From assembly GCF_964204645.1 (NCBI RefSeq), contig NC_134029.1:467501-531500 (forward strand): DNA of 64,000 nucleotides. Reading direction: 5' to 3'. A program made the translations under genes and the position numbers. Position 1 is the first letter of the stretch. Each line of letters begins with the position of its first letter. A model generated the notes under the pieces. It saw only the letters and a program-made list of their open reading frames with translations. It was not told the origin of the DNA and did not search any database. Source of the DNA: Tubulanus polymorphus. Taxonomy: Eukaryota > Nemertea > Palaeonemertea > Tubulaniformes > Tubulanidae. Positions 1-64,000 of this stretch are shown in pieces.

Positions 1-176
1 GAATCATCATTTTTGCACAAATTGATAAACAACTGGATTTGAAGGATATATGTTTGTCGAATATTTCTTCTTCAAAATGAATATTATTTCCTCGCATCAG
101 AAACATTGGATCCCTCAGTTCCCCACTCAGTTTCTCTGCTATGTCGTCTATATATCGATTGTACTGGGTTTCTCCG
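1..176 (-). CDS. Possible internal exon of an unidentified gene (runs off window start)
   Basis: The reverse strand is open for about 58 codons from a candidate acceptor (CTTCACAG at 177-184) to the window edge, in a stretch with otherwise many stops. The predicted peptide begins GETQYNRYIDDIAEKLSGEL and later carries a charged FEEEIF segment and two cysteines. It is hydrophilic with no membrane segment, and I recognise no family. The first base would complete a codon from the previous exon. It could be an exon of the gene that also owns the iGluR-like exon at 6389-6558, since both are on the minus strand, but nothing links them directly. The evidence is only the open frame plus a plausible acceptor. 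Confidence 0.35.
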
Positions 177-877
177 CTGTGAAGGATTTCAAGTTGATGA
201 TTTTAAATCCAGCCTCGTGAGAATGTTTTATAATACGAGCGGTTTTTAGTATTTAATGTTAGACGGATTAAGTTCACATTTAAAGTGGTATTAAATTGCC
301 TGTTACTCATCTACCCCCAGTCATTTCTCGATTAACTCTCAACAATCTGAGTCAGTTATGTTATCAATATAATTATTATGGATTTATGATATTTATTGTG
401 ATAGCTTAGATTCAAACCCCTCCAATTTCAACTTAGTTCTATAACCAATCTAACATCTTAAGATCAGTTTTAAGATTGAAGACCGCTTTTGAGTTTTGAC
501 TATACATCTGGGTTCTGGTCTAACTGTGAAAAAAATCGATTCATACAAAATTTGAGACGTTTTCATAATCTGATAATTGGATGAAATTTCACAGGAATCT
601 TCAATAATTCAAATCTTATCCTTATCTTTCCCGATGAATGCGTGTGACTGCTTGCTTCATACGTGTAACTGGATGCCTGAGTACAGTTTGTATACAGTAT
701 GAAGTCATCGCTATGGATTTTCGAAAGAGCAAACCAGCTAGGATTGATGTTATCCGTGTAATAGTGTTACCTTAGACGAAAAACCGTCAGGGAAACACGA
801 GATCTCCTCTCAGCCTAGAACTATTGATAAAATATCGATCCTTATAAAACATGGAATATAATATGATAGGATGGATT

Positions 878-918
878 CAGGGGCGGGGGGGGGGTGAGTG
901 GGGGAGTGAGGGGGGAGA
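878..918 (+). other. G-rich tract with G-quadruplex potential
   Basis: Several runs of three to nine G within 41 bases, upstream of the first GPCR and inside the duplicated 5' module. A shorter G-rich version is at the same place in unit 3 (about 4515-4545). The open frame on the opposite strand here (proline-rich) is a by-product of the composition. Confidence 0.55.
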
Positions 919-1295
919 TTACGAGTGATCTCGGTATGAGAGATAATGGAGGGATAACAGGATCGGGGCGGGTGTACAAGTCACTAGTCACATTCCGATA
1001 ATGACAGAATTGCATCAGTTTCAACTGATGCAATTCCACAAACAGTTCACTAGATATTTTACTAGTAAAAGTTCTTTGTGTTTTCAGAAAATATAAATGT
1101 ATATATAATTCAGTTATATTTATAATTCAAGCAACAGTTCATAAATCGAAGTGAATTGTGTTAAAATTCTGAGGAATTGATTTTCACTTTGTCTTCGACA
1201 ATAAATTCAGACAATTTCACCTTACACAAATCTTAATAGATACAATAAATAAGGCTTGATTAATATCGATGTGGAAACCTGTTTATTTTGTTCAT

Positions 1296-2249
1296 ATGAT
1301 CATGAATTCTACTCAGATGCAGATTGGTCTCGCGTACAACAGTAACTTGTTACTTATGTCTATAGTGAATAAGTCTGGAATCTACCGTTCTGTATCTATG
1401 GTCATTCTGATCATTTTGTTCCTGTTAGGAGCCTTCGGAAATTCAGCTACTTTCCTGATAATGATAAGTCGCAGATTCCGCATTTTATCTTACGCTTACT
1501 ATCTGATCGTTTTATCAGTCAGTGATCTCACGTTTTGTATCAATTATACACTGATGCCTGTTTTACAGTTTGTTCTCTTGCATCTAAACATCGGTCCAAC
1601 ATTCATGATGAATTCACTGATCAATTGTCAAATCTACGAATTGGTGACAGGTTGTATGGGAGCCAATAGTTCGTGGTTAATAGTAGCGATATCTCTAGAA
1701 CGTGCGGCAGTTGTTCTCTTCCCGTTCACATCTCGTTTGATATGTACACCCAGATTTGCCCGCTGCACCATTGCGATTATTTTTGTAATAAATGCATTTG
1801 TAATTGGTGTTTATGCAGCAGTGATTATGAAGTTTTCTAAAAGTATCGGATGTTACTATGAGATATTTGATCAATTCATGCTTTTTGCCATATATGTTGG
1901 CCACGTTTATTTTCTACCTTTATCCCTGATAATTACATCAAATTCTGTTATAATAGTCCAGTTATTCAAAGGTTCAAAAATAGTTTCGTCCGATCAGAAA
2001 ACTACAAAATCAAAACGTACAACAATAATGCTTGTGACAGTTTCACTCGCATTTGCAATATTTACAGTTCCATCCTCTATTTCTGTATTATTACCAATCT
2101 CACCAAAACAGAAAGAATTTTTCTATGAAATATTCTATCAGTTCCAGGTTTCTAACTATGTGGTAAATTTCTACATATATCTTTTACTAGGACGAGAAAT
2201 TCGAGAATATTTTTACATGAAAATCCACTGTAGAAATTCAGAGAAATAA
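1296..2249 (+). CDS. Orphan class A (rhodopsin-like) GPCR, array copy 1
   Basis: Intronless seven-helix receptor of 317 aa for the plasma membrane. An in-frame ATG lies 27 nt upstream (1269), but in copy 3 the aligned upstream sequence has a TGA, and copies 2 and 3 both begin MIMNSTQMQI, so 1296 is preferred. The N-terminus has an N-glycosylation sequon (NST). TM1 contains GAFGNSATF with the conserved N; TM2 has LSVSD with the conserved D; a Cys precedes TM3. The DRY position reads ERA (SLERAAVVLFP) and the TM7 NPxxY position reads NFYIY, followed by LLLGREIREYF, which resembles the start of helix 8. The family is peptide-receptor-like but too divergent to name a ligand. AATAAA lies about 20 bp after the stop. 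This copy is the most diverged of the three. Confidence 0.85.
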   Translation: MIMNSTQMQIGLAYNSNLLLMSIVNKSGIYRSVSMVILIILFLLGAFGNSATFLIMISRRFRILSYAYYLIVLSVSDLTFCINYTLMPVLQFVLLHLNIGPTFMMNSLINCQIYELVTGCMGANSSWLIVAISLERAAVVLFPFTSRLICTPRFARCTIAIIFVINAFVIGVYAAVIMKFSKSIGCYYEIFDQFMLFAIYVGHVYFLPLSLIITSNSVIIVQLFKGSKIVSSDQKTTKSKRTTIMLVTVSLAFAIFTVPSSISVLLPISPKQKEFFYEIFYQFQVSNYVVNFYIYLLLGREIREYFYMKIHCRNSEK

Positions 2250-2630
2250 ACTTTAATTGTATCAGTTACAAATAAACGATGAAAACTATAGACATTTTGT
2301 GTGTAGTACATTTATTGTAAAGATTGATCCTCACGAATTGTTGTATGTTTACAGTTAGTGAGTCGTTTAATGTGGTTACCAAAAATAAATAACTTACTAA
2401 ATGAAATACAATGTTTACTATAACATAACCTTGATATTGTCAAATTTCTCACCAAGAACTTCAATAATTCTAATCTTATCCTCATCGTTCCCGATAGACT
2501 TTGGGAATTGGATCGAGGGATTACGAGTGATCTCGGTATCGAAGGGATAATGGAAGGAAGGGCAACAGGATCGGGGCGGGAGATATTAACTCTACGCCAT
2601 CTCCTCAACTTTAAAGCATCATCCTTGACG

Positions 2631-2638
2631 TGACGTCA
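2631..2638. promoter_or_regulatory. Perfect CRE (TGACGTCA) upstream of GPCR copy 2
   Basis: Palindromic cAMP-response element in TTGACGTGACGTCACAAAG, about 440 bp before the start codon. The identical block is kept in copy 3 at 4657-4664 and missing from copy 1. CREB/ATF binding is inferred from the motif only. Confidence 0.45.
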
Positions 2639-3077
2639 CAAAGCGCGTCATAATGACCGTCAAGTACAAGTGGCTAGCTGAAGTTCATAGTTACATTCGC
2701 CGGCCAATCTGATGTGTATGTGAACTGTTCATGTTTGACGTCCTGTGAATAAGGCCTATAGTCCCCGACCGTCAGACAATCCACGTTCAGTTCAGTGGAC
2801 ATTTTACGAGTAAAAGTTATTTTTGTTTTCAGAAAATATAAATGTATACATAATTGAGTTACATCTATATCTTACACATTACACATTAAACAAATCGGAG
2901 TGAATTGTGTTAAATTTCTGAGGAATTGATTTTCATTTTGTCTTCAACAATAAATTATAAGTTCAGACAATTTCATCTCTAACAAATGTTGAATAGATAC
3001 AATAAATAAGACTTGATTAATATTGATGACGATATATTTTCAAATTCAATTCCAAACAGGAGAGCTGCTGTTTTCAT

Positions 3078-4031
3078 ATGATCATGAATTCTACTCAGAT
3101 GCAGATTGATCCTTCTTACAACAGTTACTTATTACTCATGTCCGTCGAGAGCAAGTCTGGAATCTACCGTTCTGTATCTATGGTCATTCTGATCATCTTC
3201 TTTCTCCTAGGAGCCTTTGGAAATTCAGCTACTTTCCTGATAATGATAAGTCGCAGATTCCGCAGTTTATCTTACGCTAACTATCTGATCGTTTTATCTC
3301 TCAGTGACTTTGTGTTTTGTATCAGTTTTACACTGATGCCTGTTTTACAGTTTGTTCTCTTGCGTCTTAACACCGGTCCTATATTCATCATGAAGTCAGT
3401 TATCAGTTGCCAAATCTATGATTTTGTGATGTTAACTGTGGCATCTACCAGTTCGTGGTTAATAGTAGCGATATCTCTAGAACGTGCGGCAGTTGTTCTC
3501 TTCCCGTTCACATCTCGTTTGATATGTACACCGACATTCGCTCGAAGTGTCATTGTTATTATTTCTACTATAAATGCATCACTAATTGGTATTCCCCCAA
3601 TCGTAATGATACATTTTTCTGACCAGTTCGTGTGCTATTATGAATTATATCAACAAGTTATATTTTTCAAGCTAATTGTTGTCTACGTTTATTTTCTACC
3701 TTTATCTTTGATTATAACATCAAATACGGTTATAATAATTCAATTATTCAGAGGTTCAAAAATAGTTTCGTCCGATCAGAAAACAGCAAAATCAAAACGT
3801 ACAACAATAATGCTTGTAACAGTTTCGCTCTCATTTGCGACATTTACGCTTCCTTCATCTCTAGCTGTATTCCTTCCAATCTCAATTGAGCTGAGGGAAT
3901 TTCTCTATCAACTATTCCATCAGTTCCAAATGTGTAATTATGTGGTTAATTTTTACATATATCTTTTACTGGGACGAGAAATTCGTGAATATTTCTGTAT
4001 GAAAATCCGCTGTAGAAATTCAGTGAAATAA
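3078..4031 (+). CDS. Orphan class A GPCR, array copy 2
   Basis: Intronless, 317 aa, starting MIMNSTQMQID. Same architecture as copy 1: TM1 GAFGNSATF, TM2 LSLSDF, Cys before TM3, ERAAVVLFP in place of DRY, TM5 VYFLPLSLIITSN, basic third intracellular loop with SSDQKTAKSKRTTIM leading into TM6, and NFYIYLLLGREIREYF ending TM7. Differences from copies 1 and 3 cluster in extracellular loop 2 and the outer parts of TM4-TM5 (for example around residues 165-200) and in the TM6-TM7 loop. Those are the parts usually facing the ligand, while the intracellular loops are nearly unchanged. This fits paralogues sharing a G protein but diverging in ligand preference (inference). The shared 3' UTR carries AAATAAA. 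Confidence 0.87.
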   Translation: MIMNSTQMQIDPSYNSYLLLMSVESKSGIYRSVSMVILIIFFLLGAFGNSATFLIMISRRFRSLSYANYLIVLSLSDFVFCISFTLMPVLQFVLLRLNTGPIFIMKSVISCQIYDFVMLTVASTSSWLIVAISLERAAVVLFPFTSRLICTPTFARSVIVIISTINASLIGIPPIVMIHFSDQFVCYYELYQQVIFFKLIVVYVYFLPLSLIITSNTVIIIQLFRGSKIVSSDQKTAKSKRTTIMLVTVSLSFATFTLPSSLAVFLPISIELREFLYQLFHQFQMCNYVVNFYIYLLLGREIREYFCMKIRCRNSVK

Positions 4032-4656
4032 ACTTCAATTGTATCAGTTACAAATAAACGATGGCAACTATAGACATTTTGTGTGTAATACATTTATTGT
4101 AAAGATTTATCTTTACAAATTGTTGTATGTTTACTGTTAGTGAGTCGTTTAATGATAAAAAATAAATAACTTACTAAATGAAATACAATGTTTACTAATA
4201 ACAAAACCTTGATATTGTCAAATTTCTCACCAAGAACTTCAATAATTCTAATCTTATCCTCATCGTTCCCGATAGACTTTGGGAATTGGATCGTGAATAC
4301 CGCCCATAAAATGTAAGATGTCGTTGGTATAGATTTTTATAGAGACCTAGGATTAATGTTATCCGTATAATAGTGTTACCTAAGACGAAAAACCGGCAGG
4401 GTAACATGAGAGATCTGCAGTGTTTCCTCTCAGCCTCGCTCTGATAACACCTTTGATGAAATATCGATCCTGATATCACATGAAACATGGAATAGAATAT
4501 GATAGGATGAATTCGGGGGGTGAGTGGGGGGAAGAGGGTGGAGGGATTACGAGTGATCTCGGTATCGAAGGGATAATGGAAGGAAGGGCAACAGGATCGG
4601 GGCGGGAGATATTAACTCTACGCCATCTCTTCACCTTTAAAGCATCATCCTTGACG

Positions 4657-4664
4657 TGACGTCA
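4657..4664. promoter_or_regulatory. Perfect CRE (TGACGTCA) upstream of GPCR copy 3
   Basis: Same CRE block as in unit 2, about 380 bp before the start codon of copy 3, within the almost identical duplicated 5' region. Confidence 0.45.
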
Positions 4665-5040
4665 CAAAGCGCGTCATAATGACCGTCAAGTACAAGTGGC
4701 TAGCTGAAGTTCATAGTTACATTCGCCGGCCAATCTGATGTGTATGTGAACTGTTCATGTTTGACGTCCTGTGAATAAGGCCTATAGTCCCCGACCGTCA
4801 GACAATCCACGTTCAGTTCAGTGGACATTTTACGAGTAAAAGTTATTTTTGTTTTCAGAAAATATAAATGTATACATAATTGAGTTACATCTATATCTTA
4901 CACATTACACATTAAACAAATCGGAGTGAATTGTGGTAAATTTCTGAGGAATTGATTTTCATTTTGTCTTCAGACAATTTCATCTCTTACAAATAAGACT
5001 TGATTGAAATCGGATGTGGTGAGCTGTTTATTTTGTTCAT

Positions 5041-5994
5041 ATGATCATGAATTCTACTCAGATGCAGATTGGTCCCGCGTACAACAGTTACTTATTACTC
5101 ATGTCTGTGGAGAACAGGTCTGGAATCTACCGAACTGTATCTATGGTCATTCTAGTCATCTCCTTTCTGTTAGGAGCCTTCGGAAATTTGGCTACTTTCC
5201 TGATAATGCTAAGTCGTAGATTCCGCAGTTTATCTTACGCTAACTATCTGATCGCTTTGTCTATCAGTGATTTGATGGTTTGTATCAGTTTTACACTGAT
5301 GCCTGTTTTACAGTTTGTTCTCTTGCATCTAAACATCGGTCCAATGTTCATGATAAATTCACTGATCAGTTGTCAAATCTATGAGGCTCTGACGAATTCT
5401 ATGGGTTCCAATAGTGCGTGGTTAATAGTAGCGATATCTCTAGAACGTGCGGCAGTTGTTCTCTTCCCGTTCACATCTCGTTTGATATGTACACCGACAT
5501 TCGCTCGAAGCGTCATCGTTTTTATTTTCATTATAAGTACATTGCTAATTGGTATTCCCTCAATAGTATTGATACACCTTTCTGGCCAGTTTGTGTCTTA
5601 TTGTAAAATATTTCACCAACTTAGATTTTTCACCTTTTTAGTTGCCTTCATATATTTTCTACCTTTATCGTTGGTTATTACATCAAATTCTATAATAATA
5701 ATTCAATTATTCAGAGGTTCAAAAATAGTTTCGTCCGATCAGAAAACTGCAAAATCAAAACGTACGACAATAATGCTTGTGACAGTTTCACTCGCATTTG
5801 CAACATTTACATTACCAACTTCTATCACTACATATTTACCAATCTCAATTGAACTGAAGGAATTTCTCTTTGAAATATTCTATCAGTTTCAAGTTTCTAA
5901 TTATACGGTTAATTTCTACATATATCTCTTACTAGGACGAGAAATTCGTGAATTTTTCTGTATGAAAATCCGCTGTAGAAATTCAGTGAAATAA
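5041..5994 (+). CDS. Orphan class A GPCR, array copy 3
   Basis: Intronless, 317 aa, beginning MIMNSTQMQIGPAYNSYLLL. It has the full seven-helix pattern, ERA instead of DRY, NFYIY instead of NPxxY, and a short cytoplasmic tail ending RCRNSVK that is identical to copy 2. Thirty bases upstream an in-frame TGA follows an ATG (ATGTGGTGA), which fixes this start and, by homology, the start of copy 1. The promoter region is nearly identical to unit 2. Overlapping frames at 5004-5219 and 5418-5606 are shadows. An active gene is likely because the frame is intact despite clear amino-acid divergence from copy 2. Confidence 0.87.
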   Translation: MIMNSTQMQIGPAYNSYLLLMSVENRSGIYRTVSMVILVISFLLGAFGNLATFLIMLSRRFRSLSYANYLIALSISDLMVCISFTLMPVLQFVLLHLNIGPMFMINSLISCQIYEALTNSMGSNSAWLIVAISLERAAVVLFPFTSRLICTPTFARSVIVFIFIISTLLIGIPSIVLIHLSGQFVSYCKIFHQLRFFTFLVAFIYFLPLSLVITSNSIIIIQLFRGSKIVSSDQKTAKSKRTTIMLVTVSLAFATFTLPTSITTYLPISIELKEFLFEIFYQFQVSNYTVNFYIYLLLGREIREFFCMKIRCRNSVK

Positions 5995-6227
5995 ACTTCA
6001 ATTGTATCAGTTACAAATAAACGATGGCAACTATAGACATTTTGTGTGCAGTACATTTATCGTAAAGATTGATCTTTACAAATTGTTGTATGTTTACTGT
6101 TAGTGAGTGGTTTAATGTAGTAACTACACTAAATAACGGTAAATTTACTAAATGAAATACGTTGTTTACTTGTAGTTTCGTTTATCCATGACCTAGTTTT
6201 GTTGTGGGTGATCCCGTTTTTCATCGA

Positions 6228-6705
6228 CATACGGTCACCGGCCACGAGTGACCAGTGACCATAACGAGCCCAGTCAGCAAATCCTGATGATACTCGACGG
6301 TGCGACAAGTTGAACAGTTTTATGGGTATCACGAGGTGATCCATTAAACAAACTCTACAAACTCGTTAAAGAATTTAGTATAACTTACTTGCGTTCAGTT
6401 TCCATGATGAAACCCTTATATTGTAAGTCGAGTATCGCTAAAGTTAAAACATCCCTGTATTCAGCATCAATTGGTACAGGAATCCCGTATCTTTTCTCGT
6501 CTAGAGGATGACCAACAACCATCATTTCACAATTCTGAGTCGCTGAATACAGATTTACCTGTAGAATAAGATGAACATAGTTCCCCTGTTGCGGTCACCG
6601 GCCACGAGGAACACCAGTGACCGTAACGACGCCAATCAGCAGGAAATACCAGTACCACCAGAGATCGTACGACAGTTTTTTGGGCATTTTACGAGCAGTT
6701 CATGG
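6228..6705 (+). repeat. Pair of diverged direct repeats bracketing an iGluR exon
   Basis: Copies at about 6228-6340 and 6589-6705 share ACGGTCACCGGCCACGAG or a close variant, then a CAGTGACC block, AGTCAGCA/AATCAGCA and a CGACAGTTTT-like end. They are in the same orientation and directly flank the exon at 6389-6558. This is a dispersed repeat (MITE- or SINE-like) of unknown type. The small minus-strand frame at 6129-6344 lies in it and is not considered coding. Confidence 0.55.
6389..6558 (-). CDS. Isolated exon of an ionotropic glutamate receptor (C-terminal part of the ligand-binding domain)
   Basis: The reverse strand reads CTACAG, then 170 nt of open frame, then GTAAGT. The peptide starts VNLYSATQNCEMMVVG, continues LDEKRYGIPVPIDAEYRDVL and LTLAILDLQYKGF, and ends METER plus AA of a Lys codon. 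It aligns directly with the complete iGluR at 52991-61072 (VNMYTATKLCDTMVVG, HYGIGVPRGAAYRDDL, MAILKLNERGK). The 3' intron is at the same site and phase (after AA of the Lys codon before WW) in both genes. The 5' intron here has no counterpart in that gene. No exon for M1-M3 or M4 was found nearby. Either the gene has very long introns with the GPCR array nested in one of them, or this is a remnant. The frame shows no damage. Confidence 0.75.
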
Positions 6706-7423
6706 AGCAACAACATGACTTAAACAGTGTCATTAGTCATGATAATTGATACTTCAAGCGAGGGACCCGTTTATGCGTCGTTTGTTCAACTGACTGGATA
6801 GCAAGATACAAAATTTCGATAAAATCAAATCTTGATTTATTCATTCTCAGTTTTTAATTCAATTTCGATCAAAGTAGAAATAAAATCATTAAAATCTTGT
6901 TTGCAGTTTTCACTCGAGTCTCAATCCTTTCAACTTAAAAGTTTAATTTTCTGATTAAAGAGATCCTACATTTGACTGTGATCCTAGAATCTCCTCTCAA
7001 CCACCACGACCCTCACTATCTGTCAGACGATCAAAATGTAATCAAAGATGGCCGCTAGTCCGCCACTATCAGATCGTAATTAGGACCAAAGCGATAATCA
7101 AATTTACTCTTGTCTTGTTCTCATCGCTACGTGCGTCTAATCAGAAATCTGGAGATATGTTTTCCATTAGCAATATCGCCGAGCATACCGCGGTAAGTGA
7201 GGTTATTCCGCCGGTTAAAAATTAGTTAAAAGTAAGCCGTCATCGTACGACCTACTCGACTCTCCTCACGCAGTGGTTTCAGGCCATATTCATTAATACA
7301 ATGAGTGTCTATGTCAATATCATTAATACCGGACCAGTCAAATATCATTACTGACTCGTATCCAACCATAGATAAACCGAAACCCATCTGCATCTATCGA
7401 GTCCGTCCATATACAACATAGCA

Positions 7424-7708
7424 CTACCTGCGGGCTGCTGCTGCTACTGCCGCCGCTTCATAGTCTGTGCAAAAATCGATGTAAGCAATCGCGCGTATGT
7501 TGTAAATGGCCCCCAAAGCGCTTACAGACAACAGGGTCGTCGGTACATTCCATTCATCAACCACCAGTAAATCAGTCACTTTCTGATTAGTTTTAACATA
7601 TTCAAACCGACAGTTGAACAGCGCTGAGGCGAACTCTGCGCTGCCGTTGCTGAAATTGATTTGCAGCCGAGCTTGAAAAACTGACACCATAAATTCTACC
7701 GAGCCCAA
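7424..7708 (-). CDS. Possible first coding exon of a minus-strand gene
   Basis: Open reverse-strand frame of 94 codons with higher GC than its surroundings, starting MGSVEFMVSVFQARLQ and including VTDLLVVDEWNVPTTLLSV and an Ala-rich end. It is followed by CGCAG|GTAGTG, usable as a 5' splice site, just before the in-frame stop. There is no signal peptide. The sequence reads like a folded-protein fragment but I do not recognise the family. The adjacent doubled E-box/CCAAT module (7738-7866) lies upstream of this ATG on the minus strand, which supports a transcription start there. It could be chance: the Ala run comes from a CTG/CCG repeat. Confidence 0.35.
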   Translation of the reverse strand: MGSVEFMVSVFQARLQINFSNGSAEFASALFNCRFEYVKTNQKVTDLLVVDEWNVPTTLLSVSALGAIYNIRAIAYIDFCTDYEAAAVAAAARR

Positions 7709-7737
7709 ATCATTCCCTTTTCGAAATATACATACCC

Positions 7738-7866
7738 CACGTGACGCATATACAAAATCCTATTGGCTGCTGTGTACAACAATGTTAGGATATTGTGACG
7801 TTGCTAAGTGTTATACCCCCTCTACAAAACATAGACCACGTGATGTGTATAAGCAAGTCTATTGGC
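7738..7866. promoter_or_regulatory. Doubled E-box + CCAAT promoter-like module
   Basis: Two copies of CACGTG (7738-7743 and 7837-7842), each followed exactly 24 bp later by ATTGGCTGCT (7762 and 7861; the inverse of AGCCAAT), and then ACAATGT or CAACAATGT. The copies are 99 bp apart. Read on the minus strand each is a CCAAT box followed by an E-box, immediately upstream of the possible exon at 7424-7708. Binding by NF-Y and bHLH-ZIP factors is inferred from the motifs. Confidence 0.5.
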
Positions 7867-8504
7867 TGCTCGAGTGCAACAATGTACATTGTAAATCGAG
7901 AAGCTGCTAGGAGACGTGGTATCCCAGCAGCCTCTAGAGTATCCGGTTCGTATTCGAGGTATTTTAGACCGATTAGTGTGTTTATTTAGTTAGCACTTTG
8001 GTAGTTGATCTGTCAGAGCGACTGTGGTGGTGGTAGGGGCTATCAAATTAACACTGGTTGCAGTGAAGTGACATTTCTCTTACTGACACCGGATCTGATA
8101 CCGTTTTTATCCATGGTTTCAGGCAGTTGAATAGATCACCTTATACCGGAGCGTCTATTTGACACACATGGAAACTGTTATTTTACGCTATTTTACGGAA
8201 CACTGACTGTCATTTGACTGTCACGTGAGACGGATTTGTATTTCAATTTTCTTTAATGACGCCTCCATTTTCTGTCACTGCAAAGGAAATTGCTTCCAGC
8301 TAGTTTTGATCTATCTTGGTTTAGTGCGTCATTTTTTGTATAGATATTCAACAGATTTACGAGATTCAAAAAAGTCAAACTAAGCATAGATTCGAACAGG
8401 GAACGTCTTGTACGTTCTAACCCCACTTACATTGCTTCCGGTATGAAAAATTCCCTAAGTCATCGCCTCGTAACCCTTACACCAACCATAGCTTGGCTAT
8501 AACC

Positions 8505-8580
8505 CTAACCCTAGCAGGACTCGAACCTGCGACCCCAAGCATGCCAGTGGAGCGTGCTAACCACTAAACCATAGATCAGT
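8505..8580 (-). repeat. tRNA-derived fragment or SINE remnant
   Basis: The reverse strand has TATGGTTTAGTGGTTAGCAC (A-box and D-arm-like) and a perfect T-arm GCAGG-TTCGAGT-CCTGC (B box). The anticodon stem and the acceptor pairing with TAGGGTT do not form. A pseudo-tRNA or the head of a tRNA-derived SINE is more likely than a functional gene. Confidence 0.5.
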
Positions 8581-10332
8581 AGTGACTGGTGGAATTCGTA
8601 AGTCATTCTGGTCAGATGGTTAACCATTTGTGTGGTGACTGGTGGCCAGTCAGGTGTGGTGACTAAAAATACCTCACTGTCAGTCACATATTGCGCAAGT
8701 CACTATGAATCCTATTTTACATCATAAGATTGTATTGTTTTCATAGATTGCTGCTATTGTAACGATGTATAACATACTCTGTGACACTGGGTGACATCGA
8801 TGTCTGATGTAAAGATGCAATGTTATCTTATAAGACTATCAGAGACTGCAGGAGGATTTTAGAGTCACGTCGATAAAAACATGACGGTTTTGGTTGATAA
8901 TGCCGGTTACATGAAGGACTGATATTGAAATATGAATCTATCGATATTCGATCTGTTTCAACAAATTGAATTTCATCTTTCCATATATATATATATTTCA
9001 TTATTGAAACCACACCCACTAAAAACTATCGTATATCACTATTTATCGATCAGTACAATTTCGAACATCGTCATAAGTTAAGTCTCTTTAGATATGTAAC
9101 TATCCGTCTAGTTTAGACTGAATTTGAATAACAGTCAAACTCTCGTTACAAATCATATAATCATCAATGATCAGGTCGTGTGAATCTTAAAATTGCGCTT
9201 TTCCCATTCTCAAAACGCATTTCAAATCTGTCTCTGAAGTCGTATAAACGCGCAAAGTCGCACTAGGATTGAATGTCCCTATTTCCTTGCAAATCAAAAC
9301 GACACAACCGTAAGAAACTACGTAAGCGCTTCCTTAACTCAAATACTATGAGCCATTTTGAAAAGCGATAACAATCTTTCGCTCCCCGGAGTGATGAAGG
9401 TTTATGTATTTTCGATGTTCATACTGTTGTCGAGACTGAAATTTTCATCACGAATCGATGACGATGTTAACCCGATTCCCAGCAGACGTAGAAATAATTA
9501 GATCAGGGACGGTTTTAGGGACCGCAAACATGGAATATTAGCTCGATACGTTGATGGCTGTTCGTGTCAACACGCAAGACACTATTTCAATCGTGAACTC
9601 ATACGATAAACAGTAGAAAATTGAGAAATAAAATCAATATTAGAAGTTTGTAAACTCGTCGCTATTATAGTAACACGTTTGTTTTAATAGTGATTTTTCT
9701 GCATTGTTTGCCCGCGTACAATTTACGGGTGTTGTCATTTTTTCTCCGACTGAAATATGATTAATTCTCCCTCCCGAGGGCATATTCGAATAGGATAATC
9801 ATTAATTCAGACTCCGGTGACGGGGTTGATATCGGATGACGCGGCACCCACGTGTTTGGCGTCAAACCAAATACACCACAGAAGAAATCTTTACATAAGA
9901 TACAGTACGCGTGTAATGCGATACACATGTCTCCCTCTTTGAATCAAAGCCCGCTCACGCCTCCTCACAGCGACAAAAAAAAATCAATTTTCTTCTTCCA
10001 GAATCATTTTCCCATCCGTGTTGAAATGTCATCATCAATACATAATGAACCTGGATGATATTTTAAACCAGGGATTAACTCTCGTAATAATTTTCCTCCT
10101 AGTTGTTTTTGATAATGCATTTTTCTCGTAGTTGACCTTCTCACCGCCTTCTGCTGATTCTATTTACATATAAAATGAATTTTCCAATTTCCCTCGACCG
10201 AATAAATCAATTTACTTTTTATCCCTTTCACTGTCTCTAAATCCAATCTGATAGGATCGCTAGAAACACTTTATATTTATCGACGGAGAGGGGGTTTTCT
10301 GATTTCCGCATTTGTATCTATTTTTAGACACA
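8581..10332. other. Non-coding interval before the BRICHOS gene
   Basis: AT-rich, with only short stop-bounded frames. A TA-rich stretch at 8980-8998 is the only simple repeat. Frames at 8828-9019 and 9852-10058 lack splice context or domain-like composition. The promoter of the BRICHOS gene should lie at the right end; I see no clear TATA element. Confidence 0.5.
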
Positions 10333-13300
10333 ATGACGTCACACTATTTACTGTTTGCCGCGGTAGTTCTTTCTGTGATATGTTTGTCGACACCAGTCCA
10401 ACAGGGGGCGACACTAGCCGAACAAAAGACAACAGCGACTCAACAACAGAAGGCAAGACCAGGAGAGCAGTATCCGAAACCTAATGATCAGGTGAGTCAG
10501 TGTTGTAGCTTACGTCCAAATCTACGTCATCGATTGGAGGACTCCCTGACCTGAACTACCTTGTCGGGTAAGGAAATCCCTGACCGGAAGTACTTTATCG
10601 ATGATGCTATGATCGAATAACGTCAACAGGGCTCTTTGACCAGACTACGTCATCGAATTGGGGACTCTCAGACGTGAACTACGTCATCGAGTTGGGGACT
10701 CATTGACCAGACCACGTCATCGAGTTGGGGACTCTGTGACCAGACCACGTCATCGAATTGGGGACTCTATGACCAGACCACGTCATAGAATTGGGGACTC
10801 TTTGACCAGACCACGTCATCGAATTGTGGACTCTTTGACCAGACCACGTCATCGAATTGGTGACTCTCAGACGTGAACTACGTCATCGAGTTGGGGACTC
10901 ATCGACCAGACCACGTCATCGAGTTGGGGACTCTGTGACCAGACCACGTCATCGAATTGGGGACTCTATGACCAGACCACGTCATAGAATTGGGGACTCT
11001 CTGGCGTGAACTACGTCATCGAGTTGGGGACTCATTGACCAGACCACGTCATCGAATTGGGGACTCTCTGGCGTGAACCACGTCATCGAGTTGGGGACTC
11101 ATTGACCAGACCACGTCATCGAATTGGGGACTCTCTGGCGTGAACTACGTCATCGAGTTGGGGACTCCCTCAACTGACTACGTTTATGCATTACATAATA
11201 CAGAGATACACTACAATATAACCACACAGTGCATATTAGTGCAAATTGATTGAGATACCGCGTATCATAAACTCCCTCTCCAGTTTCTCTCGCTTCCCTC
11301 TTCACTTTTAGCGAATCACTATTTTTGATATGATTATATATAGAATGATATATCATATGATATTGAGAGCGAGATGAGAGTCAGTCATTGATTATTGATA
11401 TTCGTATAATATCAGGAGGGTTGTTTATAAGAATCCTATCTGTACGTGGACTGCACCGTTACCCGGAGACACCTAATGACATTTTCAGGACTACAGATTG
11501 AATGTTGTTATTGTTGATGTATCGGGACACTTTTTGCCTGTGGTCATCTTTCCGATAGTAAATCTAATTGTCAACCCGACCCGACCGGGCTGCGCATCTC
11601 ATATCACAAATACTTATACCTCTCAGAAAATAGCTTCATACAGAGCGATCACAGTTTATTAGGTTTATACGTCCGACCTTGTGGTCAGAGCGGAGCAGGT
11701 CTCATTTACAATTCATATCATATTTGACGACTCTAGACGCCGCAATTTGTTCCACGGAGAGCGACAATACATCGGTTACAACATTCTGATATTAAAATCC
11801 ATAAAAAGAAAATGAAAGAGAAATGTCTCCTCGAGTTATTCGACATACTAATTGTCATCTCCAGGACTGTTGCGACGTAATTATGAGAAATATAGTTCAG
11901 ATCTGGATTTTATCCATAATACATAATTCGATGAGTATAAGAATATAGTCGGACCATAGAATAGATGTATCTTGGAATTGCATCAGTCAGTCTACTGTTT
12001 ACACTGATCCTGTTTCGAGTCGTTTAAATATTGAATAGCTTTAAACACACTTCAAACTTCGACTCATAAATAAATTTTATGTTCTAATTCACAGTTGAAT
12101 CGGTTCGTTTTTTAAAAGCCATTAAAGCCATCGTGAATAGAATATAAGCTGGATTTATCTGTCGCGTTGATTATTGATTTATTTTTACGAGTGTAGAGCC
12201 TCATTAACCGGAGAACAGTCATTAAAACCTATCAGCCTCGTTTAAGCCTATTAGACACGTGACACACGTCGCCGCCATGTTTATTTAAATTAGCTACTTC
12301 CGCTTTAGAATCAACTCAATAACGGATGAGATCGTGAACAAGATTAACGTTCAGTGAAAAGAAACGCGAAGCGAATTCAATTAGTGCTGGTGGTGATTTC
12401 CTGAACCTATCAGTTCCGCAGAGTTAGTTGTAAAAGAATTTCACTCGATGTCATTGGAAGTGAACTGATTTAAAACCGTGAACCTCTTGGAATCCGGAAA
12501 ATAACTTTTAGAATTTATTCAGTAAGTAAGGAGTCTTCGATCAAAATTAGAATTCTCGCTCGATTTATTTTGATAAAAGTGGCTTGTCACATAAGGCTCG
12601 GTCCTAGGCTTTATTTGTACAGTCATGTTTCAAGTATAAGAAACGCCTTAAATCTTTAATATCTATCTTAATCAGAGTTTGATAGGATATCGGAGAAATA
12701 TCCACCTCGCTCGTCTGGTAAGCGAGGATGGGTTTAGAAGATGAGTTTAGATTGTGGTATCAGACAAACAGTGGCCGCGTGTAACTGACCTCACCTCTAT
12801 TCAGCAGCAGCGGTATCGCTACTACATTGTGGATTAGCCTTAAAAAAGCTAACATTTGTAGGATCATAGATTTTGAAGTTTTGATTTCAACAGGTAAAAT
12901 ACAAAAGACACTAGAGGCCATTGGCCAAATTCCAAAATGTTGTTCTGATTGAAATGAAGATTGAGATAAATATATGCTGAGGTGATAATGAAACGTATGA
13001 TGAAACATCGAATTCATCGATGGCGTTTAAGGATAATGTGTAGAAACTGCGACCCGGAAACTGCTTGTATAAGCGAGGAGCGAGTGAAGAATGTTATACC
13101 GGTGGGTTATTTGTGAGAATATCCCCAGCTGTGTTTTATACGATATGCACCGATAATAATAAAATACATGTATCTCTGAATCCCGTGAGATCGACATCGG
13201 GTTGATGAGAAATCCAGATACACGGATATATTGAAATACGAAGCATTCGTTCAATGGACCGTATATAGAAAAACGTGTGCAGAAAACCAAACATACATAA

Positions 13301-16300
13301 CTCCCGGTAACTGTGTGGTACGTAAAATAGTTGTGGCTCGGGGCACAGGTTGCATAGTCATCTTACAACTTAAGACCAGTCCGATAGATTTAAGCCTGAT
13401 TTTGGACTTGAATCACAACTGTGCGACTAGGCTCATTCATAGCTGAGACTTAAGACCAGCATTATGGTTTTAGACAACTTTCGCAAGTCTCGACGTGAAC
13501 CGGGCCCTGGTGCTATTTGCAACTGCAAAATGATCGTTTTTAGATTTGTGAATTCCGATTTTATTCCAGCTATCGACTAAAGGTTAGGGTTCACGCGTCT
13601 GATTTTGTTATAGATTTTCTTCAACTTAATTCTTTGATTAATTTACTCAATTGAATAAACCCAAGGTGTATTCACAACTCGTATAGCAGCTGTTCGTGAA
13701 GTTTCACGCTTTCCGGGCCTCATTCTGTTCAGTTACAGTAGATACACTGCAATTTTTATATGTAGTAAAATTGAAGCCTCGAGGGTAGAATTGAATGAAT
13801 ATGTTTGAAACGGAAGAATTTTCCACTAGCGATAAATTCACTGTCACCAGTCAATTTATCGCTCGCCATATACTACACAAGAAACGCATCTCAATATAGA
13901 ACTAGTTTCCCGGTGACATTTTACAGATGAAATACATTTCTGGATGTAAATTCAGTAACTGGTGATGTTTGTAAGAAACAGTTCCTGTGGCTCGGTTGAA
14001 GGCACTTCTCGCAATTATGACAAAAGGCTCTAATAGACTAGTCTGACGTTTCGAGTCAATTCTATGAACTATTTTCAGGGAATAAGTCTAGTTTTTTCTG
14101 CAAATGACTCACCGAAATCATTCGAAACGTCACTGCTCTCTCAGTTTTGTTGAAGATGGCTCTTAGAATTGAATCTACATAAATGTCACTACTCTCTAAG
14201 TCTTTCTTGAGCCTTTTTAAGATTATAGACTGTCACTGTGTATGGAAACTATTCCCGGGGGTCAGTTTCAGTATGTTCAATCAGAAACGACAGAACGATC
14301 TCGGCGGATGGTCAGTCAGTATTCCTCCTCAATTCGTTCTGTCGCGCTGACAAAAATTACTGATCGATTCAAAACTGTGGAGTCTTAAAGGTCGAGACGA
14401 GAACAAGATGAGTTTCCTCGCTACTACTATCAGTGTATCAGATACAAATCTATTTAGAGTATAGAAACATGGAACCGACAGAGACGATGTCAATCTCATA
14501 TCACAATCAGATTGAAATTCTATCACAGAAGAAATGTATGCAATTAAATGAAGCTAGATCAGGAATCTTATAGAGAGTTGTTATTCCCAATCAGAAAATA
14601 TCAAGTCGTAGATATAGGTGAGATAGACAGCTAGTCTAATATAATAGGATAACCGAGAGAGGGGGAGAGATAGGTAGATAGATGATAGGATTGGAGAGAA
14701 AAATAGGATACCAAGTAATAAGATTCTGTATGCAAAAGTCTGTTTTTAATGAAATCAGAATGTCGCAGCTGTTGAAAAACCGATCAAGTGAAATGTATGG
14801 TTTCGGGTCACGCGAGAAAACAAATCATTGTTTTCTCGTAATTTTCTCGCTATCAAATTTATTTCAAATCATTTTGTTTTCTCACCCGAAATATTTGTTT
14901 TCTCGCTATCAAATTTGTTTTGAATTTTCTGGTGCACTCGTAAATCAGCCAAATAGAGATGGGTCAGGAAAGATGAACAGGTCAGGAAAGATGAACAGGT
15001 CTGGAAAGATGAACAGGTCAGGAAAGATGAACAGGTCAGGAAAGATGAACAGGTCTGGAAAGATGAACAGGTCAGGAAAGAAGAAGGGGTTAAAATGCAA
15101 TCTGATTATTACTGGTTGAGTCAAGAGGGTCCTGCGCTATGTTACAGAATTGTTCTTGTGACCGATAACTACATGTAAAACACACTGATAACGAATAACG
15201 AACGACTATTGACGGATGATTGACTACTTAGCAACACGCGATTTTCCATTTAAGACCTACAACATCGAGTTAATGACGAGATACTTAAGAGGAATTAGCC
15301 CTTGTCGCAGTTCGAGACGGCAGTGTATTGTATACCGAGAACTATTTACTGTCAGTGTTTTTATCACAGACAACAGACAGAGAGACCTAATAAATGACTG
15401 ACTTTATAGAGACCAGACAATGATCTCTTACGAGCTTCGTGACAACCCCCTCTCTAACCTGCCTCATATTTATCTATACAATAGAGAAGCTCGGTTTCAA
15501 AGCTGAATCACTGACGTTTACGCAGTGGTTGCATATTAGGTTCGAATCTGTCAGTGCATTTTATTCTATGTATCGGTATTTGAATTTTCTACAATTCCCA
15601 TCTTCCTGAATGGCTTCGGAGAAAACCCGTTATCGCTGCTTTGTAGCTATATTAGAATCTCTTTATAATTTCAGTTAGTACTAGATTTGGAAGGAATATC
15701 TCATGATGACGGTAATAATGATGATCCTAAACGAACGATGGTGATACCTAAAGAAGGCAAACAAGGCCAATATTACGTGTTCCATGATTATGATAAAGTA
15801 AGTATTGAACTATGAGGTATTCATTGTAATGTGACCTGTAATGTATAGAGGTATGAATGGGGTATGCATGTGGACTCCTGGGCCTTTTAGGTTATATATT
15901 ATATCCTCTAATTTCACTAGTTGTCCAGCGTTTCGTTTGACTTCATCTTGTATTTTTCGATTTCTAAATAAACCTACCTAATAAACTATCTGTTACGAGT
16001 TTGTCTCTAAATGTTTGCCCGAGGGGGAGGGAGGTTAGGATGGGGGTGGGTGTGGAGGGCGAATAGAATCCCGACACGCGATATTTCATTAAGATTCATT
16101 GTTTGCTGCTTCTAATTCAATTTCTACGTTCAATATTTACTGAAATGATAAATCAATGTTCGAGGCGTCGGATATTAATTAGATCTACTACATTTACAAA
16201 GACTTCAGTTTCTTACTCCTTCCGACCCGCGCCACCGACCCGCGCTACCGACCCGCGCCACCGACCCGCGCCACCGACCCGCGCTACCGACCCGCGCTAC

Positions 16301-18927
16301 CGACCCGCGCCACCGACCCGCGCTACCGACCCGCGCCACCGACCCGCGACTCTCACACTCGAGGGAGACACTTGTAAATTGGTTTTCTGAATTATGAGAG
16401 CAAAAAGACGCCGGAATTATGTAAACAATTTAAATGAAAAGCGGAGAATCGAGAGAATATTGAAATCTAATTTAATCAATCTATGAAGATTGTTTTTCTT
16501 TGAACTATGATCCGTATGATTGGTAAGATTTTACGATGTGTTGAAATTCTCTATTCAAATGATTCAATTGAATTAGAATCAGAACACTGTATGAACTCAT
16601 TCCCTTTCCTCCTTCGCTCTTTCTCTCTCCCTTTCACTCTCCTCCCCTCACTCTCCTCCCCTCACTTTCACTCTCCTCCTCACTTTCACTCTCCCCTCAC
16701 TCTCACACTCATCCACCGAATAACCAATTGATTCATACAACAAAAACCAGCATCAATAAACTACGATCGCTGGATGAAATTAATTGCGCTTTTCATCGAC
16801 TTTTCCTCGAGATCAATTATTCTATTCATTGTTATTTCACCGATAAGGCTGATAACACTCGTGCCCGGCTCGGCTTTATACGGCTGGTTTATCAGTGTCT
16901 GATCACTGCGGGAGAGAGAGAGAGAACTGTCGTTAACAGTGTACTGCCGTAAATCTTATCCCTGTGTAATAAAATACTAATAGATTCATGACTCCAATAG
17001 AATTCTTCTCGTACTGAAATTACCTTCACTTCTCCTTCTCCTCATCTTCACTCTCATTGATTCTCTTTCCCCGATCATCTCTAACATCCTCCTTTCCCGT
17101 CTGGTTTGTGTGGGTGTCGTACTGTCGTACGGACCGAGCTTATCTGACAGACAAGCGACAGAGAAGGTCAAATCCACAATCAGAAAACCGAAAGTTTTAA
17201 GGCATCGAAAAAGTTTTTTTAACCGATTTTTCGATATTGAGAACTTTTCGTTTCTTTCGAGTCTTTATTTGTGACACATTGCTAGAGGGTGACATGTGTG
17301 TCAGACATAAACTGACTAACCTCAGTAATTACCTACTGCAAACCCCTGGCATCTTGTCACCTATCTCTCCTGCACAATTAATGAATAATATCCCCAGACC
17401 GTTATCAGTAGAAAGCTTATTTAAAAATAACAGGAAGTCGATCCGATATCGCGAACCTGAGCTGACTTCCGGTTTGTGTATAATTAATATTCACGCTGGC
17501 ATTTATTCATTATCGAAGTTTCCCGTATTGCGTCTAACCCGAACCCCTTTGACATTTATATAACTTTATGTACAATCAACCTCACTGTGGCCTCACAGTG
17601 GCCTCACAGTGTGTCTGACTGTATAATATAGCGCCGATTGTTCATTTAAGATTCAGTATTCCTCCAGTTCGGTAAACATCACCTGGAATTGACTTTCTGA
17701 TTCAATTATGGAAATAATGCTTATTCGGCGAATAATCCATAATTACGACCGTATTAATATAGTATTGACTAGTTATCAATGCTTTTAATAATATCTCACC
17801 TTAAACTCTATGAATTAATAGATAGTAATTGAATTTATCTACGGACTAGAATTGGAGCTTGAATAATTCATAGCAGGGGATTCGATATCTCACCTTCTAA
17901 ACTCTATAAATCATGCAACGATAATTTTCGATATCCTTCTAGCAGTTTTCAATGAGTGCTGACAAAATAGTGATCTTACAAAAGCATTGAATACGATTGG
18001 ATCCGAGTATGATTCAAAAATGTAACTGAAAACGACCCGTTGAGAACCCCCGTTTGACTACAGTTTTAAAAATATGTCCTTTAATTCTAAATCTATAACT
18101 GAGGACTCAATTCGAACGCGTTTAGCTCTGAGAACGAAAAGATCTCATTAATCATCGCATTCTTTTTAAAAATCCGAATCATTCTTATTCCGCTGTCGTT
18201 GCAGGATTTGACAGTTTATCGCGACGCACCGAATAAAGTCTGTTACATATCACGGTTACCGAAACTAAAGAATAAACCGCAAGCGAACAAGGTAAAGTAC
18301 AAAATACTGAATTACTGAATAACTGAATTATCCTGTTATTAGTAATTGTAGTCGGTTCCTTATTGTACATAAATGAATAAATGGACGCATTCAAGCTAAA
18401 AGCTGTAATTTATAGTTTGTCCAATATTTTTGCATTTAAGCAATAATATAAAACACGGAGTCTATAGTTTATAATCAAAGGTTGCTTTCATTTACTTCTA
18501 GAGACGGGTCGATACACGCCATCTATTGTTGACGATGACAGTTAAGAACACGATCAACCCGTTGACCCGAGTTGGCGAGAAAATCGCGACGATTTGCGCC
18601 GGATATCGCGGTTTCCACGTGAAAGACACGAAAAGAGAACACCACCTAGCGGCCGAGAATGAAACTAAAGATCGTTGTCGTCGGTTCGCTCGACGCCGCA
18701 ATCGCTGGTGGTGTAAAGACTGCTGTATCATTACTGTTCATCGATTGGCTAGTTTTTCGTCGCCGGTTACGCCACCTACAACGACAACGACGGCCGGAAG
18801 TAGACAGAATAAAAAACAGCAAACCGGGAACTCGAGAAAAAAACTTAAAGATGGAGGCAGTCGTAGGAGAGGAGAGCGCAGGCGCGGCCGCAAGGATAAA
18901 AAGAGGAATCAACGCCGAAGAGACTAA
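10333..18927 (+). CDS. Secreted BRICHOS-domain precursor with Cys/Arg/Trp-rich and polybasic C-terminus
   Basis: Four exons, all phase 0: 10333-10491, 15675-15797, 18205-18291, 18502-18927; 264 aa. Residues 1-25 form a signal peptide (MTSHYLLFAAVVLSVICLS). Residues 54-158 fit a BRICHOS domain: VFHDYDKDLTVYRDAPNKVCYI with its Asp and first Cys (C107), ISRLPK, then TICAG with the second Cys (C155). The domain is a chaperone-like propeptide in families such as chondromodulin, surfactant C and annelid antimicrobial precursors. After it come DRCRRFARRRNRWWCKDCC (C182, C194, C197, C198), a Thr/Pro linker (TPPTTTTT) and a tail dominated by Arg/Lys ending KRNQRRRD. Dibasic and tribasic sites could release a cationic peptide (inference). 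Intron 1 is 5.2 kb with two minisatellites; intron 2 has one more. AATAAA lies near 19141. The upstream in-frame ATG at 10312 would spoil the signal peptide, so 10333 was chosen. Confidence 0.82.
10509..11172 (+). repeat. 33-bp minisatellite in intron 1 of the BRICHOS gene
   Basis: About 16-18 imperfect tandem copies of a 33-bp unit with the core ACGTCATCGAATTGGGGACT and alternating linkers (TGACCAGACC, CTGGCGTGAAC, CAGACGTGAAC). A higher-order pattern repeats every few units near 10660, 10870 and 11010. Because the period is a multiple of three it leaves an open frame (10658-10876) that is not a gene. Confidence 0.9.
11173..14955. other. Middle of BRICHOS intron 1
   Basis: No exon-like frames with good splice sites found on either strand. 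The frames at 12760-13017, 13027-13290 and 13231-13446 have no domain-like composition. The interval around 13365-13450 contains CTTAAGACCAG motifs related to the dispersed family seen elsewhere in the window. Confidence 0.5.
14960..15088 (+). repeat. 18-bp minisatellite
   Basis: Seven copies of AGGAAAGATGAACAGGTC (two with TCTGG in place of TCAGG). The 18-bp period encodes a repeated SGKMNR in one frame, which explains the open frame at 14682-15119. Intronic. Confidence 0.9.
15875..15965 (+). repeat. Dispersed repeat, copy A (partner at 30888-30980)
   Basis: Shares TGTGGACT, CCTTTTAGGTTATAT, AGTTGTCCAGCGTTTCGTTT and ACTTCAT plus TGTATTT with 30888-30980 in the same order and strand. Both copies are in introns of unrelated genes, so this is a mobile short repeat of unknown class. 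Confidence 0.7.
16222..16350 (+). repeat. 13-bp GC-rich minisatellite
   Basis: About ten copies of CGACCCGCGCCAC or CGACCCGCGCTAC in intron 2 of the BRICHOS gene, in a 129-bp island of high GC. The open frame at 16103-16390 is produced by it. Confidence 0.9.
16600..16712 (+). repeat. Polypyrimidine CTCTCC/TCACT tract
   Basis: Simple-sequence tract of CTCCCCTCACTCTC-type units, purine-rich on the other strand. It may form triplex DNA. Intronic. Confidence 0.75.
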
Positions 18928-20247
18928 AAAACTAAAATGGTGGCGTCGAACATTAGTGACCAAAAATTACAGCGTGTTGTATATGTGAACTAGTTTTTGG
19001 AACACTCTGTATCGCGAATTGTATTGACACATCTCTTTTTTCCTGACTTGTAAATAGTAGAATCGATAAATCAGAAAATCATGATAGAAATCAATAGTTC
19101 GTCTTTAAAACAGTTTAACATTTAATATACAACCGACACAAATAAATAAAAATTCCACTCAGAAATATTTCTTCAACTCTATCTCTTTCTTCATAACTAT
19201 ATATAATCTATTCTAAACTATAGCTGCAGTGATTTGTACTGTTGTCTTATATTCCTGTTTTAGTATCCTCGACGATTGTAGATAAAGAGACCCCTGGCGG
19301 ACGAAGCTGTAACTATGATAACGGTGATTATGATGATGAAATAAAAATGTTTGTTGTGAAGGATTTTTGTCCGGTTTTGTTCTTGTTGTTTCACTGATCT
19401 GGTTAAATAGAGATTCGTATGCGGACGAAAGAAACGCACGCCGAATGAGTGACGTCATCTTCTGGAACAACTCCGACCCTATAATTTACTGATAGTCAAT
19501 ATGCACGATCGTTCCATTCTAGATACATACATTCCTCCGTCCCCGGTTGGAAAATAAAATTTCAAAATCTCCAAATATGTTCTCCAGATATGAATCTGAA
19601 TTCTGCAAATACGAACATACATACGTGACTTCTAATTTGATTCTACCCCCAGTAGGTCACGGAAAACGCCCAGAATAAGAGTCAGTGAACTATTTCAAAA
19701 TCTGTATGATTTAGAATTATATTCGAATATATTGTTTGTTCTATATAACATGTTATTATGACACTTGTCATAAATTCCACAGTCGTTTTCCAAGTACTTC
19801 ACTTTACAATATCTATGTCAACAAGAATCTGCCACCATCAAAAACGTCACAACAGTCTCAAGATGTTTTATAGGAAGTTAGGTAATTCATAACAAATATA
19901 GATATCTTATTATTGCGCTTCAAAAAACGAATTGAAAACTCAAACGGGATCCCGCGAGGTAGGATTACGAATAGACAGGGACAGGCAGGGAAAGGTTTTA
20001 TATATTGATATCAACTTTAACCTGGATGCTTCTTCAATTCATTCTAAATTGAGCCTTTCTATAAAGCCGTAAACTATTATTTCCTTCGATTAAAAATAGA
20101 TGATTCATGATTGACAATTGACAGCACAAAAAATCTACAGAAAATGGTTTAATATTAAGCGGTTGTGTTAGATGTGTAGATTTAGGTATCTTATTACAAT
20201 TCTATGACATACCGCGGGTTCTTGTATTCATTTCATTATATTCACAG
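18928..20247. other. 3' UTR of the BRICHOS gene and intergenic DNA before SLC6
   Basis: AATAAATAAA near 19141 is the likely polyadenylation signal of the BRICHOS transcript. The rest is AT-rich with no convincing exon. The minus-strand 85-codon frame at 19213-19470 has no splice or domain support. Confidence 0.5.
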
Positions 20248-23200
20248 TAAAGTTTGCGCAGTAACTCGAGGATAACGACGTCTTGAATCCCTCGTCCTTT
20301 CCAGCGCCACGGTGGAATTAAACAACAAGGCAGATATGGAAAAGGTTTGAGATTTTACATGATCATTATATCAGCTATCTAAATCATTTACGATGGTTTC
20401 CATAGGCGAGTGAGTGAAAAGTGGACTTTTTCTACAATCTGTCTCAGTATTATGTCGGTTTTCTTCATTTAGATTACAGAAATCACAGCCTATGGAAATC
20501 AACATGGCACCCACGAATTTCGTCTTCTTTTACAATTTTTCAGATGTAAATGTGTTTTTATTATATTTGGCAAACTTTCCGAGAATTGTGATAATCGTGT
20601 GATACGTATAAAGTATAGGTCTATCTAAATCATTAGTCTGCATGCAATCAACCGGATTTTCTGTATAGATTTGCATTGTTTGATTAGTTAAATCACATTC
20701 TCAGCTTAAAGACACTTTTATTTCGTTATCGTTATTAAGATGAGTTCAAGAAGCCGTTTTACAGTTTTGAGGCACAACTTTTTGGAAATTTGTCTCCGTT
20801 ACGTTTCCAATTTATCTTTTTGGACCACCTGGAAACTGTAAAAAGATATAAAACCTTTTTTGAGATGAAAATAAATTACTATTAAGAAGGTTTATTTCAA
20901 GTGGTTTTAGAAGTTTTTGACTCATTTCTATTTACTGAAAGCGGACAGTGTATTGTAGTATGTAGTGTATATTCACGTATTCAATGTCCCGCGGCTATTA
21001 CACATTTTATCACGATCTACACCGAATCAAATATCTATATAACTAAATGCCGATTTAATATTCATTAATCGTGAATTCTTTTCTTGCACCACTGGAAACA
21101 TTAGAAGCTCTTTCCGTAAAATTGTCCGCAAACATTTTTATAATGATTGTACTTCCTGTGAATTTCGTCCGCGAGTATTTTCAAATCAATTCTGTAATTT
21201 CTTCAAATGTTATATTCCACCAGGTGGAGTCTGGGTCGTCTGTGTCCGATAAACCGGACGGCAGTAAAAAGGAAGTAAAACGCGGGAACTGGACTGGAAA
21301 GTTGGACTTTCTTCTGTCAACGATTGGTTACGCGGTCGGTTTAGGGAATGTTTGGAGGTTTCCATTTTTAGCGTACAGAAATGGCGGCGGTGAATTCAAT
21401 GAATATTTATTAAAAAAAACATCATTTATAAAATGATGATGATGATGATAAATTAATATTGATAATATTTCTGTTTAGGTGCGTTTTTGATCCCGTACGT
21501 GATCATGTTAGCTTTTACTGGTATTCCACTGTTTTTCCTAGAACTGGCTTTGGGTCAGTTCGCATCTGAGGGTCCGATAACAGTGTGGAAATTAGCTCCA
21601 CTCTTTAAAGGTACTTCATCAATCTACATATAATCATTTCAAATTTTCACCGATTTTTGTAGTGAAGCATGATTTAGATGCAGAGATGCTGAGTCAAATT
21701 TACTTGGAAGATTTATCAATATACGTCGAATTGGTATTGTTAAATGATAGAAGCTTTTTAGTTGGAAGGGCATCGAAAAATTCACTATTCACAAATCTTA
21801 GATTAGAAATTGAATTCATTATTGAAACTTGTTTTTTCATTCTGAGTATGACAATGAATTTGTTTCTGCAGGGATAGGTTGGGCGATGGTTGTCGTAAGT
21901 GGATTAGTCGGTATTTACTACAATGTTATTATAGCTTGGACAATCTTCTATTTCGTGGCTTCGTTAACGTCTAAATTACCGTGGATGGATTGTCAGAATC
22001 CCTGGAATACACCGGCCTGTAAGGAAGCGGGAAGTATGTAGCAAAGAATAGTAATCTGAATCACTCTTCGTCTGGACCCAGATTCACAGTCGTGATGTCT
22101 GTGGTCTCAAATCTTCCTCTAAAGTTGTAGTAGAGTGGCTATATTTTTAAAACGCTGTGTAGAATTAAACCCAACCATAAAACGAATAAACTTTTTGCCC
22201 CCCTTGGGAGTAATTACTTAATGGTGGCATCTAGATACCGAAAAAAGAAATGGAGAGAGACATGGGCCCCATATGTTGTCACCACGTCGATTTCCGCTCA
22301 AATCCAACGACCTTGCCCAAACATGAACCATCACCCAGCTGCGATGGCCGAGTGGTTAAGGCGTTGGACTTGAAATCCAATGGGATCTTCCCGCGTAGGT
22401 TCGAACCCTACTCGCAGCGAATATAATATTTTGTTCCGACCTCCTTTGAGTGGACTTGATTCAAAATGTTAAATTCAATTGACGATTTTGAAAACACTAG
22501 ATATTTTTATTTCAGAGCCGTATTGTAACATAACGGCGAATATAACAGTTAACTGTACAAACGCGATCGGGTCTCAATCTCCCAGCGAGCAGTATTGGGA
22601 GTAAGTTTAAATTCTTTGTCTCTTCAGGGGTTACATTGAAACACTGTCTACAGTTTCATCAATGTTACATTGAGAATGAATTATTCTTAATTCTAGAATC
22701 AAATTTTACTAAAATTTGTGGAACTGATTCCTTAGAATTTGAATGCACTATCTTCGTCAATGTTACGTGACCGCGTTTGGGCTAAAATAGTCTCTTTCTT
22801 TAGGCGACACGTATTAGGATTAACGGATGGATTAGAGAATATGGGGATTATCCGCTGGAAACTGGCATTGTGTTTGTTAGGTGCATGGGTTGTAATATTC
22901 CTCTGCCTCATTAAAGGAGTCAAATCCTCGGGAAAGGTAAAACTTCAGACCCATTTACACAGTTAACTTCGGATTCATAAGAAAATCTTGAAATAGATCT
23001 TGAATAGATCTTGAAATTCCTAGAATAAATTGTATTTTATTCTGTAGGTTGTATATTTCACTGCTACATTTCCGTACATTGTATTGGTAATACTGTTGGT
23101 GAGAGGAGTCACTTTACCCGGCGCTAAAAAAGGAATAATGTTTTACGTGACTCCCGATTTTAACAAACTCAAAGATTCAAAGGTATCTTTCATTCCAAAA

Positions 23201-25779
23201 TCAAGCCAATCTTGTAAATACACTGAATTAAATTTATTCGCAAAACATCATGGATTTTTAATGGATCTCCTTGTTTATTACGTATAGGTTTGGGCTGATG
23301 CAGCTACTCAGATATTCTATTCACTAGGTGTCGGGTTCGGAGGTTTAGAAGTCATGTCCAGTTACAACAAATTCAAAAATAACTGTTACAGGTATTGACT
23401 GATACTCATAACAAACACGTATACATTGTCTATCCTATATTGTAGATTGTATGCCTTATATTGTATATTGTATGTCGTATATTATGTATTGTATATCTTA
23501 TATTGTATATTGTAGGGATGCATTGTTAGTATCAATAATTAATTGTATGACCAGTGTATTTGCCGGGTTTGTTATATTTTCTGTAATGGGTTTCATGTCT
23601 GAAAAGATGGCTGTTCCTGTTGCGCAAGTCGCTAAAAGTGGTAAATAGTATATATCACAATTATCGATTCAATATTTCTAATTTGCATAAATTTGCATTG
23701 GTTTGCATAAATTAACTGTTCATGGTTCGTATAAATGTGTATGTTTGTTGTTTAGGACCCGGATTAGCGTTTGTCGCGTATCCTGAAGGCATCGCTCAGA
23801 TGCCAATTGCTCCACTTTGGTCAGTTCTGTTTTTTCTGATGTTGTTTACGCTCGGTTTGGATAGTCAGGTATTCCATCAATCAATATTCTAAACTTTAAT
23901 TGTTCAATTAACCGATGAAATGTGTTTGTGTTGTGTTTTATAGTTTGCTATGATGGAGACTGTTATCAGCGCCATCTCTGATGAGTTTCTCGTATTAAGG
24001 AAATATAAGATGCTATTTACTGGTTTTCTCTGTGTCCTGTTGTTCCTCCTCGGGCTCCCATGCGTTATGGACGTACGTTTACAACTATAAGTATGGAATG
24101 TTTTCCGGGGTGATGTGGAATGTATTTCAGGGTGGAATGTATTTCAGGGTGTAATGTGTAATGTATTTCAGGGTGTAATGTAGAATGTATTTCAGGGTGG
24201 AATGTGGAATGTATTTCAGGGTGTAATGTAGAATGTATTTCAGGGTGTAATGTAGAATGTATTTCAGGGTGTAATGTATTTCAGGGTGGAATGTTTATGT
24301 AATTCAGGGTGGAATGTTTATGTATTTCAGGGTGGAATGTTTATGTATTTCAGGGTGGAATGTATTTCAGGGTGGAATGTTTATGTATTTCAGGGTGGAA
24401 TGTTTATGTATTTCAGGGTGGAATGTTTATGTATTTCAGGGTGGAATGTATTTCAGGGTGGAATGTTTATGTATTTCAGGGTGGAATGTATTTCAGGGTG
24501 GAATGTTTATGTAATTCAGGGTGGAATGTTTATGTATTTCAGGGTGGAATGTTTATGTATTTCAGGGTGGAATGTATTTCAGGGTGGAATGTTTATGTAA
24601 TTCAGGGTGGAATGTTTATGTATTTCAGGGTGGAATGTTTATGTATTTCAGGGTGGAATGTACATATTCAATTTGATCGACTCATACAGTGGTGGATACT
24701 CATTAATGGTTATTGCGCTCGTTGAAGTAATCGTCATATCATGGATTTACGGTACGAGAAACACGTATCGTCCTGGGTTCGAATCCAGACATATAAATCA
24801 TAAAATAAAAACTCATACATTTCAGGTTATAAGAAATTTGCCGCAGATATCAAAATGATGATTGGATTCACACCGAATATTTACTGGAGAATCACCTGGC
24901 AGTTTTTGACTCCAGCTATTATTGTCGTCAGTATCGAAAAAGTCCTGGCCTCATAAAACACCTTATGACAGTGCAATACAATAAAATACAAAATAATTTT
25001 ACAATATAAACATTCATAAATCAATAAAGTACAGACAGGTAAGTGCGTGCATGAAAATACGCGCCACCAACTCGTGATGTCATAGGGAGTTTTATGGAGG
25101 CATCCATCTTTTTTATCCAGCAGCAAAAAAAATACTTTATTCGTGATTTCAGTTTATACTGGTGTTTTCTGCAATAAAAGCGACACCGTTAAGTTTGGGT
25201 AGTTACCTATACCCATGCTGGGCTCAGATGTTGGGTATCACTATGGTGTTTGCATCAATTGTGTTTATACCGCTAATGATGGGAATCGAGACGTGTAAAC
25301 ATTTCGGCTGCAAAAAGGTAATTTTCAGACGAAACAAATATAATCAAAATAGCCGCAAAGCAGCGATAACGGGTTTCGGCCCTTTTGGTTGAACATTCCG
25401 TACCATGAAGCCAATGAAGTTATCAGTTCATTAAAATGCAGCTATCATGCAGGGAATGCCATCAGGGGGGTCGGAAACGCCCTATACATTAAATCAATAT
25501 GGGGTACTAACTATAAAAAAAACTTATCAAAATAGAATTACCTTTGTATTCAAATTGATGATCGTTGTATTTTTTCAGACATTGAAAATCATGGTGAGTC
25601 CGACTCCAGATTGGGGACCGGCTGAACCGGAATACAGAACCGGAAAATACGCCATCGATCGCCAGAGGTCACGTGATCCGATACCAGCAAAATCTAACGA
25701 TATACAACTGCAAAAACGGCCGTCAGACGGCGCTACTAACCAAGGCTATGTACCCGATGGCGATTTTGCTCACTTTTGA
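20248..25779 (+). CDS. Sodium- and chloride-dependent transporter, SLC6 family, glycine-transporter-like
   Basis: Coding exons: 20336-20344 (in exon 20248-20344, MEK; least certain), 21224-21389, 21479-21610, 21872-22033, 22516-22600, 22804-22936, 23048-23182, 23288-23391, 23516-23640, 23756-23868, 23944-24072, 24652-24751, 24826-24926, 25153-25317, 25579-25779. All phases agree; 619 aa, normal for SLC6. TM1 has [13 protein letters not shown] and NGGGAFLIPY; then [15 protein letters not shown], and extracellular loop 2 with paired cysteines and three N-glycosylation sequons (NIT, NIT, NCT). [30 protein letters not shown] (TM6) and [11 protein letters not shown] (TM7-TM8 loop) match glycine transporters best, though a related amino-acid transporter cannot be excluded. 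It is expected to couple uptake to Na+ and Cl- at the plasma membrane. Intron 4 holds a tRNA-Ser; intron 11 is filled by a splice-site-derived minisatellite. AATAAA is near 26310. Confidence 0.9.
22338..22419 (+). tRNA. tRNA-Ser (TGA)
   Basis: 82 nt. Acceptor GCTGCGA pairs perfectly with TCGCAGC; D-arm ATGGCCGAGTGGTTAAGGC; anticodon stem TTGGA/TCCAA with loop CTTGAAA, giving TGA; long variable arm GGGATCTTCCCGC; T-loop TTCGAAC. Located in intron 4 of the SLC6 gene, same strand. Confidence 0.95.
23440..23515 (+). repeat. TATTGTATA-type simple repeat abutting an exon
   Basis: Imperfect repeats of TTGTATATTGTATG directly before the acceptor of SLC6 exon 9. The acceptor itself (ATATTGTAG) is part of the repeat, and there is no normal polypyrimidine tract. 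Confidence 0.6.
24104..24660 (+). repeat. Minisatellite made of tandem copies of a 3' splice site
   Basis: About 25 copies of TATTTCAGGGTGGAATG with spacers of variable length (ATGTAT, TTTATGTA, TGTAATG). The last copy is the real acceptor of SLC6 exon 12: TATTTCAG followed by GGTGGAATG, which encodes GGM of the conserved GGMY. The array therefore multiplies the acceptor plus the first nine coding bases through the whole intron. Frames at 24274-24725 are products of the repeat. The left end (24104-24260) contains more diverged GTGTAAT units, and the right end is nearly uniform, as expected if expansion was recent near the exon. Confidence 0.93.
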
Positions 25780-26299
25780 TTCATTTGTTGAAGAAATATA
25801 TCAATTAGCTAAACATGTAAATAGCTCGACCCGCAGCGACTCATTGCTAAGTAAAGACCAGTCAAAGACCATTTCATTGAACACATGAAGTTGCTTATAG
25901 CAATCTATCAAAAGTTTTGACTAACATTTTCGTTAAACTGGATCCAGGTGGTATTTATTACGCTAGTTTCTTATGGCCTTCACCGATATCTGATTGCAAT
26001 CAGTCAGTTAGGTAATGCTATTGTAATTGTACTGTATTTATATCGAAAATTAGTTATATCAACCCATATATCTGTATTGTATATCATAACCACCTGTAAA
26101 CTCAACCCACAGGGATTATCTCCAGGATTCTGCTTATGTTTGAAAATTCCATGATGTTCTTCATCACCAATCAAGAGAAACAGCATAACATCTTAAAGAT
26201 CAATTTACGCTCATTTTGGTTCTATAACTAATCTAAACAACCCGGTACAGCTGTGAGAACATATAAATTGAAAAATTTCAGACGTCCGAATGAATTCTG

Positions 26300-27250
26300 T
26301 TTATTACAATAAAACTATTGTTTGAAAACGTGTTTATTTTACTTGATTTGTTTTCTCGTTCCTGTGCGAGTGACCCGTGGTCGAGTTGAGAGGACCAATA
26401 AACCACTGACACCGCCCGCATTCAGCCGTGTGAAATAAAACCAGGAATTCTTAATAAATTCATTTGAATACATTGAGAGATTCTTGTAGGTTTACGACTC
26501 AAAGCAAATATTCCTGATCATAAAAATATTTATTAATCGTGACTGCGAATAATACACGAAATTTCCTGATTAATTTTTATTGTGTTTGTTAGAAGGTGTA
26601 AAACTCGGGGGAGGGGGGGAACTAGTGAGAGGGGGGTGGGGAGGGGGAGAGAGTACTTGTGTTTTATTGGTTAACACTATACACCATTAGATACTATTTG
26701 ATCAAGTTATTTCTGATAGAGTTTGAAGACACGAATAGAGTTGCGTCGAAGACCTCAATCATATTACACACAGTCTGTTGACATAGTATTTATATTGAGC
26801 ACTGTGTTATATTACTGATATATCAGAGAGCTTCGATACCAGGCACCATGTCCGGTATTATACTTGGATTCGGATTATCTTTGTTTTTTTCTTCCTGATG
26901 GCGGCTTAAAAAGAGATGGTTCGATAAAAACCCGTAGCAGTAGTAAGAGGGAGTGAGAGAGAGAGAGAGAGGGAGAGTGGCGAGAGTAATCTGAAAGAGC
27001 GAGGAGGTGTCACCGTCGGTCACGCGAAGAACACACTTTAAGCACTCTTCCGTATTTATACGACATTTGACAACGGAAAGTGAGGAATTTTAATGAGGAA
27101 TTTTCTGCGCTGTCAGAGAAATATTTTCTTTTTGACAGATTAACATTTTTTTACACTTGACGCGTGGCGCGCGTATGCAGACGAACGATTCAATAGTCGC
27201 GTGCCAGAGGCTGCAGTTCGAGGTCGTTTTCAAACTGAAAATATCGCATT
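26300..27250. other. SLC6 3' end and intergenic DNA with a G-rich tract
   Basis: AATAAAAC near 26310 suits the SLC6 polyadenylation signal. A G-rich tract at about 26603-26655 (runs of 4-7 G) has G-quadruplex potential, and a GA microsatellite lies at about 26948-26975. I see no coding sequence; the minus frame at 26823-27023 is formed by the GA repeat. Confidence 0.5.
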
Positions 27251-27391
27251 GAAAATAAATGTTAATCCGTGAATAAGATTGATATCGATAATCCGCGATA
27301 TGTCCTGGATTTATGGATTGCTTTCTACGATAATCCGACCGGATGTTTGAAATTCTTATCGGCGACGAATAGAAAACAGATAATTCTGCAG
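27250..27391 (+). promoter_or_regulatory. Possible 5' non-coding exon of the cholinesterase-like gene
   Basis: The sequence ends ATTCTGCAG|GTAAGAAAA, a strong 5' splice site at 27391/27392. The first coding exon at 29312 has an acceptor (TATTTACACAG) two bases before its ATG, so an upstream untranslated exon is required. This is the best donor found. The left limit is arbitrary. Confidence 0.35.
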
Positions 27392-27779
27392 GTAAGAAAA
27401 TTATTTCACATGATTCAATAGAAGCAAGTTTTAGATAGAGCGGATAAATAATAATTCTGCAGGACCAGTTTCCACAGCTTTTGCTAAAGATTTGACTTAT
27501 AACTGTTCATGTTCGATGTTTTGTTCCAAAATCAACTGAACAAAGTATAACCAGGTCCTGGACCCAGTTTCATGAAACTCATAAACTCCTTAATTGATAT
27601 AATTAAGAGATTTAGAATGCATGAAGGAATTAAATCGATTATCACATGTTGACTGTAGTTGACTAGAGTCACAACATAAAATATCATGCAAAAATTAACT
27701 TTTAGATGGAAACGTCAGAAATCAAGAAATATACCTTGCATGAAAAACTGCAAACAAAGTATGAAGATATAATTGAAAG

Positions 27780-27968
27780 TTGATAATGGTGTTAATGCAG
27801 TACCTGGTGGCTCTGAGTGTTGCGTGTTATACGATATTCGGGGTTGATTCGGTTCAAGAGACTTTCATTGAAATTTCAAAGTCAAGTAGAAATATTCACG
27901 TAATTTCGCCTACACGTACAACGGACCCCGTTTATACCGAACTTACTGTGCCTGTACGTGTGTTTTAA
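27780..27968 (+). CDS. Short ORF with signal-peptide-like start, doubtful
   Basis: 62 codons: a hydrophobic N-terminus (VLMQYLVALSVACYTIFGV) and a polar remainder with TTDPVYTELTVPV. CCT|GTACGTGTG near the end could be a donor. It may be an alternative first exon of the following gene, a small secreted peptide, or chance. No family recognised. Confidence 0.25.
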   Translation: MIMVLMQYLVALSVACYTIFGVDSVQETFIEISKSSRNIHVISPTRTTDPVYTELTVPVRVF

Positions 27969-28198
27969 ACTGTACTCTGGAATGCGTCATTTTTTTTTCA
28001 TCGAATACTTATTCAATAACGAAAGGCAAAAATAGACTTTGAGAAGAGCGGCGTCGGTTTATTAGAGTTTGAATAAATCATCGGTTAAAAATAGCACGCA
28101 CTTATTGACAGATTGATAATCTCAGATTATTTGATGATATATCAGATAATTATTGAGATTAAGCGCGATATTTCAGTGAAGAGTATTATATATAAATC

Positions 28199-28230
28199 AC
28201 CAGCAGCAGCAGCAGCGGCAGCAGCGGCTC
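28199..28230 (+). repeat. Short CAG/CGG triplet repeat
   Basis: CAGCAGCAGCAGCAGCGGCAGCAGCGG, giving a poly-Ala frame at 28113-28313 that is not supported as a gene. Confidence 0.7.
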
Positions 28231-28545
28231 ACCCCCTGTTGGTCCCGTTGCGTCGCCTAAGTCTAAATCTACTCTCAATCAATACTGATCTCATCTGTAA
28301 CACGAGTCAATAATCGTTAATACGAATATATTTACAAATCACTCTAATACTGACCACTAGAATTAATCATACCCTTAACCTCTCTCTCCCTCTCCCTGTC
28401 ACAGACACGACTAAAAACCTCATAGTTTTCACTTGTCTACTGTTTTCCGGTCAATACGAGATTTACAACATGTTCTACTGATACGATTTCCTGACCCAGT
28501 TCTAACGAGTGTTTTCCTACAAATTAATGCAGCTCATTCTCGAGA

Positions 28546-28884
28546 GTATTTCGAGGGGTCGGGCTGTAAGGCCAAGTATACCTGAAGGGGGCGGCATTTC
28601 GAGGGGTCGGGCTGTAAGGCCAAGTATACCTGAAGGGGGCGGCATCTCGAGGGGTCGGGCTGTAAGGCCAAGTATACCTGAAGGGGGCGGCATTTCGAGG
28701 GGTCGGGCTGTAAGGCCAAGTATACCTGAAGGGGGCGGCATCTCGAGGGGTCGGACTGTAAGGCCAAGTATACCTGAAGGGGGCGGCATTTCGAGGGGTC
28801 GGGCTGTAAGGCCAAGTATACCTGAAGGGGGCGGCATCTCGAGGGGTCGGGCTGTAAGGCCAAGTATACCTGAAGGGGGCCGGG
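28546..28884 (+). repeat. 48-bp minisatellite, seven copies
   Basis: Seven near-identical 48-bp units containing GGGTCGGGCTGTAAGGCC, AAGTATACCTGAAGGGGGCGG and either CATTTCGAG or CATCTCGAG; the T and C forms largely alternate, a sign of two-unit duplication steps. Being 16 codons long, it is open in one forward frame (ISRGRAVRPSIPEGGG) and two reverse frames. There is no start context or splice evidence, so it is treated as non-coding, upstream of or in the 5' intron of the esterase gene. Confidence 0.9.
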
Positions 28885-29311
28885 TCGACAGGTTGATGGA
28901 ATTGAAATCATCGCTTCTCCGCCCCTTGTCTAATCTACTGTCGTGATGTATCTTTATCTTTCTACATTTTTTTAAATCAATTATCTACTCACTCTCTTAG
29001 TTATTAATTATTATGTCACTCATAATTTATTTGTAATTACCCTCTCACTCAGTTCTCCGTAATTAGTGTCAGTCTACCTACAAATTCTGTTGTTTTTCTA
29101 TTGACTACACTCATTCACTTGATGAAGCTGCGAGATTCATTAGAAGCGAAAACTTGTTCGACAAATAAATAGTTAACCTATACAAGACTACTCGTCTTGT
29201 TACTTATTTTAAACCTGGTTACAACACGGCTACTCTACGAATACATTTTGTGCGTATGAATCGATAAACAAATACAGGTAAAAATGACAATCGTGTTTAT
29301 TTACACAGTGG

Positions 29312-34566
<5,255 letters not shown>

Positions 34567-35591
34567 AAAAATCCTCTGAAATTAAGAGAACAAATTCTTA
34601 AAATTAATTGTAAGAAATTTCTGAAAGAAGTTTCTTCGTCGTAAACTTCGTTTATTTGTTGGACTTCGTCTTCTCGATACAATTAAAAAACTTGAATCTT
34701 TTTCTAGCCTCGGTTGAATATATCGAAACAGCTCATAGTTTTGACCCATGAAACTGTTTTATCCCTCTCCTTAATCACAATTAAATAAAATAAGAAAAAA
34801 AGACCTAATTTACTATTACTGCATCTGTTAACTGTAGCGTCTATGAGTTACACTTCTTGAATCAATGTCATTGCATTACCTTAAATTATTCACATTGTAC
34901 ATACCTTCTTTCAATGAATACGAATTCTTTTTTTTGTATTTTCTTAAGAATCTTAAGAATAACTTAAACGTGTAAAATTTTCGACGATTTCAAATATCTA
35001 AACTTTGCCGTTGTATGTCGTAAACACTAACGAATACTATATCATTATCTATCAACTTTACCTGAAACATATTTCGTCGATCGGTTCAAAATCAATCTGT
35101 ATATGAACAAAGCATTTATTACGAACAAGAAACTTCTGTTGGAGAAATGAATTAAATAAACTTCTATGTTTTTATAAAATATGATTTATTTTTTCTAAGG
35201 TTTTCAATGTATTGATGGCTTCAATTTATAATAGAATTTTCTGTACGCGTTTTACCCACGCGATTGACTGCGAAACCTCCGTCTTACAACATCTTACACA
35301 ATTTAGCTGACGTTTAACACAATAACAGCTGACGTCATACACAATTCAGTTGACGTGTGACACAATATAGCTGACGTCACTATCTGACGTCATACACAGT
35401 TTAGCTGACGTGTGACACAATACGGAACAAACTTTCTTTTACATATACAATAAAGGAAATAACATTGCTGGAAAATCTTATTTATAATGAATTCTTTATT
35501 TATATCCAATTTAGACACATTACATCAATAGATTGAGAGTCGAATTGTTAAGAATCGTAAAAACATCAAATTCAGAACAGAAAACCATTCT
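34567..35591. other. Convergent 3' regions of the esterase-like and DEG/ENaC genes
   Basis: No coding sequence. AATAAA on the plus strand near 34783, 35155 and 35448 can serve the esterase transcript. On the minus strand the DEG/ENaC stop codon is itself within GAAATAAAG, and further TTTATT blocks follow at about 35470-35500. The interval also contains the CRE cluster described separately. Confidence 0.55.
35278..35430. repeat. Short tandem repeats carrying three perfect CREs
   Basis: Imperfect units of about 30 bp built on ACACAATTTAGCTGACGT. Three contain the full palindrome TGACGTCA (35330-35337, 35372-35379, 35385-35392); others read TGACGTGT or TGACGTTT. They lie between the two converging genes. 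It may be an enhancer or merely a repeat whose unit resembles a CRE. Confidence 0.55.
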
Positions 35592-38500
35592 TTATTTCAC
35601 CGATATTTTAACGAATGGTCGCAACTTTTGCAGCAGGACTAAAAATATCTGAAAAATCAACTCGATTAGTTCAAAAACCGCCAGTAAAGAAAGTCCGAGC
35701 CACAGTCCTATTGTACCGCCGATATCAGCCATCAGTCTGTTACCCTGGAAACAGAAATAGCGACATCTATGAGTGGAGGTAGGAATCAATAATTTAGAGG
35801 ATAATCAATAAGAGATACCGTACATCATAGGATGGAAGCTGCTGAATCTTTTGAAAGTTGATTTCCTGATAATAAACATCCAAACGTACTGTGTTTTTCC
35901 TATAAATATATACCGGATATATAGTGTTCGACGGTGTCACCACCTAGTGGAAGTAAATAATCGATTATGCAAATCAGACTCACTTGCTTTCTAACGAAGA
36001 ACCAAATTTGCGCTGTAAAAAATGGAAAAAGTTCATACGTCAACGAATTGATCTCGAGTTTACAGATTGATATTTCTGAGATTACCTTGTACATGTCGTT
36101 TGGCCATTGAGCTGACGAAATAGTCGCAGAAAAATCCACATTTCTACATTTAGAAAAAACAAATTTCCACCATGAATAGAATTTTCATAGCTTGACCATA
36201 GAAGTTGATATTCGCCATTGAACTTACAGACAGTCCATTTGACAGTCACATGGTAAAAGCCCCAGGGACCAGTCATACAACAGTTCGTCCAAACACGCAT
36301 CTTGTCTGGAACACGGTCTCGATTGATTCTGACTGGTTTCATTATCACCATTACTGACCAGATCAGAAAAGGCAGTCAAATTCAGCCCGAATGGAATCTC
36401 TTTCGAAAAACATTCACAGATACTAAACACATGCCTCTGGAAACACGTCTTATGACAACTCTGAAATAAGATTTGAAAAGAACCGAGGTTTAATATCGAT
36501 TGATGTTTGACTCGGCGGTGAGACGACTATTAACTTACAGAAACAGTGTAATCAACCCCATAAACCTCGGAATAAACAGACTTCTTGTGTTGATTTATCA
36601 GACCGTTTGGTTGAACGCATTTATCGGGATGTGGATCCGGTAACCGAATTACTTCAACCTGAAATAGACAATTATCTATCAGCAGCAGAATGGGCCCTGC
36701 AATATAGGCTAAGATATATTTGCTCTGTTCAAAGGCTTATCATTCTTTAGAATTCTAGAGCTACGCATATTACCGAATTCCAAATAAAATTTTCATAGGC
36801 CTATATCCAAAACAGAACGAACCCGTTTAACGCTGATAGAAGTGAGTGCTCCAGGAGCTGCGTAATATCCATAATCCTCAGGAAAAGGCATATAACCTGG
36901 CTCGTTTATTGAAACGCGAACTCCTGCGATATCTGTGATATCCGGAATATATTCAAACGGTTCTATATCTAACTGTAACTGTAAACCTAAAACAGACGGA
37001 TGTAAAATAATCATACATTTGTCATCAGTCATTATCTACTTCACACTGCGCCACGGGTGACTGAGTTTTGAAGGCAGAGTAATCTCCACGACCCGTGATC
37101 GAACGGGTCAGTCAATCGCCTTTGAGACCGGAGATCCGAGATCGAGCATCGCGAATTTTTCAGTATCATGTTCGGACGATGGTAATGGTCACTCACCGAA
37201 ATCAGGACCAGTCCTGAATGATTTCCAAGCTTTGGCATTGTTCCAACCTGAGTTAAAAACGTAGCAATTTCCGAAACGATTGGTGTTAAATTCTGTAAAA
37301 TTACTAAAAGAGGGAAATAAGAGATTAGATAAAACGAATGACTGTAGAACTGGGTACAGTATGACCCACTGGGCCCGGGTTAAAGATAATACCAGTCTAT
37401 GAAACCGGGCCCTGCTGTAGAACTGGGTACAGTATGACCCACTGGGCCCGGGTTAAAGATAATACCAGTCTATGAAACCGGGCCCTGCTGTAGAACTGGG
37501 TACAGCATGACCCACTGGGCCCGGGTTAAAGATAATACCAGTCTATGAAACCGGGCCCTGCTGGAACTGGTATCTAATACATACGCAGTCGTACACTTTT
37601 CCCCTGCATAAAAACAACTCTTCAACATATTCTTCAATTGATGTCCACTTTCTTTTCTCTTCCACATCGGAATCTTCGCCAAACCGTCAGTGAATGATCC
37701 AACATTTTCCCCTAGATCTGACGGCTGAAATGATAACAATTCACACACTTTGTTCGGGGTCTCGTAAATGCAAAAATAAGCTCGGTATTAAAGCAGTGTA
37801 TGGAACATACTGGAAGTTTCGTTTTAGAAGTTGTAGTTTGATTTAGACTAGTTGATGGTGACACTGGTGGTAGTGATGGTGATGCCGGTGGTACTGATGG
37901 TGGTACAGCATTCCTTTTACGTCTGAATAAATCACCCTGTAAATACATTACACGGGCACGATACAAAATAAAAAAACGTTTGATCTTGTAGACCAGATAT
38001 CAGAATGATCTACTATGATCATCAATTACAGTTACCAGATCATCAATTCCGGGTATATCTGGCTCCTCATAATCAGTTACATTCGGAGCTGCAGTTTGTG
38101 GATCGCTCCATGATTCAGTATTGATCGCAGCTGTAGTTTGGGGGTGGCTCCCAGATACAGTACTGATCGGAGCTGTAGTTTGAGGGTGGCTCCCAGATTC
38201 AGTATTGATCGGAGCTGTAGTTTGAGGGTGGCTCCAAGATGCAGTTGTTGCTGTGGTTTGTTCATCATCCTCTTCATCATCATCGTCGTATTCATCTTTG
38301 ATTTTGTTCCAGATTTTTGAAGCAACGTCTTGAAGATTAGTTGAACCTGTTTCGTCTTCTTCCAAAATCTCCGTGAGTTCAGTATCAAAATAGTTTTCTT
38401 TCGACAGCGATTTGATCTTTGATAATCTGTTCATTAAAATCAAAATTAAACTCCTATCAATTATCGGTTATTAGGTTTTGCAAGACTCTGGGTTCAGTTG

Positions 38501-39307
38501 CAAGTCATGGCGTAGATTTAAGATCAACCCAAGAACATTTTAGTTCTATAGTCAATCTAAAAGCTTAACACCACATTTAAGATTTAAGACCACTTAAGGA
38601 TGTACGACAGAAGGCTACTGTCGTGCTGCTGAGGATTGTATTTACCTGATAGGATTTACGTTACATATAGTCACAGCTGGAAATCTCAATTCGGTTTGAT
38701 ACTCGTAAGATACATCAGTTTTGACTGGGTGCGTTTTGTAGGTTTTCACGAATGACGCTAAAGTTATCACCAAATAACCTTAAATCAAACTCAAACAAAT
38801 CAAATTCGTTGCCTTATCGTTATAGACGCCTTCTATTAAATAAAACGTGATATAATCTATGGTTACTTTATGACGAAATCACTATGATAATATCATAGCA
38901 TGTCAAGCTGCGATGGCCGAGAGGTTAAGGCGTTGGACTCGAAATCCAATGGGATCTTCCCGCGTAGGTTCGAACCCTACTCGCAGCGAGTTTCCTTTTA
39001 CAACTTTTCGTTAATCGATTTTACGATATAAAGATCTCGTTATATTTTTACGGAAATGAAATTAATGGGTACACAATACTGACTCCTCTAGAGTAGTTAC
39101 TTTACTAATAGAGGGAACATATTTCACGGAAGTAAAATTAACGGGAATATGCTTACTGACTGCTGCTAGTGTTAAAGCTAACCAGATAATTTTTCTGAAC
39201 CAAGACGTTGTTCTTTCGATATTTCCAACACCGTGACAGTTAGTATTACTGGCCCAGTCTCTTATCACTCCACTAACAGTCTTACCACCTTCAGCTTTAT
39301 CGATCAT
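35592..39307 (-). CDS. DEG/ENaC-family sodium channel subunit (FaNaC/ASIC-like)
   Basis: Thirteen exons on the minus strand: 39157-39307, 38646-38757, 38036-38426, 37811-37936, 37585-37724, 37197-37303, 36823-36986, 36539-36658, 36228-36460, 36086-36143, 35984-36012, 35824-35899, 35592-35744. Phases agree; 619 aa. The N-terminus has the gating His-Gly (NTNCHGVGNI), then M1, then LRFPAVTICNVNPIR, the post-M1 signature. Cysteine-rich extracellular part: NFTEFNTNRFGNCYVFNS, INEPGYMPFPEDYG, YTVSSCHKTC, CECF, PCDCQMDC, FSATISSAQWP. The last exon has DIGGTIGLWLGLSLLAVFE, containing the G-x-S selectivity filter. Exons 3-4 insert about 170 residues of acidic and Thr/Pro low-complexity sequence, not usual for the family. 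Na+ conduction and gating by peptide or protons are family knowledge; the ligand cannot be read. The start at 39307 is the first ATG after an upstream in-frame stop, and an earlier exon cannot be excluded. Confidence 0.88.
37345..37567 (+). repeat. 73-bp tandem repeat, three copies
   Basis: Three nearly identical units with TAGAACTGGGTACAGTATGA, CCCACTGGGCCCGGGTTAAA and GAAACCGGGCCCTGCTG, in intron 5 of the DEG/ENaC gene, ending beside the exon 5 donor. Each unit has the self-complementary GGGCCC twice. Related ACCGGGCCCTGG text is near 13500. Confidence 0.9.
38094..38235 (-). repeat. In-frame 42-bp coding repeat in the DEG/ENaC gene
   Basis: Exon 3 encodes four imperfect 14-residue repeats of the type SHPQTTAPINTESG (variants ISTVSG and AINTESW). 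It gives a Thr/Ser-rich, probably O-glycosylated extracellular spacer directly after the acidic run DDDDEEDDE. Expansion is in multiples of three and keeps the frame. Confidence 0.85.
38907..38988 (+). tRNA. tRNA-Ser (CGA)
   Basis: Same mature sequence as the copy at 34067, with anticodon loop CTCGAAA. Intron 1 of the DEG/ENaC gene, antisense to it. Confidence 0.95.
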
Positions 39308-41381
39308 AGCGTCTTTATTGAGGATTTCAACCTTGAAGTGTTAATTAGAAAGACTCGTATAAGGGAGGCTCGAATCTTAGTGGGAAAGTGCCCTTCAAAA
39401 AGTAACTGCCAAAAAATTCGTAGCAAAAAGTGCCATTTTCATGGTGAAAAAGTGCTCTTTTGTTGAAACAGAACTGTGACTCAACAAAGCTTGACACGGG
39501 CCTGATATAAGGACTGGGACTACACTCGTGGGTGGGCTAGAGCTGCCGATAATTCTCGGTATAACACTTTGATTAAGATTAATAGGTTACTCCAGGGATA
39601 CATCAGACACATCCCAGTGAGAATTGCAACCGCGTTCCCCAGTATTAAAATATTGACTTTACGAATTGAATAATAGCATTAAATGAATCGAGATGGAATT
39701 AATTGAATTCAGAATTATTGTTCACTTTATGATCTACACGTGGAATATAAATATTTATAGTGATCAACAATAACTGGGTAAATTACAGGAACTAAAACAA
39801 TTATACATTTTCTAATTCAACATCAAACATGATTTGCTGGAAATGTGGTTTAAAAGCTCTGATGCAAATAGGTGTTACTCATTATAATAAGGAAAGCGTT
39901 ATTCTATACAGCAAGGTAAAATTAAGTTTTTGGTTCTTTTTTAAAATTGGGATTGAAATGTCGGTATTTTAAGGTTCGAATCTCCATGATAACTCTTTCG
40001 AGATTCTTCATTCCTCAAGCTCTCAACCGACAGATTCGAGGTTCGAATCCACGTCTTCGCTTTGAGTAACGGCGACATTTAAACGACGCGTACTTTATTC
40101 GCAAATATAGACAATACAGAAAATTAGTTTTGAAAAATAAAAACAGTTGAAGCAATTTCAACATTCATCCGGAGAAACCTAGCGTTTATTAGAAAATGAG
40201 TAAATTAGAAAACAAATAACCATTGATGAAACACAGTGAGTCCGTGTTGTGATGATAATGCATAAATCCCGCAAATAGAATGGAAAATGGTCTGAAAAGA
40301 GAATTCCTGAAAACGACAGGAAATAGTAGAAACTTTGAATAAACTCTTAACCCAAGGAAAAATTTCCGACTTTATTTCCATAATCATAGATTGTGGAATT
40401 TTTGGCTATACATTAACAAACCAATTTTTAAAAGGCGGATCATTTAAATGAACTGATTATGCCAGAATGAAGGTATACGACGAGAGAACCATTCAGAACT
40501 TACCGGAGTCGTGTTGCTATTTCCCATTGACTAAAGTCCAACTGATTCTGATAGAAAAAATAAACTATTCAACTGATTTTTTCTCGCAATTTCGATTATG
40601 TTTTAGCACTAGCCGCACTGGGAGAGAATGCGCAGGCAACAGTCATTATACAGATTTATACAGTAAATAAAATCACACAGCCTCCATTCAACAGCAAACA
40701 ATTCATGAATTGTTGCATTCGAAAAGTGTCCGACTAACTTCATCAATTACAGTTTCTATGACTACAGGAACAACGCCACCTATAATCAATTAAAGAGACG
40801 ACTGAAGTGCCTCATTGTTCTAAATTGCTAGTTTGTATTTTGTTTTGTTTCGCTAGAAATTGTATCTTTTTCATAGAAATGGAATTTGTTTTATTGCCGC
40901 GGCGTCGGTTATAACTAATAATCCAAATGTGTTTATATAACAGAGAAACCACAAAAAAACACCGGTCGCAATTTTCTAGTGGTTTTAATCAATTTATTAC
41001 GATTACAAAAACCTGATCGTCATCAAGTGGTGACAGCCGAATGTCAACAATAATTCACTAGATTGTCCTCGCATTAAAGATAACACACGCTAGAATCATC
41101 CATTGATGCTTCAAGTAGATAACGCAACATAGGTTCATGAACTTTTTAGATCAATATTAATTCATCGCCAGTCATTTTGTAATTAAGTAATTATCATTAG
41201 TTTCGTGTTGGAATGTACGTTTTAGTTTATATACAAATATTACGAAGAGTTTTTAGATCACGATGATTACAAGAAGAAACGCATGATGGACATCGACTAA
41301 CGAGGAACAAAGTTGTTTAAAAAAAAATCTAGAATATCAATGACGCGATCGGTTGAAAATGATTTTCCTAAAAATATGTGA
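39308..41381. other. Non-coding interval with simple dispersed motifs
   Basis: Presumed promoter side of the DEG/ENaC gene. I find no exon on either strand. A tRNA B-box-like GAGGTTCGAATCC at about 40036 lacks the rest of a tRNA. Frames at 40205-40387 and 40467-40670 have no support. Confidence 0.45.
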
Positions 41382-41455
41382 TGGCCAGTATGGGGCTCGA
41401 ACCCATGACATTCGCGTTATTAGCACGACGCTCTAACCAGCTGAGCTAACCGGCC
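41382..41455 (-). tRNA. tRNA-Ile (AAT)
   Basis: Reverse complement is 74 nt: acceptor GGCCGGT/ACTGGCC, D-arm TAGCTCAGCTGGTTAGAGC, anticodon loop CTAATAA (AAT), T-arm ATGGG-TTCGAGC-CCCAT. About 110 bp of its 3' flank is duplicated beside the tRNA-Ile at 56690. Confidence 0.95.
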
Positions 41456-43055
41456 GATGTGGAAGAATTCTTAACGAATTGTTTCCGTTGAATTGAATCA
41501 TACGTTATCAATGTAATCTTTTTTCCATACAATTTTGCAAATTAAAGTTCAAATGGTATAGTCTTGTGTTTCAAGACTGGCCTTAAGAAGTTAGATTGAC
41601 TAAAGACCAAAATGACCTTAGACTTGTCTTATATCCGACCCTTGACTGTGCAAGAGCTGTTGTGGACAATTCAAGGACAGTCGGTTCGTAAAAGTGAATA
41701 TCTCTTATTACTCCAATCTCTTATCATCTCTTCAAATTGTGCCTTATCTTCGGTTAATAGAACTCTATATTGTAATTAATATCGCGTGATAAGAAGGAGT
41801 TTTATTCCCTGTGAAGCGATGCATTGAATTTATTTCTTGGAATGTATCTCCTCATTCTCGCCGCACACCAGTCAGTGAGTGGTGTTGAGATGGATCAGCT
41901 GCCAGTATGATGGTGGTGATCATGGCCGTTTGGATAGAATTCACTGATATCACATTCATGCTATTGTTCCATATAAGGAGTTAAAACTTTGTTCACACAA
42001 AATTTTCAGAAGTAAGTAAATATTATTCTCTTTTTTTAATTATTTTTACGATGTTTAATGTATTTCACAAGATGACACATTCAGGATCCAGTTCCATATA
42101 TTTCCTAGTTACAGTTAACTCTAAGCTAAAATCTGTTTATTTCCGATGTTTTTATTCAAATTTGACTCAGAACTATGAAACTGGATTCCGGAGAGTATCA
42201 TGTATTAGAACATAAAAGAAACCTTTGTTTTGTGGAATTTCGGTTGACATTTTTACGGAATTCACTAAATTGATTTCTGCTTGTCACATATAAGGAAATG
42301 GCCTTGAAAATATTTATTGTTTTTCTCATTTTTCTATGTTTTGAAATGGGGAAAAACTGAAGGTTCTAAAAGGTGATAAATATAAATAAGGTGGTTGTGC
42401 ACTATCCTCCTCAGAAAAGTCAATGCGTATTGATAATTTTTTGTAGTTTAATACATGGTCTTCTGAAAATGGTTTTGAGAATCCTCTCACAATAATCATC
42501 CCCCAACCCCTAAACAGATTATATTATTGATAAGTGTGTTTAATTACGTCTGACAGAAGGCGTGATTTCGACGTTGATAGATTTGTTGTTTCAACTGTAC
42601 GCAAATAACCTGAAAGTTGTAAATTCAGAAATAGTCTTTTTTTTGTAACGTTGACGTTTAATCAAATTGATTGCACGCAGTTCGAATTAGAAAAAAAAAC
42701 CTTTTCAATTTGAAGATTGAGGCGTCACGCGATTATTTATTATAGTGAAGAGAGATTAGGAAGGAGAGGCCTGCTGAGGGAACCTGCTGAGAGACTAAGT
42801 GATCTTTAATCAAACTCTCCGCGATCACATGATGAGGTATGCTGCTCATACACTGGTTTGTGATGTTGATTATCAAGGAACGGGTTGTTGGCCACTGGCA
42901 AGACAATCTCATGAACCACTACATGTTTTACCATCAGTCAGTTTCCCCACCACCTGACGCCACCAACTTTTCTAGTTCAAATTCGATTCACTTGACTTAT
43001 GACATTTCAAAACTTTCAAATTTGTATTTAAATATGAAAAGAAATCCCGCCTTCA
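41456..43055. other. Non-coding interval
   Basis: AT-rich. About 41575-41640 belongs to the dispersed CTTAAG/TAGATTG motif family also at 435-500, 26190-26245, 38540-38590 and 45705-45800. The 94-codon frame at 42839-43123 runs into the CTCF-like cluster and has no splice or domain support. Confidence 0.45.
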
Positions 43056-43056
43056 C

Positions 43057-43258
43057 ACTAGCACCACCTAGCGGATCCGCGTTAACCTCAGTAGCATTTT
43101 CCCGCTTAATCTCAAAACACTGAATTTGCACTAGTGCCACCTAGCGGATGGCCGATTGAAAATGAGAAATTGGAAATAGAAATTTGAAGAACACTGAGTT
43201 CACAGTAGCACCACCTAGCGGATCGATCTCGCGTTCACACTAGCGCCACCTAGCGGGT
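43057..43258. promoter_or_regulatory. Cluster of four CTCF-like motifs
   Basis: Four copies of a 17-mer with the core CCACCTAGCGG at about 43058-43074, 43131-43147, 43205-43221 and 43239-43256; the last reads CTAGCGCCACCTAGCGGG. The core closely resembles the reverse complement of the bilaterian CTCF consensus (GCGCCCCCTAGTGG). All four are in one orientation. CTCF occupancy is inferred from the motif only. The copies could also be a short local repeat, but flanking sequence is not shared between them. Confidence 0.55.
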
Positions 43259-43704
43259 CTTCGATTGTTAGGTTCTCGGATGCCGATTTCCTCATCCGGT
43301 CCGCGATTCGTATAAATGTTTGGTTTCATGATGTATTCCGTGAATCGAAAGAAAAAAGATAATAAATTCACAACACGTAAAAATAGAACCGACGGTCTCT
43401 AAACACGACACGACCATGAAACAGCAATTCTGAGAATTATTTCCATAATCTAATGACGAGGAATGATACATCGAAACTAAGTTTATTATTGTGTGTGAGA
43501 GATGTGTAACATATCTAACTCGGTATGAATTGTTCAGAATCATAACCTGAGATAAGTTCTCTACGGGGACCAGTTTCATTATGCAGTTATACTGCGTTCT
43601 AACGCCATCGATTAGACCTGACAGAACATGGCGACCGGCGTTATTACCAGTGATGAAACAACACTCTGAGTCCGTGCTGCTGTTAAAACGATATAAAATC
43701 CTAC

Positions 43705-43790
43705 ACTTGAAATGAAAAGAGTCCGAAACATCATTTCCTTAAGCTAATGATTTATTCAACGTTTTGACTTCATCCTAATAGTCATCTTAA
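43705..43790 (+). repeat. Dispersed repeat of the 33 kb foldback family
   Basis: Contains AAAAGAGTCCGAAACAT, TTTATTCAACGTTTTGAC and CATCCTAATAGTCATCTT, matching the spacer and arm of the element at 33261-33418. A second diverged piece follows at about 43800-43840. Confidence 0.6.
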
Positions 43791-44935
43791 ACTAGCAGTT
43801 AATTCAACATTCCTATTATATCCCTATTGTCATCTTCAGCAATGTAATTAGTGTAATAATTGAATTGAGAATGACAGAATTTTCATTGAATTTTTGTTAG
43901 ATTTGTTCTTTCAAAATGTTGGCATTAACTCGTGACTCCTGACATTCAAAGTTTATTGATAACAGAATTTGTTGCTTTCCCGTGAAACCATTGTTACATT
44001 AAGTAGCTATGAATAACTTTGATAATGCATAGATTTAAGATTGATAAATTTAACCCATCAGGTAAAACAGAACGGGGTAGGTCTAGAGCCGAGTAGACCA
44101 GAAATGGAAAATGCATGTAAAAGATGACGTGTCAAGCTAGTGATGGATATGAGGTAACCTTGCTGCCGGCGACTCCACGCGATTCACTATTAGTCTGACA
44201 ACCAAGAGATGGATTTGACAATAAAACTGCGTTTATATTCGAAAAGTGTCGACAGAGGAATTTGACATTATCAAAACTTGTTGAAAGCTAAATTCTCACT
44301 ATCATTAGCCTTGAGATTCAAGGAACAATCTGGAAATCTGCCAAGCTCAGTCGATTCTTAAAAGATAGTTTAGCGACCAAGGTTTTTGACAAGTTTCTCC
44401 CAGTAAATTTATTGTGTTTTCTATTTTTATGCGTGATATTGTTATAGCGATCAAGTTACAGTTTATGGTGTTATTTGAGTCACCACTTAGAGGTGGCGGG
44501 TTCGAACTTTAATGTACCCGAACTATTCCGGGTTTGAGTCACGACTGAGACGATGATGGGTTCGAACCCCACAAACCCGTGCTATTTGATACAGACATAT
44601 TGTCAGTGTTTCCTCAGCTGGTTTACTGATATAAGTCCTGGATGTGACGGTTCCTCTCTTGTGAAGTTCAACACGCTGTTGACAATAAATATTGTTTATG
44701 CACAAACCGAATCCATCAATCACGTGTTTATAAATTAATCGATGACGTCATATCCGTCAGCGTGAGAAAACAACGATCCATCATCTGGCGGTCGGTTTTT
44801 ATAAAGACTATTTACACGAATTGACCTTCGATATAATGTAGCAGTAACACTCAATATGGTTATAGACTCTCTCTCTCTCTTTCTCTCCGTGGACACATCT
44901 GGGGTTATAGTCGTTAACACAGTGAAATATTACCA

Positions 44936-45167
44936 TTTATTCTGATCATTGCGTTCATGGGTCCTGGGGACTTCTTTAAACGTGTCGTAGTTATCACCGT
45001 AGTTTCTCCGTGGTGGCTGTGATAGTTATTTCCATACCACACAACCGCGACTTTATCCTTAGGGTTAACTTTGACATCCGGTCTATAAAAAACTGGGTCA
45101 TTGCTGATATTTTTTGTGGATTGTGAATTGTCTGATTGTAACCGTCGTTTGTTTGAATTTCTGGATG
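44936..45167 (-). CDS. Possible internal exon, family unknown
   Basis: Reverse strand: a good acceptor (TTTTTTCTACATCCAG) opens about 77 codons ending at AATG|GTAATA. The peptide includes NSNKRRLQSDNSQ, DPVFYRPDVKVNPKDKVAVV and WYGNNYHSHHGETTVITTT. It is hydrophilic and mixed in composition, unlike translated non-coding AT-rich DNA. No upstream exon is clear: the 40-bp array at 45234-45425 lies where one might be, and its first copy reads EWAKSESEELFPR on the minus strand but then shifts frame. Confidence 0.35.
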
Positions 45168-45233
45168 TAGAAAAAACATACCGCATATTCAGTTACACAA
45201 TAAACACGGCCCGGGGCTGTGTGTGGTTTCCGT

Positions 45234-45425
45234 TCAGCTCATCTCGGGAACAGCTCCTCAGATTCCTCTGATGTCCACTCGTCTCGGGAACAGCTCCTCA
45301 GATTCCTCTGATGTCCACTCGTCTCGGGAACAGCTCCTCAGATTCCTCTGATGTCCACTCGTCTCGGGAACAGCTCCTCAGATTCCTCTGATGTCCACTC
45401 GTCTCGGGAACAGCTCTTCTGACTC
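45234..45425 (+). repeat. 40-bp tandem repeat, about 4.5 copies
   Basis: Units of TCTCGGGAACAGCTCCTCAG plus ATTCCTCTGATGTCCACTCG, almost identical, with a diverged right end (GCTCTTCTGACTCAGATT). The period is not a multiple of three, so the array cannot stay open. Confidence 0.92.
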
Positions 45426-45459
45426 AGATTTTGCCCATTCTGAAGGCGCCTGTTTAAAT

Positions 45460-48400
45460 CAAACATTAAAATTAATCAATCGTCCATTGATTACGCCTAA
45501 TTTCAGATCAGTTTGATTGATCATTGATTGGTTTTGTGTCTGGTTTAAACCAGACATTTACACAATACAATATAATGTGTTATTGTTAAAGACTGTGTCT
45601 ATGTCTGAATTATGCATAGGGTGACATCTCTGTGTATGTTTCATAGGAGATTTTGCACAATCCTGACTAAAGATTTGTTTCTTTTCTTAAATCCCAATAG
45701 ATGCATTACATTGTTAGATTAGTTATAGAACCAAAATGAGCTTACACTGGGCTTAAGCTGTTGGATTGGTTATATAACCAAAATTAACTTAAACCGGTCT
45801 GATTAAAGAGCTGAGGCCGAAAATTGTTGAACTGGATCCTGTAAATCTAGGAGAGTAAAGAGAATGAACTATTTAAATTGTCTTACGTTCAAGTCTAATC
45901 AACGTATAGATGAGATTCAGCGGGTTTCGAAGAAGTGCAGATGGCGGTCGTAAGGTATAAAGTCCTAGTGGTTATAAATAGATTCTCACATCACATCTCA
46001 CTGCTATCACTGTTTAAGCACCTGAATATTAAGTTGCTAATCTATCAACTATTCGTATAAGCTGATTTTCAGTTCATGACTCTTACCAGATAAGCGTATC
46101 TAAGAAAGGACTTGCGGCATTTGCTTTTTTTCGGCTCACGACACAATGAACTATTCACATGGTAGAACATGGACGTTTGTAAATACTCGGCACCAAGTTC
46201 TCTACAGTTCTCAGTTAAAGTTAACTCTCTCTGAGTTCAATGAGTTGATTCTGAACTCAACTGCAGGGCATGGGGCTATCTTTTGGTGGCAAGTCTGTAG
46301 TACTGGTTGACAGACAAAACAATGACGTCACACGCAAGACCGCAATAAATTCCCTCAAAGCCCAAAAAATTGATTCCCCTCGAAGCTCTTATTTGTAATT
46401 TGTACGAATATTTAAACTCTTTTAAGTTTGGATATTATTGACTTCCTGTTCTGCTGTGTAGTAATGGAATCTCGTTTTTATTTAATGAAATGTACCGCGG
46501 TGGTTTAAGCCACGATGAGGAGTAGCCTCGAGGTCCGGCGCGACGCCGCCGTCGCCGCGCTGATCAATAACACCATACACCAGTAATATCTTACAGGAAG
46601 TAATGAATTACACGGATAGTCGTTCTCAGGGACGCGACGACGACAATTCCATCTTATTGTAATCAAAGAATCCTGACAGCTAAAGATTACGCTAATGTTT
46701 CATAAAGAAAGATTGAGATTAGTCGCTGCCAATAACTACAATCTAATCGCGTATGCCTCATAACAATATAACCTAATCATGAATACCTTTATAGAACTAT
46801 TCACTTCATAATTCTTAAAAAGTGGACGCGATGGCGATGAAGTTTTTTTATGCACTTAAAGAATTGTTAGAATTTGTTATCAGTGGTTAATCATTTCAGT
46901 TCTAGGGCCCCGGTTCCACAGTTGTGTGAGGTGAGTTAAAAATCATTTAATACTTAATTTAATACTTGATGTTTCAACTAGAAAGTTGTAATCGCAATGG
47001 TTGTAAATATCATAATGTATTGAAATGGACCTCACATTGGTTCGCTGTAGAAAATGCTAGATTCGACAACGCTGAATGTGAATTTGTATATCTTACAAAT
47101 CATGACGTTAAAAAAGAAGTGCTTGGAAATGATTGGTTGGAGGGCACAGGAGAGCAAACAGTTTTATGATTGTTGTATTTTATTTCGTCGAACCATCATT
47201 AGATTCATGGTGCATTTTATAGAATCTAACACTTCAGAAATCAATGATCATCACGTATCACTTCGTTTATCGAGATGTTCTCACATTTACGTCATTTATC
47301 TCTCGCGCCTTCTCGAATTACCTGTATAAACTTTACCGACCATCTCTCGGTCTACGTATAGTCGCATGGATTTGAATTTCAAATCACGACCGTTAATTAA
47401 CCGTTACTGTAAGTGATTAACGAGTATCGGACATTGTAAGCTATTAATCTTTTTACGAGAAGAATTTCATCTCCTGCGGAAAAACTCGTTTTATCAAAGT
47501 GCAATTTTTATCATCGGTTAAAGATTCACTCAACCACGACTAAACATTGAAACCAGCGCCATCAAACGAGATTAATCAGAACTACAGTCGATGCATGTGT
47601 ATCGTAGAAGACGCCGCCATGTTTGTTTGATGTCTCCGGCCCTCAGTCTAAAAGACATTTATCTAAAACCTCCATTTATTTGTCGTGTCAATACAAGTGT
47701 CTCTTACCATACATCGTCACCACCCTTCTCACACTCTCACTACTCTCACTGTTCTCACCCTTCTCACTACTCTCACTGTTATCACACTGACTGACGGTAA
47801 ACGTATTGATAAGAAGACAAAACGTTTATTTCGATGCCACCAACCGATGGATATTGCAAGATTTGCTAATGTCACCTTAAAAATTCAATCAATATTCTAT
47901 AACTGATTACTTGTGTTATTCCATGATTAAGATAGAAAAACAGTAAAGTTTTTTTATGCCACGACATTTTGTCTGTTGACGATTGCTGTTTAATAGGAAT
48001 CTCGAAAGATTTGTTACTTTCGTTCATAACGATAGAATATCTATTTTGCTAACTTCATTGTGATGTGATTTATTTTCCGTGTTACACTTTTATAAAATCA
48101 ATGAACCCATAGAATAAACATTAAAGATGTAATGATATCAAAAGGACTGCTTTGAAAAAACAAAGTTACGTAGCTTGTACAAGAAAAACAGCCATAAAGA
48201 AACGTAACACAGATAACTCATTATTCGTACGTTTTTACCTTCAAACCTACAAGCTTCACCTATAAAAAAGAAATGATCTTAAGGAAGACATTGAAGCCAT
48301 GTATTTACTGCTGTCGAGGTCCTCCGTGTATTGTTTGTTTGAGAAGTCGGATGCTTCGTGTTATTCTGTGAAACTAATAAAACTAATAGAACTACTCCCA

Positions 48401-48885
48401 TCGGAGACCGATCTATAATTGAAGCATCCACAAAATATTCTCCGATGCAAATACAACATCATAAAAAAACTACACGTCAACTAAGTGTCGAGTAACATGA
48501 ATTACCAGACGGTGTGAAGCGAGTGCTTGGGTAAAAAAAAAAACGAACCGCGTCATTGAGGCGAAAATCTGTCGCATGACGACAGCGCTGTGACAAGATA
48601 AAGTTTTACAGCCCGTTTAAATAGCAGCAGCGTCTGATGATCTGAGAGTCATTGCTAACTGATTGAACCGTGTCACTGTGCGCTACACGTTTACTGTTGA
48701 ATATACCACTTCGGATACTGGGACGCTGAAGAGCTGATATCTATGATCGGGATTACAAGTGAGATCCGTACGAGCTTCTTTCAAGTTTTCGGACTCTCAA
48801 AATTATGCTTTATCCAGCCGCTATATCGCAAGCTGTCGCCATGTCAATCCGTTCTAAATCGATGACTTAGGCTAATGGTCAACAA
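45460..48885. other. Non-coding interval before GPCR at 49 kb
   Basis: No supported exon. About 47690-47790 is a CTCACT/TCTCAC simple repeat. 48650-48758 may be a 5' untranslated exon of the following GPCR (it ends ATTACAA|GTGAGA), because that gene has an acceptor ahead of its start codon. Frames at 46966-47329 lack support. Confidence 0.4.
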
Positions 48886-48967
48886 GCTGCGATGGCCGAG
48901 AGGTTAAGGCGTTGGACTCGAAATCCAATGGGATCTTCCCGCGTAGGTTCGAACCCTACTCGCAGCG
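48886..48967 (+). tRNA. tRNA-Ser (CGA)
   Basis: Same structure as the copies at 34067 and 38907 (anticodon loop CTCGAAA). About 80 bp of 5' flank (CGCAAGCTGT, CCATGTCAATCCGTTC, TGGTCAACAAG) is shared with the tRNA-Ser at 59271-59352. Confidence 0.95.
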
Positions 48968-49216
48968 TGTCGCGTTTTGCAACTTTTGATTATTATATTT
49001 TATAATTAAATTGTGCGAATATTTGAAATTGTTCAACTTGATATTTTCATTTCCTTTAAAATCGTAGATCATCCTAGTTCGTTATAACGAGGTTCTGTAG
49101 CGAGTTCTGCATTTGAGTTTGACGTGGGTCAGAATTTTAAATATTTGTGATTTATATTTTCAGATTGAAAGAACCTCGTGATCAAAGAACATTTTAACGT
49201 CAGCAAGAAAGAAAAG

Positions 49217-50368
49217 ATGACCGAAAAAAACTCAACCGTTCAGATGTTAGTAACAACGTTAACGCTTGGCGGCAACAACGTCACGTCCAATCAATCAAAC
49301 GACGTAAACGTAACGCTAATAACCCGAAGCTTTGATTGTAAGTCTCACGTCCAGGATCCGACGTTAGAAAACGCTTGGGTTTTATACATGACGGATATTA
49401 TACTGATGTTAGTATCAATGATCGGTTGTTTGCTATTGTTGTGTTTAGTAGCACGAAACTCGTGGCAAGTGAGGACGCCAACAAACGTGCTTATAACGTC
49501 GTATCTAATCAGCGATATTCTTATGTCGTGTTTGGTGATTCCGTTACACATGGTATTAATAACGTCAGCTAACGCTTGTTTGAACGTACACGCCTGTAAG
49601 TTCTATCAATACGGAACCAGCACGTTATCGATGGCCGCCATCTACACCGTATTTTTAATCATGTTCGATTCGTTTTACGGATTGAGTTTCAGCGTTAAAC
49701 AAACGTTTAAAGAGAATTTCTGCACTTTTTCGTTAAGTTTCGTTTGGTTTTTCGCGTTAGCTTACAGCATCTGGACTCTAGTGTTATACTCGCCGGTTCG
49801 TCCGACCGCTGCTGTTAACGGAACCCTTGTCTCTCAATGCGGATTCTCGGTAACTTTCTTCTCGTACGGTTTAGTCTACTCGATAATCGATATAATGGTT
49901 ATGCTAATTATTCCCGATACGATGATAGTTTTATTGTTCATATTCATTTTTACGATGATTCGGGGAACGAAAAGTTCACCGGAACTTTACGAGACCGTAC
50001 GAATCGGAGCCATCCTTACTTTGATCTATACGATCACGTACCTACCACGTGCTGTTATACAATTCGGTGACGCCTTGAATTTGACCTTGAACGTGTTCGG
50101 AGACCGGACGACGATTTACGTACTGGAAATGTGGCAGTTTTTGAGGGCGCCTTTAAACTTTCTGGCGTTCGTTATTACGCGTAAAGATATAAGAGATAGT
50201 TTACTGACACGTGATACGTATCGTAACAGTTCCAGACAGAGTTGGTTGACTTGTTTAGAGGAGGAAGAAGAGGAGAATGATGAGAATAACGATGATACGC
50301 AGGGATATTCTCGTGTAGCATCAGTTGAAGTTCACTTGTTAGATAACAGTCTAGACACAACCCTTTAA
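49217..50368 (+). CDS. Orphan class A-like GPCR with acidic C-tail
   Basis: 383 aa in one coding exon. A splice acceptor (TATATTTTCAG, about 49163) precedes it, so the 5' UTR is split. The first ATG in frame after the acceptor is 49217 (MTEKNSTVQM). The long extracellular N-terminus has several N-glycosylation sequons (NST, NVT, NQS, NVT). TM1 begins WVLYMTDIILMLVSMIGCLL; TM2 has the conserved D (SYLISDILMS); Cys before TM3 (HACKFYQYG) pairs with a Cys in loop 2 (SQCGFS). The DRY site reads DSF (FLIMFDSFYG) and TM7 has no NPxxY (LRAPLNFLAFVITRKDIRD). The tail has EEEEEENDENNDD. It is not closely related to the 1-6 kb array. Ligand unknown; the DRY loss may mean atypical coupling. Confidence 0.85.
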   Translation: MTEKNSTVQMLVTTLTLGGNNVTSNQSNDVNVTLITRSFDCKSHVQDPTLENAWVLYMTDIILMLVSMIGCLLLLCLVARNSWQVRTPTNVLITSYLISDILMSCLVIPLHMVLITSANACLNVHACKFYQYGTSTLSMAAIYTVFLIMFDSFYGLSFSVKQTFKENFCTFSLSFVWFFALAYSIWTLVLYSPVRPTAAVNGTLVSQCGFSVTFFSYGLVYSIIDIMVMLIIPDTMIVLLFIFIFTMIRGTKSSPELYETVRIGAILTLIYTITYLPRAVIQFGDALNLTLNVFGDRTTIYVLEMWQFLRAPLNFLAFVITRKDIRDSLLTRDTYRNSSRQSWLTCLEEEEEENDENNDDTQGYSRVASVEVHLLDNSLDTTL

Positions 50369-50544
50369 ATATATCAAACATCAAACTCTGGTCTCACAAA
50401 TCTAATTACTATTTGTCTGCGATCATTTGAAGCTGTCGCTGTAATGATAATAATAATAGTATTTGACGTATGTGCTGAAAATGTGAAGGCTGTCATTAGT
50501 GACCAATCATTATGACCAGTCGTGAAAACTGAATCTCTCTGGAC

Positions 50545-50968
50545 TGGGTTGTCTCGAATCTCCCCACACTGGTGGTCTCGAATCTCCCCACACTGGTGGT
50601 CTCAAATCTCCCCACACTGGTGGTCTCGAATCTCCCCATACTGGTGGTCTCGAATTTCTGCCTGGACTGATGGTATTGTATCTGCCTGGACTGGTGGTTT
50701 TGTATCTGCCTGGACTGGTGGTCTTGTATCTGCCTGGACTGGTGGTTTTGTATCTGCCTGGACTGGTGGTCTTGTATCTGCCTGGACTGGTGGTCTTGTA
50801 TCTGCCTGGACTGGTGGTCTTGATTCTGCCTGGACCGGTGGTCTTGTATCTGCCTGGACTGGTGGTCTTGATTCTGCCTGGACCGGTGGTCTTGTATCTG
50901 CCTGGACTGGTGGTCTTGATTCTGCCTGGACTGGTGGTCTTGTATCTGCCTGGACTGGTGGTCGTCTT
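50545..50968 (+). repeat. 24-bp minisatellite with two unit types
   Basis: Five copies of TCCCCACACTGGTGGTCTCGAATC-type units (50556-50656) followed by about 12-13 copies of CTGCCTGGACTGGTGGTCTTGTAT-type units with TATC/ATTC variants. It ends about 180 bp after the GPCR stop. Multiple-of-three period yields long open frames on both strands (50496-51037), which are not genes. Confidence 0.9.
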
Positions 50969-50969
50969 C

Positions 50970-52990
50970 AGTTGGTATCACGATTAAATATACATGTATT
51001 ATTTGTTTTATTGTATTTTTCGATGAATTTACAATAAAAGAATGACATAAACTACATGATAATTGTTAAATGAAACGCTTGAAGATACGACAGTGACAAG
51101 GATGCTGTTATTTCTATAGGGCAAAGTATCCTGCAGATATAAGCTGTTCAATCTCATATTGACCCGTAGAATCTATCAACATCATATAGTTGACTCCAAG
51201 AATTCAACTTTAGAAACTAATTCATATGAAGTACAACATCCATCTGTCATTGTTTCGTTTAGGTAGACACACGCCATTTTCTCTGATAACACGTTAGCTG
51301 AAGATCACATATCATCTCCCCACACTCAGCGGAAATTGTCTCGAATTTATCCCGACAATATCCTTCATGTGTGACAGTCTCATATAGTCCTAACTAATAC
51401 GAAATGGATGGTCGTTTTAGATATGAAAGTAAGGATCAAATATTGTCAGTGATTGATACTGTTTCAATGTCAGTGAACCTGTAGACACGTGCAGTACCTG
51501 ACATTAAAAAGCTATGTGAATGTCATTGATACAGTTTTCAAGAGATTTCTTCAGTAATTGATCTCCCATAAACTAACATATACATATATTACTGTCAGAT
51601 CTGAACAGTGAGGTAAATATAATATCCAACGTTTATACAACAATTTCGTCTGATAGGATTAACTCGAATTGACCAAGTGTAAAACTGATTGGGGATGTAC
51701 TCTAGGTGCTTTACCGGCGATATCGAATTAGCCTAGTTTCAATATAACCTTGAGGAGTGCTTCTCCCTCTCTCTCTCTGGTGACCTGAGGCTTTTCGGAG
51801 TACTCCCTGTTGATGCACGTGGACCCTGATTAACTAATCAAATCACAATTTTCTCAGAAGACAGTTTTGAATGTACGCCTATACGCTCAACACGGTGTAC
51901 CAGTAATCGTGACAGCAAATAGAGATCTATTGAATAAAATACAACACCCAAATATGTGTACAAATTACAAATCAGAGATTGAGGTATTTTCTGCATATTG
52001 AGTATCCACGAACCAGTTTCAGCCGTTGTTAAGATTTGATTCATCCCCCAATTGAAATTAACGAAATATAGAGTCTTAAAAATATCAGATCCAGAATTTA
52101 AACAAACAAACAAACTTAAACATCTTTAAAAACATCATATCAGAATTTTATACAGACATTATAAACAACAGGTACACGGCTAAAAACTGTAGGATGCATA
52201 TTTTCTATTCACGACAGATACGTGAGAGACAAACTGTGATACATTCAGTATGGAGTCTTATTGCGTCTGTGACGCGGTCTAACAAAGATTTATATGTCAT
52301 ATATCAGAGAATCACTCATAAATATGATATAAATCACCCGCAGTTGGAAAAACTAATCTCACTGTGCCCGAGACTGAGGAGAGTGGACTGAGGGGTGAGA
52401 GGAGAGAAAGGAGAGATGGGGAGTGAGGGGGAGAGGGGTGAGAAGGGGATAGGAGGAGCAGAGGTTTAAGGGGGGGGGGGATAAAATGAGGAGAGATAAG
52501 GTAGCTCGAGGCAGAACACAAAAATACTGACCAAATAAATCAAAATGTCAGATGATTCTGAAAAAAGACATTCGTTTCTCTTATATTTTTGTTGAATTGA
52601 TTTTCTTTTATCTGCAGCAAACACCAACCACAGATTTAATGATGCGACCAGTAATAAAATGGATGGATATCATACAATATTCATCTCTACAACTCTCAAT
52701 ATATTACATAATCCCGCAAATATATCCATAACTGAGACACCGCGTATCGAAAACCGTTGAAAATTGCTTTTATGATTTTTAGAAAGGGATAATATGTGAA
52801 TTCGAAGCTGATCGCAGATGCGTTAAAATGTGGTAGATGGCGGGCAGGTGAATGTACCATAACTGATCTGATCGCCGTCAGGTGGCAAATGAGTGTTCGT
52901 TTGAAACTCGTGATTAACTCGTGTGAATACGATCAGTTAGGTGGTGATACGGGTGACTGGACAGTGATAGACACCACCTCACTCCGGATT
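50970..52990. other. Intergenic DNA with a G-rich tract
   Basis: AATAAAAG at 51034 may be the GPCR polyadenylation signal. 52380-52480 is G-rich on the plus strand with a run of ten G (about 52470) and G-quadruplex potential. No supported exon. Promoter of the iGluR gene is expected at the right end. Confidence 0.45.
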
Positions 52991-55900
52991 ATGGCTTTAT
53001 TCTATTGCACTTGTTTTATCTTCGTCTTCATATTTCTAGCAGCTGATTTCGTTGCCGTAGCTGCACTGGTTGGAGTACCGAAAATCAAAATAGGTTTGTA
53101 CGAAATATCTGTTCATCAATTCGAAATGCAAGAAGTTTATTAATCACTCTGGTTTTGCTAGATATTAGATAATGTTATCTAACAATGAATTGACTCATCA
53201 AAAACAGTGATGTATTAAATTGAATGTAGTAATGCTAATCATTAGAAAGTGCACTGAAACAAACCTAACCACGACTTGTTTTGAAGTGAATAACAAAAGG
53301 AGATTTGCGAACGAATGAATTTTATTTCTATATAAATATTTGAATAATAGTTACAATATAGAACGTTTACAGAATATGATTTATCATGAGGACACACCAC
53401 CAAGTACAGATACTGCACCACCGAAAGAAGGGGGTCTACCCCAAAAATTGTGATAATCGTAAACGATTTTAATCACACTTAACATAATGGTAATAATCAT
53501 CAAAATGGTGAAAATATATGGATATTCGGCTAATAAAGGGGATATTATTTTACAACACTGAAAACATGTTCGTTACGGAGGTTTGGTTAATGCGTTTTGT
53601 TTGCATGAACACATGAACGGACTGCTACTGCAGCTGGTGCTGTTGGGTCAATTGTGTTTGTTTCGCCCTGGAAATTGGTTACAAATTACGCATAATGCAA
53701 AATGACATAATTACATACGTACATCGCAGCTCCACAGTAGCCTAACACAGCTGTTGAAATCACTTAATTATAACCACCATTTACCCTACAATTAACACAA
53801 TGATTTCTCTAGTTATTTCGTAAAAACAAAATTCCAGTAGCGTTCGCAAAAATATGTTATAGTGGCCAGTGTGGGGGTCGAACCCACGACATTCGCGTTA
53901 TTAGCACGACGCTCTAACCGACTGAGCTAACCGGCCAATCTGTCAATATCGGTTTGCATTAAGCAATTGTACAATGACAAAAATATGCAAAATATATGCA
54001 AATACTGCTTTTAAAATGAGACATTATTTATTCGATACTTGTTTACTGAAATACTGAGCCTCGTTAATCGGTAGTACATGTCATTGACTAATTAGATAGA
54101 TTGAGACATCGGTCAGAGAATTAATTATTCACGGGTTCAATTCTGGTAGAGATCTTTTCCCAATAGAAACTTTCATTATTTATGAAGCCTAAATGTACTG
54201 ATAATAATCTTGTATTTGATGAAGTTTGTGAGGGTTAGTATTGGGTTAATCGTTCTCTACTGAATTGTGGGGTCAATCACGAGCGCGTGGTACATCACTT
54301 CAATTAACGTTACAGGCATAGTGACGCCACCGGACTCCCCCTGGCGGCGGACTATTCTCGACGCTTACAGAAGACTGACGTCCAGTTACGAAATCAACGA
54401 ACATTTGATAACGATTCAATCTTTCGAGTTCATCGATAAAAATGGTATCAAAAATGCGAATTCTCGTAAGTTATATTTCGTTCTATTCAATGCGTTTGTT
54501 TGTTTATACATCTTTATTTATAAGTTCAGTTGATATTCCACCTATATTCAGCTAATGAACTAACAGTGTGTTTTTTACTCCCACCCCGACTAAACCCACG
54601 CGTATATCAATGATTTTCTTGTTAAGCCAACTATAGGTTTATTAATAAATTAATTATAAACATTTTGCTGTTAGCTGTAGCCCTTAAGCTGTATGTAAAT
54701 GAATTGATGCAAAATTTCTCCCGATAAAGATTGTTTTACCTGTTTAGAAAAGAAAAAAAAATGAATGGAAACTCGATCGTGTAAAATGTTTTGTTGTAAA
54801 AACACATCATTTCCAAGGGAAAGATAGTTTTGACAATCAGCAGTCTGTCGATATTTACAGCAATTTGTGTTTTTATACTCGCTCTGTTTTCAAAATTGCG
54901 ACAATCAATGAATACATCCTAAGTACATCGTAAATACACGTTTCTCTTGTTTAATACCCAGCGTATGATAGAACACAGGCATACATTAATCATATGGCTA
55001 ATTAACAGGTTATTGGATGTTTGCAATGAATTAGAATTCAGTGACAGTTGTCAACATCATAAACTCAAGATAAATTTACGTTTAGAATACAAATTAATGG
55101 TTTAAAAGTGTTTGATATTTTGTTGATTTAACGCATTGTATATTTGTGAAATAGAAAGGAAAGTAAATATTTAACGAAATTCCCTTCAATTCTCACTTTT
55201 TATATATAGCAACATTGAGCATGTTTATGTGTTTTGAATACAATATCAATTATCTGAATGTCATTTGATATGCATATTTTATTGCAAAATTTTCAACTTT
55301 TAAAAGTTATCCACCACTAATAATTCAAAGATTTTACTATATCTTTTTATGCTGAACAAATAAGTCAGGTAACAAAAGTTTTGCCGGACATTTTTCAGCA
55401 TTCCAATATTGAGTGCTCCTATTGATGGACACCTCAACATTCAACCTGAAATCTTTCTCATCTGATGTTCCTTTTTTCGTATGCTTTCACCGTTTTTACT
55501 CACCAGATATGATCGTTTGAAAATTTGGTTAACAAAACTTTTGTTATCTGACTTTTTTTCTGGTTCAGCATAAAGCTCCATTCTGACTGCTTCGTGAGAT
55601 TCGACTTTTTTTAGTTTGCCTTATATTCTATCGCTTTTCAGTTGATCGAGTTTGTTCGGCTCAATGTAACTTATTATCTAAAGGTAAGTTTGATATAAGT
55701 TCAATTAATAACTCTGATATAGGTCTTTATTGTGCTTATTGATTATTCAATCTATTTATCATTGCAATATTTCTATCGATGTTTATGATGTTAATGTTTA
55801 CCTGTGGATGAACCCGCGAATAACTATTTATTGTAACCATTCATGGTATTTATCCAACTATTCAGCAACTGTACCGTGAATCTAAATGCAGAACTGGCGT

Positions 55901-58900
55901 TAGTGAACGTATTGTAAAAAGAGAAGATAATTCATAATTCATGAAATAATTTTCTATAAGTCTAAAACATCAATCGAAATAGATTTGAATAGAAACGAAA
56001 CATCAATCATTGCCTCATTCTATCAACAGAGGCCACTTTTTCATGAACCGCTATTACAGAATCGTGTTTCCCAATTTGGCTCACGCATTTTGTTATGTTA
56101 TTTACATTATGAATCAATCCGCTGTGGAATGTGTGATAATGGATTCGACCAATTTCGTGTGTGTAAAAATGACTGTAGAGTTTGATGTGTGTTTATTTCA
56201 GTGGCGAGAAGTTTACGGGATCAGAATGTATCGATAGTAATTGGTCCGTACAGTGAACTGATTAAAGATGTAGTAGAAACTGTACATATTCCATACCTGG
56301 TCGTAGATGAACAACCTACAGAAACTAAACATAGCAGTGATTCATACGTTTACAAATTAATGCCGTCACAATTTGATGTTCTGAAAGCCACAGTTGAAGA
56401 CGTCATCAAGAAACACAACTGGAAAGAAGTGTCTGTTATATATGATGGTTTAGATGGTAAGGATTAGCAGTTTGCTTGATCCTGGTGGAATGACGTCCAA
56501 TATGACGTATTTTAGATGATGGCTATACCTCCATCTCTATCTCTCCCTCCCTCTTCCTCTCCACGTCTTCCTCTGTGGAGTCAATTAATGGAAATTAAAC
56601 AGTTTGACGCTTGATCTAAAAGTACTTATATTTACGTTAGGTCCATTGAACAGTGCGCTCAGATTTTCCTGATTGCCAGCATGTATCTAGGCCGGTTAGC
56701 TCAGCTGGTTAGAGCGTCGTGCTAATAACGCGAATGTCATGGGTTCGAGCCCCATACTGGCCACAATATATTTTTAGGAAAATCATTTTCAACCGATCGC
56801 ATCATTGATGTTCTAGATTTTTTCTAAACAACTTTGTTCCTCGTTAGTCGATGTCCATCATGCTTTTGTCCAAATTTCATTTTTGTGATAGCCAATCATT
56901 TCCTTTGTAACATTTATTTTCTTCAGGTCTAGCATTAATAGGGTATCTACTAACCCATATTCCTGATCAGAAAACTCGGCTAACGCAATTCACAAATGAT
57001 CTGTCGTCTGACGAATTGAGAAAGCGATTAATTTATGTGAGACAACAGAAAACTAAGAACATAGTGGTAGCATGTCAGTATGAGAGGATACCAGCTATAC
57101 TGAATACAGTAAGTCTATCAAACTCATCATCATCATCTGAATGATTATCTTTTTTTTTGTCGGGAGTTAAAAAATTGTTGAAGGGTCTATGAAAATAAGA
57201 AGAACACCATAAACTTTTCAATTGTAATCTGTCTATGTGAACCTGACTCTAAGTATCAAGATAGTTTGAAGAAAATCTTTTTTAGTTGTGGTTGTAGAGC
57301 CCCGTGATGAACCTTTCAAATATATTGACAATGCCATCACCACAGCATCCATTATAGATTCCAATCTCAAATTGTATTCTTTTAAAATTTCTTTCCTTCG
57401 CGTTTCCATCATTGTGTTATGTTTAATTACTCCGTGATTGAGTACCTAAGAGTACTCAATTGAACAGAGCTCTCACCGCAGTTTTATTGACAGTTACAGC
57501 ATTACTTCATTACAGGCAATGGAGTTAAGTATGTTGACGTATCATTATCAGTGGGTTTACGCAACAATGGTTTGTATCAGTATCATTATCATCAGGAATA
57601 TCTACTATTTACTTCATCTTAACGTTCTAACGCTTATCACGTGTTACAGGACCCAGAGAGAACCGATCTGACCCCATGGGCCGATACAGGGGTCAACATG
57701 ACGTCATTCAGGCTTAATCAATATCCCAGAACCCGACGACGGCCTACTACTAACGTAGCGAAGTCAAGGTTACAGCTAGACCACGCTATCACAGAAGATG
57801 CTCTTTGCGTAGTAAAGAATATGTACAATACAGCGAGGAAGTTATTCGGCTGCAAAACGTCTACGAATTGCTGGATTTCTGGTAGAAACTTAAATACTAT
57901 CAATGTTAAGGTGCGCCTAAACTTACTTCTTAACTGATATTTCACAGGCTGTTTCCAATTAAAGATCTAACACGTATTTTGTGTTTTTAGTTTAAGGGTA
58001 TTACTGGAAATGTTGAATTTGATGCTTCTTTGAAGAGAACGAACCTAACGCTAGACGTGATTGGCTTGAATTCAACCGGTCTTTCAAAGGTTAGATAATG
58101 AGATGCTTAAAAAGTGGTTTAGTTATAGTAATCCATTTGAATCCGCTTTCACACTTCTTGGTTGAGATTAGACTCCAGGGCGAATCCATTGGAAATGCAC
58201 TCCATTGACTCTGAAGTCAAATTCATCCAATAACTTTGGACTTGGTCCTGATAAATGCCGCAGTAATAATGTAATTATGTAAATTTTGATGACCAGCAAT
58301 CCAACGGTTTACATTAACCATCTGTTAAGCCTTGATGATAATTGTCTTCTTTTGTAGAAAGGAAAATGGATTCAATTCGGAGGAGGAAGTGTTGATGATC
58401 GTTTGAGATTAGTTCCCCGCAATCGACCGGTTTCTTTATCAACTCGAATGAATCCGTTGGGTCGAGGTACATTAGCTCGAGTCGTTACTATACTTGTAAG
58501 TAGTCAACACCATCTAGTCAGTTTCGTCAAAATATCAAAGATGGCCGCTTGTGGTAGAATAAGTTTAAATTCAAGTTTAAGTTTATTTGACCGAATGAAA
58601 AATATATGGAGAGATAAAGAAAAGAGAACACAAAACATACAATTAATGTATATTCACGTTTCCCAGTTCTGGGCCCAGTTTCAAGGATGACAAAATGAAC
58701 CTCTGGCTTTGTAAAACTGGGCCCACGGTCCTATTCAATTTGTGAATGATTCTACCGTAATATTGTGCTCATCAAAATGGTTATCTCGATCAATCTTGAT
58801 AATAGTGATGATAATTTTCTTTGTTTCGTGGAGAACCCTAAATGCCTTTATGAGTTGTCACTTTTACATTGATTTACATTTTCTATATTAGGAGAAACCA

Positions 58901-61072
58901 TTTGTGATGTTAAAGGAAAATCATCAGTACATGAAAGGCAATGATAGATACGAAGGATATCTGATAGACATGCTACAAGAGATTGCTGATATTATAGGAT
59001 TTCAATACGAGTTGTACGAAGTTCCTGATGGTAAATTTGGCAGCAAAGACGACAATGGAAACTGGAATGGAATCGTACAAGAGTTAATTACTGGAGTGAG
59101 TATGCAACATTTACATACACATAAATTTGGCTTTTGTTGGTAAAAATGGTATCAATTCAAGTTCATCTCTACCGCGGTGGCTGTAACCTTCGATCAATCA
59201 TCTCTTGGAATAATCATTCACCCCAAAGTTACTTACAGCAAAAATAAAGAGCTACAGGTCAAAATATATTCGCTGCGAGTAGGGTTCGAACCTACGCGGG
59301 AAGATCCCATTAGATTTCTAGTCTAACGCCTTAACCACTCGGCCATCGCAGCTTGTTGACCACTTGCCAAAGTTACCCATTTTGAACGTATTGACATGGC
59401 CACAGCTTGCGACATAGCGAATGGATTCGAAATTCGAGAGTGCGAATACTTGAAACAATCTCGTACGGCTCTCTCTTGTAATCCTGGCACAATTCATTGA
59501 ATAATATTTTCATATATTTCAGAACGCGACTATGTCTTTAGCTACGATGTCGATCTCAGTAGAGCGAGAACAGACGATCGACTTTACGAAACCGTTCGAG
59601 GATTTATACATTACGATCCTGTTACGTCGACCACAGAAAGAAAATTATCTTCTGCAGTTTCTAGATCCGTTACATTATCTAGTTTGGATACTGATTCTGG
59701 TGGCTTTGGTCGCAACGAGCGTTCTTATGCTTATCATTGATAAACTTGTGCCGAACAACGAGAACGACCCGGACGGACCCAGATACAATCTGAAGGAGAG
59801 CTTATGGTTCTTTTATGGTTCGTTGGTACAGGCCGGTGCGGAGACGACTCCTAAAACCTATTCCGGAAGGGTTCTAGGAAGTGCGTGGTGGTTCTTCTCG
59901 CTTATACTTATTTCATCGTACACGGCGAATCTTGCCGCATTTCTTACCGTCATCAAAATTTCGAGTCCGATCAAAGAAATTCCTGATCTTGGAAATCAAA
60001 ATAAAATCCGTTACGGCACGGTTAAGAACAGTCGCACGGCTGACTTCTTCAAGAAGTCAAACTCGGAGATTCTGCGAAAAATGTGGATCCAAATGTCGCA
60101 GGTTTATCCGGATAGTATGGTCGAGAATAGTAACGCTGGAATCGAGAAAGTACTCGATGAGAATTATGCATTTCTGTGGGATCTACCTGTGAATATGTAC
60201 ACGGCTACTAAACTATGTGATACTATGGTGGTCGGTGGTCCATTCGATAGGAAGCATTACGGTATAGGGGTACCTCGTGGCGCCGCCTATCGGGATGACC
60301 TTACTATGGCCATCTTGAAGCTGAATGAACGCGGCAAACTCAGCACTTTGAAGAAAAAGTAAGATTTTATCAATTGAGAGTTCGAATGTTTGGTTTTCGT
60401 CGGCATGTGTCATGTCTATCAGGCCAACAATTATGAAGAAAAACTAAGAGAGAGGTGACGTTTCGACTCAATTTAATGAGCCAATTCTTAAAAACATTTT
60501 TAAAACAGTTCTGAAAATAGCTCATCGAATTGACTCGAAGCTTCACTACTCCTCTTTAGGTTTTTCTTCATAATCACCGGTTTCTTCATCAACTCTATTA
60601 TAGACAATTACTAACGTGTCAACATTTACGATGTTTGTCTAAATTCTTGGAATTTTGATGTTATTTTTCACAGATGGTGGAGTACAAGTAAATGCGGCGA
60701 CCCGCGAGCAATAGAGTCAAGTAGTACAACTACAGAACTAGAAATAGGAAACGTTGCCGGTGTTTTTATCGTGTTGGCTTGTGGCGTTACGTTAGCGTTA
60801 CTTATATCATTGTTAGAACGAGCATTCTTACGTCTACGTCGCCAACGTAAACGCGGCAAAGATGGCGGAAAGATTAGTCCAACGAAATCAGTAAGTTTCA
60901 GTCCTGGTACATCAGACACCACTAAGGTTCTCGGTGATTTCTAGAGATGATCACTGATGTTCTTTATTCTAAATTTCAGAGTAAACTAATGAAAAGAACA
61001 ACTTCGTCTGATAGCGAGAATTACGTTACTGATATCTACGGAAATCTAATACCGCATGAAACTACTCTGTAA
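52991..61072 (+). CDS. Ionotropic glutamate receptor subunit, kainate/AMPA-type architecture
   Basis: Thirteen exons: 52991-53093, 54316-54465, 55642-55683, 56202-56456, 56927-57108, 57516-57569, 57650-57910, 57991-58089, 58358-58495, 58892-59095, 59523-60358, 60674-60890, 60980-61072; phases agree, 877 aa. Signal peptide (MALFYCTCFIFVFIFLAA), then an amino-terminal domain starting KIKIGIVTP with CNLLSKG and IVIGPYSEL. S1 has VPDGKFGSKDDNGNWNGIV and the glutamate-contact Arg (R511, VEREQTIDF). The pore region has FYGSLVQAG with Gln (Q599) at the Q/R site, M3 SSYTANLAAFLTV, S2, then WW, a Cys and M4 (GNVAGVFIVLACGVTLALLI) and a short basic tail. Departures: the S1 PLT motif reads TMS (ATMSIS), and the S2 acid at AFLxE is Asp (D716). 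Glutamate gating is therefore not assured. Cation-channel function is family knowledge. AATAAA at 61619 and 61632. Confidence 0.92.
53863..53936 (-). tRNA. tRNA-Ile (AAT)
   Basis: Reverse complement begins GGCCGGTTAGCTCAGTCGG, anticodon loop CTAATAA, T-arm GTGGG-TTCGACC-CCCAC. It differs from the other two copies in the D-loop and T-stem, with pairing kept. Intron 1 of the iGluR gene, antisense. Confidence 0.95.
56690..56763 (+). tRNA. tRNA-Ile (AAT)
   Basis: Identical mature sequence to 41382-41455 and shares its 3' flank (TTTTTAGGAAAATCATTTTC, CAACCGATCGC, CTCGTTAGTCGATGTCCATC). Intron 4 of the iGluR gene, same strand. Confidence 0.95.
59271..59352 (-). tRNA. tRNA-Ser (AGA)
   Basis: Reverse complement begins GCTGCGATGGCCGAGTGG. 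The anticodon stem is TTAGA/TCTAA rather than TTGGA/TCCAA, and the loop is CTAGAAA, giving AGA. The paired stem changes keep the helix. Intron 10 of the iGluR gene, antisense. Confidence 0.93.
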
Positions 61073-63775
61073 AGAATACCATCGACCATAACAACAACAT
61101 TAAGGACCAATACATAGTACATATCTACGGAGAAATTGATATTTGTGATGTGAATGACATTCTGTCTGACCCAGTTTATCGAGTATTTTGTTTCTATGAC
61201 GTTGTATCTGCCTATATTGTGCTATATTGTTAATACCTCTTACGGAAATCTACTACCCAAATCAGATTGATTGATATTCGAAATGCGGACGTTCGATGTA
61301 CATTCTGTGAGATAAATCTGATTGATTGATATTCAAGGTACATTTTGTGAGATTAACCTTTTTGAGATACAAACTGAGATAATAGTGATCGGTTTTAAAA
61401 CTTCAAACCAACGTTTCCTAATCAACCAGGATCTAATTTCACAGTTGTCGGTAAGAATTCGATTCTACAACAGTTACAACATTGGAAATGAGCAATTCTT
61501 TACTTAAACTTTACTAACGTCAAACTCAACCGACATCTGTGGAAACTAAGTCCGCAGTATTTGGTCAGGGGAGGTGACCTATATACATCTTTATTGCGTG
61601 TGTATTTAATTATTTTATAATAAATGTGAATAAATTATGTTCTTGTATCTTTGTGAATGTGTTTTGTAGTAAATTGAATGTTGAAATTTCTAAATAAATT
61701 AACATAAATCAAATCTTTCATGTTACTAGTTTAATTTCAATCTCTGAACAAACTCTACTATGGCCCTTTCCACAGCGGATAACCAAAATAAAGGCTTCTT
61801 TTGCAAACTACATTTGGTCCAAGAAAAGCCTGTTGGTCTCATGATAGTCCTAAAATCAATGGATAACAATTAGTTCCTTCCACGAGTCTGAACTGAAGAA
61901 CTCAAACTTTGGAGTAATATTTATAACATGTAGTAATGTGGAGACGAAGCTTCCGACAGCGTCAGGTGAACTCTTACATGTTATTTCCGGCGATTCCTGA
62001 TGTTGTGTACCCACTGTCAATCCGCGTTCACTGACAATAATCACAATGCAATCACTCCCGGTCATCAAAACTTACCAGTAATTACAACAATTAACAACAC
62101 AAACCTATTACTGGCGATTAGTGGAGTACGTTGTCACAGTCACCAGTGCTTTTAGCTAGATTATGTTAACTCAGCCCGATTCCATCGGGACACTCAGATT
62201 TAGCCAAACTACGACCTAGTAAAACAGTTGCATGACATACAGATAAACAAAGACCTCTATAGATCCAGAAATCCATCAGTTACAATACAATACAATACAA
62301 TCTTTATTAGCATAGGATGATTTAGAAAAAAACTATGAATGATAAGTTTTTAGGTTTTAGCGAATTGCGTTGTCGTAAGTAAGGATCAGTCGATGCTTGT
62401 GCTTGTGCCAGAAAATAATCTTGCAACACTAAACCACGGACTGTCCATGTCTCAACTAAGGAACTGCACCAACAAAGTTTAATGAAGTCCTACAAAGAGG
62501 TCAATTAGTAAAGGTCATTAAGATATCAGGACACTAACGTTGGGAATATTTGTCAATCACAAAGTGTTGTGCACATCTTCATCAACAACACATTAGTGCA
62601 AATCTATAACTGTTTATAAACACTTAAATTATTACGAGAGATTCTACATTCGCAGTGGGACTATCATTGGGTGTCGGGTACTACTAGTAGTCCATTACGC
62701 CTACCTGGGTACGGCTGTTACTACTGAACTGGTTGGATAAATACGTTAATTACTATTTGACAGATGAAAAACCTGTTGACGCAGTAAACAAGTTGACTGT
62801 GGTATAGCAGATGTATTGGTTCTAATGACCCTGAACTTGTCTCTTTTATCCACCATCGATCCAGAAGGATATCTAAACCTTCTGGGATTTGTAGCTGTAA
62901 CTCGACTCTATACGGTTGCTGATGATATGCGACGAACTGATGTTACTCGTATCATCGCGATGACCGATGACGACACGTAACTTCAGGGAATGATTTCCGC
63001 GTTTTGGGATCATCGAGTACCATGTAATCTTATTGCCACAAGGATATCCGTGTTAAAGAAATACTGATCAACGTCACAGGTCGACTTTTTTCTAATTGTG
63101 GGATTTCATATCATCCTCATGAACTATGAATATGTATGACAAATGATCAGGGAAGTAATAGATCACTTATAGTTCACGTATAAAGTTCAACATGAATAAA
63201 ACCCATTTACGACTATTTAATACTAATTTATCACTTAGTCCTATATTAAAAGCCCCCCGAGGGTCGTCATGTTTTCAATTATATCGTCTAATATTTGATG
63301 TTTAACAATAAACGGTCACACAAAATACGGCGCTGTTTTATATGTTTTATAGAGGCGCCGCTAACCCGGTAAATAATGATTAATAGCAGATCATCGACCG
63401 ACTGATACAGTCCGGAATTAGGCCCAGTTCATCGGATAATCATATTAATCCTGGTTTTACTCTAATTGTCGTGGAGTCAGGTAGTCTTGGTAATAGTTAT
63501 TCGACCTCCATTAGTGAATAACTTTTCGAAACTCGATTTACCTAATGTTAGTTCAGGCACTTTTTGCTATTATGTCTACAGTTAGTATTGAATTATTGTT
63601 ACTACTGCTTTTAAGCGAATTCATCCTTTGGGGGTCGAACAAAAATGGTGTCCATTAACAGCAGCCATCTCTAGTGAATCAGTGATATAGAAAAAACAAA
63701 CATCATACTAAATCACAAACTACATACAATGACATGAGGGTGTATTCATTTCTGAGGGCTGAATAATCTTTCAAA
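61073..63775. other. iGluR 3' UTR and intergenic DNA
   Basis: AATAAATGTG (61619) and AATAAATTA (61632, 61693) are candidate polyadenylation signals of the iGluR. TACAATACAATACAATACAA followed by TCTTTATTAG at 62283-62310 looks like the short-repeat end of a retroposon, but no ORF accompanies it. No exon found; the minus frame at 61856-62068 lacks support. Confidence 0.45.
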
Positions 63776-63863
63776 ATGGCGCCGGCTTCTGTGATATGTT
63801 TAATCGTTATGTTATTTCTTTGTTTTACTGGCAGTTTATCGGCTAATGACGCCATCGATGTGG
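63776..63863 (+). CDS. First coding exon of a secreted or membrane protein (gene continues past the window)
   Basis: ATG in good context (AAAATGG), 29 codons ending in a strong donor (GTGG|GTAAGT), phase 1. MAPASVICLIVMLFLCFTGS is a clear signal peptide, cleaved near LSA-ND, with mature start NDAIDVG. The first exon of the iGluR at 52991 also encodes only a signal peptide plus a few residues, ends in an Ile-Gly (KIKIG) and has a phase 1 donor, so a second iGluR in tandem is possible (inference). Only this exon is visible. Confidence 0.6.
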
Positions 63864-64000
63864 GTAAGTTTTTTTCCCAGCAATGTTTTCAGGTTTCTTG
63901 ATGTGGCGATGAAGGGTTTGGAAAAACTATACGGGAACTCTTAAAACTTCATTCAGTTAATCTAACCACCAGTAAAGAGATACGCCTACTATTGCCTACT

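Follow-up and report, generated by a model that had tools for sequence, protein, structure and literature searches.

A 25-copy repeat array across the intron 11 acceptor of an SLC6 transporter gene as an example of splice-site mirages, with further cases in the same genome

Mirages in the Adh3 gene of amphioxus were reportedly described by Canestro et al. in 2002. They are defined as minisatellite-like duplications of intron-exon boundaries in a study on amphioxus globin genes, which names Adh3 as the earlier case (PMC3087553), and further amphioxus mirages in the genes for PGBD5 and troponin C appear in a second paper (PMC3902484). According to the globin study, the Adh3 data together with RT-PCR on the globin genes suggest that regular splicing is undisturbed although many of the copies keep their splice signals, and the mirage clusters show length instability (PMC3087553). 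A tandem repeat across an exon-intron boundary is also mentioned for potato (PMC4974935).

Here, we describe an arrangement of this kind in Tubulanus polymorphus. It lies in a window of 64,000 nucleotides, meaning the whole stretch of DNA that was analyzed (contig NC_134029.1, positions 467,501 to 531,500 of the forward strand), whose plus strand carries an intact SLC6 (sodium:neurotransmitter symporter) gene of the proline/glycine-transporter-like type at 20336..25779. Its 15 exons, joined at GT-AG introns, form a single uninterrupted frame of 619 aa. Residues 23-547 of the protein align with positions 1-523 of 524 of the Pfam SNF profile PF00209 (E 2.7e-224), and this full-length domain without stops places the protein in the SLC6 family. 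The best match in the PDB is the Sodium-dependent proline transporter (E 1.6e-206), followed by glycine transporters, and the alignment to the solved proline transporter runs through the residues ...TDGGMY.... Intron 11 (24073..24651, plus strand; 579 nt, phase 0, donor GAC/gtacgt, with the slash marking the junction) is placed by the exon join and by the position of its acceptor in related genes (see below), and exon 12 (24652..24751, plus strand; 100 nt, donor at 24752), which starts with GGMYIF..., by the exon join and the PDB match.

Approximately 93% of intron 11 is made up of a tandem array of 25 copies of TATTTCAG directly followed by GGTGGAATG, or of close variants thereof (24123..24660, plus strand), in agreement with a first-pass annotation in which about 25 tandem copies were said to fill this intron. 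The array contains 25 TTCAG/GG sites, whose successive spacings are 17, five times 24, 17, three times 23, 17, three times 23, 17, 23, 17, three times 23, 17, and three times 23. When each unit is read from one acceptor to the next, the unit string is ABCDCCEFGGAGGGAGAFGGAFGGH with lengths of 17, 24, and 23, and each unit comprises at least the final 8 bases of the intron together with the 9 bases that open the exon, the latter being either GGTGGAATG or GGTGTAATG. Tandem Repeats Finder places the array at 24115-24662, with chiefly a 23-bp unit plus an 86-bp higher-order unit. According to the unit reading, the 5′ part (24131..24284, plus strand) is more varied and consists of 24-bp and 17-bp units, several of them with GGTGTAATG. 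The 3′ part (24285..24651, plus strand) is uniform, with 23- and 17-bp units and the 86-bp higher-order repeat F-G-G-A, as seen with both Tandem Repeats Finder and the unit reading. The last copy (24644..24660, plus strand) joins the authentic acceptor TATTTCAG, which ends at 24651, to the first nine bases of exon 12, GGTGGAATG, and nine of the 24 upstream copies are identical to it over all 23 bases compared. With up to three mismatches, TATTTCAGGGTGGAATG is found 26 times in the window, 25 times in the array and once as a stray match on the minus strand at 19151, compared to a mean of 0.22 and a maximum of 2 in 100 dinucleotide shuffles of the window. Perfect copies of TATTTCAGGGTGGAATG number 17 in the 267.8-Mb assembly, and all of them are located at the intron 11 array.

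The locus thus combines a repeat unit holding both an intron end and an exon start in 25 copies, a copy at the array edge that represents the authentic junction (619-aa frame, SNF match, paralog acceptors), and 24 out of 24 upstream copies that keep TTCAG/GG (7.2-13.5 bits, see below). Since 25 copies stand against a window expectation of 0.22, the same arrangement exists in amphioxus, and more cases are found in the genome, the SLC6 array is a real and clear example of the already described mirage kind. The initial impression of a minisatellite without a described precedent, voiced for an acceptor plus a coding start in a transporter gene, is not upheld for the arrangement as such, as both amphioxus papers contain it (PMC3087553, PMC3902484). 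In the mirages of Adh3, BflGb6, BflGb9, troponin C, and PGBD5 given there, the unit likewise spans the exon-intron boundary (PMC3087553, PMC3902484), and in BflGb6 it consists of the 3′ end of the intron plus a 5′ portion of the exon, as in the SLC6 array (PMC3087553). Many copies with splice signals, an authentic exon at the edge, and homogenized units are further common features. The unit sizes differ, with 25 copies of 17-24 bp in the SLC6 array, units of 10-72 bp in Adh3, and six and three units of 150-160 bp in BflGb6 (PMC3087553). Human internal tandem repeats in segmental duplications are comparable as minisatellites at exon-intron boundaries with extra splice signals. In contrast to the SLC6 array, where use of the upstream copies is predicted to be unproductive and the intron position is old, they can yield alternative splicing and novel introns (PMC2812944). 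Intron gain by tandem duplication similarly involves a duplication that crosses the 3′ boundary of an intron and carries splicing signals along. There, however, a new intron arises, whereas in the SLC6 case an old one was lengthened. An SLC6 mirage was not found in the literature searched, with SLC6 included as a term and with most subscription papers outside its coverage. What is new here is the recurrence of mirages in one genome, namely in an SLC6 paralog, a CWC27-like gene, and a furry-like gene, with two weaker candidates.

That the final copy is the true acceptor and the start of the exon encoding GGMY, as initially annotated, was confirmed, and the check for an exon 12 acceptor lying elsewhere likewise upheld the start at 24652 (619-aa frame, SNF and PDB matches, 19 of 20 paralogous loci). 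The paralog set was derived from 38 assembly matches covering this region of the protein, of which 30 were taken; three of these represent the focal gene and the remaining 27 merge into 20 loci. An acceptor maps by homology exactly at the exon 12 start position in 19 of them, the locus of L016 being the sole one without a mappable acceptor at this position. At these mapped junctions (19 of 20 loci), Tandem Repeats Finder did not detect an array, and for each of the 19 acceptors the agreement with any upstream copy stays below 18 of 23 matches. Because the acceptor is kept at the same place in the paralogous loci without arrays, intron 11 is old and the array is specific to the focal gene among the SLC6 genes examined. 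Gain of a new intron by tandem duplication was ruled out, since 19 of 20 loci share an acceptor at this codon boundary.

With respect to its origin, the authentic junction is flanked by a direct repeat of ATGTA (24641-24645 and 24658-24662, plus strand), the copies of which are exactly 17 bp apart and might have served as a slippage site. As this spacing equals the length of the basic unit, and as the 5′ units are varied and the 3′ units uniform, we favor replication slippage (or unequal exchange) across the 3′ splice site as the process which formed the minisatellite. Slippage between the two repeats, one at the intron end and one at the exon start, would have copied the acceptor together with nine exonic bases, insertions of 6-7 bp would have turned the 17-bp unit into the 23- and 24-bp units, and the 86-bp blocks may have been amplified later. 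Taken as a whole, it is probable that the array is a mirage of this origin, in which the last copy is productive, use of the upstream copies is unproductive and cleared by decay, and the repeats are tolerated rather than functional. Tandem arrays are error-prone in assemblies, and for one of the published mirages a draft assembly was wrong (PMC3087553). Nevertheless, an assembly artefact is extremely improbable here in view of the ordered succession of seven distinct upstream unit types, the position of the array, which is flanked by exons 11 and 12 as expected, and the further acceptor-spanning arrays in the same assembly.

None of the 24 upstream acceptors yields the full-length protein, as 13 of them cause a frameshift and 11 are in frame but run into a stop inside the array. 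All 24 resulting premature stops precede the last exon junction by no less than 292 nt, and, by the usual rule, a stop this far ahead of the last exon junction marks an mRNA for nonsense-mediated decay. Given that the full 619-aa protein is obtained only with the last acceptor, the last copy would be the one giving productive mRNA, as judged from protein homology in one assembly and with the array length as assembled. The mRNAs from upstream acceptors would probably be removed by nonsense-mediated decay, and such decay of wrong products could explain why the array is tolerated. Frameshifts as well as in-frame additions of GGM(F/Y)-type residues had been anticipated for the upstream copies. The former are found (13 out of 24), but the latter are not, since all 11 in-frame acceptors meet a stop and GGM insertions are thus not obtained by simple retention. 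The nearest in-frame path, a 69-nt readthrough from the acceptor at 24582, is closed by a TAA (24598..24600, plus strand) in a variant unit, TAATTCAG, that extends to 24605. By chance, a TAA would fall in such a place with a probability of 3 in 24 (0.125), which is not significant and gives no sign of selection, and selection for stops in the array was accordingly rejected. The fact that 24 out of 24 upstream choices are unproductive would also fit a regulatory array, in which the choice between a productive (last) and a poison (upstream) acceptor tunes the transporter level. We regard this as improbable, since the 13 frameshifts are as predicted from unit lengths not divisible by three, the placement of the TAA is within chance, and a spanning array is present at 0 of the 19 mapped paralogous acceptors.

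A weight matrix trained on the 13 other acceptors of the focal gene, and hence small and rough, assigned 12.94 bits to the authentic acceptor and 7.2-13.5 bits to the array acceptors, compared to 1.6-13.1 bits for the acceptors of the gene's 13 other introns, each left out of training in turn. The proposal that the earlier copies offer a matching acceptor is borne out by these values. In mammals, scanning prefers whichever suitable AG comes first downstream of the branch point (PMC1431707), and a choice of the last of 25 acceptors therefore needs an additional cause. One candidate is an active and nearly exclusive choice of the last acceptor, for instance by exon definition via the exon 12 donor and exon 12 enhancers, which would leave the upstream copies inert. 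This would be in line with amphioxus mirages, which are reported to splice normally (PMC3087553, PMC3902484), and with only the last copy directly preceding the 100-nt exon with a donor at 24752. Copies 23-86 nt upstream, however, would define exons of 123-186 nt, which are ordinary sizes for this gene, and nine of the upstream copies do not differ from the last one over 23 nt, so that we place this explanation somewhat short of an even chance. Alternatively, scanning might involve skipping, with a TTTAT branch point bypassing its own AG as too close and serving that of the next unit 34 nt away, and with several branch points competing. Branch-point-like TTTAT motifs are indeed present at 11, 34, and 57 nt from the acceptor, which within the 23-bp unit corresponds to 11 nt to its own and 34 nt to the next acceptor, the A being separated by 11 nt from the end of the AG in its unit. 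An AG less than 12-15 nt away from a branch point can be skipped (PMC1431707). As the same geometry recurs in every 23-bp unit, the last copy is not singled out by it, and TTTAT is a candidate branch point by resemblance; skipping of this sort is conceivable but doubtful. Intron 11 together with exon 12 is predicted to fold more stably than shuffled sequences (z -3.9, 20 shuffles). In the predicted folds the last acceptor does not stand out as accessible, ranking 14, 16, 23, and 14 of 25 under four settings, and an RNA structure hiding the upstream copies was rejected on these ranks. A mixture of mechanisms, with decay removing the wrong products, most likely underlies the acceptor choice, as far as can be judged from sequence. 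The array provides a natural construct in which 25 nearly identical 3′ splice sites follow one another and nine match the protein-making one over 23 bases, and it would allow a direct test between scanning, exon definition, and decay of wrong products.

Further acceptor-spanning arrays were found in the same assembly. In an SLC6 paralog (L038), a 21-bp array at 518-626 spans the acceptor before the homolog of exon 8, and the copy 21 nt upstream would be in frame and open. The same paralog also carries a 22-bp array with a repeated donor-like GTGAGTT just past the exon 12 donor (1623-1699). Triple-tandem TTTCAGG was matched 331 times in a search of the whole assembly, and the matches listed represent about 25 separate places, including the focal one. 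Of the 24 other listed places 17 were read, the scan being biased toward acceptors, and two of these 17 (L073 and L074) lead straight into homology-supported exons. L073, on the minus strand at G000:C2:8031700-8033100, is an acceptor-spanning array of 36-bp units (one of 24 bp) in a CWC27-like gene, and the exon behind it matches the end of the CWC27 homolog in PDB 5z56 (E 2.6e-10). All 11 upstream acceptors matched by script are in frame and open into the exon, and their use would add multiples of approximately 12 aa, e.g., LAHKLFCVIYFR. CWC27 itself is a spliceosome protein. In L074 (G000:C2:31745800-31747200), a 37-bp array of GGTTATGTAACGGAGATNATG plus an intron end is followed by a 98-aa open frame that starts with the last copy. 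When the exons after this frame were joined by eye, they gave a match to Pfam MOR2-PAG1_C (E 8.4e-16), and we take the gene to be furry-like. The three upstream copies scanned result in a frameshift or stop, and the protein gave nothing meaningful against the PDB (best E 0.87). The arrays L077 and L079 lead into coding-looking frames and are weaker candidates, L077 having no PDB match for its protein and L079 only a sub-threshold Pfam match (E 0.056). First-exon translations after five of the other arrays, L074 included, gave no Pfam match. A convincing exon was not seen by eye in 12 of the 17 places read, and L078 is ambiguous. Several genes thus carry mirages in a genome which may stand outside the lancelets. 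A broader generalization would be that in many genes the 3′ splice site is repeatedly crossed by growing minisatellites, that the spliceosome reliably uses the last acceptor against the first-AG rule, and that some genes, such as the CWC27-like one, gain a stock of in-frame, stop-free extensions; we consider this unlikely.

For the question of enrichment at acceptors, 126 paralog acceptors were compared with random positions, the focal gene being excluded as it had prompted the search, and five of the acceptors being placed loosely (off by at least 3 bases). One of the 126 has an acceptor-spanning repeat with at least 18 of 23 matches, and the same one is retained at at least 22. Random positions in the paralog loci reach these thresholds in 0.8% and 0.1% of 6000 draws (0.5% and 0.07% without L038). 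For random positions in the rest of the window, away from the focal array, the values are 3.5% and 2.5%, likewise of 6000 draws. With a single paralog case this comparison is without power, and the background varies with the control chosen. Triple-tandem TTTCAGG yielded 331 matches versus 15 for the reversed word, with the control word CAGTTGT giving 2468 versus 131, and the word frequencies of TTTCAGG and GGACTTT differ four-fold in a sample that overrepresents genes and arrays. Minisatellites are abundant in the genome, with 20 tandem arrays covering 5.3% of the window. A recurring minisatellite family around CAGTTGTGAGTTAGAGTTAACTCTGAACTCAGGATCCAGTTCCA was seen at G000:C1:271k, C1:31.4M, C1:31.6M, C2:30.4M, and other places.

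Additionally, intron 8 of the focal SLC6 gene holds a 21-bp array (23425-23514) without exon sequence, which ends one base short of the intron end, exon 9 beginning at 23516. A tRNA-Ser (TGA) gene is located within intron 4 (22338-22419), and the window contains nine tRNA genes, six for Ser and three for Ile. In intron 12, GGTTCGAATCC (24770-24795) is absent from the ARAGORN list; we presume that it resembles a tRNA B box and is perhaps a tRNA or SINE remnant. Elsewhere in the window, approximately 46 tandem CTG triplets (30632-30768) read as open poly-alanine in one frame, near reading frames which we take to be carboxylesterase-like. Three similar long open frames (1260-2246, 3030-4028, and 5023-5991) presumably represent tandem single-exon receptors of the rhodopsin type.
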